From Bacteroidota bacterium (GTDB lineage Bacteria > Bacteroidota > Bacteroidia > NS11-12g > UBA955): a DNA stretch of 52,641 bases. Below are positions 1 through 52,641 of this stretch, piece by piece; within the stretch, counting starts at the first letter, position 1, and every line of letters begins with the position of its first letter. The notes under the pieces are model-generated. The model worked only from the letters and a program-made list of their open reading frames with translations, was not told the origin of the DNA and searched no databases. Location of the stretch: contig CANMBF010000018.1 of assembly GCA_947496065.1 (NCBI GenBank), forward strand, positions 1 through 52,641. The letters run 5' to 3'. Both the position numbers and the translations under genes were made by a program.

Positions 1-1395
1 GAAGTATTTTGTTTTTAAGTCGATTAGCTTTTCTAAAACTTCTAAAGCTTTATTTTCTCTGGTATTAATAACGAATAGTGAACTCTCTCCATTTTCAAAT
101 CTTTTTTCTTCGGCTTTTACCAAAGCCAAACAATTGCTGTAGTTACTACTTTGTAAGGCAATCTGATTTTTTAAAGTGTTCAATTCATTGTAGTAAGTTT
201 TTGCCTTTAAGCTAATCATCCATTGCTTTTGGCTCAAGTCTAACTCAGTAGCCTCGATTTTTAACTTAGCCTTTTTATAATCGCCTCGCCCTTGTGATAA
301 ACGCAAAGGTATTTCAACCTTCAAGCCATATTGGTAGTTGTTTTCGAATAAAGGGCCGTTCGCAGCGGCTTGAGACATGTTATAACCTTTTCCTAATTGG
401 TTGTAATTAAAATCTACCTTGGGTAACAGATCTTGGAATTTTAATTGTTTATCGATGTCTAATAAGTCGAGTTTAAAGTCATACATCTGAAGGTACGGAT
501 GGGTGGTCAATGCAATCTCTAACAAGCTATTTAACTCTAAATTAAATTGCTTGATTTTAACTTCGTTTTCCCAACCTTTTTCTGGCACTATAGCCATTGG
601 TAATTCATAGGGTTCATTGTTGCTTTTCCATAAGAAAGCGGAAAGATTTAAACCTGCATTTTGAAAGGACAGCCATTGTTGGTTTTGTTGGTATTGAAAG
701 CCTTGTAATTGCGTAAGTGCCTCGATGGTATCGATGGCTGGTCGCTCACCATGGCGGAAGGCATTGCGCACAAAATTAAAACGCTGAGTGCTAATGATAA
801 CATTGTTTTTTACTACTTCGTAATTTTGGAAAGCATTTACCCAGTTCCAATAAGCTTCAAGGGCGTTGATGCACAAATCATTGATCACCGCTTTTTGTTC
901 AACAAGTGCCATACCAGATAAAAGTTTTGATTGTTGCAATGCAGCCCTTCTTTTATCGATCACTAAATTTTTTACTAGAGGGATGCTAATGCCTACATAA
1001 TTGGTTTGTCCAGTGGTATGGCTTGGATCGAGGCGGTCGCCGGAGAGGTCTTCCAATCCTGCAGTCACTTCGATACCATACCATGTAGGTATTTTTATTT
1101 CGGGGGTTATTTGGTTATAATACTGCGTACCATCGAATGTTTTCGCATTTATTTGGTGGCTAAGAATGGGGTCAAAAGCACTTCTTGCCAATAGAATATC
1201 GGCATTTGCTTTCTCAATGTTAATTTGTGTTTGACGAACAATTGGATGAAATTTTTTGACCAAATAAAGGACTTGTTCTGCATTCAAAGTGCCAATGGAG
1301 TCCTGCGCTTTTAAGGTGCTTTGGAATAATAAGAGAACAAAAATGAATAGCAATAACACTTTTTTGATCGTTGGAAAAAGATTTTTTAACAGCAT
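1..1395 (-). CDS. TolC-family outer membrane efflux protein (3' end cut by window)
   Basis: Outer-membrane channel that would complete a tripartite exporter with the HlyD and ABC proteins encoded just upstream. Reading the minus strand from an ATG at 1395 gives an open frame of 465 codons to the window edge. The product starts with a signal peptide of about 28 residues (hydrophobic LLLFIFVLLLF, then KAQD). The rest has the long amphipathic heptad-like helices and conserved Asn/Gln/Leu-rich segments of outer membrane efflux proteins. The family is usually about 450-490 residues, so only a short C-terminus should be missing. The start codon lies one base after the stop of the HlyD gene, so the three genes are almost certainly one operon. 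Substrate unknown. Confidence 0.85.
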   Translation of the reverse strand, partial: MLLKNLFPTIKKVLLLFIFVLLLFQSTLKAQDSIGTLNAEQVLYLVKKFHPIVRQTQINIEKANADILLARSAFDPILSHQINAKTFDGTQYYNQITPEIKIPTWYGIEVTAGLEDLSGDRLDPSHTTGQTNYVGISIPLVKNLVIDKRRAALQQSKLLSGMALVEQKAVINDLCINALEAYWNWVNAFQNYEVVKNNVIISTQRFNFVRNAFRHGERPAIDTIEALTQLQGFQYQQNQQWLSFQNAGLNLSAFLWKSNNEPYELPMAIVPEKGWENEVKIKQFNLELNSLLEIALTTHPYLQMYDFKLDLLDIDKQLKFQDLLPKVDFNYNQLGKGYNMSQAAANGPLFENNYQYGLKVEIPLRLSQGRGDYKKAKLKIEATELDLSQKQWMISLKAKTYYNELNTLKNQIALQSSNYSNCLALVKAEEKRFENGESSLFVINTRENKALEVLEKLIDLKTKYF

Positions 1396-1396
1396 A

Positions 1397-2719
1397 TTAT
1401 TTGATTTTTTCAACAGTGTTTTTAATTTGGTAATAGTCGGGCGGAAAACCATTGATGTTTCGCCATAGTTCGTACCAAATGGGCACATCCTTCAAAAGTG
1501 TAATGCCTTGTGCACCGCTGCCCATTTTTAATTGAATTGGCCATGGCTTGTCGGTTTTATCCTCGGCAACCAATACCCTAAACATGCCATTGGTGCTAAT
1601 GGTATTTTCATAGGCTACTATTTTTCCGCCAAATGTACCATAGCTATTATTTGGCCAACCGCTAAATACAATGGCTGGAAAACCATCGAACATAAAACGC
1701 ACTTTCTGTCCCACACTGATGAGTGGCAAATCCACTGGTCGCACAAACATTTCGACAGCATAGTTGACCTTTTCAGGCACAATGATTACAATGCGTTCGC
1801 CTTCTTTGATAATTTCGCCAAGACCAGCTTTTTTTGCTTGTACAATTTGACCATCCTGAGGCGCTAATAGAATATACATGCCATTGCGGATGGTGTAATT
1901 CATTAATTGATTTTCAAGTTTTGAAACTTCTCCCTGTGAACCAGCCAATGCACTCTGACTTTGAAAACGATCACCCTCAGCCTTACTTATTTTTTCGACA
2001 TACTCTTGCACAACATTGCTTTGTTCTATTTTGATATTGAGGTATTCCTGACGGGTTTGTGCGAGTTTATTTTCTATCACCGCTTTTTTAGCGATGGCAT
2101 TTTGATAAACAGTGTTTCTTTGTTGTAATTGGGTTTGAGACACCAATCCTTCTTCATACATTTTGGATTGTCTTTCGTATTGGTCTTTGGAAAGGTTTAG
2201 ATCGTTTTCAGCAGCGTTTAACTCAGCTTGTTCGCCTATGAGTTTATTGTCTAATTGGCGACGCTTATTGTCCAATAAATCTATCTTAAGTGACTTGGTT
2301 CTTAGCAATGCTGTAATTTGGTCGCCAGCAGCTAAGATTTTACCTTCGTAAAAGTCTAAGGTTTCTTTCTTAGCATCCAATTGCTCATTGGTTCTTTTGA
2401 TAAGGGAAGGATCCAGATAATCTTCTTTGATTTCGCCCAATTGTAAAATGGTGTCACCTTTTTTAACAAAATCACCTTCTTTCACCCACCACTTTGTAAT
2501 TTTACCGGGAATAGGTGAATTAATGTCTTGTGCCCTTTGTTCTTGGTATAGCGAAGTAATGTTTCCTTTGGTTTTAATATTTTGGGTCCATGGCAAAAAC
2601 AAAATAATGATGAGAAAGAAAAGGATGCCAAAGAACCAATATTTAACCTTGCTTTGTTTATCGCTCCTATATACTTCTGTAAAGGACTTTAATTCTATTT
2701 GATAAGGATGGGTTATCAT
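1397..2719 (-). CDS. HlyD-family membrane fusion (periplasmic adaptor) protein
   Basis: Periplasmic adaptor linking the inner-membrane ABC protein to TolC. One N-terminal membrane segment (FFGILFFLIIILFLPW) is followed by a biotinyl-lipoyl half motif (GDFVKKGDTILQLGEI). A long coiled-coil hairpin of about 150 residues comes next, then the second lipoyl half (LLAPQDGQIVQAKKAG) and a beta-barrel domain. The open frame extends to an ATG at 2752, but that start would overlap the ABC gene by 32 bases. I prefer the ATG at 2719 (product beginning MITHPYQIEL, 440 residues), because it lies one base after the ABC stop, the same spacing seen at the next junction. Type I secretion or drug export is possible; substrate unknown. 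Confidence 0.88.
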   Translation of the reverse strand: MITHPYQIELKSFTEVYRSDKQSKVKYWFFGILFFLIIILFLPWTQNIKTKGNITSLYQEQRAQDINSPIPGKITKWWVKEGDFVKKGDTILQLGEIKEDYLDPSLIKRTNEQLDAKKETLDFYEGKILAAGDQITALLRTKSLKIDLLDNKRRQLDNKLIGEQAELNAAENDLNLSKDQYERQSKMYEEGLVSQTQLQQRNTVYQNAIAKKAVIENKLAQTRQEYLNIKIEQSNVVQEYVEKISKAEGDRFQSQSALAGSQGEVSKLENQLMNYTIRNGMYILLAPQDGQIVQAKKAGLGEIIKEGERIVIIVPEKVNYAVEMFVRPVDLPLISVGQKVRFMFDGFPAIVFSGWPNNSYGTFGGKIVAYENTISTNGMFRVLVAEDKTDKPWPIQLKMGSGAQGITLLKDVPIWYELWRNINGFPPDYYQIKNTVEKIK

Positions 2720-2720
2720 T

Positions 2721-4382
2721 TTATTTAATTTTTTTAAATTGGACATTGCCATTGGTTAATTCAATTTGATAGTCAAATAGGCGCAATTGTTCCTCATCGG
2801 AGATGGCAACCAATAGCGTGGTATCCGGCAGATCGTTGAAAAGGTAATTAATCAGTTGATGGTTGATTTCAGGTTCCAATCCTAAGAATGGTTCATCCAT
2901 TAATAACAGCGTAGGTTCATTCACCAACGCGCGGAGTAATAGAATTTTTTTATTGGTTGAGTTGGGCAATTTGGATCCCAATGGATCAATAATTGATTCG
3001 AAGCCTTGTGGTAAGTTGTTAAGGAAATTTTTTAACCCAGCTTGGGCGGCAATTTTCAATATTTTTTCAGGTGTAATATTTTTTCTACCCATGGCTATAT
3101 TTTCAAACAAGGAGCCTTGAAATAGAGCTTGTTGTTGTAAAAATATGCCTGTATGTTGTCTTAGTGACTCAAGTTGGTAATTGCCAATTGGCAAGTTATT
3201 GATGGATAAATTACCAGTAAAATCAGAATAATGACTGCTTAATGTTTTAAGCAAACTAGTTTTTCCAGCGCCTTCGTTGCCTAGCAGTGCCACCTTGCTC
3301 TTGGCTGGAATTAACAAAGAAATATTGTTTAAAACGGGATGGCCTACTACATACTCAAAACTATAATTGACGTATTCAATTTTAATTCCCTCTTCGGTCG
3401 CTAATTGTAAAGTGCCATCGCTTTCGACCTCGCAGTCGGTGATACTTGCCAGTTTTTCTAAACTTGTTACGACATCATAAACATTATCGAGACTACTAAT
3501 TAATTTCTCGATTGCTCCAATTACTGTAAGTATTACAATTTCTGCTGCTATAAACTCGCCAATATTGAGTTGTTGATTGAGCAAAAGATAAGTACCAACA
3601 ATAAGCATGGAAGCAGTAATGGCCACTTTAAAAAACACAAGGGTCTTGTATTGAAAAACTAAGACTTTAAAGTGATTGGTTTTAGCGTTTAAATAATTTG
3701 AAACAGGCTGATCGGTTTTTTTAAGATTAAGATGACTGCCTTGGCTGAATTTAAAAGTTTGTATTACCCTCGCCATTTCTTCGAGCCAAGCAGCTACGGC
3801 ATACTTATAATCACTCTCCTGTAAACTAGTAAGCATTCCGCTTTTGGCAGTTACTTTTAGGATTAACCACAATACTAAAATCAGAATTAAACCGAAGACA
3901 ATAAATAATGGATGGTAAAGGGATAAGAGAAGAAGCCCAAGCACAATTTGAATAGAAGCCGTAGGAAGCTCTAATAATATTTTAGAAAATCCCTTTTGCA
4001 ATATCTGGGTATCGAAAAAGCGGTTAATTTTTTCGGGTAAATAATAAGCATTAGATTTTTTTAAATCGATGCGCGGTATCACTTCGGCAAAAGCAAAAGC
4101 ATACCGTGTAAAAATTTTTTGTTGAATTTTTTCAATGATTTTCATTTGGTTGATTTGGAGAATACCAACCAAAAGCACTGCTAAAACGATAACAAAAATA
4201 AGCACATAAATGGAAGTAACCATGCTAGCACCCATTACAAAACCTACAATGGATTGCACACCGATGGGTACACTTAATTGCAGAAGTCCACCAAGGATGG
4301 CATAGAAATAAATAGCACTTATTTCACTGCGTTCCTCTTTAATAAGTTGCCACAGTTTATGAATAGGCGATGTTTTTAGCAT
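2721..4382 (-). CDS. ABC transporter permease/ATPase with degenerate nucleotide-binding motifs
   Basis: Inner-membrane component of the exporter, 553 residues. An N-terminal membrane domain with about five or six hydrophobic segments (residues 20-300) is fused to a nucleotide-binding domain (about 330-553). Walker A (GNEGAGKTS, about 368-376), the Q-loop region and Walker B (LLLMDEP, about 492-498) are present. The ABC signature expected as LSGGQ reads LPNST (472-476), and the H-loop histidine is replaced by Ser528 (VAISDEE). A homodimer would therefore lack the usual composite ATP sites; ATPase activity may be weak or need a partner. First gene of the ABC-HlyD-TolC operon, divergent from a TetR regulator. 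TAnnTTTG promoter box at 4405-4412. Confidence 0.87.
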   Translation of the reverse strand: MLKTSPIHKLWQLIKEERSEISAIYFYAILGGLLQLSVPIGVQSIVGFVMGASMVTSIYVLIFVIVLAVLLVGILQINQMKIIEKIQQKIFTRYAFAFAEVIPRIDLKKSNAYYLPEKINRFFDTQILQKGFSKILLELPTASIQIVLGLLLLSLYHPLFIVFGLILILVLWLILKVTAKSGMLTSLQESDYKYAVAAWLEEMARVIQTFKFSQGSHLNLKKTDQPVSNYLNAKTNHFKVLVFQYKTLVFFKVAITASMLIVGTYLLLNQQLNIGEFIAAEIVILTVIGAIEKLISSLDNVYDVVTSLEKLASITDCEVESDGTLQLATEEGIKIEYVNYSFEYVVGHPVLNNISLLIPAKSKVALLGNEGAGKTSLLKTLSSHYSDFTGNLSINNLPIGNYQLESLRQHTGIFLQQQALFQGSLFENIAMGRKNITPEKILKIAAQAGLKNFLNNLPQGFESIIDPLGSKLPNSTNKKILLLRALVNEPTLLLMDEPFLGLEPEINHQLINYLFNDLPDTTLLVAISDEEQLRLFDYQIELTNGNVQFKKIK

Positions 4383-4404
4383 TTGAATAGGTTATTAAAT
4401 ATTG

Positions 4405-4412
4405 CAAAGATA
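4405..4412 (-). promoter_or_regulatory. -7 promoter box for ABC-HlyD-TolC operon
   Basis: Minus-strand TATCTTTG matches the Bacteroidota -7 consensus TAnnTTTG, 22 nt before the ABC start. No clear -33 element seen. Confidence 0.6.
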
Positions 4413-4427
4413 GTAAAACTTTAAATA

Positions 4428-4446
4428 ATAATAGTAATACTATTAT
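4428..4446. promoter_or_regulatory. Inverted repeat, candidate TetR operator
   Basis: Perfect 8-bp arms with a 3-base spacer: ATAATAGT-AAT-ACTATTAT. It lies between the divergent tetR-like and ABC genes, 16-34 bp upstream of the ABC -7 box, so it would cover the -33 region. A related half-site (AATAATAGTAAA) lies about 35 bp further toward tetR. AT-rich sequence makes chance palindromes more likely. Confidence 0.5.
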
Positions 4447-4504
4447 AAATAAATGTAATACTTGTATAAATAATAGTAAAGCTATAATATATGGGTTTTT
4501 TGTA

Positions 4505-4512
4505 TACATTTG
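4505..4512 (+). promoter_or_regulatory. -7 promoter box of the TetR-family regulator
   Basis: TACATTTG matches TAnnTTTG, 13 nt before the ATG at 4526, giving a very short leader. Confidence 0.55.
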
Positions 4513-4525
4513 CACCTTTACAATT

Positions 4526-5197
4526 ATGGATTTTCAAGTATCCTTCAAAGTTAATAAAAAGATTTATCTGCGCGACCCAGAAAGTAGCGAGTTAGGTAAA
4601 CAAATCATTAAGAGCGCTATCGACCTTATTTATGAGGTGGGTTTCGAGCACTTTACCTTTAAAAAATTGGCCATCGAAATGAAGACCACAGAGGCGAGTA
4701 TTTACAGATACTTTGAAAATAAACACCGTTTATTGCTCTATATTTTGAATTGGTATTGGTCGTGTTTGGAGTACAATGTCATGTTCGATCTTCAAAATAT
4801 CAAGGATCCAAAAGCCAAATTAAAGCTTATTATTCATTTGTTAACCCATGAATTGCCTGCAAGTGCGGGTCATTTAAATTACAATAGAAAATTTTTAAAT
4901 CATATTGTGATAACAGAAAGCAGTAAATCCTATTTGGTAAAGGAGGTTCAAGAAATCAACAAAGACCAAGTCTTTAAACCATACAAGGACTTGTGCGCAC
5001 AAATAGCCGATATCATTAAGACCTATAATCCTAAGTATAAGTTTTCAAAATCATTGAGCACCACGCTAATTGAAACCGCACACGATCAGCAATACTTTAG
5101 TACCTATTTGCCTAAGTTAACAGACGTGGAAAGTAAAAATAAGGAAAAGTTTACTTCAGAATTTTTGGAGCATTTATTGTTCAAGGCCTTGGACTAA
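4526..5197 (+). CDS. TetR/AcrR-family transcriptional regulator
   Basis: Probable repressor of the divergent exporter operon and of itself. The N-terminal DNA-binding domain (about residues 20-75) has the TetR helix-turn-helix pattern: a helix through IYEVGFEHFTFKKLAIEM, then TTEASIYRYFENKHRLL. The remaining roughly 150 residues form the ligand-binding/dimerisation domain, which shows no family motif I recognise. Total 223 residues, normal for the family. The N-terminus carries about 20 residues before the first helix. The divergent layout and the inverted repeat at 4428-4446 support a local regulatory role; the inducer is unknown. Confidence 0.88.
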   Translation: MDFQVSFKVNKKIYLRDPESSELGKQIIKSAIDLIYEVGFEHFTFKKLAIEMKTTEASIYRYFENKHRLLLYILNWYWSCLEYNVMFDLQNIKDPKAKLKLIIHLLTHELPASAGHLNYNRKFLNHIVITESSKSYLVKEVQEINKDQVFKPYKDLCAQIADIIKTYNPKYKFSKSLSTTLIETAHDQQYFSTYLPKLTDVESKNKEKFTSEFLEHLLFKALD

Positions 5198-5288
5198 GGA
5201 ATAATTCTATCGCCATTAAATTGAATGGCTTATAAATATATTTCAATTTATTTAAACATACCCAAGTGTTGCGTTGTTTCATAAGGGT

Positions 5289-5984
5289 ATGAAAAATGTT
5301 TTAATTGTTGGTGCTTCAAAAGGCATAGGTAAGGCCAGTGCAGAATTATTGGGAACCCAACTGGAATTTAAAGTTTTTGGAACGTATTCAAAAACAAGTA
5401 CCGATTCAACCGAACACATTGACTATCATTTTTTAGATGTGATGGCAGAAACCCTTCAAATTGATTTTTTACCAGAACAATTAGATGCCTTGGTATTTTG
5501 TCCAGGCGCCATTACACTCAAACCATTTGCGCGCATTAAACCAGAAGAATTTATGGCAGATTACCAGCTACAGTTGTTGGGTGCTGTGAAAGTGATTCAA
5601 GCGGTATTGCCAAAACTAAAAGCAAGTGGCAATGCCTCTATTGTCTTATTTTCAACAGTAGCGGTACAAACAGGTTTTAGTTTTCACAGCATGGTAAGTG
5701 CATCGAAAGGGGCCATCGAAGGCTTAACCAAAGCACTTGCTTCAGAATTAGCCCCTGCTATTCGTGTGAATTGCATTGCACCTTCGATTACTAATACACC
5801 ATTGGCAGCGCAATTGTTAAGCACCCCCGAAAAGATAGAAGCAAATAAACTGAGACATCCTTTGAAGAAAATTGGCGAAGCCACTGATATTGCCAACATG
5901 GTTTCCTTTTTAGTATCCGAACAATCGGCTTGGATGACCGGACAGGTATTGCATTTGGATGGTGGTATGTCGACAATCAAATAA
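5289..5984 (+). CDS. Short-chain dehydrogenase/reductase with atypical active site
   Basis: Rossmann-fold SDR of 231 residues. The cofactor motif GASKGIG (residues 8-14) and a catalytic-type Ser122 (FSTVAVQTG) are clear. In the YxxxK motif the lysine is K140 but the tyrosine position is Val136 (VSASK). The usual NNAG reads CPGA. A C-terminal segment RVNCIAPSITNTPLA and the DGG near the end fit classical SDRs. I chose ATG 5289; an upstream TTG at 5274 in the same frame adds only five residues. A DUF2805 gene starts three bases after the stop, so the two are likely co-transcribed. Substrate unknown; the missing tyrosine makes ordinary dehydrogenase chemistry doubtful. Confidence 0.85.
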   Translation: MKNVLIVGASKGIGKASAELLGTQLEFKVFGTYSKTSTDSTEHIDYHFLDVMAETLQIDFLPEQLDALVFCPGAITLKPFARIKPEEFMADYQLQLLGAVKVIQAVLPKLKASGNASIVLFSTVAVQTGFSFHSMVSASKGAIEGLTKALASELAPAIRVNCIAPSITNTPLAAQLLSTPEKIEANKLRHPLKKIGEATDIANMVSFLVSEQSAWMTGQVLHLDGGMSTIK

Positions 5985-5987
5985 GCG

Positions 5988-6257
5988 ATGACAGACCAAG
6001 AAATCGATAGAGTGATTGAAATGGCATGGGAAGACCGCACGCCTTTTGATGCGATTAAGAACCAATTTGCCATGACAGAACCTGCAGTGATTGCCCTCAT
6101 GCGTGCCCAATTGAAGCGCAGTAGTTTTAAATTATGGCGAGCTAGGGTAAGTGGTCGCAAAACCAAACACAGTGCTATGCGGGGCGGGGACGTGAACCGC
6201 TTTAAATGCAATTTGCAAAGGGCGATTAGCAACAATAAAATTAGTAAGGCGAGATAA
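5988..6257 (+). CDS. DUF2805 / TIGR03643 family small protein
   Basis: 89-residue basic protein. The N-terminus (MTDQEIDRVIEMAWEDRTPF) and the segment EPAVIALMRAQLKRSSFKLW match the DUF2805/TIGR03643 family as I know it. The first 50 residues look like a helix-turn-helix-type fold; the C-terminal 40 residues are rich in Arg/Lys (RVSGRKTKH). Family function is not established; nucleic-acid binding is a reasonable guess from the charge. It starts three bases after the SDR stop. Confidence 0.8.
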   Translation: MTDQEIDRVIEMAWEDRTPFDAIKNQFAMTEPAVIALMRAQLKRSSFKLWRARVSGRKTKHSAMRGGDVNRFKCNLQRAISNNKISKAR

Positions 6258-6345
6258 TTTTTTTTATCAAACCTATCAATTAGAATTGAAATGTAAAATA
6301 ATAGTCATTAAAGTTGGGCTTAACTTTTACTTCATTTGCTTTCAA

Positions 6346-6353
6346 TATATTTG
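6346..6353 (+). promoter_or_regulatory. -7 box, leaderless configuration
   Basis: TATATTTG ends 3 nt before the ATG at 6357, so the transcription start is predicted at or beside the start codon. Confidence 0.6.
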
Positions 6354-6356
6354 CGT

Positions 6357-6950
6357 ATGCGCAAATTAAAAAGCGGCTTAGTGTTTCTGTTGTTTATTTT
6401 TAGTTCACTGCTTTTCCAATATTGTAAAAAGGATAAGGGAACCTTCAAAACATTTATTCATAAATTTCTTTTTGCAGAAATTAATACCGCTTCAACTGGT
6501 GGTTATTATAATATTTTTAATGCAAATGATACTTTCAATGTTGAACTAAAGGATACCAATGGATTTGTTATTGTAACTGACGATACGACTGTTAGGATAA
6601 GTCGCACTAGTGAAAATGGAAGCTTATATGCAACAAGTCCGGTTCTTCCACCTACCATTGACCAAGATAGTCTCATGATTTTTACCATTTATGATTTCGA
6701 TGCCAATCATCCAGCAGGATCGAATATCAGTGATTGCTTTTTAGTGTCGCATGTCTTTAGTTCAGCGTTTAATTTTCTGCCATTGGAACAATTCAGTGAG
6801 GTTGGTAAAAACAGTTATTCGCAAGATTTTAAACTACTCCTTATTAAACATCCAAGCTCAAATGAACTAAGGTTGAAACTTTATTTTTACGATAAGGTAT
6901 TCACAGATGGCATCATGGTTCAAAGTCCCACTATTCTATTTAAGCCCTAG
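6357..6950 (+). CDS. Hypothetical exported protein, possible lipoprotein
   Basis: 197-residue protein of unknown function. The N-terminus (MRKLKSGLVFLLFIFSSLLF) is a signal peptide followed by QYCKKDKG. The Cys could be a lipidation site, although QYC is a poor lipobox. The mature part is beta-rich with many Asp/Ser/Thr and no domain I recognise. The open frame runs up to a TTG at 6336, but ATG 6357 begins a proper signal peptide and sits 3 nt after a perfect -7 promoter box, which decides the start. An Omp28-type lipoprotein gene follows after its own promoter. Confidence 0.7.
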   Translation: MRKLKSGLVFLLFIFSSLLFQYCKKDKGTFKTFIHKFLFAEINTASTGGYYNIFNANDTFNVELKDTNGFVIVTDDTTVRISRTSENGSLYATSPVLPPTIDQDSLMIFTIYDFDANHPAGSNISDCFLVSHVFSSAFNFLPLEQFSEVGKNSYSQDFKLLLIKHPSSNELRLKLYFYDKVFTDGIMVQSPTILFKP

Positions 6951-7007
6951 TATTAGTATTCATACCTATACTTTTAATCGTATTTTAAGTATTCAAAGAA
7001 TTTTACT

Positions 7008-7015
7008 TATTTTTG
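7008..7015 (+). promoter_or_regulatory. -7 box, leaderless configuration
   Basis: TATTTTTG ends 4 nt before the ATG at 7020. Confidence 0.6.
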
Positions 7016-7019
7016 TGTT

Positions 7020-7886
7020 ATGAAGAAAATTGTGTTTTTGTCTGCCATCGTTGCCTTGTTATTGTCTGGCTGCGAAGAAACCCCACCACAAATTGATTTC
7101 TCAATTCCTATTATACCCTTAAAGGACTCCACTTATATTGACCCAGTGCCAGCGCCACAACACAAAGCGGTTTTGATAGAAGATATAACTGGTGTTAAAT
7201 GTGTGAATTGCCCTGATGCAGCAATAAGAGCAAAACAAATTCTTACTCAAAAAACGCAAGATAGTGTAATTGTAATGGCATTATACCCTACCATTCCATC
7301 AATTCCTTTTACAGACCCTTGGGCTGGTGCACCCTTATTAAATGCGAATGCAGCTTCTCAAATTGTAGAGGCACTCGGCATACCAGCTGGATTACCTAAC
7401 GGGTATATAGATAGGAATAAATTTGTTGGAAAAACAGATCGTATCATAAATTATTCGGAATGGATTAACTATGTTAACCAAAGGTTGAAATTAAAGACCC
7501 AAGTAAATATTAATTTGAGTAAGGAAATAGTAGGTAGAAATTTAAAAGTAGAATTCAAATTACAATACAATTCAAATACTGCAACAATGACTAATAATCC
7601 GCACAAATATGCGCTTTATATTGTTGAAAGTAATATTGTCAGTACACAATTGGATCAAAGTGGTGTAAATAATAATTACATCCACAACCATGCTTTAAGA
7701 CACGCATATGGACTTGCAGTAGGAAATCCATTAACACAAACAATTGTTCCAGGCAGAACCTATTTAAAGCAATTTGAATATGAAATTCCATCTGAGTATG
7801 TCATTGATAATTGCCATGTGGTTTGTGTGGTGCTCGACAGTGTTACAGATGAAGTTATCAACGTTAGAGAGATAGATTTAAAATAA
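7020..7886 (+). CDS. Omp28-related outer membrane lipoprotein
   Basis: 288-residue lipoprotein. The signal peptide ends in the lipobox LLSGC (Cys19). The mature N-terminus contains the Omp28-family signature KAVLIEDITGVKCVNCPDA, in which CVNC resembles a thioredoxin-like CxxC motif. The central part suggests a thioredoxin-like fold and the C-terminal half is beta-rich. The family is surface-associated in Bacteroidota; a redox role is possible but unproven. xerD begins four bases after the stop, so read-through into xerD is likely. Confidence 0.8.
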   Translation: MKKIVFLSAIVALLLSGCEETPPQIDFSIPIIPLKDSTYIDPVPAPQHKAVLIEDITGVKCVNCPDAAIRAKQILTQKTQDSVIVMALYPTIPSIPFTDPWAGAPLLNANAASQIVEALGIPAGLPNGYIDRNKFVGKTDRIINYSEWINYVNQRLKLKTQVNINLSKEIVGRNLKVEFKLQYNSNTATMTNNPHKYALYIVESNIVSTQLDQSGVNNNYIHNHALRHAYGLAVGNPLTQTIVPGRTYLKQFEYEIPSEYVIDNCHVVCVVLDSVTDEVINVREIDLK

Positions 7887-7890
7887 GGGA

Positions 7891-8802
7891 ATGGATTGGC
7901 AGAGTGCGCGCAAGGGGTTTAAGCAGTATTTGATGCTAGAAAAATCCTTGTCGGTCAATAGCATTGAAGCGTATTTGCACGATGTTTTAAAATTCGAAAA
8001 TTTTTTAATTGCCAACGCAACCCCTGTTGGTCCTTTGGCAGTTGAGTACAGTCATTTACTTCAATTTGTAAATTCACTCACCAAAATTGGTGTTGCTGCT
8101 ACGAGTCAGGCCCGCATGATTAGCGGCTTACGTGCATTTTACAAATTCTTATTGCTGGAAGATGTTTTGAGCAATGATCCCACTCAGAATTTAGAATTGC
8201 CCAAATTGGCGCGCAAATTACCCGAGGTGTTGGGCAAGGATGAAATCGATACAATGTTGGGTCATATAGATCTTACCAAACCCATGGGACACAGAGACAA
8301 GGCTATTATCGAAACCCTTTATGGCTGTGGCTTGCGAGTAAGTGAATTGGTAGGATTAAACATTTCTGAAATTTATTTTCAAGATGAATTTATCAAAGTG
8401 CATGGCAAAGGCAATAAAGAGCGATTGGTGCCCATTGCCCGATCGGTTTTAAAAGTACTTGGACTATACATTAACGAAACGCGGGTCCATTTGAAAGTCA
8501 ATAAGAAGTATACCGACACCACGTTTCTCAACCATTTTGGCAATGGTTTGAGTCGAATTTCTGTGTTTAAATTAATTAAAACTTTGGCTATAAAGGCGGG
8601 CATTCAAAAGAATATTAGTCCGCATACCTTCAGGCATTCGTTTGCCACAAGCCTGGTAGAAGGTGGTGCGGATCTAAGAGCTGTTCAGCAGATGTTAGGG
8701 CACGAGAGCATTATTACCACAGAAATATACACCCATCTTGATCGCAAGTTTTTAAAAGAAACCATTGCCTTGTATCATCCAAGGGCTAAACGCAGAGCAT
8801 AA
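7891..8802 (+). CDS. xerD: Tyrosine recombinase XerD
   Basis: Site-specific recombinase that would act with XerC at dif to resolve chromosome dimers. The N-terminal SAM-like core-binding domain covers about residues 1-105. The catalytic domain follows with all six residues visible: Arg149 (GCGLRVSEL), Lys173 (HGKGNKER), His245 and Arg248 (HTFRHSFA), His271 (LGHES) and Tyr280 (EIYTHLD). The C-terminus LYHPRAKRRA resembles the HHPRA tail of XerD more than XerC, which is why I call XerD. 303 residues, normal length. There is no neighbouring integrase cargo or attachment site, so this is the housekeeping enzyme. Confidence 0.87.
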   Translation: MDWQSARKGFKQYLMLEKSLSVNSIEAYLHDVLKFENFLIANATPVGPLAVEYSHLLQFVNSLTKIGVAATSQARMISGLRAFYKFLLLEDVLSNDPTQNLELPKLARKLPEVLGKDEIDTMLGHIDLTKPMGHRDKAIIETLYGCGLRVSELVGLNISEIYFQDEFIKVHGKGNKERLVPIARSVLKVLGLYINETRVHLKVNKKYTDTTFLNHFGNGLSRISVFKLIKTLAIKAGIQKNISPHTFRHSFATSLVEGGADLRAVQQMLGHESIITTEIYTHLDRKFLKETIALYHPRAKRRA

Positions 8803-8830
8803 AAAAACCCCACTAAAAAGTGAGGTTTTT
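8803..8830. terminator. Bidirectional terminator between xerD and rplY
   Basis: AAAAACCCCACT, loop AAAA, AGTGAGGTTTTT: a 12-bp stem with one mismatch, A-run on one side and T-run on the other. It lies between convergent genes. Confidence 0.85.
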
Positions 8831-8849
8831 ATGGAGATAAATAAATTAA

Positions 8850-9425
8850 TTATTTTTTAGCATCTGCAGCTGCAGCCACAACGTTTCTAGTTATTTTAAC
8901 TGAAACTACTGCATTTTCTTTTGCATCTAATACTTCGATACCGCTAACATCTAAGTCTTTTACTTTAATAGACTGTCCGATTTCAAGGGTGTCAATTGGC
9001 ACGATTACAGCATCAGGTATTTTGTTAATTGTACCACGTACTTTCAAACGTTGGATTTTTTGAATTAACTTACCACCGGCTCTAACACCTGGTGAATTAC
9101 CTGTTACTTTAATTGGAATAGAAACCACTACTGATTTGTTTTCATCAACAGCTAAGAAATCTGCATGCAGAATGGTCTCGTTTACTGGATGAAATTGCAT
9201 ATCCTGCAATACTGCAAGATATTTTTTGCCTTCGATGGTTAATTGCACTTTGTAAGTGTTTGGAGTGTAAACGAGGGCATTAAAATCAGGCGCATACACG
9301 AAAAAGTGAAGTACTTCACCTCCTCCGTATAATACACATGGAACTTTACCTTCGTTTCTCAACGTTTTGGCGTCCTTCGTTCCTAACGAAGGTCTAAACT
9401 CGCCAGTCAATGCTACTGTCTTCAT
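8850..9425 (-). CDS. rplY: 50S ribosomal protein L25 / general stress protein Ctc
   Basis: 5S-rRNA-binding ribosomal protein of the long Ctc form, 191 residues. The N-terminal L25 domain (about 1-90) includes RNEGKVPCVLYGG and the segment LQDMQFHPVNETILHADF. The C-terminal TL5-type beta domain (about 95-180) includes GVRAGGKL and the conserved PDAVIVPID. A short Ala/Lys tail ends the protein. It follows prs by six bases, the usual prs-ctc order in Bacteroidota and many other bacteria, and should be co-transcribed with it. Confidence 0.95.
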   Translation of the reverse strand: MKTVALTGEFRPSLGTKDAKTLRNEGKVPCVLYGGGEVLHFFVYAPDFNALVYTPNTYKVQLTIEGKKYLAVLQDMQFHPVNETILHADFLAVDENKSVVVSIPIKVTGNSPGVRAGGKLIQKIQRLKVRGTINKIPDAVIVPIDTLEIGQSIKVKDLDVSGIEVLDAKENAVVSVKITRNVVAAAADAKK

Positions 9426-9431
9426 TTTTCT

Positions 9432-10397
9432 TTAAATTAAATTGGGTTGGAAACTATTATCAAGCTTGAACAAGGAACTTACAGAACCGTGTTCGTGGAT
9501 ATTTCTGATGGCTTTACTGATTAGAGGGGCAACTGATAAAACTCTAATCTTTGGTGAGGCGTGTTGCATAGGAATGGTATCGCAAACAATTAGTTCTTCA
9601 AGAACACTGTTTTCAACATTTTCGTAAGCTTTGCCACTTAAAACAGGGTGGGTACATACGGCTCTTACCGAACGTGCACCGTTGTCTTTTATTAATTTAG
9701 CTGCTTTTGAAAGGGTGCCTGCGGTATCAATTAAATCATCAACTAATACAACATCCATCCCGGTAACATCACCGATGATGGTCATGCTAGCAATTTCATT
9801 GGCTTTTCTTCTTTCTTTATCACAAATCACCATCGAACATCCCAATGCTTTGGCATATTCACGGTTTCTGTTACTTGCGCCAACATCTGGAGCAGCAATC
9901 ATTAACTTATCTAGGTTTAATGATTTGATATAAGGAATAAATACAACAGAAGAATCTAAGTGATCAACTGGCATATTAAAGAAGGCTTGAATTTGAGGCG
10001 CGTGTAAATCCATTGTGATAACGCGATTAGCACCAGCGGCACTTAATACGTCGGCAATCATTTTACTGCCAATGGAAACTCTTGGTTTATCTTTTCTATC
10101 TTGACGGGCATAACCATAATATGGTATTACGACCGTAATAGAATTGGCTGAAGCTCTTTTTGCAGCATCAATCATTAACAACAACTCCAATAAATTATCA
10201 CCTGGAGGATTGGTAGATTGAACGATGAAGATTTCACAACCACGGATGGATTCATCATAACTTGGTTGCATTTCGCCATCGCTAAATTTTTTGATGGTTA
10301 ACTCTCCAAGCGGGCTTCCGTAATGGTCCGCGATTTTTTTAGCCAAATGTGAAGAGGCTGAACCGCTGAAGATTTTTACTTTATTTAATATAGACAC
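9432..10397 (-). CDS. prs: Ribose-phosphate pyrophosphokinase
   Basis: Makes PRPP from ribose 5-phosphate and ATP for nucleotide, His and Trp synthesis; cytosolic hexamer. Clear family motifs: FSDGEMQPSYDESIRG, PYYGYARQDRKDKPR, the flexible-loop/metal segment MDLHAPQIQAFF, and the PRPP-binding loop VVLVDDLIDTAGT. The frame stays open upstream to 10514, but that extension reads through a tRNA-Gln gene and cannot be protein. No ATG occurs between the tRNA and the conserved VKIFSGSA; the GTG at 10397 gives MSILNKVKIFSG and 321 residues, the normal length, so I choose it. Probably expressed from the tRNA promoter. Confidence 0.93.
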   Translation of the reverse strand: MSILNKVKIFSGSASSHLAKKIADHYGSPLGELTIKKFSDGEMQPSYDESIRGCEIFIVQSTNPPGDNLLELLLMIDAAKRASANSITVVIPYYGYARQDRKDKPRVSIGSKMIADVLSAAGANRVITMDLHAPQIQAFFNMPVDHLDSSVVFIPYIKSLNLDKLMIAAPDVGASNRNREYAKALGCSMVICDKERRKANEIASMTIIGDVTGMDVVLVDDLIDTAGTLSKAAKLIKDNGARSVRAVCTHPVLSGKAYENVENSVLEELIVCDTIPMQHASPKIRVLSVAPLISKAIRNIHEHGSVSSLFKLDNSFQPNLI

Positions 10398-10422
10398 AAC
10401 CTTGATTTTTACTATGGTAAGT

Positions 10423-10492
10423 TGCCCGAGCTGGATTCGAACCAACATAGACTGCACCAAAAACAGTCGTCCTGCCATTAGACGATCGGGCA
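10423..10492 (-). tRNA. tRNA-Gln (anticodon TTG)
   Basis: 70 nt, CCA not encoded. Acceptor TGCCCGA pairs with TCGGGCA. The D stem is GTC/GAC, the anticodon stem ACTGT/GCAGT with loop TTTTGGT (anticodon TTG) and the T-arm GTTGG-TTCGAAT-CCAGC. It lies 25 bases upstream of prs on the same strand. Confidence 0.95.
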
Positions 10493-10594
10493 ATAAATCG
10501 CAATAGGGTTGCAAAGGTAAATTTTCTTTTCTTTTTTACAAATAGTTTATCAGAATATATTGAAAATAATTTAATACCATGCTCATTCACGTAT

Positions 10595-10602
10595 TATCTT
10601 TG
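10595..10602 (+). promoter_or_regulatory. -7 promoter box of metG
   Basis: TATCTTTG matches TAnnTTTG, 19 nt before the metG ATG. Confidence 0.6.
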
Positions 10603-10621
10603 CCCCAAAATCACCTTATTC

Positions 10622-12748
10622 ATGTCAGAATTTAAACGCACATTAGTTACTGCCGCCTTGCCATACGCCAATGGACCAAAACATATTGGACATATTGCAG
10701 GGGCTTATTTGCCTGCCGATATTTATGTTAGATTTCTGAGAAATATAGGAAAAGAGGTAATTTTTGTGTGTGGAAGCGATGAACATGGCACCGCCATTCC
10801 AATCCAAGCAAAGAAAGAAGGCATCACTTCTCAGCAAATGATTGATAAGTACCACGCCCTATTGAAAAGTAATTTTGAGCAATTGGGTATCGCATTTGAT
10901 GTTTACCATAGAACGAGTGAAAAGTTGCACCATGAAACGGCGCAAGCCATGTTTTTAGAAATGTATGAGAAAGGTTTATTTACTGAAGAGGTGAGTGAAC
11001 AATATTATGATGAAGAAAATCAAACCTTCTTAGCAGATAGATACATTAAAGGTACTTGCCCCAATTGCAGCTATGACAATGCTTTTGGCGACCAATGTGA
11101 AAAATGCGGAAATTCTCTAAATCCTACAGATTTAATAAACCCAGTATCAACCATTTCAGGTAACAAGCCAATATTAAAAGCCACCAAGCATTGGTATTTG
11201 CCTTTGCAAAATCAAGAGGAATGGTTGAAAGAATGGTTAGTAGAAGGCCATAAGCACGATTGGAAAACCAATGTATATGGTCAAAGCAAAAGTTGGATTG
11301 ATGGTGGTTTGTCGCCCCGCGCCATGACCCGCGACCTAGATTGGGGCATAAAAGTGCCATTAAAAGATGCAGAAGGCAAAGTGCTTTATGTTTGGTTCGA
11401 TGCTCCGATTGGTTATATATCGGCGACCAAAGCTTTGTTTAAGGAATTAGGCGAGGGTAAAACAGAATTCGCGTATCCGCAAAATACAACTTTAAAAAAT
11501 GTGAAGGCCGATGATTGGGCGACTTGGTGGCAAGATGATACCACCCGCTTATTGCATTTTATAGGGAAAGACAATATTGTTTTTCACTGCATTATTTTCC
11601 CAGCCATGTTACATTCAACAGGTCAATATATTGTGCCAGACAATGTGCCAGCCAACGAATTTTTGAATTTAGAAGGCGATAAGATGAGCACCAGTAGAAA
11701 ATGGAGTGTAGAGATGGAAGACTATTTCAATGCGTTTCCAGGCAAAGAAGATGTTTTAAGATATGTATTAACTGCGATTGCGCCTGAGACTAAGGATGCA
11801 GACTTTAGTTGGAAAGATTTCCAAACCAGAAATAACAGTGAGTTGGTTTCGATTCTTGGCAATTTCATTAACAGAGTAGCGGTATTAACCCATAAGTTTT
11901 ATGAAGGAAAAGTACCAGCGAATGTTGCGCCTACTGAAAAAGAAACAGATCTGATTGCAGAAATTAAACGCTGCCAAACAGCCATTGCAGAGAACATTGA
12001 GCACTTTAAATTTAGAGAAGCTTTATTTGAGATGATGAACATTGCACGTGCTGGTAATAAATATTTGGCCGACAACGAACCTTGGAAAACTGTAAAAACA
12101 GACCAAGCAAGAACCGATACAGTCATGTTTCATGGCTTACAAATAGCGGCTCACTTGGCATGGTGGATGGAGCCTTTCATTCCTTATACTGCTCAAAAAT
12201 TATATGGCTTGTTGAATTTTGAAAAGGTGAATTACCAATTTGATGCCTTCGTGCAATTGCAGAGCGGTCATGAAATCAGTCAACCTAGTTTACTATTTCA
12301 AAACATCGAAGACGATATTATTCAATTGCAATTGGACAATTTAAAACAAAAATCTGAGAAGAAGGCTATTGATAATATAGCGCCAGCGGCCAATAGTGAA
12401 GCAAGTTTGGAACCCCTTAAACCTCAAATTACCTTCGATGATTTTAGTAAAATGGATTTGAGAGTAGGTACCGTTTTGGAAGCAGAAAAAGTTGAGAAAG
12501 CAGATAAGCTTTTAAAATTGAAAGTCGATTTGGGTTTTGAACAAAGAACCATTGTTTCGGGCATTGCGCTTGATTTTACACCAGAAAGTATGATAGGCAA
12601 GCAAATAACAATTTTAGCAAATCTCGCTCCTCGAAAAATCAAAGGCATTGAATCGAATGGTATGATCTTGATGGGTAAAAATTTGGATGGCTCTTTAAAA
12701 TTAATTGCACCCAACGAATTGGCAGACAATGGCGCAACAGTTGCCTAA
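10622..12748 (+). CDS. metG: Methionyl-tRNA synthetase
   Basis: Charges tRNA-Met with methionine; 708 residues, the long dimeric form. The class I HIGH motif is in KHIGHIAGAYLPADI. The zinc knuckle has two CxxC pairs (CPNC and CEKC). The KMSKS loop reads KMSTS in EGDKMSTSRKW. An alpha-helical anticodon-binding domain follows, and the C-terminal about 110 residues form an EMAP-II-like tRNA-binding/dimerisation domain (MDLRVGTVLEAEKVEKADKL). A linker of about 45 residues joins the last two domains. The stop is one base from the stop of the convergent gene at 12750; no terminator is visible between them. Confidence 0.97.
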   Translation: MSEFKRTLVTAALPYANGPKHIGHIAGAYLPADIYVRFLRNIGKEVIFVCGSDEHGTAIPIQAKKEGITSQQMIDKYHALLKSNFEQLGIAFDVYHRTSEKLHHETAQAMFLEMYEKGLFTEEVSEQYYDEENQTFLADRYIKGTCPNCSYDNAFGDQCEKCGNSLNPTDLINPVSTISGNKPILKATKHWYLPLQNQEEWLKEWLVEGHKHDWKTNVYGQSKSWIDGGLSPRAMTRDLDWGIKVPLKDAEGKVLYVWFDAPIGYISATKALFKELGEGKTEFAYPQNTTLKNVKADDWATWWQDDTTRLLHFIGKDNIVFHCIIFPAMLHSTGQYIVPDNVPANEFLNLEGDKMSTSRKWSVEMEDYFNAFPGKEDVLRYVLTAIAPETKDADFSWKDFQTRNNSELVSILGNFINRVAVLTHKFYEGKVPANVAPTEKETDLIAEIKRCQTAIAENIEHFKFREALFEMMNIARAGNKYLADNEPWKTVKTDQARTDTVMFHGLQIAAHLAWWMEPFIPYTAQKLYGLLNFEKVNYQFDAFVQLQSGHEISQPSLLFQNIEDDIIQLQLDNLKQKSEKKAIDNIAPAANSEASLEPLKPQITFDDFSKMDLRVGTVLEAEKVEKADKLLKLKVDLGFEQRTIVSGIALDFTPESMIGKQITILANLAPRKIKGIESNGMILMGKNLDGSLKLIAPNELADNGATVA

Positions 12749-12749
12749 T

Positions 12750-15700
12750 TTAGAAGTCTAAGCCAAAGGAAAAGGTCGTCATACCTGTCAAAAATGTATT
12801 TTCTAAGTAGCCCCAAGCATGGTCGAGTTTTACATAGTGGTAAAGTATTTTGGCCCTTACGCCTATGCCTGTTGAATACAACATGGGATTGCGCTGAGAA
12901 GTAACACTCACAAAATAATTGGGCATGGTTTTAATTTGGGTGTTGAATGGATTGCTTTTGTCGTATGGCGAACTGCCTTGCCAAGCTGTGCCCATATCTA
13001 TAAAGCCAATGAACATAATGCTTCTTAAGAACTCGCTCGTAATGGGTTTTTGAATAAGGTATGAGAGCACAGGAATTCTTATTTCTGCATTAAGTAATGC
13101 AAAGTTAGAACCCCCTCTGCTATTGCGTTTGAACCCACGCATTGGCGCCACCAATGTTTGAAAGCTATATTCAGAAGTGGTAAGGGTTGGGATGCTATAA
13201 TTGAAATTAGAATTGCTATTCACTCTGCCTATTTCATTTTCAACCCCACCGAGATAATATCCCGTCTTTTGAGGGCCGATAGAAAAGGCTCCACTCAAAC
13301 GGGTAGCAATGTAAATTTGACGGTGTAATTTTAGATAGTATCGGCCATCGAAACCAGTGTTCATGATGAGCGCTTGTTTACTAATACCAAAATAATTATC
13401 GCTGTATATTTTGAATTTTAAACCTTCAAAAATATTTAAACCTTTACTTTGCACATTGTCGTAAACATATTCGGCACCTGCAGAAAAATAAACATTGCCG
13501 GTTGTCGGTTTTTCGAATGTAACCGAATCGGTGGCCAAGGCAATGAGACGGTCTTGTCTTAAGCCAGAATTCAAATTTATTTTAGAACGTTCGCTAAAGG
13601 GGTAACTAATGGTACACTTGAAGACTTCGGTCACCATTCTATTGGCAAGGTTCTCATTTGTTAATAGTCTACTCCTCCGATGAAATAGTAAGGATTGGTC
13701 CCAGCGGCCTTTTAAATTCGTGTATTTCAAAAAGTAGTCGGATGCACGAATGCTTACTGGAATTCTTGTGCCAGCTTCAAATTGATAATTTTTAAGATTG
13801 TCAGTAATTTTAGCTGTTAATAAAGTATTTAATAAGAAAGGATTATTGAGAATACTCTCGTTCACATTGGCTTGAAATAAATAATTATTCAGATAAGAAT
13901 TATCGAACAGGGTTACAGAATAATTAACACCAAAATTGAGTTTGGTTTTTTGAATGCTGATGGCGGATATTTTTTCATTCGGACTTTCTTCAGATTTCAA
14001 ATCATCTTTTTCATAATAACCACTTAAAAATATTTTTTTGTGGATATTTGCCATGGTATCCTTTTTAGTTTGTAATGGGTTACTTTTTACTGTATCTTTC
14101 AGTTGGGTTGTATCCATTTTTTTGATCTGAACCTTTGTTTCCGTTAGCCAATTGCGATAAGCTGTATTATGTGGATTCTCCACCTCATCTTCTATTAAAT
14201 TTACTGCTAATTCACCCACATAAATGCGGTAACGGTTTTTGAAAAATAGTAAGTCGGCAATCCCTTGTGAATTGCTAGCAACATCGTTATACAAAATCGA
14301 TCGCTTGTAGTTGGTAAGCTGGATAATTTTAGTGTCATCGCGTTTAATGGCATAATTATTTACAATGCCATTGGCATCGCTCAAAAAGCTGATGTAGTTA
14401 TTTTGCAACTCAATGGGTTGAAAATAATTGCTGAAAAATTTTGGATACCCTGCAATGCGTTGAATTGATTTGTTATTAATTTCAATCTCGAAAATTGAAT
14501 AGTAATTCGCAACGGTTTGTGTTGGCCATTCGCGGTTCGATGAGAAAAGCACACGCCCATTGTTAAATGAAAAACGTGGATTTAAATCATCATAAATATC
14601 ATTTGTAATATCGCTGATGGTTTTATTTTGTAGGTTGTAGATGACAATATCCGATTGCCCTTTGCGAATGATAGACATGACCATTTCGGTACCTTCCGAA
14701 TTAAATGTGAAGTCTTTGATAATGGGCACATTTTCCAATAAGGTGGTTTTTCCTTTTTTACCATCTGTATGATACCTGGTAAGCATGGATTGATTGTTTT
14801 TGAAAGTTATGATACTGATGGTTTTACCATCTTTATCCCAAGCAATTAAAGGATAATCATAAGACGCTTGTTGATTAAAAATTTGATGACCTCCTTTGAA
14901 AATAACATCACTTTTTTTTGTTTTGACAGTGTACAACACCACTTGGTAGCGACCGCGTGTATTAGTAACAATAGCAATCTGTTTGCCATCTGGACTCAAT
15001 TTGAATTGGGTGATTCTTTTCTTCGCCAATTTATCGGGTACATTTTCTTGTCCTTTGGGTAATTTAAAAGTACTCTCATCAAAACTGTATTTGTCTTTAT
15101 AATATAACTCCCAATCGTTGAGCATGCTGTTAATGGTTAAGCCTGTGTAATAATTAAAAGCACTTTCAACACTTCTGCCTATACATGTAATAAATACAAC
15201 ATTGCTGACAGAGCCCGCACCGTATTTTTCTTCCAAATAACGCCAAATGCTATGGCCTGCCAATACTTCATCTTCTTCCTGCAAACTTGTAAACGTATGG
15301 GCCTTGCCACTCAGTAAAAAGTCTTTTAAATAGTTATCATTTTCTACATTCCAACTTTCTGCCAAATATGCCACCAGCCCTTTGTAATACCAAGTTGGCA
15401 AAGTTAATAATGCTGAATTTTGAATGCGTTCTCTTAAGTCGCCACCATAAATAAACTCACTGATTAAAACCTCTGCAATGGCTCGTCTAGTTTGGCGATA
15501 TAAATCAATGCGACTGCCAGAAAAATAGATGCTGGAGGTGTTGTCGGTTAGATAGGAATAGCCGCTGTTGCTTTGTTGAAAATTGGTAAGGTTAATATTG
15601 CTGTTTTGATAATCTATAAAATGGTTATAGATGACTATTTTAATACCATTGCTTAAATTATAATTGAGTTTTGTTTCGAATTCTGGTAACTGTTGAGTAA

Positions 15701-15887
15701 CATAAGCGAATACCAATTTTGCTAATTCTTCTCCACCTTCGTGGTAAATAATTTCTATTTGATCTTGTTTTAAGCTGTAGGTTTCTGTTTTGTTTTGAAT
15801 CCTGCTTTGACCAAACTCAGTGTAGATTCCTTGGGCAACAATTTGACCAGCAAGGCAAGTAAAAAGAAAGGCGACTAGAAATCTCAC
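12750..15887 (-). CDS. TolB-like beta-propeller and outer-membrane beta-barrel protein
   Basis: 1045-residue surface or outer-membrane protein with a signal peptide (FLVAFLFTCLAGQIVAQG). The N-terminal 270 residues resemble a peptidase-MA-like domain, but I see no HExxH; the equivalent region reads AIAEVLISEF. A TolB/WD40-like propeller follows (about 280-600) with repeats such as KLSPDGKQIAIVTNTRGRY. The last 400 residues look like a surface-antigen beta-barrel ending in an aromatic residue (TTFSFGLDF), typical of BamA-inserted barrels. The start is GTG at 15887, chosen because a perfect -7 box ends 4 nt upstream and a signal peptide follows directly. Function unknown. Confidence 0.72.
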   Translation of the reverse strand: MRFLVAFLFTCLAGQIVAQGIYTEFGQSRIQNKTETYSLKQDQIEIIYHEGGEELAKLVFAYVTQQLPEFETKLNYNLSNGIKIVIYNHFIDYQNSNINLTNFQQSNSGYSYLTDNTSSIYFSGSRIDLYRQTRRAIAEVLISEFIYGGDLRERIQNSALLTLPTWYYKGLVAYLAESWNVENDNYLKDFLLSGKAHTFTSLQEEDEVLAGHSIWRYLEEKYGAGSVSNVVFITCIGRSVESAFNYYTGLTINSMLNDWELYYKDKYSFDESTFKLPKGQENVPDKLAKKRITQFKLSPDGKQIAIVTNTRGRYQVVLYTVKTKKSDVIFKGGHQIFNQQASYDYPLIAWDKDGKTISIITFKNNQSMLTRYHTDGKKGKTTLLENVPIIKDFTFNSEGTEMVMSIIRKGQSDIVIYNLQNKTISDITNDIYDDLNPRFSFNNGRVLFSSNREWPTQTVANYYSIFEIEINNKSIQRIAGYPKFFSNYFQPIELQNNYISFLSDANGIVNNYAIKRDDTKIIQLTNYKRSILYNDVASNSQGIADLLFFKNRYRIYVGELAVNLIEDEVENPHNTAYRNWLTETKVQIKKMDTTQLKDTVKSNPLQTKKDTMANIHKKIFLSGYYEKDDLKSEESPNEKISAISIQKTKLNFGVNYSVTLFDNSYLNNYLFQANVNESILNNPFLLNTLLTAKITDNLKNYQFEAGTRIPVSIRASDYFLKYTNLKGRWDQSLLFHRRSRLLTNENLANRMVTEVFKCTISYPFSERSKINLNSGLRQDRLIALATDSVTFEKPTTGNVYFSAGAEYVYDNVQSKGLNIFEGLKFKIYSDNYFGISKQALIMNTGFDGRYYLKLHRQIYIATRLSGAFSIGPQKTGYYLGGVENEIGRVNSNSNFNYSIPTLTTSEYSFQTLVAPMRGFKRNSRGGSNFALLNAEIRIPVLSYLIQKPITSEFLRSIMFIGFIDMGTAWQGSSPYDKSNPFNTQIKTMPNYFVSVTSQRNPMLYSTGIGVRAKILYHYVKLDHAWGYLENTFLTGMTTFSFGLDF

Positions 15888-15891
15888 TTTT

Positions 15892-15899
15892 CAAAAATA
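15892..15899 (-). promoter_or_regulatory. -7 box, leaderless GTG configuration
   Basis: Minus-strand TATTTTTG ends 4 nt before the GTG start at 15887. Confidence 0.6.
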
Positions 15900-16042
15900 G
15901 TAAATAAGAATGATTAAATAATAAGTGAGGTGCAATAAATATGTGATTGCTTAACGATAAAGAAACGCCATCTATCTAAATGCTGAAATAATTAATTTAA
16001 ACTAAAGACAAATGGTTATTTTCGCAACTAAATTTTAATACA

Positions 16043-17884
16043 ATGGCCGGACCGAGGCAAGACCGCGATTTACCTAAGGTAAAACTTACAAAGGATTCAC
16101 TTTCAGAATTCAAATTTCTCTTCAAATTTTTACAGCCGCACAAAAAATATTTCTTTGGCGGTTTAATTTTTATCTCCCTTTCAGCTTTTAGTACCATGGC
16201 CTTTCCTTTTTTAATGGGGAAAATGATTGATGCTGTAAGTGGCAGCAATACAAGTGCTGTGATGCCAGGCATTGGAAATATGGGTAAAAGTGCAGAATTA
16301 TTAAAGGTGCATTGGTCTTTGAATTTTGTACTACTGCTTATTTTTATACAACTATCAGTACAAACGGTTTTTTCGTTTATGCGGGTATATATGTTAACGA
16401 AAGCGGGTACAAGTGCTACTGCAGATTTGGGCAAACAATTGTATGGTAAAATTATTTCGTTGCCCATGTCTTTTTTTAGCAGCCAAAGGGTGGGCGATTT
16501 AAGTAGCAGAATTTCTGCAGATACTGGCCAAATACAAGATACTATTTCTTTTGTACTAGCAGAGTTTTTAAGAGGTTTATTAACCCTTATTATTGGGTTG
16601 AGTTTTATTTTTATTATTTCTTGGAAATTGGCGCTCATTATGTTGTCTATTGTTCCGTTGATTGCAATAAGTGCTGTTTTTTTTGGTGCAAAAATTAAAA
16701 AAATGAGCCGAAGAGAAACGGATATGTTGGCAGAAAGTAGCAACGTTGTGCAAGAAACCTTGCAGGGTATAAGTGTTGTCAAGGCTTTTACAGGCGAATC
16801 AATAGAACGCAGTCGTTATGGTAAAAACATTGATTCACTCATAGAATTTGCATTAAGAAGCGGCGTCTACAGAGGTTTTTTTATTTCGTTTATTATTTTT
16901 TCAGTATTTGGTGCTATAGGCTTTGTAGTTTGGTATGGTGCAGGGATGGTGCAACAAGGTACCATGGAAGTTGGTTTGCTGATTAGTTTTGTGATCTATA
17001 GCATTTTTGTTGGAGGTACCTTAGGGGGCTTTGCGGATATGTTTGGTCAGTTGCAAAAAACCATTGGTTCAACCCAGCGTGTTAGAGAATTGATGGCGAT
17101 GGATGGTGAGGCAATTAATGGCGAAGTAGACGCGAGTTTACCTAGGTTAAATGGTGAGATTGTATTTTCGAATGTTGCCTTTAGTTATCCGAGCAGAACC
17201 GAAGTACAAGTTTTAAAAGATATCAGTTTTACAGCAAAGCAAGGCGAACAAATCGCCATTGTTGGGAGTAGTGGAGGAGGCAAAAGTACGATTGCAGCTT
17301 TAATACTTAAGTTTTATCAACCTGATGCAGGTAGTATCTTAATTGACAATAAAAATGCGAATGATTATGATTTAAAATATCTGCGCAGTCAGATTGCTTA
17401 TGTGCCTCAAGATGTTATATTGTTTGGAGGCACTATTTATGAAAATATATTGTATGGCAATCCAGAGGCCAACGAAGAAGCAGTAATAGCGGCTGCAAAG
17501 CGCGCCAACGCACTTCAATTTATTGAATCATTTCCTCAAAAATTTGAAACCATTGTTGGTGAACGCGGCATTCAATTATCAGGTGGTCAACGACAAAGGA
17601 TTGCCATTGCTAGGGCCATTCTTAAAAATCCGGCGATATTGGTTTTGGACGAAGCAACGAGTGCATTGGATAGCGAAAGTGAATTATTGGTACAAGAAGC
17701 TTTGGAAGATTTGATGCAAAACCGCACCAGTATTGTAATTGCGCACCGCTTAAGCACCATCAGAAATGCTGATAATATTATTGTTATTGATAAGGGTGTG
17801 ATTGCAGAACAAGGCAAACACCAAGACTTGATTCAAAAGCAAAAAGGCATTTACCAGCATCTCAATAATTTACAGCTAGTATAA
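16043..17884 (+). CDS. ABC exporter, MsbA/LmrA type (permease fused to ATPase)
   Basis: 613-residue half-transporter that would work as a homodimer. Six hydrophobic segments span about residues 35-320 (for example FLMGKMIDAV and LTLIIGLSFIFIISWKLAL). The nucleotide-binding domain has all motifs intact: Walker A GSSGGGKST, Q-loop AYVPQD, signature LSGGQRQR, Walker B and D-loop LVLDEATSALD, and the H-loop IAHRLST. The family exports lipids, lipid A precursors or drugs; the sequence does not decide which. Unlike the ABC gene at 2721-4382 it shows no degeneration. Monocistronic as far as I can see. Confidence 0.92.
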   Translation: MAGPRQDRDLPKVKLTKDSLSEFKFLFKFLQPHKKYFFGGLIFISLSAFSTMAFPFLMGKMIDAVSGSNTSAVMPGIGNMGKSAELLKVHWSLNFVLLLIFIQLSVQTVFSFMRVYMLTKAGTSATADLGKQLYGKIISLPMSFFSSQRVGDLSSRISADTGQIQDTISFVLAEFLRGLLTLIIGLSFIFIISWKLALIMLSIVPLIAISAVFFGAKIKKMSRRETDMLAESSNVVQETLQGISVVKAFTGESIERSRYGKNIDSLIEFALRSGVYRGFFISFIIFSVFGAIGFVVWYGAGMVQQGTMEVGLLISFVIYSIFVGGTLGGFADMFGQLQKTIGSTQRVRELMAMDGEAINGEVDASLPRLNGEIVFSNVAFSYPSRTEVQVLKDISFTAKQGEQIAIVGSSGGGKSTIAALILKFYQPDAGSILIDNKNANDYDLKYLRSQIAYVPQDVILFGGTIYENILYGNPEANEEAVIAAAKRANALQFIESFPQKFETIVGERGIQLSGGQRQRIAIARAILKNPAILVLDEATSALDSESELLVQEALEDLMQNRTSIVIAHRLSTIRNADNIIVIDKGVIAEQGKHQDLIQKQKGIYQHLNNLQLV

Positions 17885-18003
17885 GTGATTAGCTTTTAAT
17901 AATTAGCAAACTTCTTTCTAATATTCCCTATTTTTATTTTGTTTTTCAAATAAATTTAACTTATTTTACCATGTATTTGTGCAAAATAATTAAAAGATTT
18001 GAA

Positions 18004-19515
18004 ATGAAACGAGCAAAGAGTCATATACTCATTATACTGATTATGTTTTTGGTGCCTATGGCTTCAAAGGCCGCTGTTCTCAGTAATATCAGCACTATAA
18101 CGGTAGAAGACTCAGCAAAAATCAATAAACTGTTGATTGATGCAAAGGTTTTCGAAGAAAAAAAAGATTATCAAAGGGCTGTTGAAATGGCACTTAGTGC
18201 GATGGACTTGTCTGAAAAGGTGAAGTTTGAATACGGCAAGTATAAATCATACAAGGCTTTGGAAATACTATACCGCGATGCAGGCAAGCCAATGCTCTCT
18301 GCCAAATATAAATTAAAGGCGATTAATTCACAGGTCAAACTTGAAGAAATCAATTATGAGCGGGATGAGAAGGAGAAATTAGAAAAAATTGAAAAGGAAA
18401 AGGTTATCAGACGTCAGCAGGAAGAACTTCAGCGTGAACAAGAGGAATTGAAAAAGAAAATGGACGAAATTCTTGCGCTAGAAAATGATAAAACCATTAG
18501 TAAATCAGAGTTAGAGCGTAGAAAGTTAGAAATTCAGCGCAAGCAAATGGAGATTGAAAACAAACGTCAAACCATTAGCATACAAGCGCAAACCATTAAT
18601 ACCGCCAATACCCAATTATCCCTCACCATGCAAGAGTTGGAAACCCAAAAGTTGCAAGGAAAATTGTATGAAGACTCATTGCAAATTACCAAAAAGAATG
18701 AAGAGTTAGCCAATAATGAAATTGAAAAACAAACGCTAATTAACTACCTGCTTATTTTAGGTTTAAGTGGTTTAGTAATTTTAGCAGCCTCTTTTTATAG
18801 AATGTATACTGTCAAAAAAGGCATACAAGATTTATTGATGCAAAAGAATGTTGAGATTGAGACTGAGAAAAAAAGAAGTGATGATTTGTTGTTAAATATT
18901 TTGCCACTTGAGGTCGCGGAAGAATTAAAACGAACGGGTAAATATGAATCGCGTTATTTTGATAAAGTAACCGTAATGTTTACTGATTTTAAGGATTTTA
19001 CAAAAATTAGTGAGCAAATATCACCGAAGAAATTGGTAGATGATATTGATTTTATTTTTAGGGCATTTGATGAGATCATAGAGCGCAATGATTTGGAGAA
19101 GATAAAAACCATTGGCGATGCTTACTTATGTGTAAGTGGTTTACCAGATACCACTACCCATAATTCTATGAATATTTTAAAGGCAGCCACTGAAATCCAA
19201 GAGTTTATTCAAGCATTGATTGAAGAGAAGAAAAAAGAAAATCAACCGTTTTTTGATATTCGTATAGGAATTCATACAGGTCCTTTAGTAGCAGGAATTG
19301 TTGGGGCTAAAAAATTTGCATTTGATATCTGGGGCGACACTGTGAATACGGCTGCGCGTATGGAACAAAACTGTGAACCAGGTAAAATTAACCTCTCAGG
19401 CAGCACATTTAAAGACGTATTAACAAAGGTTGAATATACTTATCGTGGAAAAGTAGAAGCCAAAAACAAAGGCGAAATTGATATGTATTATTTAAATCGT
19501 ATTTTTGAACTTTAA
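18004..19515 (+). CDS. Membrane-anchored class III adenylyl cyclase
   Basis: Predicted to make cAMP. Signal or anchor sequence (ILIILIMFLVPMASKA), TPR-like helices (about 35-110), a long Glu/Lys/Gln-rich coiled coil (about 115-240), one membrane segment (about 247-266) and a cytoplasmic cyclase domain (about 315-503). Metal-binding Asp328 (VMFTDFKDF) and Asp372 (KTIGDAYL) are present. The adenine-selecting pair is Lys368 and Asp441 (FDIWGDTVN), and the transition-state Asn448 and Arg452 are in NTAARME. I chose ATG 18004 over the frame's ATG at 17971 because it starts directly at the basic n-region of the signal. An HD phosphohydrolase gene follows 12 bases later. Confidence 0.88.
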   Translation: MKRAKSHILIILIMFLVPMASKAAVLSNISTITVEDSAKINKLLIDAKVFEEKKDYQRAVEMALSAMDLSEKVKFEYGKYKSYKALEILYRDAGKPMLSAKYKLKAINSQVKLEEINYERDEKEKLEKIEKEKVIRRQQEELQREQEELKKKMDEILALENDKTISKSELERRKLEIQRKQMEIENKRQTISIQAQTINTANTQLSLTMQELETQKLQGKLYEDSLQITKKNEELANNEIEKQTLINYLLILGLSGLVILAASFYRMYTVKKGIQDLLMQKNVEIETEKKRSDDLLLNILPLEVAEELKRTGKYESRYFDKVTVMFTDFKDFTKISEQISPKKLVDDIDFIFRAFDEIIERNDLEKIKTIGDAYLCVSGLPDTTTHNSMNILKAATEIQEFIQALIEEKKKENQPFFDIRIGIHTGPLVAGIVGAKKFAFDIWGDTVNTAARMEQNCEPGKINLSGSTFKDVLTKVEYTYRGKVEAKNKGEIDMYYLNRIFEL

Positions 19516-19527
19516 ACATTTTTTTTG

Positions 19528-20118
19528 ATGCAAGTAAAAGGTGCTGTTAAACATATATTAGAAAAACTAAAGGTTGATTTACCTGAGTATTTATTATACC
19601 ATTCGGTATCGCATATGAGAGATGTAAAAGTCCAAGCTATGCGAATAGCCACTAGTGAAGGTATTACCAATCAGGAAGATTTAGACTTGCTAGAAACTGC
19701 AGCTATTTATCATGATTGCGGATTTCTATCGACTTATACCAATCACGAAGAAAAAGGTTGTGAAATTGCAAGAGAGGTATTGCCAGATTTTGACTATACG
19801 CCAGCTCAAATAAAAGTAATTGAAGGTTTAATAATGGCGACTAAGGTACCACAAAATCCAAAATCCAAATTAGAAGAAATAATATGCGATGCCGATTTAG
19901 ATTATCTAGGCAGAGATGATTTCTTCACCATTGGAGATTATTTATATGAGGAATTACTTCACATAGGCGTTATTAAAGATGAAATGTCGTGGAACCTTTT
20001 GCAAATCAAATTCTTAACAGCGCATCATTATTTTACACAAACCAATATCAAAGATAGAGAGCCTTTAAAATCTGAAAATCTTAAAAAAGTAATAAAGCGA
20101 GTAGATAACAAAGATTGA
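19528..20118 (+). CDS. HD-domain phosphohydrolase
   Basis: 196-residue metal-dependent HD hydrolase. The HD-superfamily metal ligands are visible as HSVSHMRDV, then YHDCGF (the HD pair) and a later DADLDYLG. Further histidines occur in TNHEEKGCE and TAHHYF. The enzyme class includes nucleotidases and phosphodiesterases acting on cyclic or modified nucleotides. It starts 12 bases after the adenylyl cyclase stop, so the two form a likely operon and this protein could limit the cyclic nucleotide, though that is inference. ATG 19528 is preferred over the TTG one codon upstream. Confidence 0.8.
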   Translation: MQVKGAVKHILEKLKVDLPEYLLYHSVSHMRDVKVQAMRIATSEGITNQEDLDLLETAAIYHDCGFLSTYTNHEEKGCEIAREVLPDFDYTPAQIKVIEGLIMATKVPQNPKSKLEEIICDADLDYLGRDDFFTIGDYLYEELLHIGVIKDEMSWNLLQIKFLTAHHYFTQTNIKDREPLKSENLKKVIKRVDNKD

Positions 20119-20197
20119 GGATTAAAGAGGCATTGGATTAAAATCCTTTAGCACTTGTGATATATGGTTTCAATAACTAAAACTATTATGAAACTAT

Positions 20198-22735
20198 ATG
20201 AAAACACTTCTTATTATTTTATGCCTACTTTCAGGGCACTGCGGCTATGCGCAAATTGTAGACAATTTTGATGATTCAGATTTAACAACAGCTCCTCTTT
20301 GGGAAGGGCAGCCCAATTCATTTTTAACCATTCAAAAGCAATTGAGAAGTAATTCAAATACCTTGAATGCTTCCTTTTATATTAGTACTTCTACCCAGCA
20401 GCAAAAGCTTGAAGAATGGCGACTGGACGCACGTTTGTTGTTTAACACCTCATCGCTCAACTATGTTGATTTTGTGCTCATGTCCGATTCCCTTAATTTA
20501 TTAAAAATGAAAAATGGTTACTTTGCTAGAATGGGCGGTACCACTGATGATGTAAGCTTTTATAAAATAAAGAACGGTGTAGAAACAAAATTGATTGATG
20601 GTATAGACAATGTGCTAAACACCAGTAACAATCAGTGGACGCTTCAAATCAAACGTTTAAAAAGTCACACCTTTGTGTTGCAACGAATGCCATTATTAGG
20701 TGGCCCGTCAATAAAAGAAGGCATTGCAGTCGATTCAGACTTTTTAACAGCATCCTTTATGGGGTTGCGCATTAAACAGAGCACCGCAAGCTTTCTTTAC
20801 AAACACTTTTTTGATAATTTGTACGGTGGTCGATTAATACGCGATAGCATTGCGCCATTGTTGGATAGTTTTGCTTTAAATGGGCCTAACCAATTGCGGT
20901 GTCATTTTAGTGAACCCTGTGATTCCAGCGCTTTAGTTGATGTATTGAGTTACACATTGACTGCTACAAATGAGCATCCAAAATCGATTGTTATTAAGCA
21001 GAACAATTGGGCCGTGTTAGATTTTCAAAATTATTTTATACCGAATGTTTTGCAATATCTGATGGTTGAGAACGTGAAGGATACCTCAGGTAATGAAATG
21101 CAAAACCATACACAATCCTTTTACTATTCTAAGCCCGATACTGCCCTTTGGCATCAATTGTTAATGACCGAATTGATGGTTGATCCTAATCCACCAATTG
21201 GTTTAGCAGATAAAGAGTATATTGAAATTACAAATCATTCAAAACTTTTTATCCAACTCAAGGGCTGCAATGTTCATGATGTATCCGGTCCGAAACCCTT
21301 GCCCGACACTATTTTACCACCTGATTCAATATTGGTATTGTATAATATTCCTTCCTTGAACAATACTGGAGACCGTGTTTGGCTTACAAATCAAAGGGGC
21401 GACATTATACACGAAGTAAATTACACCGACACTTGGTACCGCGATACCAAGAAACAAAATGGGGGTTGGAGTTTAGAGATGATTAATCCCAATAATGTAT
21501 GTGCAGGAAATAATAATTGGATGGGTAGTAGTGACCCTAAAGGCGGTACGCCAGGGATGCCTAATTCTACTTTTAAATTGGGTTTGGTGGACCATCAGGT
21601 GCTACAATTATTAAAGGCTTGGGCAATTAATGATTCTGTGATTCATTTAGTATTTGATGAAGAAATTGATAGCATTAATTCAAATCAATTCACGCTTTTA
21701 AAGGATGGTAAAACATGTGCTGTCAAAATTCAGAAGTATGTTAATCAATATGATGGATTAGAGTGGTTAATTAATTTTAAACCTTCGCCTGACAGTATTT
21801 ATCACTTTGAATTTTCTGGCATCAAGGATTGCGCGGGCAATGCAATAGTCAATGCACAATTTGAATTGCAATGGCCTTCTATGGCCCTTAAAAACGAGCT
21901 CATTTTTAATGAACTTTTATTTAATCCCAAAAGTGGCGGGTATGATTTTATTGAATTGTATAATAATAGCGCTAAGGCCATCGATTTAAGCAAGCATTTT
22001 ATTGCCGTATTAGACGAGCAAAACCAATATAAAAGCATTGAAAAGTTAAGCAGTACATCGCTTGTTTTAAAGCCCCATCAATATTTGTTATTAAGCCAAA
22101 TCGCCAATAAAATATGCATGGCCTATGGATGTAAAAATCCTGATGCTTTGTATCTTGATTTTAATAAAATGCCAAGCATGCCTGATGATTTAGGTAATTT
22201 ACTTTCGATTAATTTTAAAGGTCAGGTTATAGATAGTATTGCTTACGATGAAGATTGGCATTATCCATTGCTTTCGGATAAGGAAGGAGTGAGTTTAGAA
22301 AGAATAAGTTTTACAAATACAAGTCGCTCGCACGATAATTGGCACAGTGCAGCATCTGTAGTTGGATTTGCAACCCCTGGCTATTTAAATTCGCAAAGTG
22401 TTGGGGTGCATGGTGCGGAACAGTATTTTACTTTGCAAAACAAAACGGTTTCGCCCGATGAGGATGGGTTTGAGGATGTATTAATATTAAATTATCATTT
22501 GCCAAAACCAGATTATGCTACCACCATCAAAATATTTGATATAGAGGGTCGGTTAATTCGAGATTGGACCAACAATGCTACCTTAGGTACCGAAGGCTTT
22601 GTTAGTTGGAATGGCACAGATTACAATCAACAAAAAGCAGCCATCGGTTTATACATTGTAATGATAGAAAGTATTCACCCATCAGGTGATAGGATTAAGG
22701 AAAAAATAAGTTGTGTGGTTGCTGGGAAATTCTAA
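20198..22735 (+). CDS. Secreted lamin-tail-domain protein with FlgD-like C-terminal domain
   Basis: 845-residue exported protein. The signal peptide ends at GYAQ. The N-terminal 200 residues look like a concanavalin-type beta-sandwich ([14 protein letters not shown]). Two lamin-tail domains follow: one around [13 protein letters not shown] to [10 protein letters not shown], the second around [22 protein letters not shown] to VSLERIS. Between them are Ig-like segments. The C-terminal 85 residues ([16 protein letters not shown] to GLYIVMIE) resemble the FlgD Ig-like domain used as a secretion/anchoring tail in Bacteroidota. Probably surface-exposed or released; binding partner unknown. Its stop codon overlaps that of convergent gmhA. 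Confidence 0.8.
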
Positions 22736-23298
22736 TAATTTCTTTCGATACAATCGATTAGGCTATGAATCACTTTGATGTGAATCTCTTGCGCTCTGTC
22801 GGCATATTCAGAGAAAGGGGCCCGTATTTCTAAATCGCAAAGTTCGGCCATTGCACCACCATCTTTGCCTGTTAGTCCAACTATAATCATGCCTTTTTCT
22901 TTAGCAACTTCAATGCCTCTTAATACATTTTTAGAATTACCACTTGTACTGATGGCTAACAATACATCGCCTTTGTTGCCTAGTGCTTCGATGTAGCGCG
23001 AAAAAACAAATTCATAACCATAGTCGTTGCCCACACAACTCATATGGCTAGGATCTGAAATGGAGATGGCTGGAAAGGCTGGTCTATCATTGCGGTATCT
23101 ACCAGTTAATTCTTCGGCAAAGTGCATGGAATCGCACATGCTACCACCGTTGCCGCAACTTAATATTTTGCCGCCATTTCGAATACTTTCTACCATGGCA
23201 GCAGCAGCACGTTCAATGGTAATAAAATTATTTTCATTGGCTAAAAAAGTATTTAAAACATTCTGAGCTTCTTCGAAATGTTGTTTGATAATTTGCAT
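22732..23298 (-). CDS. gmhA: D-sedoheptulose 7-phosphate isomerase (SIS domain)
   Basis: First step of ADP-heptose synthesis for lipopolysaccharide inner core: converts sedoheptulose 7-phosphate to D-glycero-D-manno-heptose 7-phosphate. 188 residues, the normal length. Features: phosphate-binding loop [19 protein letters not shown], the family segment [13 protein letters not shown], the SIS motif [13 protein letters not shown], and the C-terminal helix with [14 protein letters not shown] carrying the catalytic His. No other heptose genes lie nearby. A perfect -7 box ends 7 nt before the ATG. The 3' ends of this gene and the lamin-tail gene overlap by three to four bases. Confidence 0.93.
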
Positions 23299-23305
23299 GG
23301 TACTG

Positions 23306-23313
23306 CAAAGTTA
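23306..23313 (-). promoter_or_regulatory. -7 promoter box of gmhA
   Basis: Minus-strand TAACTTTG ends 7 nt before the gmhA ATG; leader predicted to be only a few bases. Confidence 0.6.
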
Positions 23314-23429
23314 GTAGATTTTAAGGTTTAATGGAATGATATTGCGCAGTGAAAATTTCTAAGTCGCTATAAATAATGTTAATATCGGTTATTGTAAAAA
23401 TAATATTAAACGATATTAAGAAAAAATAT

Positions 23430-23437
23430 TAATTTTG
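23430..23437 (+). promoter_or_regulatory. -7 box overlapping the first GTG of the fic gene
   Basis: TAATTTTG; its last G is also the first base of the GTG at 23437. Transcription should begin about 4-6 nt later, at the second or third GTG. Confidence 0.6.
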
Positions 23438-23442
23438 TGGTG

Positions 23443-24402
23443 GTGCGAATAGATTTAATAGATACTGAGGAATTAAAACCTACCTATCAACGCTTGATTG
23501 AAAAAAGGGACTTGATACAAAAAAGTAGGCCCTTACCTGCCCTTGCTTTGCATAAAATAAAAGAGAGTTTAAATTTAGAATGGACCTATAACTCGAACAG
23601 TATTGAAGGTAATTCTTTAACGTTAAGAGAAACCAAAGTCATTTTAGAAGATGGAATGACCATTCATGGCAAAACATTGCGCGAGCATTTCGAAGCGCAT
23701 AACCATGCAAAGGCCATCGATTTTTTGTACACGCTTGTAAAAAAGAATTATAAACTAAAAGCAGGGGATATTCTCTCGCTTCATAAAATTGTTTTGAATA
23801 GCATAGAGGATCATTTTGCGGGTCAATTAAGGAATTCTGGGGTGAGAATATCGGGGGCTAATTTTGTGCCGCCCAATGCACTTAAAGTACCTGATTTGTT
23901 AGATCAATTAATAGACTATGTGCAGCAGAATCCCGATGGCTTAAATACGATTGAATTAGCAACTATTTTTCACCACCAATTTGTTCATATCCATCCTTTT
24001 TTAGATGGCAATGGCAGAACCGTAAGACTCGCTATGAATCTCTTGCTTATCAGCGAAGGATTTCCACCAGCAATAATTTTAAAAAACGATAGAAAAAAAT
24101 ACTATGATGCGTTGAATCAGGCCAACAATGGTCGGTACAATAAATTATTGCTCTTAATGTGTCAAGCTTTAGAAAGAACATTAAATATTTATATCAATGC
24201 CTTATCTGATAGTCCAGATGATTACTTACCTATCGCAAATTTATTAGAGGAAGCACAAATGCCCTATGGCAAGGAATATATTAGTTTGCTTGCAAGACAA
24301 GGTAAAATAGATGCTTACAAAGAGGGCAAAAATTGGTTGACCAACAAAGCAGCTATTGACAACTATATGCTCAATAGAAAACGAAAACGGGATGTTTCTT
24401 AA
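23443..24402 (+). CDS. Fic-domain protein AMPylase with internal inhibitory motif
   Basis: Fic proteins transfer AMP (or other nucleotide groups) to hydroxyl side chains of target proteins. The complete active-site motif HPFLDGNGRTVR begins near residue 184. The inhibitory helix motif SNSIEGN (S/TxxxEGN) lies near residue 51, upstream of the Fic core, which is the class II arrangement. The C-terminal about 60 residues look like a small winged-helix or DNA-binding domain (EYISLLARQGKIDAYKEGK). Three GTG codons in a row (23437, 23440, 23443) could start it; I choose the third because the -7 box ends on the first. No antitoxin gene is adjacent, as expected for self-inhibited class II. Target unknown. 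Confidence 0.87.
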   Translation: MRIDLIDTEELKPTYQRLIEKRDLIQKSRPLPALALHKIKESLNLEWTYNSNSIEGNSLTLRETKVILEDGMTIHGKTLREHFEAHNHAKAIDFLYTLVKKNYKLKAGDILSLHKIVLNSIEDHFAGQLRNSGVRISGANFVPPNALKVPDLLDQLIDYVQQNPDGLNTIELATIFHHQFVHIHPFLDGNGRTVRLAMNLLLISEGFPPAIILKNDRKKYYDALNQANNGRYNKLLLLMCQALERTLNIYINALSDSPDDYLPIANLLEEAQMPYGKEYISLLARQGKIDAYKEGKNWLTNKAAIDNYMLNRKRKRDVS

Positions 24403-24427
24403 TGGACTTTAGAGGCTTAGAATGTAT

Positions 24428-25822
24428 TTACAAACTTTTCAATTCACTCACCAATTCAGTCAATGTTTTTTTTGCATCGCCAAACAACATGCTGTTTTTA
24501 GGACTGAAGAACAGTTCATTTTCGATACCTGCATAACCCGCTTTCATACTGCGTTTCATCACAATAGTATGGGCGGCATCTTCAACATCTAGAATTGGCA
24601 TACCGTAAATAGGACTGCTAGGGTCGTTTTTAGCAGCAGGATTGACAACATCGTTAGCACCTACTATCAACACCACATCAGTTGTTTTAAATTCAGGGTT
24701 GATATCGTCCATCTCGATAAGTTTATCGTAACTAACATTACTCTCCGCTAATAAAACGTTCATATGGCCAGGCATACGGCCTGCCACAGGATGTATCGCA
24801 TATTTTACCTCTACACCTTCGTCTTCTAGCACTTGCTCTAACTCGTGGCAAATATGTTGTGCTTGTGCAACTGCTAAACCATAGCCAGGAACGATCACCA
24901 CTTTCTTACTATATTTCATTAATACCGCAGCATCCGATTTTGAAATTTCTTTTACTGAACCAATAATTTCTTTGCCTTCGCCAGCATTTTTGCTACCTCC
25001 ACCAAAATTACCAATCAATACATTGGTAAGTGAACGGTTCATAGCTTTGCACATGACAACTGTTAGAAGTGTACCAGCACTACCTACTAAAATACCGCCA
25101 AATAACATGACTTTATTGTCGTATAAAAAACCACCCATGGCGGCTGCAACACCCGTAAAAGAGTTAAGCAAAGAGATAACAACAGGCATATCGGCACCAC
25201 CAATTGGCATAACAAAAAGCACCCCATATAAAAGCGATAAAGCTAGGATTAAATACAATACATTAGGCGTTGTAATGTAGCCAAGGGTTGCAGCTGCTGC
25301 GATACCTAAAATTAGTAACAATAAACCAATATTTACCACTTGTTGTAAGGGTAAAACGTTGTCTTTGATTTTTTCAACCAATTTACCAAATGCAATCATA
25401 CTACCTGCAAAAGAGATAGAGCCAATGACTAAGCCTAAAAATATAATGCCCAGTTTAACAGGTTCTGCATCCGTAAAAGGACCAGTGTGCAAAATATGGT
25501 CGAACTCAACCAATGAAATGATACCGGCGCAAGCGCCACCCATACCGTTAAAGAACGATACCATTTGTGGCATGCCAGTCATTTTTACTTTTTTGGCCAT
25601 CATGGTACCGATTACAGTTCCAACAATTAGGCCACCAAAAATCCAACCGTAGTTAGAGGTTTTAATGCCTTCGTATAAAAAAATAGTGCCGAAAATCGCG
25701 ATGGTCATACCAAAGGCTGCAATCAAGTTACCTCTGCGAGCACTCTCTGGTTTGCCCAGCATTTTAATACCAATAACGAATGTTAATGAGGCAATGAGAT
25801 ATATAATTTGTAAAAAATTCAT
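24428..25822 (-). CDS. pntB: NAD(P) transhydrogenase subunit beta
   Basis: Part of the proton-translocating transhydrogenase that reduces NADP+ with NADH using the proton gradient. 464 residues: about nine membrane helices in the first 270 residues (domain II), then the NADP(H)-binding domain III with VVIVPGYGLAVAQAQH, YAIHPVAGRMPGHMNVLLAE and VLIVGANDVVNP. Third subunit gene of the pntAA-pntAB-pntB operon, but separated from pntAB by a four-helix-bundle gene and short repeats. The start ATG at 25822 lies only 8 bases from the nearest repeat, so the repeats form its 5' region. Confidence 0.95.
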   Translation of the reverse strand: MNFLQIIYLIASLTFVIGIKMLGKPESARRGNLIAAFGMTIAIFGTIFLYEGIKTSNYGWIFGGLIVGTVIGTMMAKKVKMTGMPQMVSFFNGMGGACAGIISLVEFDHILHTGPFTDAEPVKLGIIFLGLVIGSISFAGSMIAFGKLVEKIKDNVLPLQQVVNIGLLLLILGIAAAATLGYITTPNVLYLILALSLLYGVLFVMPIGGADMPVVISLLNSFTGVAAAMGGFLYDNKVMLFGGILVGSAGTLLTVVMCKAMNRSLTNVLIGNFGGGSKNAGEGKEIIGSVKEISKSDAAVLMKYSKKVVIVPGYGLAVAQAQHICHELEQVLEDEGVEVKYAIHPVAGRMPGHMNVLLAESNVSYDKLIEMDDINPEFKTTDVVLIVGANDVVNPAAKNDPSSPIYGMPILDVEDAAHTIVMKRSMKAGYAGIENELFFSPKNSMLFGDAKKTLTELVSELKSL

Positions 25823-25830
25823 TTATTTAA

Positions 25831-25863
25831 TTTGATAATATGGTGATTTGATAATTTGATAAT
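25831..25863. repeat. Array of TTTGATAAT units, left flank of the four-helix-bundle gene
   Basis: Three exact TTTGATAAT units at 25831, 25847 and 25855, with TTTGATT further on. The right flank of the gene carries the same unit inverted. Confidence 0.75.
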
Positions 25864-25882
25864 GTATTTGATTCTAAATGCA

Positions 25883-25900
25883 GGCTTCTTTGTAGAAGCC
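25883..25900. other. Stem-loop after the four-helix-bundle gene
   Basis: GGCTTCT, loop TTGT, AGAAGCC: perfect 7-bp stem, 7 bases past the stop codon of the four-helix-bundle gene. It is followed by no T-run on the minus strand, so it is not a standard intrinsic terminator. Confidence 0.6.
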
Positions 25901-25907
25901 CGAAAAT

Positions 25908-26255
25908 TTATTTTTTTGAGGTTGAAATAATTTTTGAAAGTACTTTGTTGATGGATTCAATCTTTGGTAGTAATTCTTCAGTTTTTGGATAATTTTTAGA
26001 TTCATTGCACAAGCCCAACCAATACTCAGTTTCATCTGCCTCTTTTGCAGCTATTTTCATTTTATGAATAAAATCTGCTTTGGATTCAGCATTTTGAGCC
26101 TCTCTAACATTGGCGCCAATACTTGTTCCTGATTTAAAAAGTTGATTAGCCATTACAAACTTTTTTTTTGATTCCAATAATTCAGTGTATTCAATAATTT
26201 CTAATGCAAAGGTCCTACTCATGTCAACAATTTTATTCTCTTTGTTTGTTTGCAT
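25908..26255 (-). CDS. Four-helix-bundle protein (TIGR02436, 23S rRNA intervening-sequence family)
   Basis: 115-residue all-helical protein. The family pattern is clear: KSGTSIGANVREAQNAESKADFI followed by KAAKEADETEYWLGL-type sequence (here KIAAKEADETEYWLGLC). The family was first seen inside 23S rRNA intervening sequences and is scattered in many Bacteroidota genomes; its function is not established, and it is related to the accessory Avd protein of diversity-generating retroelements. I see no reverse transcriptase or template repeat here. It sits between pntAB and pntB in the same orientation, bracketed by inverted TTTGATAAT-type repeats, which points to insertion into an existing operon. 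Confidence 0.85.
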   Translation of the reverse strand: MQTNKENKIVDMSRTFALEIIEYTELLESKKKFVMANQLFKSGTSIGANVREAQNAESKADFIHKMKIAAKEADETEYWLGLCNESKNYPKTEELLPKIESINKVLSKIISTSKK

Positions 26256-26265
26256 CGGTTTTTAT

Positions 26266-26298
26266 TTATCAAATTAACTAATTATCAAATCATCAAAT
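26266..26298. repeat. Inverted counterpart of the TTTGATAAT array, right flank
   Basis: TTATCAAAT at 26266, ATTATCAAA at 26281, then ATCAAATTG. These are reverse complements of the left-flank unit, so the gene between is bounded by inverted repeats. Confidence 0.7.
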
Positions 26299-26303
26299 TG
26301 GTT

Positions 26304-26609
26304 TTACTTCTTTTTTTTCTTGAACATTTCTAACATGCGATCTGTCACTACAAAACCACCCACAACGTTTAAAGTTCCTAGCACTACTGCAATAAATCCA
26401 AGGATGGTGGCATACATATTTTCTGCTTCACCCATTATAATAATCGCACCAATAATTACCACACCGTGTATGGCATTCGCTCCGCTCATAAGGGGAGTAT
26501 GAAGTACAGATGGTACTTTCTCTATCAGTTCAATCCCTACAAAAATCATAAGGATAACCAAGTAAATCATTAACTGATTATTGGCTATAAAATCTATTAT
26601 CGTATTCAT
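26304..26609 (-). CDS. pntAB: NAD(P) transhydrogenase subunit alpha, part 2 (membrane segment)
   Basis: 101-residue membrane subunit with three hydrophobic helices (LMIYLVILMIFVGIELI, AIHGVVIIGAIIIMG, ILGFIAVVLGTLNVVGGFVV), ending in a Lys-rich tail. It corresponds to the membrane part that in E. coli is fused to the C-terminus of PntA; a split alpha subunit is usual in Bacteroidota. It follows pntAA by about 46 bases and precedes the inserted four-helix-bundle gene. Confidence 0.93.
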   Translation of the reverse strand: MNTIIDFIANNQLMIYLVILMIFVGIELIEKVPSVLHTPLMSGANAIHGVVIIGAIIIMGEAENMYATILGFIAVVLGTLNVVGGFVVTDRMLEMFKKKKK

Positions 26610-26655
26610 TTATTTATTTTTGAATTTTTATATTTTTAAACTTTTTGATTGAATA

Positions 26656-27756
26656 TTATTTCAATTTGTTACCTTCTTTACAAATTAAAGTGCCTTTTGT
26701 AATCTCCTCTTCCATCTCATATTTCAAGCCATCCTTAGTGGCTAAATGGGTTAGGAAAGCATACATATTTTTTGAATAACTCTCGCTTGCGTTTTGTGAT
26801 AATAAAGAAGGAAGATTGGTTTCACCAACAATTTTAACACCGTGCTTAACGACCACTTTTCCAGCTTCGCTTAACTCGCAATTACCACCTTGTTCAACTG
26901 CCATGTCAATAATCACGCTGCCCAATTTCATCACTTTCACCATGTCTTCGGTTACTAAGATTGGTGCTTTTTTACCTGGTATTAGAGCGGTTGTAATCAC
27001 CACATCGGCAGCAGCCAAATGTTTGGTTAATATTTCTCTTTGTTTTTTCAAGGTGTCTTCACCTGCTTCTTTTACATAACCGCCTTCGATTTTTACATCT
27101 CCAGTATCGAAGCTAATAAATTTACCACCTAATGATTCAACTTGTTCTTTTGTTTCAGGACGGATATCTGTAACCTCTACTACAGCACCTAAACGCTTGG
27201 CAGTACCAATGGCTTGCAAGCCTGCAACACCCGCACCAAAAATTAAAACTTTAGAAGGTGAGATGGTGCCCGCAGCCGTCATTAACATTGGGAAAATTCT
27301 TGCAGAGTGATGTGCGCCTAACAATACAGCTTTATAACCTGCTAAGTTGGCTTGAGAACTTAAGGCATCCATGCTTTGTGCCCTAGATATACGTGGTATG
27401 GCATCCATGCTAAACACCGAAATATTTTTGGCGTTTAACTGATCGATTAACTCAGGATTGGTTAAATGGTAAATAAATGAAATAAGGCTTGAACCATTTT
27501 TTAATTGCCCAATTTCCTCAGTATTTGGTGCATTTACTTTTACTAAAATATCCGCTTGACTGCAAACCTCTTTGGCAGAGCTTAAGATAGTAGCACCTGC
27601 AGCGGTGTATATTTCATCAGAAAAGTTTGAACCGATGCCTGCACCGGATTCTATTAGACATTCAAAACCTTGTTTAATAAAATTTTTAACAACATCTGGA
27701 CTTAAAGCGACTCTGTTTTCGCCTGCTTTGGTCTCTTTAATAGTTCCTATTTTCAT
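26656..27756 (-). CDS. pntAA: NAD(P) transhydrogenase subunit alpha, part 1 (NAD-binding)
   Basis: 366-residue soluble NAD(H)-binding domain I, related to alanine dehydrogenase. Motifs: MKIGTIKETKAGENRVALSP at the N-terminus, ISRAQSMDALSSQANLAGY, the Rossmann loop VLIFGAGVAGLQAIGTAKRLGA, and EVTDIRPETKEQVESLGGKF. First gene of the operon; a perfect -7 box (TAGGTTTG) ends 7 nt before the ATG. A repeat of the type found around the inserted four-helix-bundle gene lies about 120 bp upstream. Confidence 0.95.
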   Translation of the reverse strand: MKIGTIKETKAGENRVALSPDVVKNFIKQGFECLIESGAGIGSNFSDEIYTAAGATILSSAKEVCSQADILVKVNAPNTEEIGQLKNGSSLISFIYHLTNPELIDQLNAKNISVFSMDAIPRISRAQSMDALSSQANLAGYKAVLLGAHHSARIFPMLMTAAGTISPSKVLIFGAGVAGLQAIGTAKRLGAVVEVTDIRPETKEQVESLGGKFISFDTGDVKIEGGYVKEAGEDTLKKQREILTKHLAAADVVITTALIPGKKAPILVTEDMVKVMKLGSVIIDMAVEQGGNCELSEAGKVVVKHGVKIVGETNLPSLLSQNASESYSKNMYAFLTHLATKDGLKYEMEEEITKGTLICKEGNKLK

Positions 27757-27763
27757 GCGAAGG

Positions 27764-27771
27764 CAAACCTA
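27764..27771 (-). promoter_or_regulatory. -7 promoter box of the pnt operon
   Basis: Minus-strand TAGGTTTG ends 7 nt before the pntAA ATG. Confidence 0.6.
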
Positions 27772-27873
27772 CACGAAATTTTATATTAAACAAGCAATTT
27801 GGGTAAAAAAAATTCAACTATTGACACATCTCAAGTTTTCAATTCAAGCTGTGTTAATTGAATAACATATGCC

Positions 27874-27887
27874 AATTATCAAATCAT
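27874..27887. repeat. Third copy of the pnt-region repeat
   Basis: AATTATCAAATCAT is identical to 26280-26293. It lies between the pntAA promoter and the ureohydrolase gene, outside the operon. Confidence 0.6.
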
Positions 27888-27897
27888 TAAAAGATGG

Positions 27898-28986
27898 CTA
27901 CAAGTCCGTTCCCGCTGCTCTAAACCATTTTTCAGGCACGTCGCCCTCGCGTGCAATTTCAAAATCCGATTCATTGCACCCAATGAATTTAGGGGCCGTC
28001 TTTTTACCCCCATTTTTTTCTGGAATCTGTAACCACCAGCGGCCTGTCAAATTGCTGTGCAAAAATACCATGTCTACTCCGCTTGGCGCGTGGCATTTGT
28101 AGACTTTGAAATTTCTGTGGTTCATGACCGGAAAATCGTTGAAACGGTTGTCAATGCCATCGCAGATGTACCATATCATTTGCGCGATTTGCGAAGCATC
28201 TATTACAGAATTTTCTGTCAGTGTAAAATTGCGGAGCAAATAATAATTGATGTTGTTTGATATACCAGCATATCGACACAAAGCACATGCTTCGTGGTTA
28301 AATAAACCATTCGGCATGGGTTGCACGGCACTTTGAAACTCTGAATATTTGATGGCCGATAAATCAAAATCGAAAATATCTGCTTGTCTTAAAAGGGGTT
28401 CCGACTGGGCCATATCGGCTCGCAGTGTGCCTAAACGAACACATTCGGTAAATGCATCTGCCACCTGTTGCATGGAATCATTGGTGGTTAAATAACTTTG
28501 AAAACCCAAATACGAAGCATGAAACAAACGTTTTTTAGAATTGAGCAAATACCCCAAATCTGTTTCATTATAATTTAAGAATGGCGATACGAGTGCATAG
28601 TCGATCGATTTGAAATCTATTCCTTTCATCAGTCCTTGCGCGTAATTGTGTTGCTCGCCAATAATGATGGGAATAATATTGTTTTCTTTTAATGTTAAAA
28701 GACATTCCGCCAAGCCTGCATTGATGTTTTTTTCGGTGCCTGTATGTTTTAAATTCCCGAAATCGGCCAATTCAATACCGTTCAATTTATGACTGTAATT
28801 GTAGAATTGTTTTCTCACTAAATCGGCATTTTTACCAAGACCAATAATGGCCACATCGACTTGCGAAACATCCGGAAATTTTCCTGAATTGAGTTTTATT
28901 TCAGACCCAATCAAACCTTGTTTTTTACCGATTTCTTTTAATAAAGTTTTGCTAATTGGTTCAAAAAATTCCTTTAACATATGCAT
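27898..28986 (-). CDS. Ureohydrolase (arginase/formimidoylglutamase) family protein, degenerate metal site
   Basis: 362-residue protein with the ureohydrolase layout but altered ligands. The first motif (GGDHS in arginase) reads GEQHN, the second (DxHxD) reads SIDYALVSP and has lost its ligands, and the third (DxDxxDP) reads DFDLSAIKYSE. The C-terminal part has a conserved CALCRYAG segment. Bacteroidota carry a family of this type annotated as arginase or formimidoylglutamase. A dinuclear manganese site as in arginase seems unlikely, so activity is uncertain. Either ATG at 28986 or 28980 could start it. FtcD for the formimidoyl pathway is encoded 21 kb away in this window. Confidence 0.7.
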   Translation of the reverse strand: MHMLKEFFEPISKTLLKEIGKKQGLIGSEIKLNSGKFPDVSQVDVAIIGLGKNADLVRKQFYNYSHKLNGIELADFGNLKHTGTEKNINAGLAECLLTLKENNIIPIIIGEQHNYAQGLMKGIDFKSIDYALVSPFLNYNETDLGYLLNSKKRLFHASYLGFQSYLTTNDSMQQVADAFTECVRLGTLRADMAQSEPLLRQADIFDFDLSAIKYSEFQSAVQPMPNGLFNHEACALCRYAGISNNINYYLLRNFTLTENSVIDASQIAQMIWYICDGIDNRFNDFPVMNHRNFKVYKCHAPSGVDMVFLHSNLTGRWWLQIPEKNGGKKTAPKFIGCNESDFEIAREGDVPEKWFRAAGTDL

Positions 28987-29039
28987 GGTTCAATATTGAT
29001 ACAAATATCCGAATTTTGCACCACTTAAATTTCAACATA

Positions 29040-30047
29040 ATGATAGTAACAGGTGCAAATGGTTTTTTGGGTAGCTATGTAGTTAGCGCCTTGTTACAAA
29101 AAGGGCATACTGTTATTGGTTTAAAAAGATCAGAGGCATCGACCCAAACGTTTTATAAAATTTTAAAGTATGAATTAAAGGATCAATACAGCGCTTTGAT
29201 TCAAAACTTCAAATGGGAAGCGACCGATATTTTAGATATTACCACGCTCGATGAGGTGTTAACTGCTGGTGCAACTGTTTTTCACTGTGCGGCAAAAGTG
29301 GCTTTTAATCAAAAAGAGCACGATGCCATGATGGCTGTGAATGTTGAGGGTACCGCCAATGTTGTGAATGCCTGTTTGAAAAATGGCGTAAAGCAATTGG
29401 TGTATGTGAGCAGTACTGCTGCTTTTGGAAGAACCGACCATGAAGCCTTAATAGATGAACAAACAGAGTGGGAGGATAGCGACCACAATACCCAATATGC
29501 CGTTAGCAAACATCTAGCCGAACTTGAGGTTTGGCGAGGTATAGAAGAAGGTTTGAATGCCAGCATTGTCAATCCAGGAATTATCATGGGGTATGGCGAT
29601 TCACAAAAAGGATCTTGCAGATTGTTTAGAAATGTGGCCAAAGGCATGCGCTTTTATACCAACGGAGTGAATGGTTTTGTTGATGTGCGCGATGTTGCGA
29701 AGGTGATGTTAACCCTCGCTGAAAAAGAATTATGGGGTCAACGGTTTGTGTTGGTGAGCGAGAATTTGAGCTATCGCACCGTGTTGAATGCCATTGCCAC
29801 AGCCATGCAAGTGCCCTTGCCAAATATTGAATTAAATCCAGCGTATAAAAAACTGTTTTTAATGCTGGTGCGCCTACAATTGTTCTTTTATCCGAAAGCT
29901 ACCATTACGCCAGAAACGGTGCGTACTTCTTTGAAGAAACATAACTACAACAATGCAAAGATTTTAAGTGCGATTGACTTTACTTTTCGTCCACTTGCCG
30001 AAACCATAGAAACGGCAGGACAGCAATATCAAAAAGAAGGTCTCTAA
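29040..30047 (+). CDS. NAD-dependent epimerase/dehydratase (extended SDR)
   Basis: 335-residue extended SDR. The nucleotide-binding motif TGANGFLGS lies at residues 4-12, followed by DILD-type contacts, the catalytic Ser region LVYVSSTAAFG and an intact active-site YAVSK. A downstream VNPGIIMGYGD is typical of dihydroflavonol-reductase-like and sugar epimerase members. The open frame reaches back to 28956, but ATG 29040 begins directly at MIVTGANG and is chosen. It is divergent from the ureohydrolase gene with about 50 bases between starts. Substrate unknown. Confidence 0.86.
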   Translation: MIVTGANGFLGSYVVSALLQKGHTVIGLKRSEASTQTFYKILKYELKDQYSALIQNFKWEATDILDITTLDEVLTAGATVFHCAAKVAFNQKEHDAMMAVNVEGTANVVNACLKNGVKQLVYVSSTAAFGRTDHEALIDEQTEWEDSDHNTQYAVSKHLAELEVWRGIEEGLNASIVNPGIIMGYGDSQKGSCRLFRNVAKGMRFYTNGVNGFVDVRDVAKVMLTLAEKELWGQRFVLVSENLSYRTVLNAIATAMQVPLPNIELNPAYKKLFLMLVRLQLFFYPKATITPETVRTSLKKHNYNNAKILSAIDFTFRPLAETIETAGQQYQKEGL

Positions 30048-30060
30048 GAAAATTAAAAAG

Positions 30061-30145
30061 TGCCCACGACAAGATTCGAACTTGCACAACCTTACGGTCA
30101 CTACCACCTCAAAGTAGCACGTCTACCAATTTCGCCACATGGGCA
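30061..30145 (-). tRNA. tRNA-Leu (anticodon GAG)
   Basis: 85 nt, CCA not encoded. Acceptor TGCCCAT pairs with GTGGGCA (one G-T). Long variable arm of a class II tRNA. Anticodon stem CTACT/GGTAG with loop TTGAGGT gives anticodon GAG. T-loop TTCGAAT. Confidence 0.95.
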
Positions 30146-30203
30146 ACTTTTACAGTGCAATATTAGTTGATTTTCTTGAGGGTTAAAAAAATTTTTGAAA
30201 CAA

Positions 30204-30233
30204 AAAAAAGGCTGAAATGATTCAGCCTTTTTT
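30204..30233. terminator. Terminator of tandem unit 1
   Basis: AAAAAAGGCTGAA, loop ATGA, TTCAGCCTTTTTT: perfect 13-bp stem including the A/T run. Nearly identical hairpins end units 2 and 3. Confidence 0.88.
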
Positions 30234-30262
30234 ATAATATTTTAGCGCTTGATTAATCTTCT

Positions 30263-31003
30263 TTAATGTTGAATGCTAAGCAATGATTGGTAATTTGCAG
30301 TTTCAGATGCTAATAAAATTAGATAATTACCATTTGCTATTCCTTCAATTGGTATTTGAAAATTTGCATCTGCACTGGCAATTAAATAGGAATTAATAAG
30401 GCGGCCTTGCATATCTATAATTGTAATATTGCATGTTTGCTTTATTAACTCTGATGGAATTGAGATATTGAATTGCGTATTGGCAGGGTTAGGGAAAATG
30501 GTTAATTGATTTTTAAAAACACCACTTACTCCTGCGTGCTTAGGATCATATACTTGTTGAAATGTAACATCTGAACTATTATCGTTTCTTTCGGGAATGG
30601 TTTCTGGAATGATATCAAATTCCTTTCTGTTTCTTAAAGTTCCTGAAACAGTTAAATTGTATTGTGGGTTATTTACAGAATCTGTTACATCTAAATTGCC
30701 TGCAATATCAATCGAATCCCCTTTTGCAATTGAACGAGTAAAACGGTATTTAAAAGATTGGAAAATATCTACTCCAAAATTTTTACTTCTGTTTATGTAA
30801 TAGAAAAATGAATCAATTGGTCGTATAGTATCAAATCCTGGATTGTAAATACGGATTTTATAGTACAATTTGCCAGGTGAGTAAACAATGGTTTTTATTG
30901 ATGGCTCAATAACTTTAACCTTAATGTTTATATAGCGACAACATTGGGCATTACCTTGAATAGAAAAAATAGATAGGACAAAGGCTAATATTAGATTTTT
31001 CAT
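30263..31003 (-). CDS. Tandem family A, copy 1: secreted CARDB-like protein with T9SS sorting domain
   Basis: 246 residues. The signal peptide ends at GNAQ and is followed by CCRYINIKVKVIEPS. Residues 25-155 look like a CARDB-type Ig domain: a YNPG turn, beta strands and ERNDNSSDVTF near its end. The last about 80 residues are a type A T9SS sorting domain (LTIFPNPANTQFNI, IIDMQGRLI, GNYLILLA). Expected route: Sec to periplasm, T9SS to surface. It follows family B copy 1 by 20 bases. 413 bp of its 3' half are identical by eye to copy 3, while residues about 66-98 differ. Function unknown. Confidence 0.8.
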   Translation of the reverse strand: MKNLILAFVLSIFSIQGNAQCCRYINIKVKVIEPSIKTIVYSPGKLYYKIRIYNPGFDTIRPIDSFFYYINRSKNFGVDIFQSFKYRFTRSIAKGDSIDIAGNLDVTDSVNNPQYNLTVSGTLRNRKEFDIIPETIPERNDNSSDVTFQQVYDPKHAGVSGVFKNQLTIFPNPANTQFNISIPSELIKQTCNITIIDMQGRLINSYLIASADANFQIPIEGIANGNYLILLASETANYQSLLSIQH

Positions 31004-31023
31004 ACTTTACAAAATTATTAAAT

Positions 31024-31827
31024 TTACTTTACAAATCGTTCGCAATAACAACAGAAGGTAAGAGGTTGAGTGTATGTAATTGGTGGACATTCGGGATCCT
31101 CTTCATTACAAGGGAATATTTTAATTTCTAAATCAAAAGTAAAACACCGGTTAACCTCAGGTGTAGGTGGTACAATCGATGTATCGCAATATTCTGAGTT
31201 AATATGTATGGTTTGATCTTCTACACTATTTTTGTCTGTAATATCCATACTCCAACCTGGATTTGGTGTTAAACCTATATTGTTATATGTTGGAAAGCCA
31301 GGAGGAGGTGTACCTGGGGGTAATTTTAACGTCAATTTATAATCACAAAGGCTATTTAAGTTGCTAAAAAAATTTAATCTGAAGCTTTCAAAGGGTAAGC
31401 ATGGTTTATATTTATCAGTAACAATAAATATTGGATCAACGAAGTTAACATCCATGGGCACGAAACCACCAAAAACCGTATCCTTTAGAACTGGAGATAT
31501 TCTAATGGAATCATATGCAGAATAATAATCTAACTCTAAGTATTTGTAAGCGCTAACTAAATTATACGAAGTAGGAGAACTTGGATGATGTTGAACTTGG
31601 TATACATATATGGAATCTATGTCAGCAAGATTTGTAAAGCTAATATGTATTTTTCTAGGTCCAGTGCCTTTAAGCAATTGAACTTTATGTATGCTATCAA
31701 GGCTAGTAATTTCGATTTTTTGATAGCAATTAGTAATAACTAAATGGCCAGTAGTTGCCGTATGTCCATTTTTGTAATTTAACATTAATGCTAAGAAGCA
31801 AATAATGATTTGAAGTTTTTTTGTCAT
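31024..31827 (-). CDS. Tandem family B, copy 1: secreted ten-cysteine protein
   Basis: 267 residues with a signal peptide (MTKKLQIIICFLALMLNYKN). No family I recognise and no T9SS sorting domain. The mature protein has ten cysteines, all conserved in copy 2, including NCYQK near the start and the closing FCCYCERFVK. The C-terminal half is well conserved with copy 2 (IFIVTDKYKPCLPFE, LKLPPGTPPPGFP, PPTPEVNRCFTFDL), while residues about 40-120 diverge strongly. Even cysteine number and export suggest disulfide bonds. Always placed upstream of a family A gene, so the two products may form a pair; that is inference. Confidence 0.75.
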   Translation of the reverse strand: MTKKLQIIICFLALMLNYKNGHTATTGHLVITNCYQKIEITSLDSIHKVQLLKGTGPRKIHISFTNLADIDSIYVYQVQHHPSSPTSYNLVSAYKYLELDYYSAYDSIRISPVLKDTVFGGFVPMDVNFVDPIFIVTDKYKPCLPFESFRLNFFSNLNSLCDYKLTLKLPPGTPPPGFPTYNNIGLTPNPGWSMDITDKNSVEDQTIHINSEYCDTSIVPPTPEVNRCFTFDLEIKIFPCNEEDPECPPITYTQPLTFCCYCERFVK

Positions 31828-31904
31828 ACTTTTTTTGTTTTAGAGGTTTGAATAAATGATAATTTTAAATTGTATTTAACAAACTAAACCTTTATTATTC
31901 AATT

Positions 31905-31946
31905 AAAAAAGCGTAGAACTACGTAAAAAATTTACGTAATTCTACG
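31905..31946 (-). promoter_or_regulatory. Terminator-like leader hairpin upstream of B copy 1
   Basis: Read on the minus strand: 16-bp stem with a 3-base loop, then GCTTTTTT. One stem position is a G-U wobble in this strand. It lies about 80 bases before the B start. A compensatory change relative to copy 2 preserves the stem. Candidate attenuator, or the end of a small RNA. Confidence 0.65.
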
Positions 31947-32124
31947 AACGCAAAATAGGACATATTTTCACAATCAACTTACTGTTATATAGTTTACTTT
32001 ATTTGCAAAATAATTGTTATACTGAAATAATATAATTATTAAAATAAATAGTTGTCGTGAAAAGTTGAATCCAATAAAAAAGTTCATAAAAATAGGGTCA
32101 AGATTCATGTAAAATTTTGAAACA

Positions 32125-32154
32125 AAAAAAGGCTGAAATAATTCAGCCTTTTTT
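32125..32154. terminator. Terminator of tandem unit 2
   Basis: AAAAAAGGCTGAA, loop ATAA, TTCAGCCTTTTTT; same stem as units 1 and 3, one loop base different. Confidence 0.88.
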
Positions 32155-32183
32155 ATAATAACTGAGAGATTAATTAATCTTCT

Positions 32184-32924
32184 TTAATGTTGAATGCTAA
32201 GCATCGATTGGTAATTTGCAGTTTCAGATGCTAATAAAATTAGATAATTACCATTTGCTATTCCTTCAATTGGTATTTGAAAATTTGCATCTGCACTGTA
32301 AATTGAATAGGAATTAATAAGGCGGCCTTGCATGTCTATAATTTTAATACTGCATGTTTGCTTTATTAACTCTGATGGAATGGAGATATTGAATTGCGTA
32401 TTGGCAGGGTTAGGGAAGATGGTTAATTGATTTTTAAAAACACCACTTACTCCTGCGTGCTTAGGATCATATACTTGTTGAATAGTAACTTGAGAGCTAT
32501 TATCGTTTCTTTCCACAGTAGTTTCCTCAATAATATCGTATGTCTTTCTATTTCTTAAAATGCCAGAGACTGTTAATGAATATTGAGGATTACTTACCGA
32601 ATCTGTTATATCTAAATTCCCAACAATGTCTATTGAATCTCCTTTAGCAACTGAACGTGTAAATTGGTACTTAAAAACTTTATATATGTATGGTCCAAAA
32701 TTTCTAATAATCGTTGTTGAATATATAAATGAATCAATTGATCTTATTGTATCTGAACCAGGATTATATATTCGTATTTTATAGTATAATTTACCAGGGG
32801 AATAAACTATGGTTTTCGATGACGGTTCGATTAATTTAACCTTAATATTTATATAGCGACAACATTGGGCATTAGCACGATCTATAAAAGCTATAAGAAT
32901 AATTAAAAATATTGAATGTTTCAT
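32184..32924 (-). CDS. Tandem family A, copy 2: secreted CARDB-like protein with T9SS sorting domain
   Basis: 246 residues, the same length as copies 1 and 3 when ATG 32924 is used (MKHSIFLIILIAFIDRANAQ). The frame runs back to 32963, but that start would overlap B copy 2; ATG 32924 leaves a 19-base gap, like the 20-base gap in unit 1. The signal peptide differs completely from copies 1 and 3. After CCRYINIKVK the same Ig-like domain and T9SS sorting domain follow. Substitutions are spread along the protein, so this is the most divergent A copy. Copy 3 borrows its middle block from a sequence like this one. Confidence 0.8.
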   Translation of the reverse strand: MKHSIFLIILIAFIDRANAQCCRYINIKVKLIEPSSKTIVYSPGKLYYKIRIYNPGSDTIRSIDSFIYSTTIIRNFGPYIYKVFKYQFTRSVAKGDSIDIVGNLDITDSVSNPQYSLTVSGILRNRKTYDIIEETTVERNDNSSQVTIQQVYDPKHAGVSGVFKNQLTIFPNPANTQFNISIPSELIKQTCSIKIIDMQGRLINSYSIYSADANFQIPIEGIANGNYLILLASETANYQSMLSIQH

Positions 32925-32943
32925 TGTGTACAAATTTATAAAA

Positions 32944-33750
32944 TTACTTGACGAAAAGTTCACAATTACAACAAAATGTTAAGGACTGAGTAAATGTTAA
33001 TGGGGGACATTCGGGGTCATCCAAAATACAAGGTTTAATCATAATATCTAAATCAAAAGTAAAACATCGATTAACTTCTGGAGTTGGAGGGACAATTGTG
33101 GTATCGCAATATTCTGAATTTATTGGAAGTGTTTGAGATAAACTTCCATTTTTATCAGTAATGTCCTTTGACCAACCTGGATTAGGAAATAGACCTATGT
33201 TATTGTATGATGGAAACCCAGGAGGTGGTGTACCTGGGGGTAATTTTAATGTAAGTGTATAGTCACAAATATTGCTTAAATTACTATAAAAATTTAATTT
33301 GAAATTTTCAAAAGGCAGACATGGTTTATCTTTATCTGTAACAATGAAAATAGGGTCAACAAAGTTAATGTCAAAGGGAATGGCAGGAGAGAACGCGCCT
33401 GGTTTTAAAACAGGTGTAATTCTTATGTAATCTTCACTTGTAGTATAATCAAATGCTCCTGTATACCCTGCATCTGTTAACCAAGTATAAGTTGGTGTTG
33501 TACTTCCTGGAGAATTGATTTTGTATATTGAAAAATAATTAAGATCAAGTGCATTTGTAAACTCAATATGTACTTTGTTAGTTCCCCCGGGTCCATTTCC
33601 CTTAAGAAAATTATAGATTCCTGTTCCACCCTCAACTTTTTGGTAACAATTTGTTACTCGTACTTGTCCAAAAGGAGCTTGAGATTTGGCAATGTTAGCA
33701 TTAACTACAAACGCCAATAAAATAAGAATGGTTTTAAATTTTTCTTTCAT
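32944..33750 (-). CDS. Tandem family B, copy 2: secreted ten-cysteine protein
   Basis: 268 residues; signal peptide ILLAFVVNANIAKSQ. All ten cysteines of copy 1 are kept, ending FCCNCELFVK. The half after IFIVTDKDKPCLPFE is closely similar to copy 1, while the preceding region is divergent and includes a Gly-rich GNGPGGTNKVHIEF. First gene of unit 2, followed 19 bases later by A copy 2. A terminator-like hairpin lies about 50 bases upstream of its start. No known domain recognised. Confidence 0.75.
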   Translation of the reverse strand: MKEKFKTILILLAFVVNANIAKSQAPFGQVRVTNCYQKVEGGTGIYNFLKGNGPGGTNKVHIEFTNALDLNYFSIYKINSPGSTTPTYTWLTDAGYTGAFDYTTSEDYIRITPVLKPGAFSPAIPFDINFVDPIFIVTDKDKPCLPFENFKLNFYSNLSNICDYTLTLKLPPGTPPPGFPSYNNIGLFPNPGWSKDITDKNGSLSQTLPINSEYCDTTIVPPTPEVNRCFTFDLDIMIKPCILDDPECPPLTFTQSLTFCCNCELFVK

Positions 33751-33801
33751 AATATTACTGTGATTTTAAATTTCAACAAACTAAACCTTTAGTATTCAAT
33801 T

Positions 33802-33843
33802 AAAAAAGCGTAGAATTACGCAAAAAATTTGCGTAATTCTACG
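33802..33843 (-). promoter_or_regulatory. Terminator-like leader hairpin upstream of B copy 2
   Basis: Perfect 16-bp stem on the minus strand with a 3-base loop, followed by GCTTTTTT. The arms are themselves near-palindromes (GCGTAGAATTACGC). About 50 bases before the B start. Pair 33821-33831 is C-G here and T-A in copy 1. Confidence 0.65.
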
Positions 33844-34022
33844 TACGCAAAATAGGACATATTTGTGCAATCAACTTACTGTTAAATAGTTGACTTTATT
33901 TGCAAAAAAATTGTTATACTGAAAGATTATAATTATTAAAATAAATAGTTGTCGTAAAAAGTTGAATTAAATAAAAAAGCGTATAAAAATAGGGTCATGA
34001 TTCATATAAAATTTTGAAACAA

Positions 34023-34052
34023 AAAAAAGGCTGAAATGATTCAGCCTTTTTT
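34023..34052. terminator. Terminator of tandem unit 3
   Basis: AAAAAAGGCTGAA, loop ATGA, TTCAGCCTTTTTT, the same hairpin as unit 1. Confidence 0.88.
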
Positions 34053-34081
34053 ATAATATTTTTGAAACTAATTAATCTTCT

Positions 34082-34822
34082 TTAATGCTGAATGCTAAGC
34101 ATCGATTGGTAATTTGCAGTTTCAGATGCTAATAAAATTAGATAATTACCATTTGCTATTCCTTCAATTGGTATTTGAAAATTTGCATCTGCACTGGCAA
34201 TTAAATAGGAATTAATAAGGCGGCCTTGCATATCTATAATTGTAATATTGCATGTTTGCTTTATTAACTCTGATGGAATTGAGATATTGAATTGCGTATT
34301 GGCAGGGTTAGGGAAAATGGTTAATTGATTTTTAAAAACACCACTTACTCCTGCGTGCTTAGGATCATATACTTGTTGAAATGTAACATCTGAACTATTA
34401 TCGTTTCTTTCGGGAATGGTTTCTGGAATGATATCAAATTCCTTTCTGTTTCTTAAAGTTCCTGAAACAGTTAAATTGTATTGTGGGTTATTTACAGAAT
34501 CTGTTACATCTAAATTCCCAACAATGTCTATTGAATCACCTTTCGGAACGGGACGTGAAAAACGGTACCGAAAGGATTTATAGATAAATGGCCCAAAATT
34601 TCTATTTATTGTTATTGAATATATAAATGAATCAATTGGTCTAATGGTATCAAATCCTGGATTGTAAATACGGATTTTATAGTACAATTTGCCAGGTGAG
34701 TAAACAATGGTTTTTGCTGATGGCTCAATAACTTTAACCTTAATGTTTATATAGCGGCAACATTGGGCATTGCCTTGAATAGAAAAAATAGATAGGACAA
34801 AGGCTAATATTAGATTTTTCAT
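34082..34822 (-). CDS. Tandem family A, copy 3: lone secreted CARDB-like protein with T9SS sorting domain
   Basis: 246 residues; signal peptide identical to copy 1 (ends GNAQ). T9SS sorting domain identical to copy 1 except one residue near the end (Met for Leu), where it matches copy 2. The middle block (residues about 66-108) instead matches copy 2, for example FIYS and DSIDIVGNLD. It therefore looks like a recombinant of the other two. No family B gene lies upstream; only a decayed piece of the spacer (34884-34965) is found there. Expressed alone or from that remnant. Confidence 0.8.
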   Translation of the reverse strand: MKNLILAFVLSIFSIQGNAQCCRYINIKVKVIEPSAKTIVYSPGKLYYKIRIYNPGFDTIRPIDSFIYSITINRNFGPFIYKSFRYRFSRPVPKGDSIDIVGNLDVTDSVNNPQYNLTVSGTLRNRKEFDIIPETIPERNDNSSDVTFQQVYDPKHAGVSGVFKNQLTIFPNPANTQFNISIPSELIKQTCNITIIDMQGRLINSYLIASADANFQIPIEGIANGNYLILLASETANYQSMLSIQH

Positions 34823-34883
34823 TTATAACAAATTTATTGATTTACTTTATAAAATTAAATAATCAAATATAATATTTATTTAG

Positions 34884-34965
34884 TAAAATAAATACTTGTC
34901 GTAAAAGTTGAATCCAATTTAAAAGCGCAATAAAATACGGTTACGATTCATTTAAATTTTTGACA
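34884..34965. repeat. Decayed remnant of the tandem-unit spacer
   Basis: Shares AAAATAAATA, TTGTCGTAAAAGTTGAATCCAA and GATTCATTTAAA-type segments with the outer part of the spacer copies. The leader hairpin and a B gene are missing between it and A copy 3. Confidence 0.6.
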
Positions 34966-34969
34966 TAAA

Positions 34970-34994
34970 AAAAGCCCCGAACTACGGGGCTTTT
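34970..34994. terminator. Terminator of the Cys/Lys-rich protein gene
   Basis: AAAAGCCCCG, loop AACTA, CGGGGCTTTT: perfect 10-bp stem downstream of the minus-strand gene ending at 35015. Confidence 0.87.
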
Positions 34995-35014
34995 GTAAAT
35001 ATTTGAGAACTTAA

Positions 35015-35305
35015 TTAATCTTCTTTAATGGCTTCGCTTTTTTTCTTGCAGCAAGAACTTGCTTTCTTTTGGCAACATGCTTTTTTGTTGCTTTTTTTAG
35101 CAGTTGTGGTGGCTGGCGTTGCCGCTGGCGCAGGTTCCGTGCTAGTAGCAGTTGGAACTACTTGAGGCAGGGTAGAAGGTTGTAAACCTTTTGGTGTTTC
35201 TTGTTTAGTGCCTCCTGTATTGGTAGCGCCTGTTGAGCTTGTTTGTGCATTGCTGATGACAGCTACACCAACAAAAAGTGCGAGGGTTAAAATTAGTTTT
35301 TTCAT
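35015..35305 (-). CDS. Small secreted protein with Cys/Lys-rich tail
   Basis: 96 residues from ATG 35305, which begins a clean signal peptide (MKKLILTLALFVGVAVISNAQ); a start 10 codons upstream is possible but adds a non-signal extension. The mature part is a Thr/Pro/Ala-rich flexible linker followed by a tail with two double cysteines (KKACCQKK and SSCCKKK) and an acidic end. It could bind metal or be cross-linked to the envelope; no family recognised. It lies between the tandem A/B locus and psd and has its own terminator. Confidence 0.65.
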   Translation of the reverse strand: MKKLILTLALFVGVAVISNAQTSSTGATNTGGTKQETPKGLQPSTLPQVVPTATSTEPAPAATPATTTAKKSNKKACCQKKASSCCKKKSEAIKED

Positions 35306-35342
35306 TTTTGTATTTAAATTAATAGTAATAAACATTCAATAA

Positions 35343-35999
35343 TTAAGCCAAAGTTGCAACCACAGTTTCGCCTCCACGTGTTTTTTGTTGCAATTGCACA
35401 TTCACAGTGGCGGTTAAAGGCAAATAAATATCAATGCGTGAACCGAATTTGATAAAACCCATTTCATCGCCTTGCTTTACTTCTATTCCTTCTTTGACAT
35501 AATAAACAATGCGTTTTGCTAAAGCACCCGCAATTTGTCTGAACAACACTTCGGCTCTCGATCCTGCAATGACAACAGTGGTTCTTTCGTTCTCTGTTGA
35601 TGATTTTGGATGCCAAGCTACCAAGTATTTACCAGGATGGTACTTTGCATATTTAACAATTCCACTGATAGGGTTTCTGTTCACGTGCACATTCACAGGA
35701 CTCATAAAAATACTGATTTGTTTTCTTTTGTCCTTAAAATATTCGGGTTCTTCAACCTCTTCGATTACCACTACAGTGCCATCGGCTGGCGCTATGATAT
35801 GGTTTTCGTTCATCACAGTATTGCGCGCAGGGTTGCGGAAAAACTGAAGAATAAGTATAAAAAAGACCAATGAAATGATCAATATAATTTTAGTCGCCAA
35901 ATGCGCCTCGCCAAACAATGCATGCGAAGCAAGGTTGATACCTGCTAAAATAAGCAGGGTCACCATGATGATTTTATAGCCTTCTCTGTGAAATAACAT
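35343..35999 (-). CDS. psd: Phosphatidylserine decarboxylase (short, archaeal-like type)
   Basis: Converts phosphatidylserine to phosphatidylethanolamine at the inner membrane. 218 residues: two N-terminal hydrophobic segments (IIMVTLLILAGINLASHAL and IILIISLVFFILILQFF), then the catalytic domain with APADGTVV, FMSPVNVHVNRNPISG and YHPGKY. The self-cleavage site that yields the pyruvoyl group is the GS in FGSRID. The length fits the short proenzyme family common in Bacteroidota. Its start overlaps the stop of the glutamate dehydrogenase gene by one base, so the two are co-transcribed. Confidence 0.93.
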   Translation of the reverse strand: MLFHREGYKIIMVTLLILAGINLASHALFGEAHLATKIILIISLVFFILILQFFRNPARNTVMNENHIIAPADGTVVVIEEVEEPEYFKDKRKQISIFMSPVNVHVNRNPISGIVKYAKYHPGKYLVAWHPKSSTENERTTVVIAGSRAEVLFRQIAGALAKRIVYYVKEGIEVKQGDEMGFIKFGSRIDIYLPLTATVNVQLQQKTRGGETVVATLA

Positions 36000-37261
36000 T
36001 AGAATACGCCTCTGAATTTTTGAGTAGTAGCTACTTTATCGATTGCAACTACATAAGCTGCTGTACGCATGCTGCATTTGTGGGTTGTACCTGTTTCGAA
36101 AACAGTATCAAAAGCCATTTTCATAACGCGATCAGCACGTCTGTTAACACGCTCTTCGGTCCAGAAATAACCCATGCGGTTTTGTACCCACTCGAAGTAT
36201 GATACAGTTACACCACCAGCATTTGCTAAGATATCTGGTACTACAATAATGCCTTTGTCGTTTAAGATTTTATCAGCGTTTGCACTTGTTGGTCCGTTAG
36301 CACCTTCAACAATTAATTTTGCTTTGATATTACCAGCATTCGCATCGGTAATTTGATCTTCCATTGCTGCAGGAACTAATATATCGCAAGGCAATTCTAA
36401 TAATTCCGCATTGTTAATTTTTTCGCCACCAGTGAATCCACCTAAGTTGCCATTCGCTTTGGTATAAGCCATGGCTTCTTCAACTTTGATACCGTTTGGA
36501 TTGTGGTATCCGCCAGTTACATCTGAAATACCAACGATTTTAACGCCTAGCATTTCGATTAATTTAGCAGAGATAGAACCAACGTTACCAAAACCTTGTA
36601 CCACACAAGTACACTCTTCTGGTTTTAAACCCATTTTAGCTAAAGCCGAACGGGTACATACCATGACACCTCTACCAGTTGCTTCAACTCTACCAAGTGA
36701 ACCACCCATAGAGATTGGTTTACCAGTAATGACTGCAGGTGTATATTGCCCTTTGATTTTAGAATATTCATCTACTATCCAAGCCATTTCTTGCTGACCA
36801 GTGTTCATATCTGGCGCAGGAATATCTTTATCAGGACCGAAAATATCGCTCATAGAAGCAGCGTAAGCTCTGGTTAAACGCTCAAGCTCACCTTTGCTCA
36901 TGCTCTTTGGGTCGCACTTAATGCCACCTTTACCACCACCGTAAGGTATACCTACAACAGCTGTTTTCCATGTCATCCAAGCAGCCAAGGCTTTAACTTC
37001 ATCTAAAGATACATCCATAGAATAACGGATACCACCTTTTGATGGGCCAAGTGTTGTGCTGTGTTGCACACGGTGACCTTCGAACACTTGAACTTTACCA
37101 TTGTCCATGATAACCGGCAGATGCACGGTAACAATTCTGGCAGGGTATTTTAAGGTATTGTAGGCTGACTCATCAAGACCTATAATTTTTGCGGCTTCAT
37201 CGAAGCGTTTCATCATCGAATCCAATGGATTCAGGTTACTGTGGATGGTTTCGTTACTCAT
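35999..37261 (-). CDS. Glutamate dehydrogenase (Glu/Leu/Phe/Val dehydrogenase family)
   Basis: 420-residue oxidative/reductive glutamate dehydrogenase linking 2-oxoglutarate and ammonium to glutamate. Substrate domain: GPSKGGIRY, KTAVVGIPYGGGKGGIKCDP with the catalytic lysine, PAPDMNTGQQEMAWI. Coenzyme domain: Rossmann loop VQGFGNVGS and the conserved EGANGPTS. The length matches the hexameric about 420-residue group, often NAD-linked. A -7 box lies 41 nt upstream. psd follows with a one-base overlap; the functional link is not obvious. Confidence 0.93.
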   Translation of the reverse strand: MSNETIHSNLNPLDSMMKRFDEAAKIIGLDESAYNTLKYPARIVTVHLPVIMDNGKVQVFEGHRVQHSTTLGPSKGGIRYSMDVSLDEVKALAAWMTWKTAVVGIPYGGGKGGIKCDPKSMSKGELERLTRAYAASMSDIFGPDKDIPAPDMNTGQQEMAWIVDEYSKIKGQYTPAVITGKPISMGGSLGRVEATGRGVMVCTRSALAKMGLKPEECTCVVQGFGNVGSISAKLIEMLGVKIVGISDVTGGYHNPNGIKVEEAMAYTKANGNLGGFTGGEKINNAELLELPCDILVPAAMEDQITDANAGNIKAKLIVEGANGPTSANADKILNDKGIIVVPDILANAGGVTVSYFEWVQNRMGYFWTEERVNRRADRVMKMAFDTVFETGTTHKCSMRTAAYVVAIDKVATTQKFRGVF

Positions 37262-37302
37262 TGTATGAATAAATTGGGTTATTTTTTTAGTTATAAAGGG
37301 TG

Positions 37303-37310
37303 CAAATTTA
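37303..37310 (-). promoter_or_regulatory. -7 promoter box of the glutamate dehydrogenase gene
   Basis: Minus-strand TAAATTTG, 41 nt before the ATG. Confidence 0.5.
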
Positions 37311-37420
37311 AGATTTTAGTTAGTTGTATCAAACAAATATTATTTGGGTGTAGCCTATAATGGACGAAATTGTGATAGAACAAAACTTGCTGAGCCCCCA
37401 TTTAAAGGCCTTTGATCAGC

Positions 37421-38170
37421 CTATTCTTTTTTCTTATCGTAGTCTAATTTCATGCCCCAAAAGCGCATTTGTTGCAAGCACCAAGCCTGTCGTTTTTTAG
37501 TATACCTGCTTGGATGGGCGATTGAGAATTGGCGCGGACTGGGCAGTACCACTGCCATAAGGGCTGCATCGGAGGCCGTTAATTGTTTGGCCGATTTGTG
37601 TAAATAATGGCGAGCAGCGGCCTCGGCACCATACACCCCATCGCCCAATTCAACCACATTTAAATACACTTCCATGATGCGTTCTTTGCTCCACAAGGTT
37701 TCTATTAAAAAAGTAAAATACACTTCGAAGCCTTTTCTGATAAAGCTTCGGCCGTGCCATAAGAAAACGTTTTTAGCAGTTTGCTGACTGATGGTACTGG
37801 CCCCTCTGCGTTTGTCGCTGCCTTTTTTTTCCATTTTTTCGTTGTATTCCATGGCTTTTTCAATGGCTGTAAAACTGAAGCCGTTGTGGTTCAAATAATT
37901 TTGATCCTCGGCACACACCACGGCCAATTGCAAGTTAGGCGAAATATCTTCGAGCGGCACCCAGTCTTTGTCTAAGCGCATGGCTTGACCTTCGGCTTTT
38001 TGCTCGAAGCACCTTTGTATCATAAAGAAATTAACGGGTACAGGTAGCCATTTAAATAAGAGCACCCCACCAATGCTTAACACCAAAAACCAGAAAATAA
38101 TTTTCTTAATAAGGCGCCATATAAAAGACCACACAAAGTATTTTGTAAAGAATGCGGAAAGACCAATCAT
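37421..38170 (-). CDS. mtgA: Monofunctional peptidoglycan glycosyltransferase
   Basis: GT51 enzyme that polymerises lipid II glycan strands. 249 residues: one N-terminal membrane anchor (IIFWFLVLSIGGVLLFKWL), then the catalytic domain. The catalytic Glu motif reads CAEDQNYLNHNGFSF. Further family motifs are RRGASTISQQTAKNVFLW, KERIMEVYLNVVELGDGVYGAEAAARHYL and LPSPRQFS. No transpeptidase domain follows, so it is the monofunctional form. The -7 box ends 4 nt before the ATG (leaderless configuration). Confidence 0.94.
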   Translation of the reverse strand: MIGLSAFFTKYFVWSFIWRLIKKIIFWFLVLSIGGVLLFKWLPVPVNFFMIQRCFEQKAEGQAMRLDKDWVPLEDISPNLQLAVVCAEDQNYLNHNGFSFTAIEKAMEYNEKMEKKGSDKRRGASTISQQTAKNVFLWHGRSFIRKGFEVYFTFLIETLWSKERIMEVYLNVVELGDGVYGAEAAARHYLHKSAKQLTASDAALMAVVLPSPRQFSIAHPSRYTKKRQAWCLQQMRFWGMKLDYDKKKE

Positions 38171-38174
38171 GGCG

Positions 38175-38182
38175 CAAACCTA
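38175..38182 (-). promoter_or_regulatory. -7 box of mtgA, leaderless configuration
   Basis: Minus-strand TAGGTTTG ends 4 nt before the mtgA ATG. Confidence 0.6.
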
Positions 38183-38313
38183 ATGAAAAAAGCCGAATCT
38201 TAAAGATTATAGCAATACACGAATTGTGAAATAAAGATGGTTACAATACGGCTAAAGAATTTTAACAGATTTTTTAAATTCAATATTTTGATGGCGTAGG
38301 CATGACGTAGATA

Positions 38314-39510
38314 TTAAGCCCCAATCACACCGCTGCCTACCAACTCTTCATCTTTGTACCAGGCTGCAAATTGTCCTGCGGCTATGGCCCTTACCAACTC
38401 ATCGAAAATAATATAAACGCCTTCTTCAAATTGATATAAAATAGCGTTTACCAATGGCTGACGGTAGCGAATGCGCACCATGTATTCAGCTTTTTGGTTG
38501 GGTTCTAATTTTAAATCTTCGCGTATCCAATGGATGTCACCCGTTGGCACAAAAAGGCCCTTGCGCGATAAGCCATGGTGGGTTTCGCCCATGCCAACAT
38601 ATATAGAATTGGTAATGGTATCGGTGGCTATAACAAATAAACCCTCGGCTTTGCCTCCCACTTGTAAGCCTCTGCGCTGACCGATGGTAAAGTAATGCGC
38701 ACCGCTGTGTTCACCTACTTTTTTGCCCATGCTGGCATCGTATTTTAGCGGTGTAGTTAAGCGAATTAATTCTTCTTTCGATTCAATGTCAGCACCTGCT
38801 GGCCAATTGAAATCGTAGCAACTGTTGTTGTTGTCAATTTCATAGATTAAGCCTTTTTTAGGTTTAAGTTGCTGCTGTAAAAATTCTGGTAAACGCACCT
38901 TGCCTATAAAACACAAGCCTTGTGAATCCTTTTTATTAGCAGTTGTTAAACCAATTTTATTGGCAATGTCTCTTACTTCGGGTTTGGTTAAATGACCAAT
39001 GGGAAACAATGCTTTGGCCAATTGTTGTTGGGTTACCTGACAGAGAAAATAACTTTGGTCTTTGTTGCCATCTTTGCCTGCCAAGAGTTGGTATTGAATG
39101 CCAAGCGGTGTTTCAATTTCGCCTTTCTGACAATAATGCCCAGTGGCGACATACTCGGCACCCAATTGCACCGCGGCCTTTAAAAACACATCGAATTTTA
39201 TTTCGCGGTTGCACAATACATCGGGATTTGGGGTTCTGCCAGCCTCGTATTCGGCAAACATGTAATCGACAATGCGCTTTTTGTATTCTTCGCTTAAATC
39301 GATGGTCTGGTAGGGTATGCCCAAACTTTCTGCCACCAACATGGCATCGTTGCTATCATCAATCCAAGGGCATTCATCGCTAATGGTGACCGAAGTGTCG
39401 TGCCAGTTTTTCATGAACATGCCAATGACCTCGTGACCCTGCTCTTTTAACACATAAGCCGCCACCGAAGAATCGACACCACCACTTAAACCTACCACTA
39501 TTTTCGCCAT
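38314..39510 (-). CDS. mnmA: tRNA-specific 2-thiouridylase MnmA
   Basis: Thiolates U34 of Glu, Gln and Lys tRNAs. 398 residues. N-terminal PP-loop ATP-binding motif [12 protein letters not shown]. The two catalytic cysteines are in [14 protein letters not shown] and [10 protein letters not shown]. The tRNA-recognition and beta-barrel domains follow ([16 protein letters not shown]). Slightly longer than the roughly 360-residue E. coli enzyme because of insertions near residue 230. -7 box 11 nt before the ATG. Confidence 0.95.
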
Positions 39511-39521
39511 CTTTTGAAGTG

Positions 39522-39529
39522 CAAAGATA
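39522..39529 (-). promoter_or_regulatory. -7 promoter box of mnmA
   Basis: Minus-strand TATCTTTG, 11 nt before the mnmA ATG. Confidence 0.6.
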
Positions 39530-39676
39530 CTTATTTCAAATGAAAGAAAAGATGAGGTATGACAGCGATATCTTTATATTCAAATCAATAATATTGATGT
39601 TTTAAATCAAGGGTTTGCTCTTTGAAAGGTGGATTTAAAATTCGGTTAAATACAAAAGTTGTATTTTCGTGCGTTG

Positions 39677-39684
39677 TAATTTTG
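39677..39684 (+). promoter_or_regulatory. -7 box abutting the NmrA-like gene start
   Basis: TAATTTTG ends 1 nt before ATG 39686. Either a leaderless start or this box is fortuitous; a weaker box (TATTTTCG) lies about 15 nt upstream. Confidence 0.45.
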
Positions 39685-39685
39685 T

Positions 39686-40558
39686 ATGATTAAAAAAATA
39701 GCAGTGTTCGGTGCAACAGGGGCAGTAGGACTGCCAGTTACCAAGGCTTTGGCCGATGCAGGTTATCAGGTTTCAGTATTGGTGCGCGATGCAGATAAAG
39801 CCAAAACCATCTTGCCAGAAAATGTGCAGGTAGTGGAGGGCAATATCACCTATCACCACGATTTAAAACGTTTTTTAACGGGCATGGATGCCGTGTATTG
39901 CAGTTTAAATGTTTCGCCAAACGAAGACATTGAAGACTACCATATCGAAACCGACGGGTTGCGCGAAATTCTTAATGCCAGCTTGGAATGCAGTGTGAGA
40001 AGGTTCATCTATTTGTCATCGATGCTTCAAAATTATCAGCACGAAAATAATTTTGATTGGTGGGTATTTGATGTTAAAAACGAGGCGGTAAACTATGTGC
40101 GCGACTGCGGTATACCTTATACTGTTTTTTGCCCAAGTATTTTTATGGACCGTTTTGTAGCACAACACAAACAAGATAAAACCCTTCAAATTATTGGCGA
40201 ATCGCGCTTCCCTTTTTATTTCATCAGTGTGGCCGATTATGCCCGCATGGTGGTGAATTCAATAAAAGCATTGGGCAACGAAGACCGTGAGTACAATATT
40301 CAAGGCCTGGATTGTTATTCTACCAAAGAGGCCGCTCAATTATTTGTTAAAAATTATAGCAAAGAAAAACTGCGTGTAAAAATTGGTTCCATTGCATGGG
40401 TTAAATTTTTAGGGGTGTTTGATAAACGCCAACGCTACAAAGCAAAGTTTGCCGAGGCCCTAAACAACTACAGCGAAATTTTTACAGGTGATATGGCTTG
40501 GGATGAATTGGGAAAACCGAGCATTAGTTTTGCCGAGTTTGCCAAAACATCTAGCTAA
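39686..40558 (+). CDS. NmrA-like NAD(P)-binding protein (atypical SDR)
   Basis: 290 residues. N-terminal Rossmann motif GATGAVGLPVTKALADAGY and the segment VLVRDADKAKTILP are typical of NmrA/SDR5 members. RRFIYLSSM and VAQHK-type segments follow, with no obvious YxxxK. These proteins act as redox sensors or reductases of small molecules. Monocistronic; a pair of 25-bp intergenic repeats follows its stop. Precise role unknown. Confidence 0.83.
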   Translation: MIKKIAVFGATGAVGLPVTKALADAGYQVSVLVRDADKAKTILPENVQVVEGNITYHHDLKRFLTGMDAVYCSLNVSPNEDIEDYHIETDGLREILNASLECSVRRFIYLSSMLQNYQHENNFDWWVFDVKNEAVNYVRDCGIPYTVFCPSIFMDRFVAQHKQDKTLQIIGESRFPFYFISVADYARMVVNSIKALGNEDREYNIQGLDCYSTKEAAQLFVKNYSKEKLRVKIGSIAWVKFLGVFDKRQRYKAKFAEALNNYSEIFTGDMAWDELGKPSISFAEFAKTSS

Positions 40559-40587
40559 TTTGGAGGTTGTTTTTTTTAACCACACCA

Positions 40588-40660
40588 CGAAGTAGCATTG
40601 CTTGCAATAAAGGACACAAAGAGGATCACACACCGCGAAGCAGCATTGCTTGCAATAAAG
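40588..40660. repeat. Two direct repeats of 25 bp
   Basis: Copies at 40588-40612 and 40636-40660 differ at one position. Each contains ATTGC-TT-GCAAT, a perfect small palindrome, and is followed by CAAAG-type sequence. Between the NmrA-like gene and the KirBac gene. Confidence 0.8.
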
Positions 40661-40745
40661 ATCTCAAAGCGTAACTTTTAGGTACATCATTTTACTTTAA
40701 TATTTAGATTTCAAGTCAATTAAATGAATAACCAATTCAGAATTT

Positions 40746-41684
40746 TTAGGAATTGAGTTGAGCGGGTTCATAATGCCCAACTTTGTTGAGCTCTAAAACG
40801 CTTTCGCCTGCTGCGTTCACATGAAAAGGACGGACAAATTTAGCGCCATACACAATTTCTTTTGCTACGAAACTACTTCTGCTATGAACAGTTTGCGCAA
40901 AAGTATCGTCATACGAACAGATGAATAAGAATAACTCAACATCCTTTTCAATAAAGTCTTTTTCGCTCCAATTTTTTAAAAAACTCTCCTCATCAATGGG
41001 GTGAACGATGGTCCATGTAAGGGCCAACATGTTTATTTTTTCGAATTCTAAAGGCAATCTACCAAATTTTCGTACTTCATTGCCCTGCTCGTTTTTTTCT
41101 TTCCAACTGATGTTCAACTTGGCCGTTACTTCCACTAAATTACCTCTGTTGTCGTTGGCAATCATAAACATTAAAGCATTCATATTTTTGAAAGGTGCAA
41201 TGATGGCATTAGCAGAATAACGCAAACGGGCAATGGGTCGGCTGTAGCGACCGTATAAAGTACCTGTGGCAATGGCAAAGGTCATGAGCCCCAAGAAGGC
41301 TTCGAAACCAGCCACTGTATTGGTTAAAATGCCTTGCGGATGTAGACCGCCATAACCAACGGTGGTAAATGTTTGCAGACTAAAAAAGAAACATTGCCAA
41401 TAGTAAGGTTCAGCATTGGTGCGTATGCCCACAATGTTTTCGGCACCTATGCTCAAATAAATCCAAGCAAAAATGAAATTAATGGACAGGTAAACACATA
41501 AGACTGACAACCAATATTCCGACCATTTACAGGTAATCCCATAGCGGTATAAGCTGAATTCTCTAAAGAAATCATTTTTACGAACAATGTTGAAGCTCCC
41601 ATCCTGGTTGATGGTTCGCTTTTTGTTTTTGTCGCTTTTATTGTCAAAACCTAAATTTTCTACAGGAAGTTTTTTGCTGGCCAT
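40746..41684 (-). CDS. KirBac-type inward-rectifier potassium channel
   Basis: 312 residues from ATG 41684. Slide-helix region, first membrane helix (WLSVLCVYLSINFIFAWIYL), pore helix and selectivity filter TVGYG (108-112, in TFTTVGYGGLHPQG), second membrane helix (FEAFLGLMTFAIATGTLYGR), then the cytoplasmic Kir beta-sandwich domain (about 135-300). The filter is followed by Gly where many Kir channels have Asp. The frame runs to a TTG at 41705, but ATG 41684 lacks the implausible extension and has a -7 box 18 nt upstream. Gating ligand unknown. Confidence 0.9.
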   Translation of the reverse strand: MASKKLPVENLGFDNKSDKNKKRTINQDGSFNIVRKNDFFREFSLYRYGITCKWSEYWLSVLCVYLSINFIFAWIYLSIGAENIVGIRTNAEPYYWQCFFFSLQTFTTVGYGGLHPQGILTNTVAGFEAFLGLMTFAIATGTLYGRYSRPIARLRYSANAIIAPFKNMNALMFMIANDNRGNLVEVTAKLNISWKEKNEQGNEVRKFGRLPLEFEKINMLALTWTIVHPIDEESFLKNWSEKDFIEKDVELFLFICSYDDTFAQTVHSRSSFVAKEIVYGAKFVRPFHVNAAGESVLELNKVGHYEPAQLNS

Positions 41685-41702
41685 ATGGTATTGAAGTTTA
41701 TT

Positions 41703-41710
41703 CAAAAATA
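41703..41710 (-). promoter_or_regulatory. -7 promoter box of the KirBac gene
   Basis: Minus-strand TATTTTTG, 18 nt before ATG 41684. Confidence 0.55.
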
Positions 41711-41828
41711 AGAATAAATCCCATTCTATTATAAGTTCCCTTATTAATTTGCACTATGAAAACATTTGTTAGCCATGTGCTAAAAAATCTAGACACAATA
41801 CTTTGATAAAATATACTTAACATTCATG

Positions 41829-41836
41829 TATTTTTG
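41829..41836 (+). promoter_or_regulatory. -7 box, leaderless configuration
   Basis: TATTTTTG ends 5 nt before ATG 41842. Confidence 0.6.
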
Positions 41837-41841
41837 CAGGA

Positions 41842-43692
41842 ATGCACCAGGCTTTGCAATTGTTTTTAAAGTTCATCAAACTACTGTTGCTCTATTTTAT
41901 AATATTTCAGCTTAGTAGGATCTATTTTGTACTTTACAATACGAATTTGTTTGAACAAAACAGTTTACAGGTTTATTTTGAAACGGCTTTTCATGGCTTT
42001 CGACTTGATTTATCGGCCAGTGCTTATTGTATAGGTGGGTTGCTGATTATTGAAGTTTTGCGACAAATTTTTAAACGCAAATTAATTGCTGTCCAAAAAA
42101 TATATTTAATATTCACCTTTACTTTAATACTTTTCATTACCATAGCAGATCCGGAATTGTTTCAAAAATGGGGCAATAAATTTAACAGTCAGGTATTGGT
42201 TTATATTACACATCCTATGGAAATGGCACTTTCGGCAGGTGCCACCAATTGGGCGAAAACGGCTTTGTACACAGTGGTTTTTCTTGTGTTTTTAGTTTTA
42301 TTTTATAAAACCATTTTAAAAGTATTAAATAAAAAGGCGGAATTTCATTACTTAAATACTCTTTGTTTGTTGCTCTACATGGGCCTCGATTTTGTATTAA
42401 TACGCGGCGGTTTAGGATTGGCAACTATTAGTCAGAGTGCGTCCATTTACTCCGATCAATCGGTAAAAAATGCTGCGGCCATCAATAGCTTTTGGAATGC
42501 GTTTTATTTTATTTTCACCAATTCCGATGTGATTTACAAACGCCATTTGTATTATTTGGAAGATGCCAATGCCGATCAATATTTTAAAGAACAATTGTCT
42601 GGTCCTGCGGATACGACCAAACTTTTTACAACCAATTGCCCCAATGTGATGGTGGTGATGCTAGAAAGTATTACGGCCAATGCGAGTTATTATTTTTCGA
42701 AAAATAACAAGCACACGCCGTATTTAGATAAAATTGCTAATGAGAATTTAAGTTTCATGCGCTGTTATGCCAGTGGCGATAGAACCGAGAAGGGGTTAGT
42801 AACTGTATTAAGCGGTTATCCTGCGCAGCCTTCTTCGAGTATCATTGTGTTTCCCGATAAAATGAGCAAGTTGCCTTCTATTAGCAAATCATTGCGTACC
42901 CAAGGGTATAAAAATTATTATTTCTATGGAGGCGATGCAGAATTTGCTTCGATGAAGGCGTATTTACTGGTGCAACAATTCGATTATATTTTCGATCGCG
43001 TAAGTTTTAAACCAGAAAACTTAACTAGCAAATGGGGCGCACACGATGAGCATTTGTATAACTTGGTATTGGAAAAATTAAGTGCAGAAAAAGGGCCTTT
43101 CTTCACCACCATTATGTCGCTAAGCAGTCATGAACCATTTGATGTGCCTTACCACAACAAGAAGATTGTTAACGATGAGTGGTATGGCTTTAAAAATTCA
43201 ATTGAGTATGCGGATGTATGCTTGTTTAATTTTTTAGAAAAATGCAAACAACAACCTTGGTATGCCAACACTGTTATCCTACTGGTCTCAGATCATGGCC
43301 ATGATATAGGTTTAAAGGATGTGCATTATTTTGGTCCTGAGAAATACCATATTCCAATGGTAATTACTGGTGGTGCTTTGAATCAAACATACCGCGGTGT
43401 GAAGTATGAACAAGTGGTTTCTCAAACCATCATACCGCAGTTAATTTTGTCGCAACTTGGTTTGCCTACGGCTGATTTTGATTGGCAAACAGGTTTTGAA
43501 CATAACATTGGATTTGCACAATACCACTATAACAATGGCTTTGGCAGAGTCAACAACACACAGCATGCGATGTTCGACAATGATACCCGCAAATGTTACG
43601 ACTACAGAGGACCAAAAGCCGATAGCTTAAACTTTCTAAACCAGGCCAAAGCATTCCAACAGGTATTGATAAAAGATTTTTTATCAAAATAG
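41842..43692 (+). CDS. LTA synthase-like sulfatase-fold membrane protein
   Basis: 616 residues: about five N-terminal membrane helices (to about residue 200), then an extracytoplasmic sulfatase/alkaline-phosphatase-fold domain. Domain motifs: NVMVVMLESITANASYYF (first metal ligand Glu), the likely nucleophile Thr in GDRTEKGLVTVLSGYP, and the distal metal site LLVSDHGHDIG. Gram-positive homologues polymerise glycerol phosphate; in Gram-negative Bacteroidota such proteins more likely transfer phosphoglycerol or phosphoethanolamine to lipids or glycans. A small membrane protein and a LytS/LytTR pair follow on the same strand. Confidence 0.87.
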   Translation: MHQALQLFLKFIKLLLLYFIIFQLSRIYFVLYNTNLFEQNSLQVYFETAFHGFRLDLSASAYCIGGLLIIEVLRQIFKRKLIAVQKIYLIFTFTLILFITIADPELFQKWGNKFNSQVLVYITHPMEMALSAGATNWAKTALYTVVFLVFLVLFYKTILKVLNKKAEFHYLNTLCLLLYMGLDFVLIRGGLGLATISQSASIYSDQSVKNAAAINSFWNAFYFIFTNSDVIYKRHLYYLEDANADQYFKEQLSGPADTTKLFTTNCPNVMVVMLESITANASYYFSKNNKHTPYLDKIANENLSFMRCYASGDRTEKGLVTVLSGYPAQPSSSIIVFPDKMSKLPSISKSLRTQGYKNYYFYGGDAEFASMKAYLLVQQFDYIFDRVSFKPENLTSKWGAHDEHLYNLVLEKLSAEKGPFFTTIMSLSSHEPFDVPYHNKKIVNDEWYGFKNSIEYADVCLFNFLEKCKQQPWYANTVILLVSDHGHDIGLKDVHYFGPEKYHIPMVITGGALNQTYRGVKYEQVVSQTIIPQLILSQLGLPTADFDWQTGFEHNIGFAQYHYNNGFGRVNNTQHAMFDNDTRKCYDYRGPKADSLNFLNQAKAFQQVLIKDFLSK

Positions 43693-43770
43693 AAAAATGC
43701 GTGTTACTTTTGAGCAAGGAAAAAACCGCGTAACTTTTTAAAAATAAAACCGTTCAATAGAAAAGTAAAG

Positions 43771-43992
43771 ATGACAATTGGAGATTTGCCAAATAAAAAA
43801 TGGTTTTCATGGAGTTTAGTTGCGATTTTGATTTTGGCGAATGTAGTTTCGTATCAGATGGCCAATCAATATTTCAAACAAGTGAATCCAAACATTACCG
43901 AAGAGGTAGTGAATAGTTCGAATTACTTGGGCAGTGGCAATAAGGTGATTGATTGGGCCCGCGATATTTTAAGATTCTTTAAAAACCCTTAA
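43771..43992 (+). CDS. Small single-pass membrane protein
   Basis: 73 residues with one membrane helix (WSLVAILILANVVSYQMA, about 13-30) and a short polar tail. No family recognised. It ends 3 bases before the GTG start of the sensor kinase gene, so it is probably translated from the same mRNA and could be an accessory of that sensor, which is inference. Confidence 0.6.
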   Translation: MTIGDLPNKKWFSWSLVAILILANVVSYQMANQYFKQVNPNITEEVVNSSNYLGSGNKVIDWARDILRFFKNP

Positions 43993-43995
43993 GCT

Positions 43996-45051
43996 GTGGT
44001 CAATCGTTTTTTTTCTGAACTCATTTCTGTTATCACAAGGTACAAGGTTTACCACCTTTTGTTTTGGATGTTATACATCGCTTTCTGGTCTTTTATTTTG
44101 CGCTCAGGCATTTCGTGGAAACAAGATTTTTTGAATGCCACCATCTTTATTTTCTTTCACATTGTGGTGTCGTATTTTAACAATTACTACTTGATAGAAT
44201 GGTTCTTATTTAAGCGCAAGTATTTAACTTTTTTATTAAGTCTCTCGCTTTCTATCATTTTGGTATGTTTTCCTTTGGCGGTCTCCACTTTTAGGTATTT
44301 GCCATTAATGGATGATAGTATCAATTCTATATGGAGCGTTGGTTTTTTTGTCACCAATTTTTTATTCATTCTGTTCACAGTATTGTTAACCACCTCTATA
44401 AAAATCTTTAGAAACTGGTATTTGAAAGAGCAATCGAACAAGGAACTACAAAAGTTAAACATTGAAAATGAATTGCGATTTTTAAAATCACAAATCAATC
44501 CCCATTTTCTATTCAATAATCTCAATAATTTATATGCCTTAACACTAAAGGGCTCAGACCTAGCGCCCGAGGCTGTTTTAAAACTTTCGAATATTCTGCG
44601 CTTTGGCCTTTACGACAGTCAGAAACAAAAGGTACCCATGGAGGATGATATCCAATTTGTGCGCGATTATATTGAATTGGAAAAATACCGTTTGGGCGAC
44701 CGCACCAATATACAATTGCATGTATACGGAAGTACCATTGGTAAAATGATAGAACCCTTTTTGTTCATTAATTTTATAGAGAATGCCTTTAAACATGGCG
44801 CTAATCCAACACTTGGGCAGTCGTTTATTGATATTACCTACAACATCGATGAGGTCGCAAAAACGATTACTTTTTCGGTTTCTAATAACAAGCCACGTTC
44901 GCTCAACAACCTCGAAAAAGACAAGGTGGGTGGCATTGGTCTGAAAAATGTGCAAACCCGTCTGAATATTTTGTACCCTGCCAAACATCAGCTTAAAATC
45001 GCTGACGAATTAGAAACATACACCATTACTTTAATATTACAAACCACATGA
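43996..45051 (+). CDS. LytS/YehU-type sensor histidine kinase
   Basis: 351 residues. Four membrane helices in the first 140 residues (for example HLLFWMLYIAFWSFIL and LTFLLSLSLSIILVCFPLAV), then a coiled-coil linker and the His_kinase domain with the phosphoacceptor in SQINPHFLFNNLNNLYAL. ATPase domain: PFLFINFIENAFKHG and GGIGLKNVQTRLNILYP. The start is GTG at 43996. Its stop overlaps the start of the response regulator by four bases (ATGA), so kinase and regulator are translationally coupled. Signal unknown. Confidence 0.9.
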   Translation: MVNRFFSELISVITRYKVYHLLFWMLYIAFWSFILRSGISWKQDFLNATIFIFFHIVVSYFNNYYLIEWFLFKRKYLTFLLSLSLSIILVCFPLAVSTFRYLPLMDDSINSIWSVGFFVTNFLFILFTVLLTTSIKIFRNWYLKEQSNKELQKLNIENELRFLKSQINPHFLFNNLNNLYALTLKGSDLAPEAVLKLSNILRFGLYDSQKQKVPMEDDIQFVRDYIELEKYRLGDRTNIQLHVYGSTIGKMIEPFLFINFIENAFKHGANPTLGQSFIDITYNIDEVAKTITFSVSNNKPRSLNNLEKDKVGGIGLKNVQTRLNILYPAKHQLKIADELETYTITLILQTT

Positions 45052-45767
45052 ACACCATTTTAAAAGTCATAGCTGTTGACGACGAACCCTTGGCCTTAGA
45101 AATCATAGAAGCCCACGTTAAGAAAACACCCAATTTAAAACTCATTGCCAAATGTGCCAATGCCATTGAAGCAGCTGAAGCCATACAGCACGAAAAACCA
45201 GATTTGATTTTTTGCGATATACATATGCCCGAAATCAGTGGGATTGATTTTATGAAGACCTTGCAAAACAGTGGCATATTGGTTGTGTTTACAACAGCTT
45301 ATGCAGAGTATGCGGTAGATGCCTTTACCCTCGATGCCTTGGATTATTTATTAAAGCCAGTGTCTTACGATCGATTTAAAAAATCGGTTGAAAGGGCCGA
45401 AGAATATTTTACATTTAAAAACAATGTAGAGCAACCCCATGCCGAAATGAATGTTGGGCATATGTTTGTGAAGGCCGATTCGAAAATGGTTAAAATCAAT
45501 TACGAAGACATTTGGTATGTAGAAGCTTTTGCTGATTACGTTAAAATTTACACGTCAGAAGAAAAGCGCATTGTTACGTTACAGACCATGAAAAACATGG
45601 AAACCAGTTTGCCTGCCGATAAATTTGCACGCGTGCATAGAAGTTATATTGTGGCGATTGATAAAGTAAAATCGATTGGTGCGCACGAAGTACAAATTGG
45701 TAATAAGAGCATTCCTTTGGGAAAAAATTACAAGGATGCCTTTGCACAGCGCATGCACATCAAATAA
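45048..45767 (+). CDS. LytTR-family response regulator
   Basis: 239 residues. N-terminal receiver domain: acidic pair AVDDEP, phosphoacceptor Asp in LIFCDIHMPEISG, Thr in VFTTAYAEYAVDAF and Lys in YLLKPVSYDRF. C-terminal LytTR DNA-binding domain (about 135-239): FVKADSKMVKINYEDIWYVEA, RIVTLQTMKNMETSLP and FARVHRSYIVAIDKV. Partner of the sensor kinase upstream through an ATGA overlap. Targets unknown. Confidence 0.93.
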   Translation: MNTILKVIAVDDEPLALEIIEAHVKKTPNLKLIAKCANAIEAAEAIQHEKPDLIFCDIHMPEISGIDFMKTLQNSGILVVFTTAYAEYAVDAFTLDALDYLLKPVSYDRFKKSVERAEEYFTFKNNVEQPHAEMNVGHMFVKADSKMVKINYEDIWYVEAFADYVKIYTSEEKRIVTLQTMKNMETSLPADKFARVHRSYIVAIDKVKSIGAHEVQIGNKSIPLGKNYKDAFAQRMHIK

Positions 45768-45813
45768 AACTTTTAGTTGTTGCGAAAACTAAGGTAAATA
45801 AGCTTTAAATATT

Positions 45814-45821
45814 TACTTTTG
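45814..45821 (+). promoter_or_regulatory. -7 box, leaderless configuration
   Basis: TACTTTTG ends 4 nt before ATG 45826. Confidence 0.6.
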
Positions 45822-45825
45822 CAGC

Positions 45826-46665
45826 ATGTTATCCATTTTTCCTTCGGAGGTTTCTGTGCATCAGATTCATCAATATTTATTGGGCAGTGTTGGTCCGAGG
45901 CCGATCTGTTTTGCTAGTACCATTGATAAAGAGGGCAATAGGAATTTAGCGCCGTTTAGTTATTTCAATGTCTTCAGTGCCAATCCACCCATTGCGGTGT
46001 TTTCGCCAGCGCGAAGTGGCAGAACAGGTGCGAATAAACACACCTATGAAAATGTGAAGGAAGTACCCGAAGTGGTTATCAATGTGGTGACGTATGACAT
46101 GGTGCATCAAATGAGTTTGGCCAGTTCGCACTTTGACAAAGGGGTCGATGAATTTATAAAATCAGGATTTACACCCATTGCTTCCGACCTGGTAAAACCG
46201 GCAAGGGTAAAAGAAAGTCCAGTTCAAATGGAGTGCATCGTTAAACAAGTGATGGAGCTGGGAGAGGGTGGTGGCGCAGGCAATTTAATTATTTGTGAGG
46301 TTGTAAAAATGCATATTAACGAAGCCTTTATCAATGAGAACGGTGCCATTGATCAACAAAAAATAGATTTGGTAGCCCGCATGGGTGGCAATTGGTATTG
46401 CAGAGCGCATGGCGATGCTTTGTTCGAAGTGTCCAAACCACTCACCACCATTGGTATTGGCGTTGATGCACTGCCAGCACATATTCGTTTAAGCGAGCAT
46501 TTAAATGGCAATGAATTGGGCATGTTAGGCAATTTAGAGCATTTGCCTACTGAAGCTGAAAAAGCAGAAGCCAAACAATCTTTGGGTGGGGCTGACGCTT
46601 TTCAAACAGCAAAAGAATTACTTAAAAAAGGACAGTCGGCGGGCGCTTTGGCCCTGTTGTGGTAA
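45826..46665 (+). CDS. Flavin reductase-like (FMN-binding split barrel) protein
   Basis: 279 residues. The N-terminal about 200 residues form a flavoredoxin/flavin-reductase domain: GPRPICFASTIDKEGNRNLA, PFSYFNVFSANPPIAVF and SFASSHF-like ASSHFDKGVDEF. The C-terminal 70 residues (RLSEHLNGNELGMLGNLEHL onward) are helical and specific to a Bacteroidota subgroup. It probably binds FMN; the electron partner is unknown. Monocistronic. Confidence 0.85.
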   Translation: MLSIFPSEVSVHQIHQYLLGSVGPRPICFASTIDKEGNRNLAPFSYFNVFSANPPIAVFSPARSGRTGANKHTYENVKEVPEVVINVVTYDMVHQMSLASSHFDKGVDEFIKSGFTPIASDLVKPARVKESPVQMECIVKQVMELGEGGGAGNLIICEVVKMHINEAFINENGAIDQQKIDLVARMGGNWYCRAHGDALFEVSKPLTTIGIGVDALPAHIRLSEHLNGNELGMLGNLEHLPTEAEKAEAKQSLGGADAFQTAKELLKKGQSAGALALLW

Positions 46666-46716
46666 AAATTATATCAAAATAGAACTTAATAATAACAATA
46701 TTAGGAAAATACCTGT

Positions 46717-46724
46717 TATTTTTG
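46717..46724 (+). promoter_or_regulatory. -7 promoter box of the Nfu gene
   Basis: TATTTTTG, 22 nt before ATG 46747. Confidence 0.6.
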
Positions 46725-46746
46725 CAGTTAGAATTATTCTAAACCA

Positions 46747-47310
46747 ATGAGCGATTTTATAACCATCTATGCCGAAGCTACTCCCAACCCAGACAGTATG
46801 AAGTTTGTAGTTAGCAAAATGATTTTGCCTAACGACAGTGCCGATTACCGTACCCTCGATAAAGCAGAAGGCAATTCTCCACTAGCGGTCGCTATTTTCA
46901 AAGAATACCCTTTCGCCAATGGCGTTTTTATCATGAATAATTTTGTTTCTGTTACCAAATTGCCAGATGTGGCTTGGTCGGATTACATTACCCCAATGCG
47001 CGAATTCATTAAAGTGTATATCGAAGCGGGCAATGAAATTATCAGTGCTAACAAAACCTTAAGCACCGAAGAGGAAAGCGAAATAGAAGCCAAAATTAAA
47101 AAATTGTTAGACGACCATGTAAAGCCAGCTGTTGAAATGGACGGTGGTGCAATTACTTTTAAATCTTTTAAAGAAGGCGTGGTAACCGTTGTGATGAAAG
47201 GAAGCTGTAGCGGTTGCCCTTCTTCTACCTTTACCCTAAAATCAGGCATTGAAAATTTACTTAAACGCATGGTGCCTCAAGTTGAAGCAGTTGAGGCAGA
47301 GGCTGAATAA
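46747..47310 (+). CDS. NifU/Nfu-type Fe-S cluster scaffold protein
   Basis: 187 residues. An N-terminal Nfu-N domain (about 5-90; EATPNPDSMKFVVSK, FPFANGVF-like YPFANGVFIM) is joined by a linker to the C-terminal NifU domain with VEMDGGAITFKSF and the cluster-binding pair in GSCSGCPSS. It carries Fe-S clusters to target enzymes. The sequence is complete, with both cysteines of CxxC present. A lipoprotein gene follows on the same strand after 35 or 95 bases, depending on its start. Confidence 0.93.
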   Translation: MSDFITIYAEATPNPDSMKFVVSKMILPNDSADYRTLDKAEGNSPLAVAIFKEYPFANGVFIMNNFVSVTKLPDVAWSDYITPMREFIKVYIEAGNEIISANKTLSTEEESEIEAKIKKLLDDHVKPAVEMDGGAITFKSFKEGVVTVVMKGSCSGCPSSTFTLKSGIENLLKRMVPQVEAVEAEAE

Positions 47311-47405
47311 TTTTAAAAAATAACAAAACTCACAATAATATCAATATGAGCGAAACTAAGCATTCCGTTAAGAACGGATCAACAAAATCTAAAACCATTG
47401 CCGGT

Positions 47406-47894
47406 ATGAAATTTTTACTAGCACTTTCTATCCTTTTTGTGTTCGTTGGTTGCAAAAAATCACAAGACTGCGATGGCACCGTACAACAAGGTGAATCAGT
47501 ATTTATTCCAATTACCTTCATTGGTTTTGCACCACAAGAAATTGATGGTATACAAGTGACCAGAATTAACAATAGCAACACTAGCTTGAAGGACAATTTT
47601 ACATTAAATAAAATTCTATGGTCTTATTCTTCTCATAGCGACCAAGAGCATATTACCGACAGAGCACAAAGCGGTTCTTTTGATAGCTACGGTAGCTATT
47701 TTGATAACAGTACCCTTATTTTTAAATGGGACACTGGTGCAGATACCCTTTCTAATTTCATCGTTAGAAAATCAAAAGTAAATTCTACCAGCGAATGCCA
47801 CAAAGACGATCCAAACGTTAAAATCGACCAAGTTACTTATTTCCACAAAGGTAAACTGGTACCTATGGGCACTAACATTACTGTCTACAAATAA
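47406..47894 (+). CDS. Hypothetical lipoprotein
   Basis: 162 residues from ATG 47406; the frame is open from ATG 47346, which would add 20 polar residues before the signal. I choose 47406 because MKFLLALSILFVFVGC is a compact lipoprotein signal with lipobox FVGC. The mature part (KKSQDCDGTVQQ onward) is beta-rich, with a pair of cysteines besides the lipidated one; no domain recognised. A strong terminator follows. If the earlier start is used, the protein has 182 residues and a long n-region. Confidence 0.68.
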   Translation: MKFLLALSILFVFVGCKKSQDCDGTVQQGESVFIPITFIGFAPQEIDGIQVTRINNSNTSLKDNFTLNKILWSYSSHSDQEHITDRAQSGSFDSYGSYFDNSTLIFKWDTGADTLSNFIVRKSKVNSTSECHKDDPNVKIDQVTYFHKGKLVPMGTNITVYK

Positions 47895-47913
47895 GCAATT
47901 AAAAACAATATTG

Positions 47914-47951
47914 AAAAAAACCTCCTGATAATTTTATCAGGAGGTTTTTTT
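47914..47951. terminator. Bidirectional terminator
   Basis: CCTCCTGATAA, loop TT, TTATCAGGAGG: perfect 11-bp stem flanked by a seven-base A-run and T-run. It serves the lipoprotein gene and the convergent ABC gene. Confidence 0.92.
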
Positions 47952-47996
47952 ATGCATATGAAATAGAATGCTTTGGTTAAATAGGTAACTTAAATT

Positions 47997-49751
47997 TTAA
48001 AGACTCGTTAGCTTGCGTTCACCTATCTGTTGTCTCCACATCGCGTAATACAAGCCCTTTTCGTTTAAGAGGTCTTGGTGCTTGCCCGATTCAATGATTT
48101 GCCCTTGTTCTAAAACATAAATCTTATCGGCATGCATAATGGTGCTTAAACGGTGGGCAATCATAATGGTGATGGCTTTCTTGTCCATGTTAATGCCGCG
48201 AATGGTTTGGGTAATCTCTTCTTCGGTTATACTATCCAAGGCCGAAGTGGCCTCATCGAATACCAGTAGGTTAGGTTTGCGCAACAAGGCACGGGCTATT
48301 GAGAGTCTTTGTTTTTCGCCACCACTTACCTTCACACCACCCTCGCCAATCATTGAGTTAATGCCGTTCGTCGCACGGTCTAATAATTTTTGACAGCTGG
48401 CTTTTTGCAATACATCTAAGATGTCTTCATCGCTGGCCTTAGGGTTTACAAATAATAAATTTTCTTTAATGGTACCCGAAAACAATTGGGTGTCTTGGGT
48501 GACAAATCCAATTTGCTCGCGTAATTCATCCAAATCAATGTCTTTGCCATCAATGTTGTCGTATAATAATTTACCTTCTTTGGGTTGGTATAAACCTACC
48601 AGTAATTTTACCAGTGTGGTTTTACCCGAGCCCGAAGGCCCAACAAAGGCAATGGTTTCGCCCTTATTAATTTTGAAATTAATATTCGCCAAGGCAGGGG
48701 TGCTCGCACTCTGGTGTTGGAAACTGACATTCTGAAATTCGAAATTTTCGAGGTTTTTTAATACCTGCGGTTTGCTTGGCTTATATTCAATAGGCGTATC
48801 CATTAAGCGCTTGAAATTATCTAAGGATACTTCAGCTTCTCTGTGAATTAAAATGATATTGCCCAATTCCTGCAAGGGATTGAACAGGATAAAAGAATAA
48901 AACAGGAAGGTAAAATATTGACCAGGACTCAAAGTATTTTGAAAAATTAAAATCAATAAAATAACAATCATGATACTGCGTGTAAGTTGCAACGCGGTAC
49001 CTTGTAAAAAATTTAAACTTCGGATGTATTTGACTTTCTTCAATTCCAAGTCCAATATTTTATAAGTGGTATTGTTTAAACGCTCTATTTCTTGGTTGGC
49101 CAAGCCCAAACTTTTAACCAATTCAATGTTGCGCAAACTTTCGGTGGTGCTGCCTGCCAAAGCGGTCGTTTCGCCCACAATTTTCTTTTGCATGACCTTT
49201 ATTTTCTTGCTCAATACCGAACTGATAAAGCCAATTAAAATAATAGCACTCACATACACCAAGCTTACTTTGACACTCACACTTAAAGTAAAAATCATCA
49301 CAAACACAATGCCTACCACCGAGGTAAACAAGATGCCAATGAACGAGGTAATTAAACGCTCAGAATCGGTTCTTACTTTTTGAAGAATCGAAAGGGTTTC
49401 GCCACTGCGTTGGTCTTCGAAGGTTTGAAAAGGTAGCTCGAGCGAGTGTTTTAAACCATCGGCAAAAAGTTGTGCGCCTAGTTTTTGAACAATCACATTG
49501 GTGTAATAATCTTGAAAGTTTTTGGCGATTCTTGAGACCATCGCAACACCTACCGATAAACCCACTAAAAACAAGGCGTGGTTGATGTATTGTTGTTGTG
49601 TTAATTGCCCTCTTTTGTTAATGATTTCATCTACGATTCTTCCAACTATTTGTGGATCTAAAAGCGAAAAAAATTGGTTAACGGTGGCAAGAAACAATGC
49701 CAGAAAAACGTATTTGATGTTAAAACGTAAGTATTTAAAAAGAATTTGCAT
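47997..49751 (-). CDS. ABC exporter (permease fused to ATPase)
   Basis: 584-residue half-transporter. Six membrane helices in the first 300 residues. The nucleotide-binding domain is intact: Walker A GPSGSGKTTL, Q-loop IGFVTQD, signature VSGGEKQRLS, Walker B LLVFDEATSALD and H-loop IAHRLST. Substrate cannot be read from the sequence. Monocistronic, with a -7 box 15 nt upstream. Distinct from the exporter at 16043-17884. Confidence 0.92.
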   Translation of the reverse strand: MQILFKYLRFNIKYVFLALFLATVNQFFSLLDPQIVGRIVDEIINKRGQLTQQQYINHALFLVGLSVGVAMVSRIAKNFQDYYTNVIVQKLGAQLFADGLKHSLELPFQTFEDQRSGETLSILQKVRTDSERLITSFIGILFTSVVGIVFVMIFTLSVSVKVSLVYVSAIILIGFISSVLSKKIKVMQKKIVGETTALAGSTTESLRNIELVKSLGLANQEIERLNNTTYKILDLELKKVKYIRSLNFLQGTALQLTRSIMIVILLILIFQNTLSPGQYFTFLFYSFILFNPLQELGNIILIHREAEVSLDNFKRLMDTPIEYKPSKPQVLKNLENFEFQNVSFQHQSASTPALANINFKINKGETIAFVGPSGSGKTTLVKLLVGLYQPKEGKLLYDNIDGKDIDLDELREQIGFVTQDTQLFSGTIKENLLFVNPKASDEDILDVLQKASCQKLLDRATNGINSMIGEGGVKVSGGEKQRLSIARALLRKPNLLVFDEATSALDSITEEEITQTIRGINMDKKAITIMIAHRLSTIMHADKIYVLEQGQIIESGKHQDLLNEKGLYYAMWRQQIGERKLTSL

Positions 49752-49766
49752 TGTATATTAGTGCTG

Positions 49767-49774
49767 CAAATATA
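49767..49774 (-). promoter_or_regulatory. -7 promoter box of the second ABC exporter
   Basis: Minus-strand TATATTTG, 15 nt before ATG 49751. Confidence 0.6.
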
Positions 49775-49870
49775 AGGTGCACCCAATTAAAAAAAGGCAG
49801 AATTTATTCGCAAAACAAGAATGCGCTTATAGAGAAAAACGATAATTTTTATTGATACTATCAATAGCGT

Positions 49871-51562
49871 TTAAAACGCCAAGACAGCTTCTACTTTTGC
49901 TAACAAGGCATCGATCTCTGCATGGTTTTTTTGCAACACCGCTTTGGCTTCTGCAGCCAAGGCTTGTGCCTTGTCAGTAGTGCTTAAACCTTTGGCGTTT
50001 ACCATCACATTGAAATACGCACCGCGCACCGCTGTTTTAATGCATAACAAACCAACTGCTGCATCGGTTACACTGTTCGGATTGCCATGCTCTACCATGT
50101 ATTGTAAAAGTGGAATGCAATTGTAAGCCACTTTCATGGTTCTCAAAGGCACTTCGGTGGCATAAATAGAAGCATTTTCGATGGCTGCTTTTCTCAATTC
50201 TTTTTCATCCCCATTGTCTTTCGGCATGGCGAAGGCATTCATAATGGCATTGAAAGAATTCGTATCCTCATCAATTAAAAACAACAACTCATCTTTAAGC
50301 GCCTGACCTTTATCGGCCCAATCAGAAAATTCTTTGGTACGCGCTTCCCAACCTCTTTTATCGGCACTCAAATTGGCCACCATGGTACCCAAGCTTATAC
50401 CCAATGCGCCACACAAAGCACTTACCGAGCCACCACCTGGGGCAGGACTCTCGCTCGCTGTTTCGTTGGCAAAGGCTGTGATGGTCATGTCCACCAAACG
50501 TTTGTTGCTTTTATGTTCTAAGACATATTCTATGATGCGTTCTTGCGGATTGAAAGCACCCAATTGGTTTAAGCCCATGGATTGTATGGCAATGTCAATT
50601 AATTCTACATTGCTTACGCCTGTGCTTCTGCCTTGTTTGTTTAAATAATAACGACCAGCATCTAACAAAGGTCCCAACGGCACAAGGCCCACCAACTCGC
50701 TGCCCGTAATGCGCACACCGCGCTCATCGCCTTTTTTACAAACCTCATCAAAGGCTTGGTGCACCGAGGTAATTTTGTAATTGGTAAGGTTCATGCTGAT
50801 TTGCGCCATGCCATATTCTTCGATGTACCAACCAATGGCTTTTACTGCTTTTAAAGTACCCGGTATTCTTACATCTTCGCCATTGGCATCTTTTACAATC
50901 TTGCCTGTTATAGGATTGCCTTCGCGTTTTACACGGCCCGCTTCTCTTACATCGAACGCAATGCGGTTGGCAATGCGGGTCGATTTGGTGTTCAAATTAA
51001 TGTTGTATGCAATTAAGAAATCTCTTGCACCTATTACAGTAGCGCCATGTTTCAAAGGCAATTCCGCAGGACCGTAATCGGGTTGCCACTCGGGCAAGGT
51101 TATTTTTTTTGCAAAGCCTTCGTATTCGCCCGCTCTGATAACAGATAAGTTAGAACGCTCTTTGTTCACTTGCGCTTCTTCGTATAAATAAACAGGAATG
51201 GCTAATTCAGTGCCTACGCGTTCTGCTAATTTAATGGCCCATGCCGCGCAATCGGCCATGCTAATGCCGCTGACAGGTACAAGCGGACAAACATCGGTAG
51301 CGCCCATGCGTGGATGCTCGCCTTTGTGGGTGCGCATGTCGATTAACTCTGCGGCTTTTTGTATGCCAAGAAAAGCAGCATCTACCACTTGTTGTGGTTC
51401 GCCAGCAAAGGTCACAACGGTTCTATTGGTGGCCTTGCCCATGTCTACGTGTAAGAGCATAACGCCTTCAACACTTTCTATGGCATTGGTAATTTGTTTG
51501 ATAATATGGGGGTCATTGCCTTCACTGAAATTAGGCACACATTCGATGATTTGCTTTAACAT
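49871..51562 (-). CDS. ftcD: Bifunctional glutamate formimidoyltransferase/formimidoyl-THF cyclodeaminase
   Basis: Last steps of one histidine-degradation route: moves the formimidoyl group from formimidoyl-glutamate to tetrahydrofolate, then releases ammonia. 563 residues. Transferase domain (about 1-320): CVPNFSEGND, and the active-site region HKGEHPRMGATDVCPLV with the catalytic His. Cyclodeaminase domain (about 350-563): ASESPAPGGGSVSALCGALG and DEDTNSFNAIM. The full-length fusion is as in vertebrate FTCD and many Bacteroidota. The hut genes are not nearby; a degenerate ureohydrolase at 27898 might belong to the same pathway. -7 box 5 nt before the ATG. Confidence 0.94.
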   Translation of the reverse strand: MLKQIIECVPNFSEGNDPHIIKQITNAIESVEGVMLLHVDMGKATNRTVVTFAGEPQQVVDAAFLGIQKAAELIDMRTHKGEHPRMGATDVCPLVPVSGISMADCAAWAIKLAERVGTELAIPVYLYEEAQVNKERSNLSVIRAGEYEGFAKKITLPEWQPDYGPAELPLKHGATVIGARDFLIAYNINLNTKSTRIANRIAFDVREAGRVKREGNPITGKIVKDANGEDVRIPGTLKAVKAIGWYIEEYGMAQISMNLTNYKITSVHQAFDEVCKKGDERGVRITGSELVGLVPLGPLLDAGRYYLNKQGRSTGVSNVELIDIAIQSMGLNQLGAFNPQERIIEYVLEHKSNKRLVDMTITAFANETASESPAPGGGSVSALCGALGISLGTMVANLSADKRGWEARTKEFSDWADKGQALKDELLFLIDEDTNSFNAIMNAFAMPKDNGDEKELRKAAIENASIYATEVPLRTMKVAYNCIPLLQYMVEHGNPNSVTDAAVGLLCIKTAVRGAYFNVMVNAKGLSTTDKAQALAAEAKAVLQKNHAEIDALLAKVEAVLAF

Positions 51563-51567
51563 ATCGG

Positions 51568-51575
51568 CAAAAATA
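51568..51575 (-). promoter_or_regulatory. -7 box of ftcD, leaderless configuration
   Basis: Minus-strand TATTTTTG ends 5 nt before the ftcD ATG. Confidence 0.6.
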
Positions 51576-51599
51576 ATTCTAAAATGTATGTAACCACAA

Positions 51600-51615
51600 A
51601 AAACTTATATAAGTT
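51600..51615. promoter_or_regulatory. 16-bp perfect palindrome between ftcD and pspC
   Basis: AAACTTATATAAGTTT overlaps the -7 box of the PspC gene and lies 25 bp from the ftcD box. Candidate operator; AT-rich, so chance is possible. Confidence 0.45.
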
Positions 51616-51616
51616 T
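51609..51616 (+). promoter_or_regulatory. -7 promoter box of the PspC gene
   Basis: TAAGTTTG, 11 nt before ATG 51628; overlaps the palindrome. Confidence 0.6.
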
Positions 51617-51627
51617 GTGTAAATCAA

Positions 51628-52080
51628 ATGAACAAGAAATTAAACAGAAGCAGAACAAACAAAGTGATCGGTGGTGTTTGTGGAGGCTTGGGCGATTATT
51701 TCAATGTCGATCCCATTGTCTTTCGCTTTGCCTTTGTCGCCTTGCTATTAGCAGGCGGTGGCGGTTTTTTTATTTATTTAATATTGTTGGTGGTCATTCC
51801 AAAAGCACCATTCGAATTCGATAACAACAATGCCCAACAAACCGTGAATACCGACAATGGCTTTAACAGTTTTCAACAAGCCGATTTGGGCGATAGCGAA
51901 ACCCCCGATAGCAGTCGCACCATTTTTGGTTTGATACTGATTAGCGGTGGGGCCTTGTTGCTCTTGAACAATTTGGTAAAAGCCTTTAACATCGAAAAGT
52001 TATGGCCTGCCATTTTGGTGATCATGGGTCTTGGCTTAATTTTTCAAAAAAATAAAAACAACAAAGATAACAACGCATGA
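51628..52080 (+). CDS. PspC-domain membrane protein with LiaF-like TM domain
   Basis: 150 residues. N-terminal PspC domain: KVIGGVCGGLGDYFNVDPIV, then the membrane helix AFVALLLAGGGGFFIYLILL. A polar linker of about 45 residues leads to a second hydrophobic part (IFGLILISGGALLLLNNL and LWPAILVIMGLGLIF) resembling the LiaI/LiaF TM domain (DUF5668). PspC proteins sense envelope stress; here the partner is the next gene, which starts inside the stop codon region (ATGA overlap). Confidence 0.88.
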   Translation: MNKKLNRSRTNKVIGGVCGGLGDYFNVDPIVFRFAFVALLLAGGGGFFIYLILLVVIPKAPFEFDNNNAQQTVNTDNGFNSFQQADLGDSETPDSSRTIFGLILISGGALLLLNNLVKAFNIEKLWPAILVIMGLGLIFQKNKNNKDNNA

Positions 52081-52331
52081 AGAACCAAAATTTTACAGCC
52101 GGTTTAGTATTAACCATCTTGGGTGCAATGCTCTTGCTACGCAATTTCGATTTGTTAAATTTCGATTGGGAGGTGTTGTTTAAGTTTTGGCCCTTGCTTT
52201 TAATCTATGCGGGTTTGGCCATTATTTATGGCAATAAAAAAACCTGGTTAGTACCTATTGCCATGTTAGGCATTACGGTGTTGGCCATTTTGGTTTATTA
52301 CATTTTCCAGCAAACCCCACAAATCATTTAA
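52077..52331 (+). CDS. LiaF-like TM-domain (DUF5668) small membrane protein
   Basis: 84 residues, nearly all hydrophobic: GLVLTILGAMLLLRNFDLL, FKFWPLLLIYAGLAIIYG and a third helix near the C-terminus (IAMLGITVLAILVYYIF). It resembles the second half of the PspC protein upstream, so the pair may derive from a duplicated domain. Translation is coupled by the four-base overlap. Probable envelope-stress component. Confidence 0.82.
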   Translation: MKNQNFTAGLVLTILGAMLLLRNFDLLNFDWEVLFKFWPLLLIYAGLAIIYGNKKTWLVPIAMLGITVLAILVYYIFQQTPQII

Positions 52332-52433
52332 TCGAATAAGTTTTCTTTTTTATCCCTATAACGAGGGCTTCAAACCAATTATATTGTGGTTTTGTATTAT
52401 TTTGCGCGTCCTAATTGAATTAGAAATACGCGT

Positions 52434-52641
52434 ATGAAAAAAAATCAACTACTCATTTTGTTAGCATGCACCATGGTTAGCACCACTGCATTCGCTCAGA
52501 AAAAAGACGATAAATCCCCTGCAGAAGCGCCTAAGCCTGCAGCCGCTACAGCTACCATTGCCGACAAGGTAAAGCGCTGCAAAAAAATCGACGGTTTGTT
52601 TACCCTTTACCGCGATACTGTGAACGGCAACTTAATGATGC
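52434..52641 (+). CDS. Probable zinc-dependent metalloprotease, N-terminal fragment (cut by window)
   Basis: Only 69 codons are visible. The signal peptide (MKKNQLLILLACTMVSTTAF ending in AQ) is followed by a Pro/Ala-rich stretch and then KVKRCKKIDGLFTLYRDT, which resembles the N-terminus of the DUF5117/DUF5118 zinc metalloprotease family of Bacteroidota. The catalytic domain lies outside the window, so the assignment rests on this short similarity alone. A near-consensus -7 box lies about 30 nt upstream. Confidence 0.5.
   Translation, partial: MKKNQLLILLACTMVSTTAFAQKKDDKSPAEAPKPAAATATIADKVKRCKKIDGLFTLYRDTVNGNLMM

What the first reader, a model, noticed from the sequence alone, without database searches (positions are those of the whole stretch)
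30263..34822. Tandem two-gene secreted module (B-A, B-A, lone A), a candidate undescribed surface system
Seen: three copies of a T9SS-sorted CARDB-like protein (A, always 246 residues) and two copies of a ten-cysteine secreted protein (B). Order is B then A with 19-20 bases between them, and each unit ends in the same terminator. I recognise no characterised system with this pair. Inference: A is displayed on the surface via T9SS and B, which has no sorting domain, associates with it. Repeated units with divergent internal segments suggest selection for variants, as in adhesion, recognition or interbacterial or host interaction.
Basis: partly seen in the sequence, partly recalled or inferred. 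Interest (0 to 1): 0.8.

Follow-up and report, generated by a model that had tools for sequence, protein, structure and literature searches.

The report
Paired secreted surface-protein operon, duplicated
A bacterium of the Bacteroidota carries tandem copies of an undescribed gene pair, a ten-cysteine secreted protein and a partner tagged for display on the cell surface, and in some related species the first gene sits behind repeat tracts of the kind that switch surface proteins on and off.

Summary
In detail: three A genes (246 residues, type A T9SS sorting tail) and two B genes (ten conserved cysteines) lie as B-A, B-A, A on the minus strand. The module is real beyond this genome. B is nearly confined to one bacterial order (17 of 108 genomes), and in 19 of the 19 B copies where the next gene can be seen, an A gene follows. 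In 13 of the 17 copies outside the window two or more A genes follow; first- and second-position A genes are two families, so the ancestral operon is B-Aα-Aβ. This genus shows only Aα, and in the window the B-A unit is repeated next to a tRNA-Leu; three relatives have the empty site. The divergent segments of A are recombination mosaics under purifying selection. Best reading: a T9SS-displayed surface complex with B as the variable, loss-prone part. B's export route, the A-B contact and the function are inferred.

The parts
34082..34822 (-). A3, lone A (Aα type), hydrophobic N-terminus + N-domain + type A T9SS sorting domain; unit 3, B lost
32944..33750 (-). B2, ten-cysteine secreted protein, 268 aa; N-domain (aligned columns 26-133) 93% identical to that of G004
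32184..32924 (-). A2 (Aα type), 246 aa from the internal ATG
31024..31827 (-). B1, ten-cysteine secreted protein, 267 aa; N-domain only 38% identical to B2
30263..31003 (-). A1 (Aα type), 246 aa; aligned codons 59-104 diverge from A3 (dS 1.38) while the other segments do not (dS 0.03-0.09)
33797..33843 (-). Hairpin (16-bp perfect arms, 3-nt loop) followed by a T-tract, upstream of B2; leader/terminator-like element
31900..31946 (-). Same hairpin + T-tract upstream of B1
34023..34052 (.). Terminator T1 after unit 3 (13-nt arms)
32125..32154 (.). Terminator T1 after unit 2
30204..30233 (.). Terminator T1 after unit 1; the same terminator follows the glue-like gene in the empty site of G006, so it probably belongs to the host locus
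34903..34974 (.). 72-nt remnant of the B upstream region in front of lone A3 (82% to the copy at 32060): unit 3 once had the B leader
30060..30144 (-). tRNA-Leu(gag) bordering the inserted module
35015..35335 (-). Flanking gene (New_glue match below its cut-off); the module lies between it and tRNA-Leu

Best explanation
The locus is a reduced and tandemly repeated copy of an order-specific operon B-Aα-Aβ that builds a surface structure through the type IX secretion system. SHOWN by sequence: the A genes end in type A sorting domains; B has ten conserved cysteines but no sorting domain in this order; an A gene follows B in every testable copy; a distant B carries its own sorting tail; the N-domain of B differs strongly between copies; some relatives have repeat tracts at the start of B, and B is often broken. 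INFERRED: B and A are exported to the periplasm (hydrophobic N-termini seen by eye); Aα and Aβ are exported and anchored on the surface; B, stabilised by about five disulfides, is held there by Aα or carried out with it; B's N-domain (weakly modelled as Ig/Fn3-like) is the contact or recognition part, present in distinct types and in some species switched on and off, which suits a part exposed to phages, predators or competitors. In the window genome Aβ is absent, the B-A unit was repeated in place, and the third unit lost B with its leader.
For: A sorting tails: 3 of 3 window copies, 32 of 33 aligned A-family members at E <= 0.1. A's modelled tail aligns with solved T9SS tails (8qb1_A Z 9.4, rmsd 2.2, 75 aligned; 8glk_D Z 8.8, rmsd 2.2, 72 aligned). 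An A gene follows B in 19 of 19 testable copies of 20 found in 17 of 108 genomes. First- and second-position A genes separate on a tree of 43 (1 change, support 95/94, 0 of 500 shuffles as low). B and Aα distances correlate, r 0.88 over 13 copies, 0 of 2000 permutations as high (species history not controlled). B-T9SS tail fusion in G184 (PF18962 E 1.1e-8) with all ten cysteines. Repeat tracts at the 5' end of B in 4 of 17 copies: 4 of 6 strict tracts lie in 8.0 of 254.2 kb; background 8 in 400 kb. Empty sites in G006, G004 and G014.
Against: B itself has no sorting signal, so nothing shows that it crosses the outer membrane in this order; the fusion is a single case outside the order. A persists where B is broken (5 of 20 copies) and as A-A pairs without B at 3 loci plus a lone A in G011, so A does not need B. 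The window's own B copies have no repeat tract; with looser limits only 4 of 27 tracts lie at B (binomial 0.0097), and the zone was chosen after seeing the tracts. dN/dS shows constraint, not diversification. Repeat-tract numbers come from single assemblies; no length variation within a population was seen. The structure models are weak (B mean pLDDT 64.9, A 57.3), and the A-B contact was not modelled. No ligand or phenotype is known, and the T9SS machinery of this genome was not searched for.
Confidence: 0.55

Rival explanations
1. B is a periplasmic helper (chaperone or holdase) dedicated to its A partners and never reaches the surface.
For: B has no sorting tail, lies first in the operon and is cysteine-rich; within the order every testable B copy has an A behind it.
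Against: The distant homologue in G184 has its own sorting tail and no A within the 16 kb examined. A survives loss of B. Repeat tracts and strongly different N-domains would be unusual for a chaperone.
Confidence: 0.2
2. The genes are an interbacterial or anti-host effector pair: B a toxin-like protein, tandem A genes its immunity or display partners.
For: Tandem A copies (three closely similar in G018) and patchy distribution resemble immunity arrays.
Against: No toxin, enzyme or defence-type match for B in Pfam, NCBIfam or PADLOC; the one PADLOC row was a weak partial one for A3 (E 4.1e-4). A carries an export tail, which does not fit an immunity protein. Absence of a match excludes nothing.
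Confidence: 0.1
3. A non-adaptive tandem duplication of ordinary T9SS cargo genes of no special joint function; adjacency is simple co-inheritance.
For: 19 further places in this genome match the A query, nearly all in its tail region; dN/dS < 1 and homogenised duplicates; shared neighbours in four genomes of genus g17.
Against: Adjacency holds for 19 of 19 testable copies while the genomic site differs among G000, G004 and G014; gene order B-Aα-Aβ with two position-specific A families; tract enrichment at B.
Confidence: 0.15

Closest known systems
Type A T9SS cargo proteins (Por_Secre_tail PF18962 / TIGR04183), e.g. RemA, mirolase, gingipains (examples partly recalled; mirolase, NucA and RemA tails appear)
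   Same: A ends in this domain above the curated cut-offs and its modelled tail aligns with solved T9SS tails.
   Different: The roughly 140-residue N-domain of A has no family match, and A is tied to a tail-less partner gene B.
SprF/PorP-like shuttle and type B cargo gene pairs (PMC12618676, abstract and outline seen; PMC9143113, start of abstract in a search listing)
   Same: Linked genes in which one member serves the secretion or anchoring of the other.
   Different: There the partner is a PorP/SprF-like shuttle and the cargo has a type B tail; here the tail is type A on A, and B is a small cysteine-rich protein with no family match.
Phase-variable contingency loci with repeat tracts at the 5' end of surface genes (recalled: lic, opa and similar genes)
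   Same: Tract between an upstream ATG and the signal-peptide-like segment of B in G018, G025:C1 and G025:C2.
   Different: Not present in the window's own copies; length variation not observed.
Mosaic surface proteins of Porphyromonas gingivalis (PMC5266723, abstract and outline seen)
   Same: Exchange of segments of surface proteins, as between the A copies here.
   Different: Other proteins, and exchange between strains; here the mosaic is within a tandem array.

Membership tests
Type A T9SS cargo (for A) | C-terminal Por_Secre_tail domain at the end of the protein | tested here: met
   PF18962 45-46 bits against cut-off 27 and TIGR04183 30-31 bits against cut-off 23, all three copies
Type A T9SS cargo (for A) | N-terminal signal peptide | tested here: inconclusive
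   Hydrophobic N-terminus ending NAQ seen by eye; no predictor available
Type A T9SS cargo (for A) | Working T9SS machinery in the genome (PorV, SprA/Sov, GldKLMN) | not tested
   Only indirect: 19 further matches to the A query, nearly all in its tail region, elsewhere in the genome
Type A T9SS cargo (for B) | C-terminal sorting domain | tested here: not met
   No Pfam or NCBIfam match for window B and no sorting-domain match for 12 aligned B sequences; only the distant B of G184 has one
CARDB (for A N-domain) | Match to the CARDB family | tested here: inconclusive
   Not listed for any of 33 members at E <= 0.1; low-confidence beta-rich model
Phase-variable contingency locus (window copies) | Repeat tract in the 5' coding or leader region that can change frame | tested here: not met
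   No strict or loose tract at B1 or B2
Phase-variable contingency locus (relatives of B) | Repeat tract in the 5' coding or leader region that can change frame | tested here: met
   4 of 15 copies outside the window have a tract; in 3 an ATG stands just before it
Phase-variable contingency locus (relatives of B) | Tract length varies among cells of a population | not testable with these tools
   No reads held
Toxin-immunity pair | Recognisable toxin or immunity domain | tested here: inconclusive
   None found for B; absence of a match excludes nothing

The most novel reading that the evidence does not exclude
B is exported by the T9SS in trans: it has no sorting tail of its own and crosses the outer membrane bound to Aα, whose tail sorts the pair, so that a loss-prone and in some species phase-switched recognition subunit rides on a stable anchored carrier. 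A tail-less passenger carried by a tailed partner would be a new route through the T9SS as far as I know (recall; the wording searched listed no paper on it by title or start of abstract); the G184 fusion would be the single-chain version.
Probability: 0.25. Interest if true: 0.8.

Novelty: new variant of a known kind. Interest (0 to 1): 0.55.

Why it matters
It adds two protein families without assigned function and a conserved operon to the T9SS world, with a natural fusion that suggests on which side of the membrane B belongs, and it gives a testable case of a tail-less protein depending on a tailed partner. Repeat tracts at B in some relatives point to on/off switching of a T9SS-linked surface protein.

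Tried and rejected
Diversifying selection: rejected. dN/dS is below 1 in every A and B segment compared after the first 20-25 codons (several segments have saturated dS); one signal-peptide segment (A2 against G004, codons 1-20) reached 1.13.

Mobile element: no match for B2 or for residues 1-160 of A3 in 72,556 plasmid records, and no B relative in viral contigs (3 pattern matches, none confirmed). No recombinase was recognised by eye in the ORFs next to the module; these were not scanned for one. A single-protein scan of genome contigs found one relative, the G004 record.

Module-specific regulator site: the hairpin upstream of B was compared in four copies only. 3 of 16 pairs change on both sides and 98.4% of cells pair, against 26.6-46.9% when slid; covariation 0.240, reached by 6 of 500 shuffles. 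But 172 of 500 shuffles reach the number of pairs with changes on both sides and 389 of 500 the number of pair types. Similar hairpins occur at five other places in G004, G006, G011 and G014 with other genes next to them, and a weaker one in the own genome on C34, so I treat it as a general leader or terminator element. No Rfam family but tRNA reached threshold in 28000-37000.

Programmed readthrough of B: the in-frame stops in G040, G081 and G056:C4 lie at different places, which fits decay.

Common origin of the A and B domains: profile comparison weak (probability 16.6 over 27 columns).

Fold searches: B gave Ig/Fn3-like matches (best Z 7.3, rmsd 3.2, 94 aligned, SpyCEP 6vjb), within the range the tool states for common folds. 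The rows for A span mostly its tail; the top row is a DUF3244 protein (3d33_B, Z 10.4, rmsd 2.0, 78 aligned), followed by T9SS tails and many Fn3 domains. PDB sequence searches: B none; A weak hits only (best E 0.0068).

Papers: of what the searches listed (one search listed 15 of 281), no title or start of abstract concerns this gene pair. This covers only the open library and those words.
Full report
OBSERVATION. The window holds five genes on the minus strand; in the direction of transcription they read A3, B2-A2, B1-A1. A1, A2 and A3 are 246 residues each, A2 if its internal ATG is used. Gaps between B and A are 19 and 20 nt. The same 13-nt-arm terminator follows each A. All three A copies pass the cut-offs for Por_Secre_tail and TIGR04183. 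The window's B copies match nothing in Pfam, NCBIfam or PADLOC; B2 and the B profile match no PDB sequence; a few aligned relatives have chance-level Pfam rows (three families, one member each, E 0.19-0.37). In the own genome (2.9 Mb) B occurs only here, twice. The A N-domain occurs three times here by single-sequence search, plus one distant relative by profile.

DISTRIBUTION. With a profile of B (12 rows), 17 of 108 genomes of the order matched, in 7 of 24 genera. In a class-wide sample 9 of 395 matched: seven belong to the order (own genome included), one (G184) is a clear relative outside it, and one (G367, E 6.6e-4, eight stops) is probably noise. In a phylum-wide sample 2 of 395 matched, the own genome and G367. 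B is therefore close to order-specific. The A N-domain profile matched 43 of 108 genomes, but these fall into groups. The strong matches are the B-linked genes. Of 19 further stretches mapped, 13 show an A-like gene (or two) behind a 969-998-residue gene (helicase-like by recall, not tested); no B was found in the part of the 19 that was listed.

LINKAGE. The 20 B copies in the order include the two of the window. One (G055) is cut off by its contig end. In the other 19 the next gene on the same strand is an A gene; in G035 both B and this first A are fragments. Gaps run from -8 to 32 nt, apart from 257 nt in G056:C4, where B ends early at a stop, and about 77 nt in G035. Two or more A genes follow in 13 of the 17 copies outside the window (four in G018); G004 and G014 have one, and two copies are cut by contig ends. 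On a tree of 43 A N-domains, first-position and second-position genes fall on the two sides of one branch (26 against 17 rows, support 95/94, 0 of 500 shuffles as low). A genes under 150 residues were left out of the tree, positions at contig ends (G052, G078) were assumed, and the genes of the window's genus, one A per B or alone, were counted as first. Aα and Aβ persist as A-A pairs without recognisable B at G023:C1, G042 and G056:C5, and G011 has a lone Aα. B and Aα distances correlate (r 0.88 over 13 copies, 0 of 2000 permutations as high, which corrects); shared species history was not removed.

THE FUSED HOMOLOGUE. In G184 a 346-residue protein holds the B domain with all ten cysteines, followed by its own Por_Secre_tail (E 1.1e-8, 35.7 bits against a cut-off of 27). 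No A was found in the 16 kb around it, and 1 of the 5 genomes held of its order has it. This is the best sign that B belongs on the surface, but it is one case.

HOW THE LOCUS AROSE. Of 17 genus genomes, 14 gave the psd anchor. Beyond the own genome and G011, 12 were mapped: G006, G004 and G014 have GDH, psd, glue-like gene, tRNA-Leu and epimerase together with no module; the other nine have other neighbours there and say nothing. The terminator after every A in the window is the one found between glue-like gene and tRNA in the empty site of G006 (G004 and G014 have others), and at least 16 nt from the end of the glue-like gene recur across each A stop codon (compared by eye, family D8). Lone A3 keeps 72 nt of the B upstream region but neither hairpin nor B. 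So the unit was probably repeated in place and the third lost B. G011 has one A there that differs from A3 at 18 sites and from A1 at 58; at the last three distinguishing sites it matches A1 and not A3, and at three others it matches only A2. This fits loss by recombination between copies; descent from an older single copy is not excluded.

MOSAICISM, NOT DIVERSIFYING SELECTION. A1 and A3 have dS 1.38 in aligned codons 59-104 but 0.03-0.09 in the other segments. A1 and A2 have dS 0.07 in the tail but 0.71-1.52 before it. dN/dS is below 1 in every segment compared after the first 20-25 codons; one signal-peptide segment reached 1.13. The ends are homogenised, most simply by recombination, and an old divergent block remains. 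The N-domains of B1 and B2 are 38% identical and the C-terminal parts 79%; B2 and the B of G004 are 93% identical in the N-domain with dN/dS 0.03. B therefore comes in distinct, constrained N-domain types.

SWITCH-LIKE TRACTS AND BROKEN B. In relatives the 5' end of B carries (TCAAACT)7 in G046, (CT)10 in G018, (ACCT)7 in G025:C1 and a run of 23 C in G025:C2. In the last three an ATG stands just before the tract and a signal-peptide-like segment after it. In G018 and G025:C1 the assembled ATG is out of frame with B (G018 has a second, in-frame ATG after the tract). In G025:C2 a further frameshift follows the signal-peptide-like segment. In G046 no usual start codon was seen. Seventeen of the 20 copies were examined. 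Of 6 strict tracts in 254.2 kb of these loci, 4 lie in the 8.0 kb around B starts (binomial 1.4e-5; the zone was chosen after seeing the tracts). With looser limits it is 4 of 27 (0.0097). Background is 8 in 400 kb of sampled stretches of G025, G046 and G018, and 0 in 300 kb of other loci. The window's own copies have no tract. B has an in-frame stop in G040, G081 and G056:C4, and only remnants were found in G044 and G035: 5 of 20 broken, with both A genes intact next to four of them.

STRUCTURE. Only window and L022 sequences were used. B: mean pLDDT 64.9, N-domain residues 28-137 around 80, Ig/Fn3-like, matches no better than generic. A: mean pLDDT 57.3, good only in the tail, which aligns with DUF3244 proteins and solved T9SS tails.

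MECHANISM AND STATUS (my estimates). Very likely: A is T9SS cargo (about 0.93). Likely: B acts at the surface (about 0.65). Open: a stable B-Aα complex (about 0.5) and recognition or adhesion as the role (about 0.45). T9SS substrates are recognised by a C-terminal domain (abstract of PMC12618676); PMC10994853 uses a fusion lacking it as control (passage seen, outcome not in the passage). How B would leave the cell without one is the sharp question. PMC12618676 shows the nearest known logic, gene-linked shuttles specific for their cargo. PMC12635249 (passages) shows disulfide links inside the T9SS/gliding machinery, but between other proteins.

NOVELTY. The gene pair and both families lack a description in the libraries searched. 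The kind of thing, a variable T9SS surface module, is known. I rate it a new variant of a known kind.

Noticed in passing
L197:16455-18873 (G025:C2): A (TG)19 tract lies just upstream of a 786-residue gene whose C-terminal end looks like a T9SS tail by eye: possibly another switchable T9SS cargo in the same species.
   Followed up: partly
L191:17797-17957 (G025:C1): Runs of 12 G and 13 C about 150 nt apart, the first inside a lipoprotein-like reading frame.
   Followed up: no
G000:C3:58559-58981 (L121:5560-6282) and L122-L130, L132, L134, L138: Separate A-like, T9SS-tailed genes behind a 969-998-residue gene in 13 of 19 stretches mapped, not linked to B.
   Followed up: partly
L181:4946, L182:5135, L183:5375, L184:2881, L185:4677: The hairpin plus T-tract found upstream of B recurs with other genes next to it in the genus; a family of repeated terminator- or leader-like hairpins.
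   Followed up: partly
window 12750-15887: A 1045-residue ORF without any Pfam match at E <= 1e-5.
   Followed up: no
window 20198-22735: An 845-residue protein with two stretches matching the Lamin Tail Domain (E 3.1e-17).
   Followed up: no
L046:8025-10382 (G018): Three closely similar tandem Aα genes followed by one Aβ: a second, independent amplification of the A part alone.
   Followed up: partly
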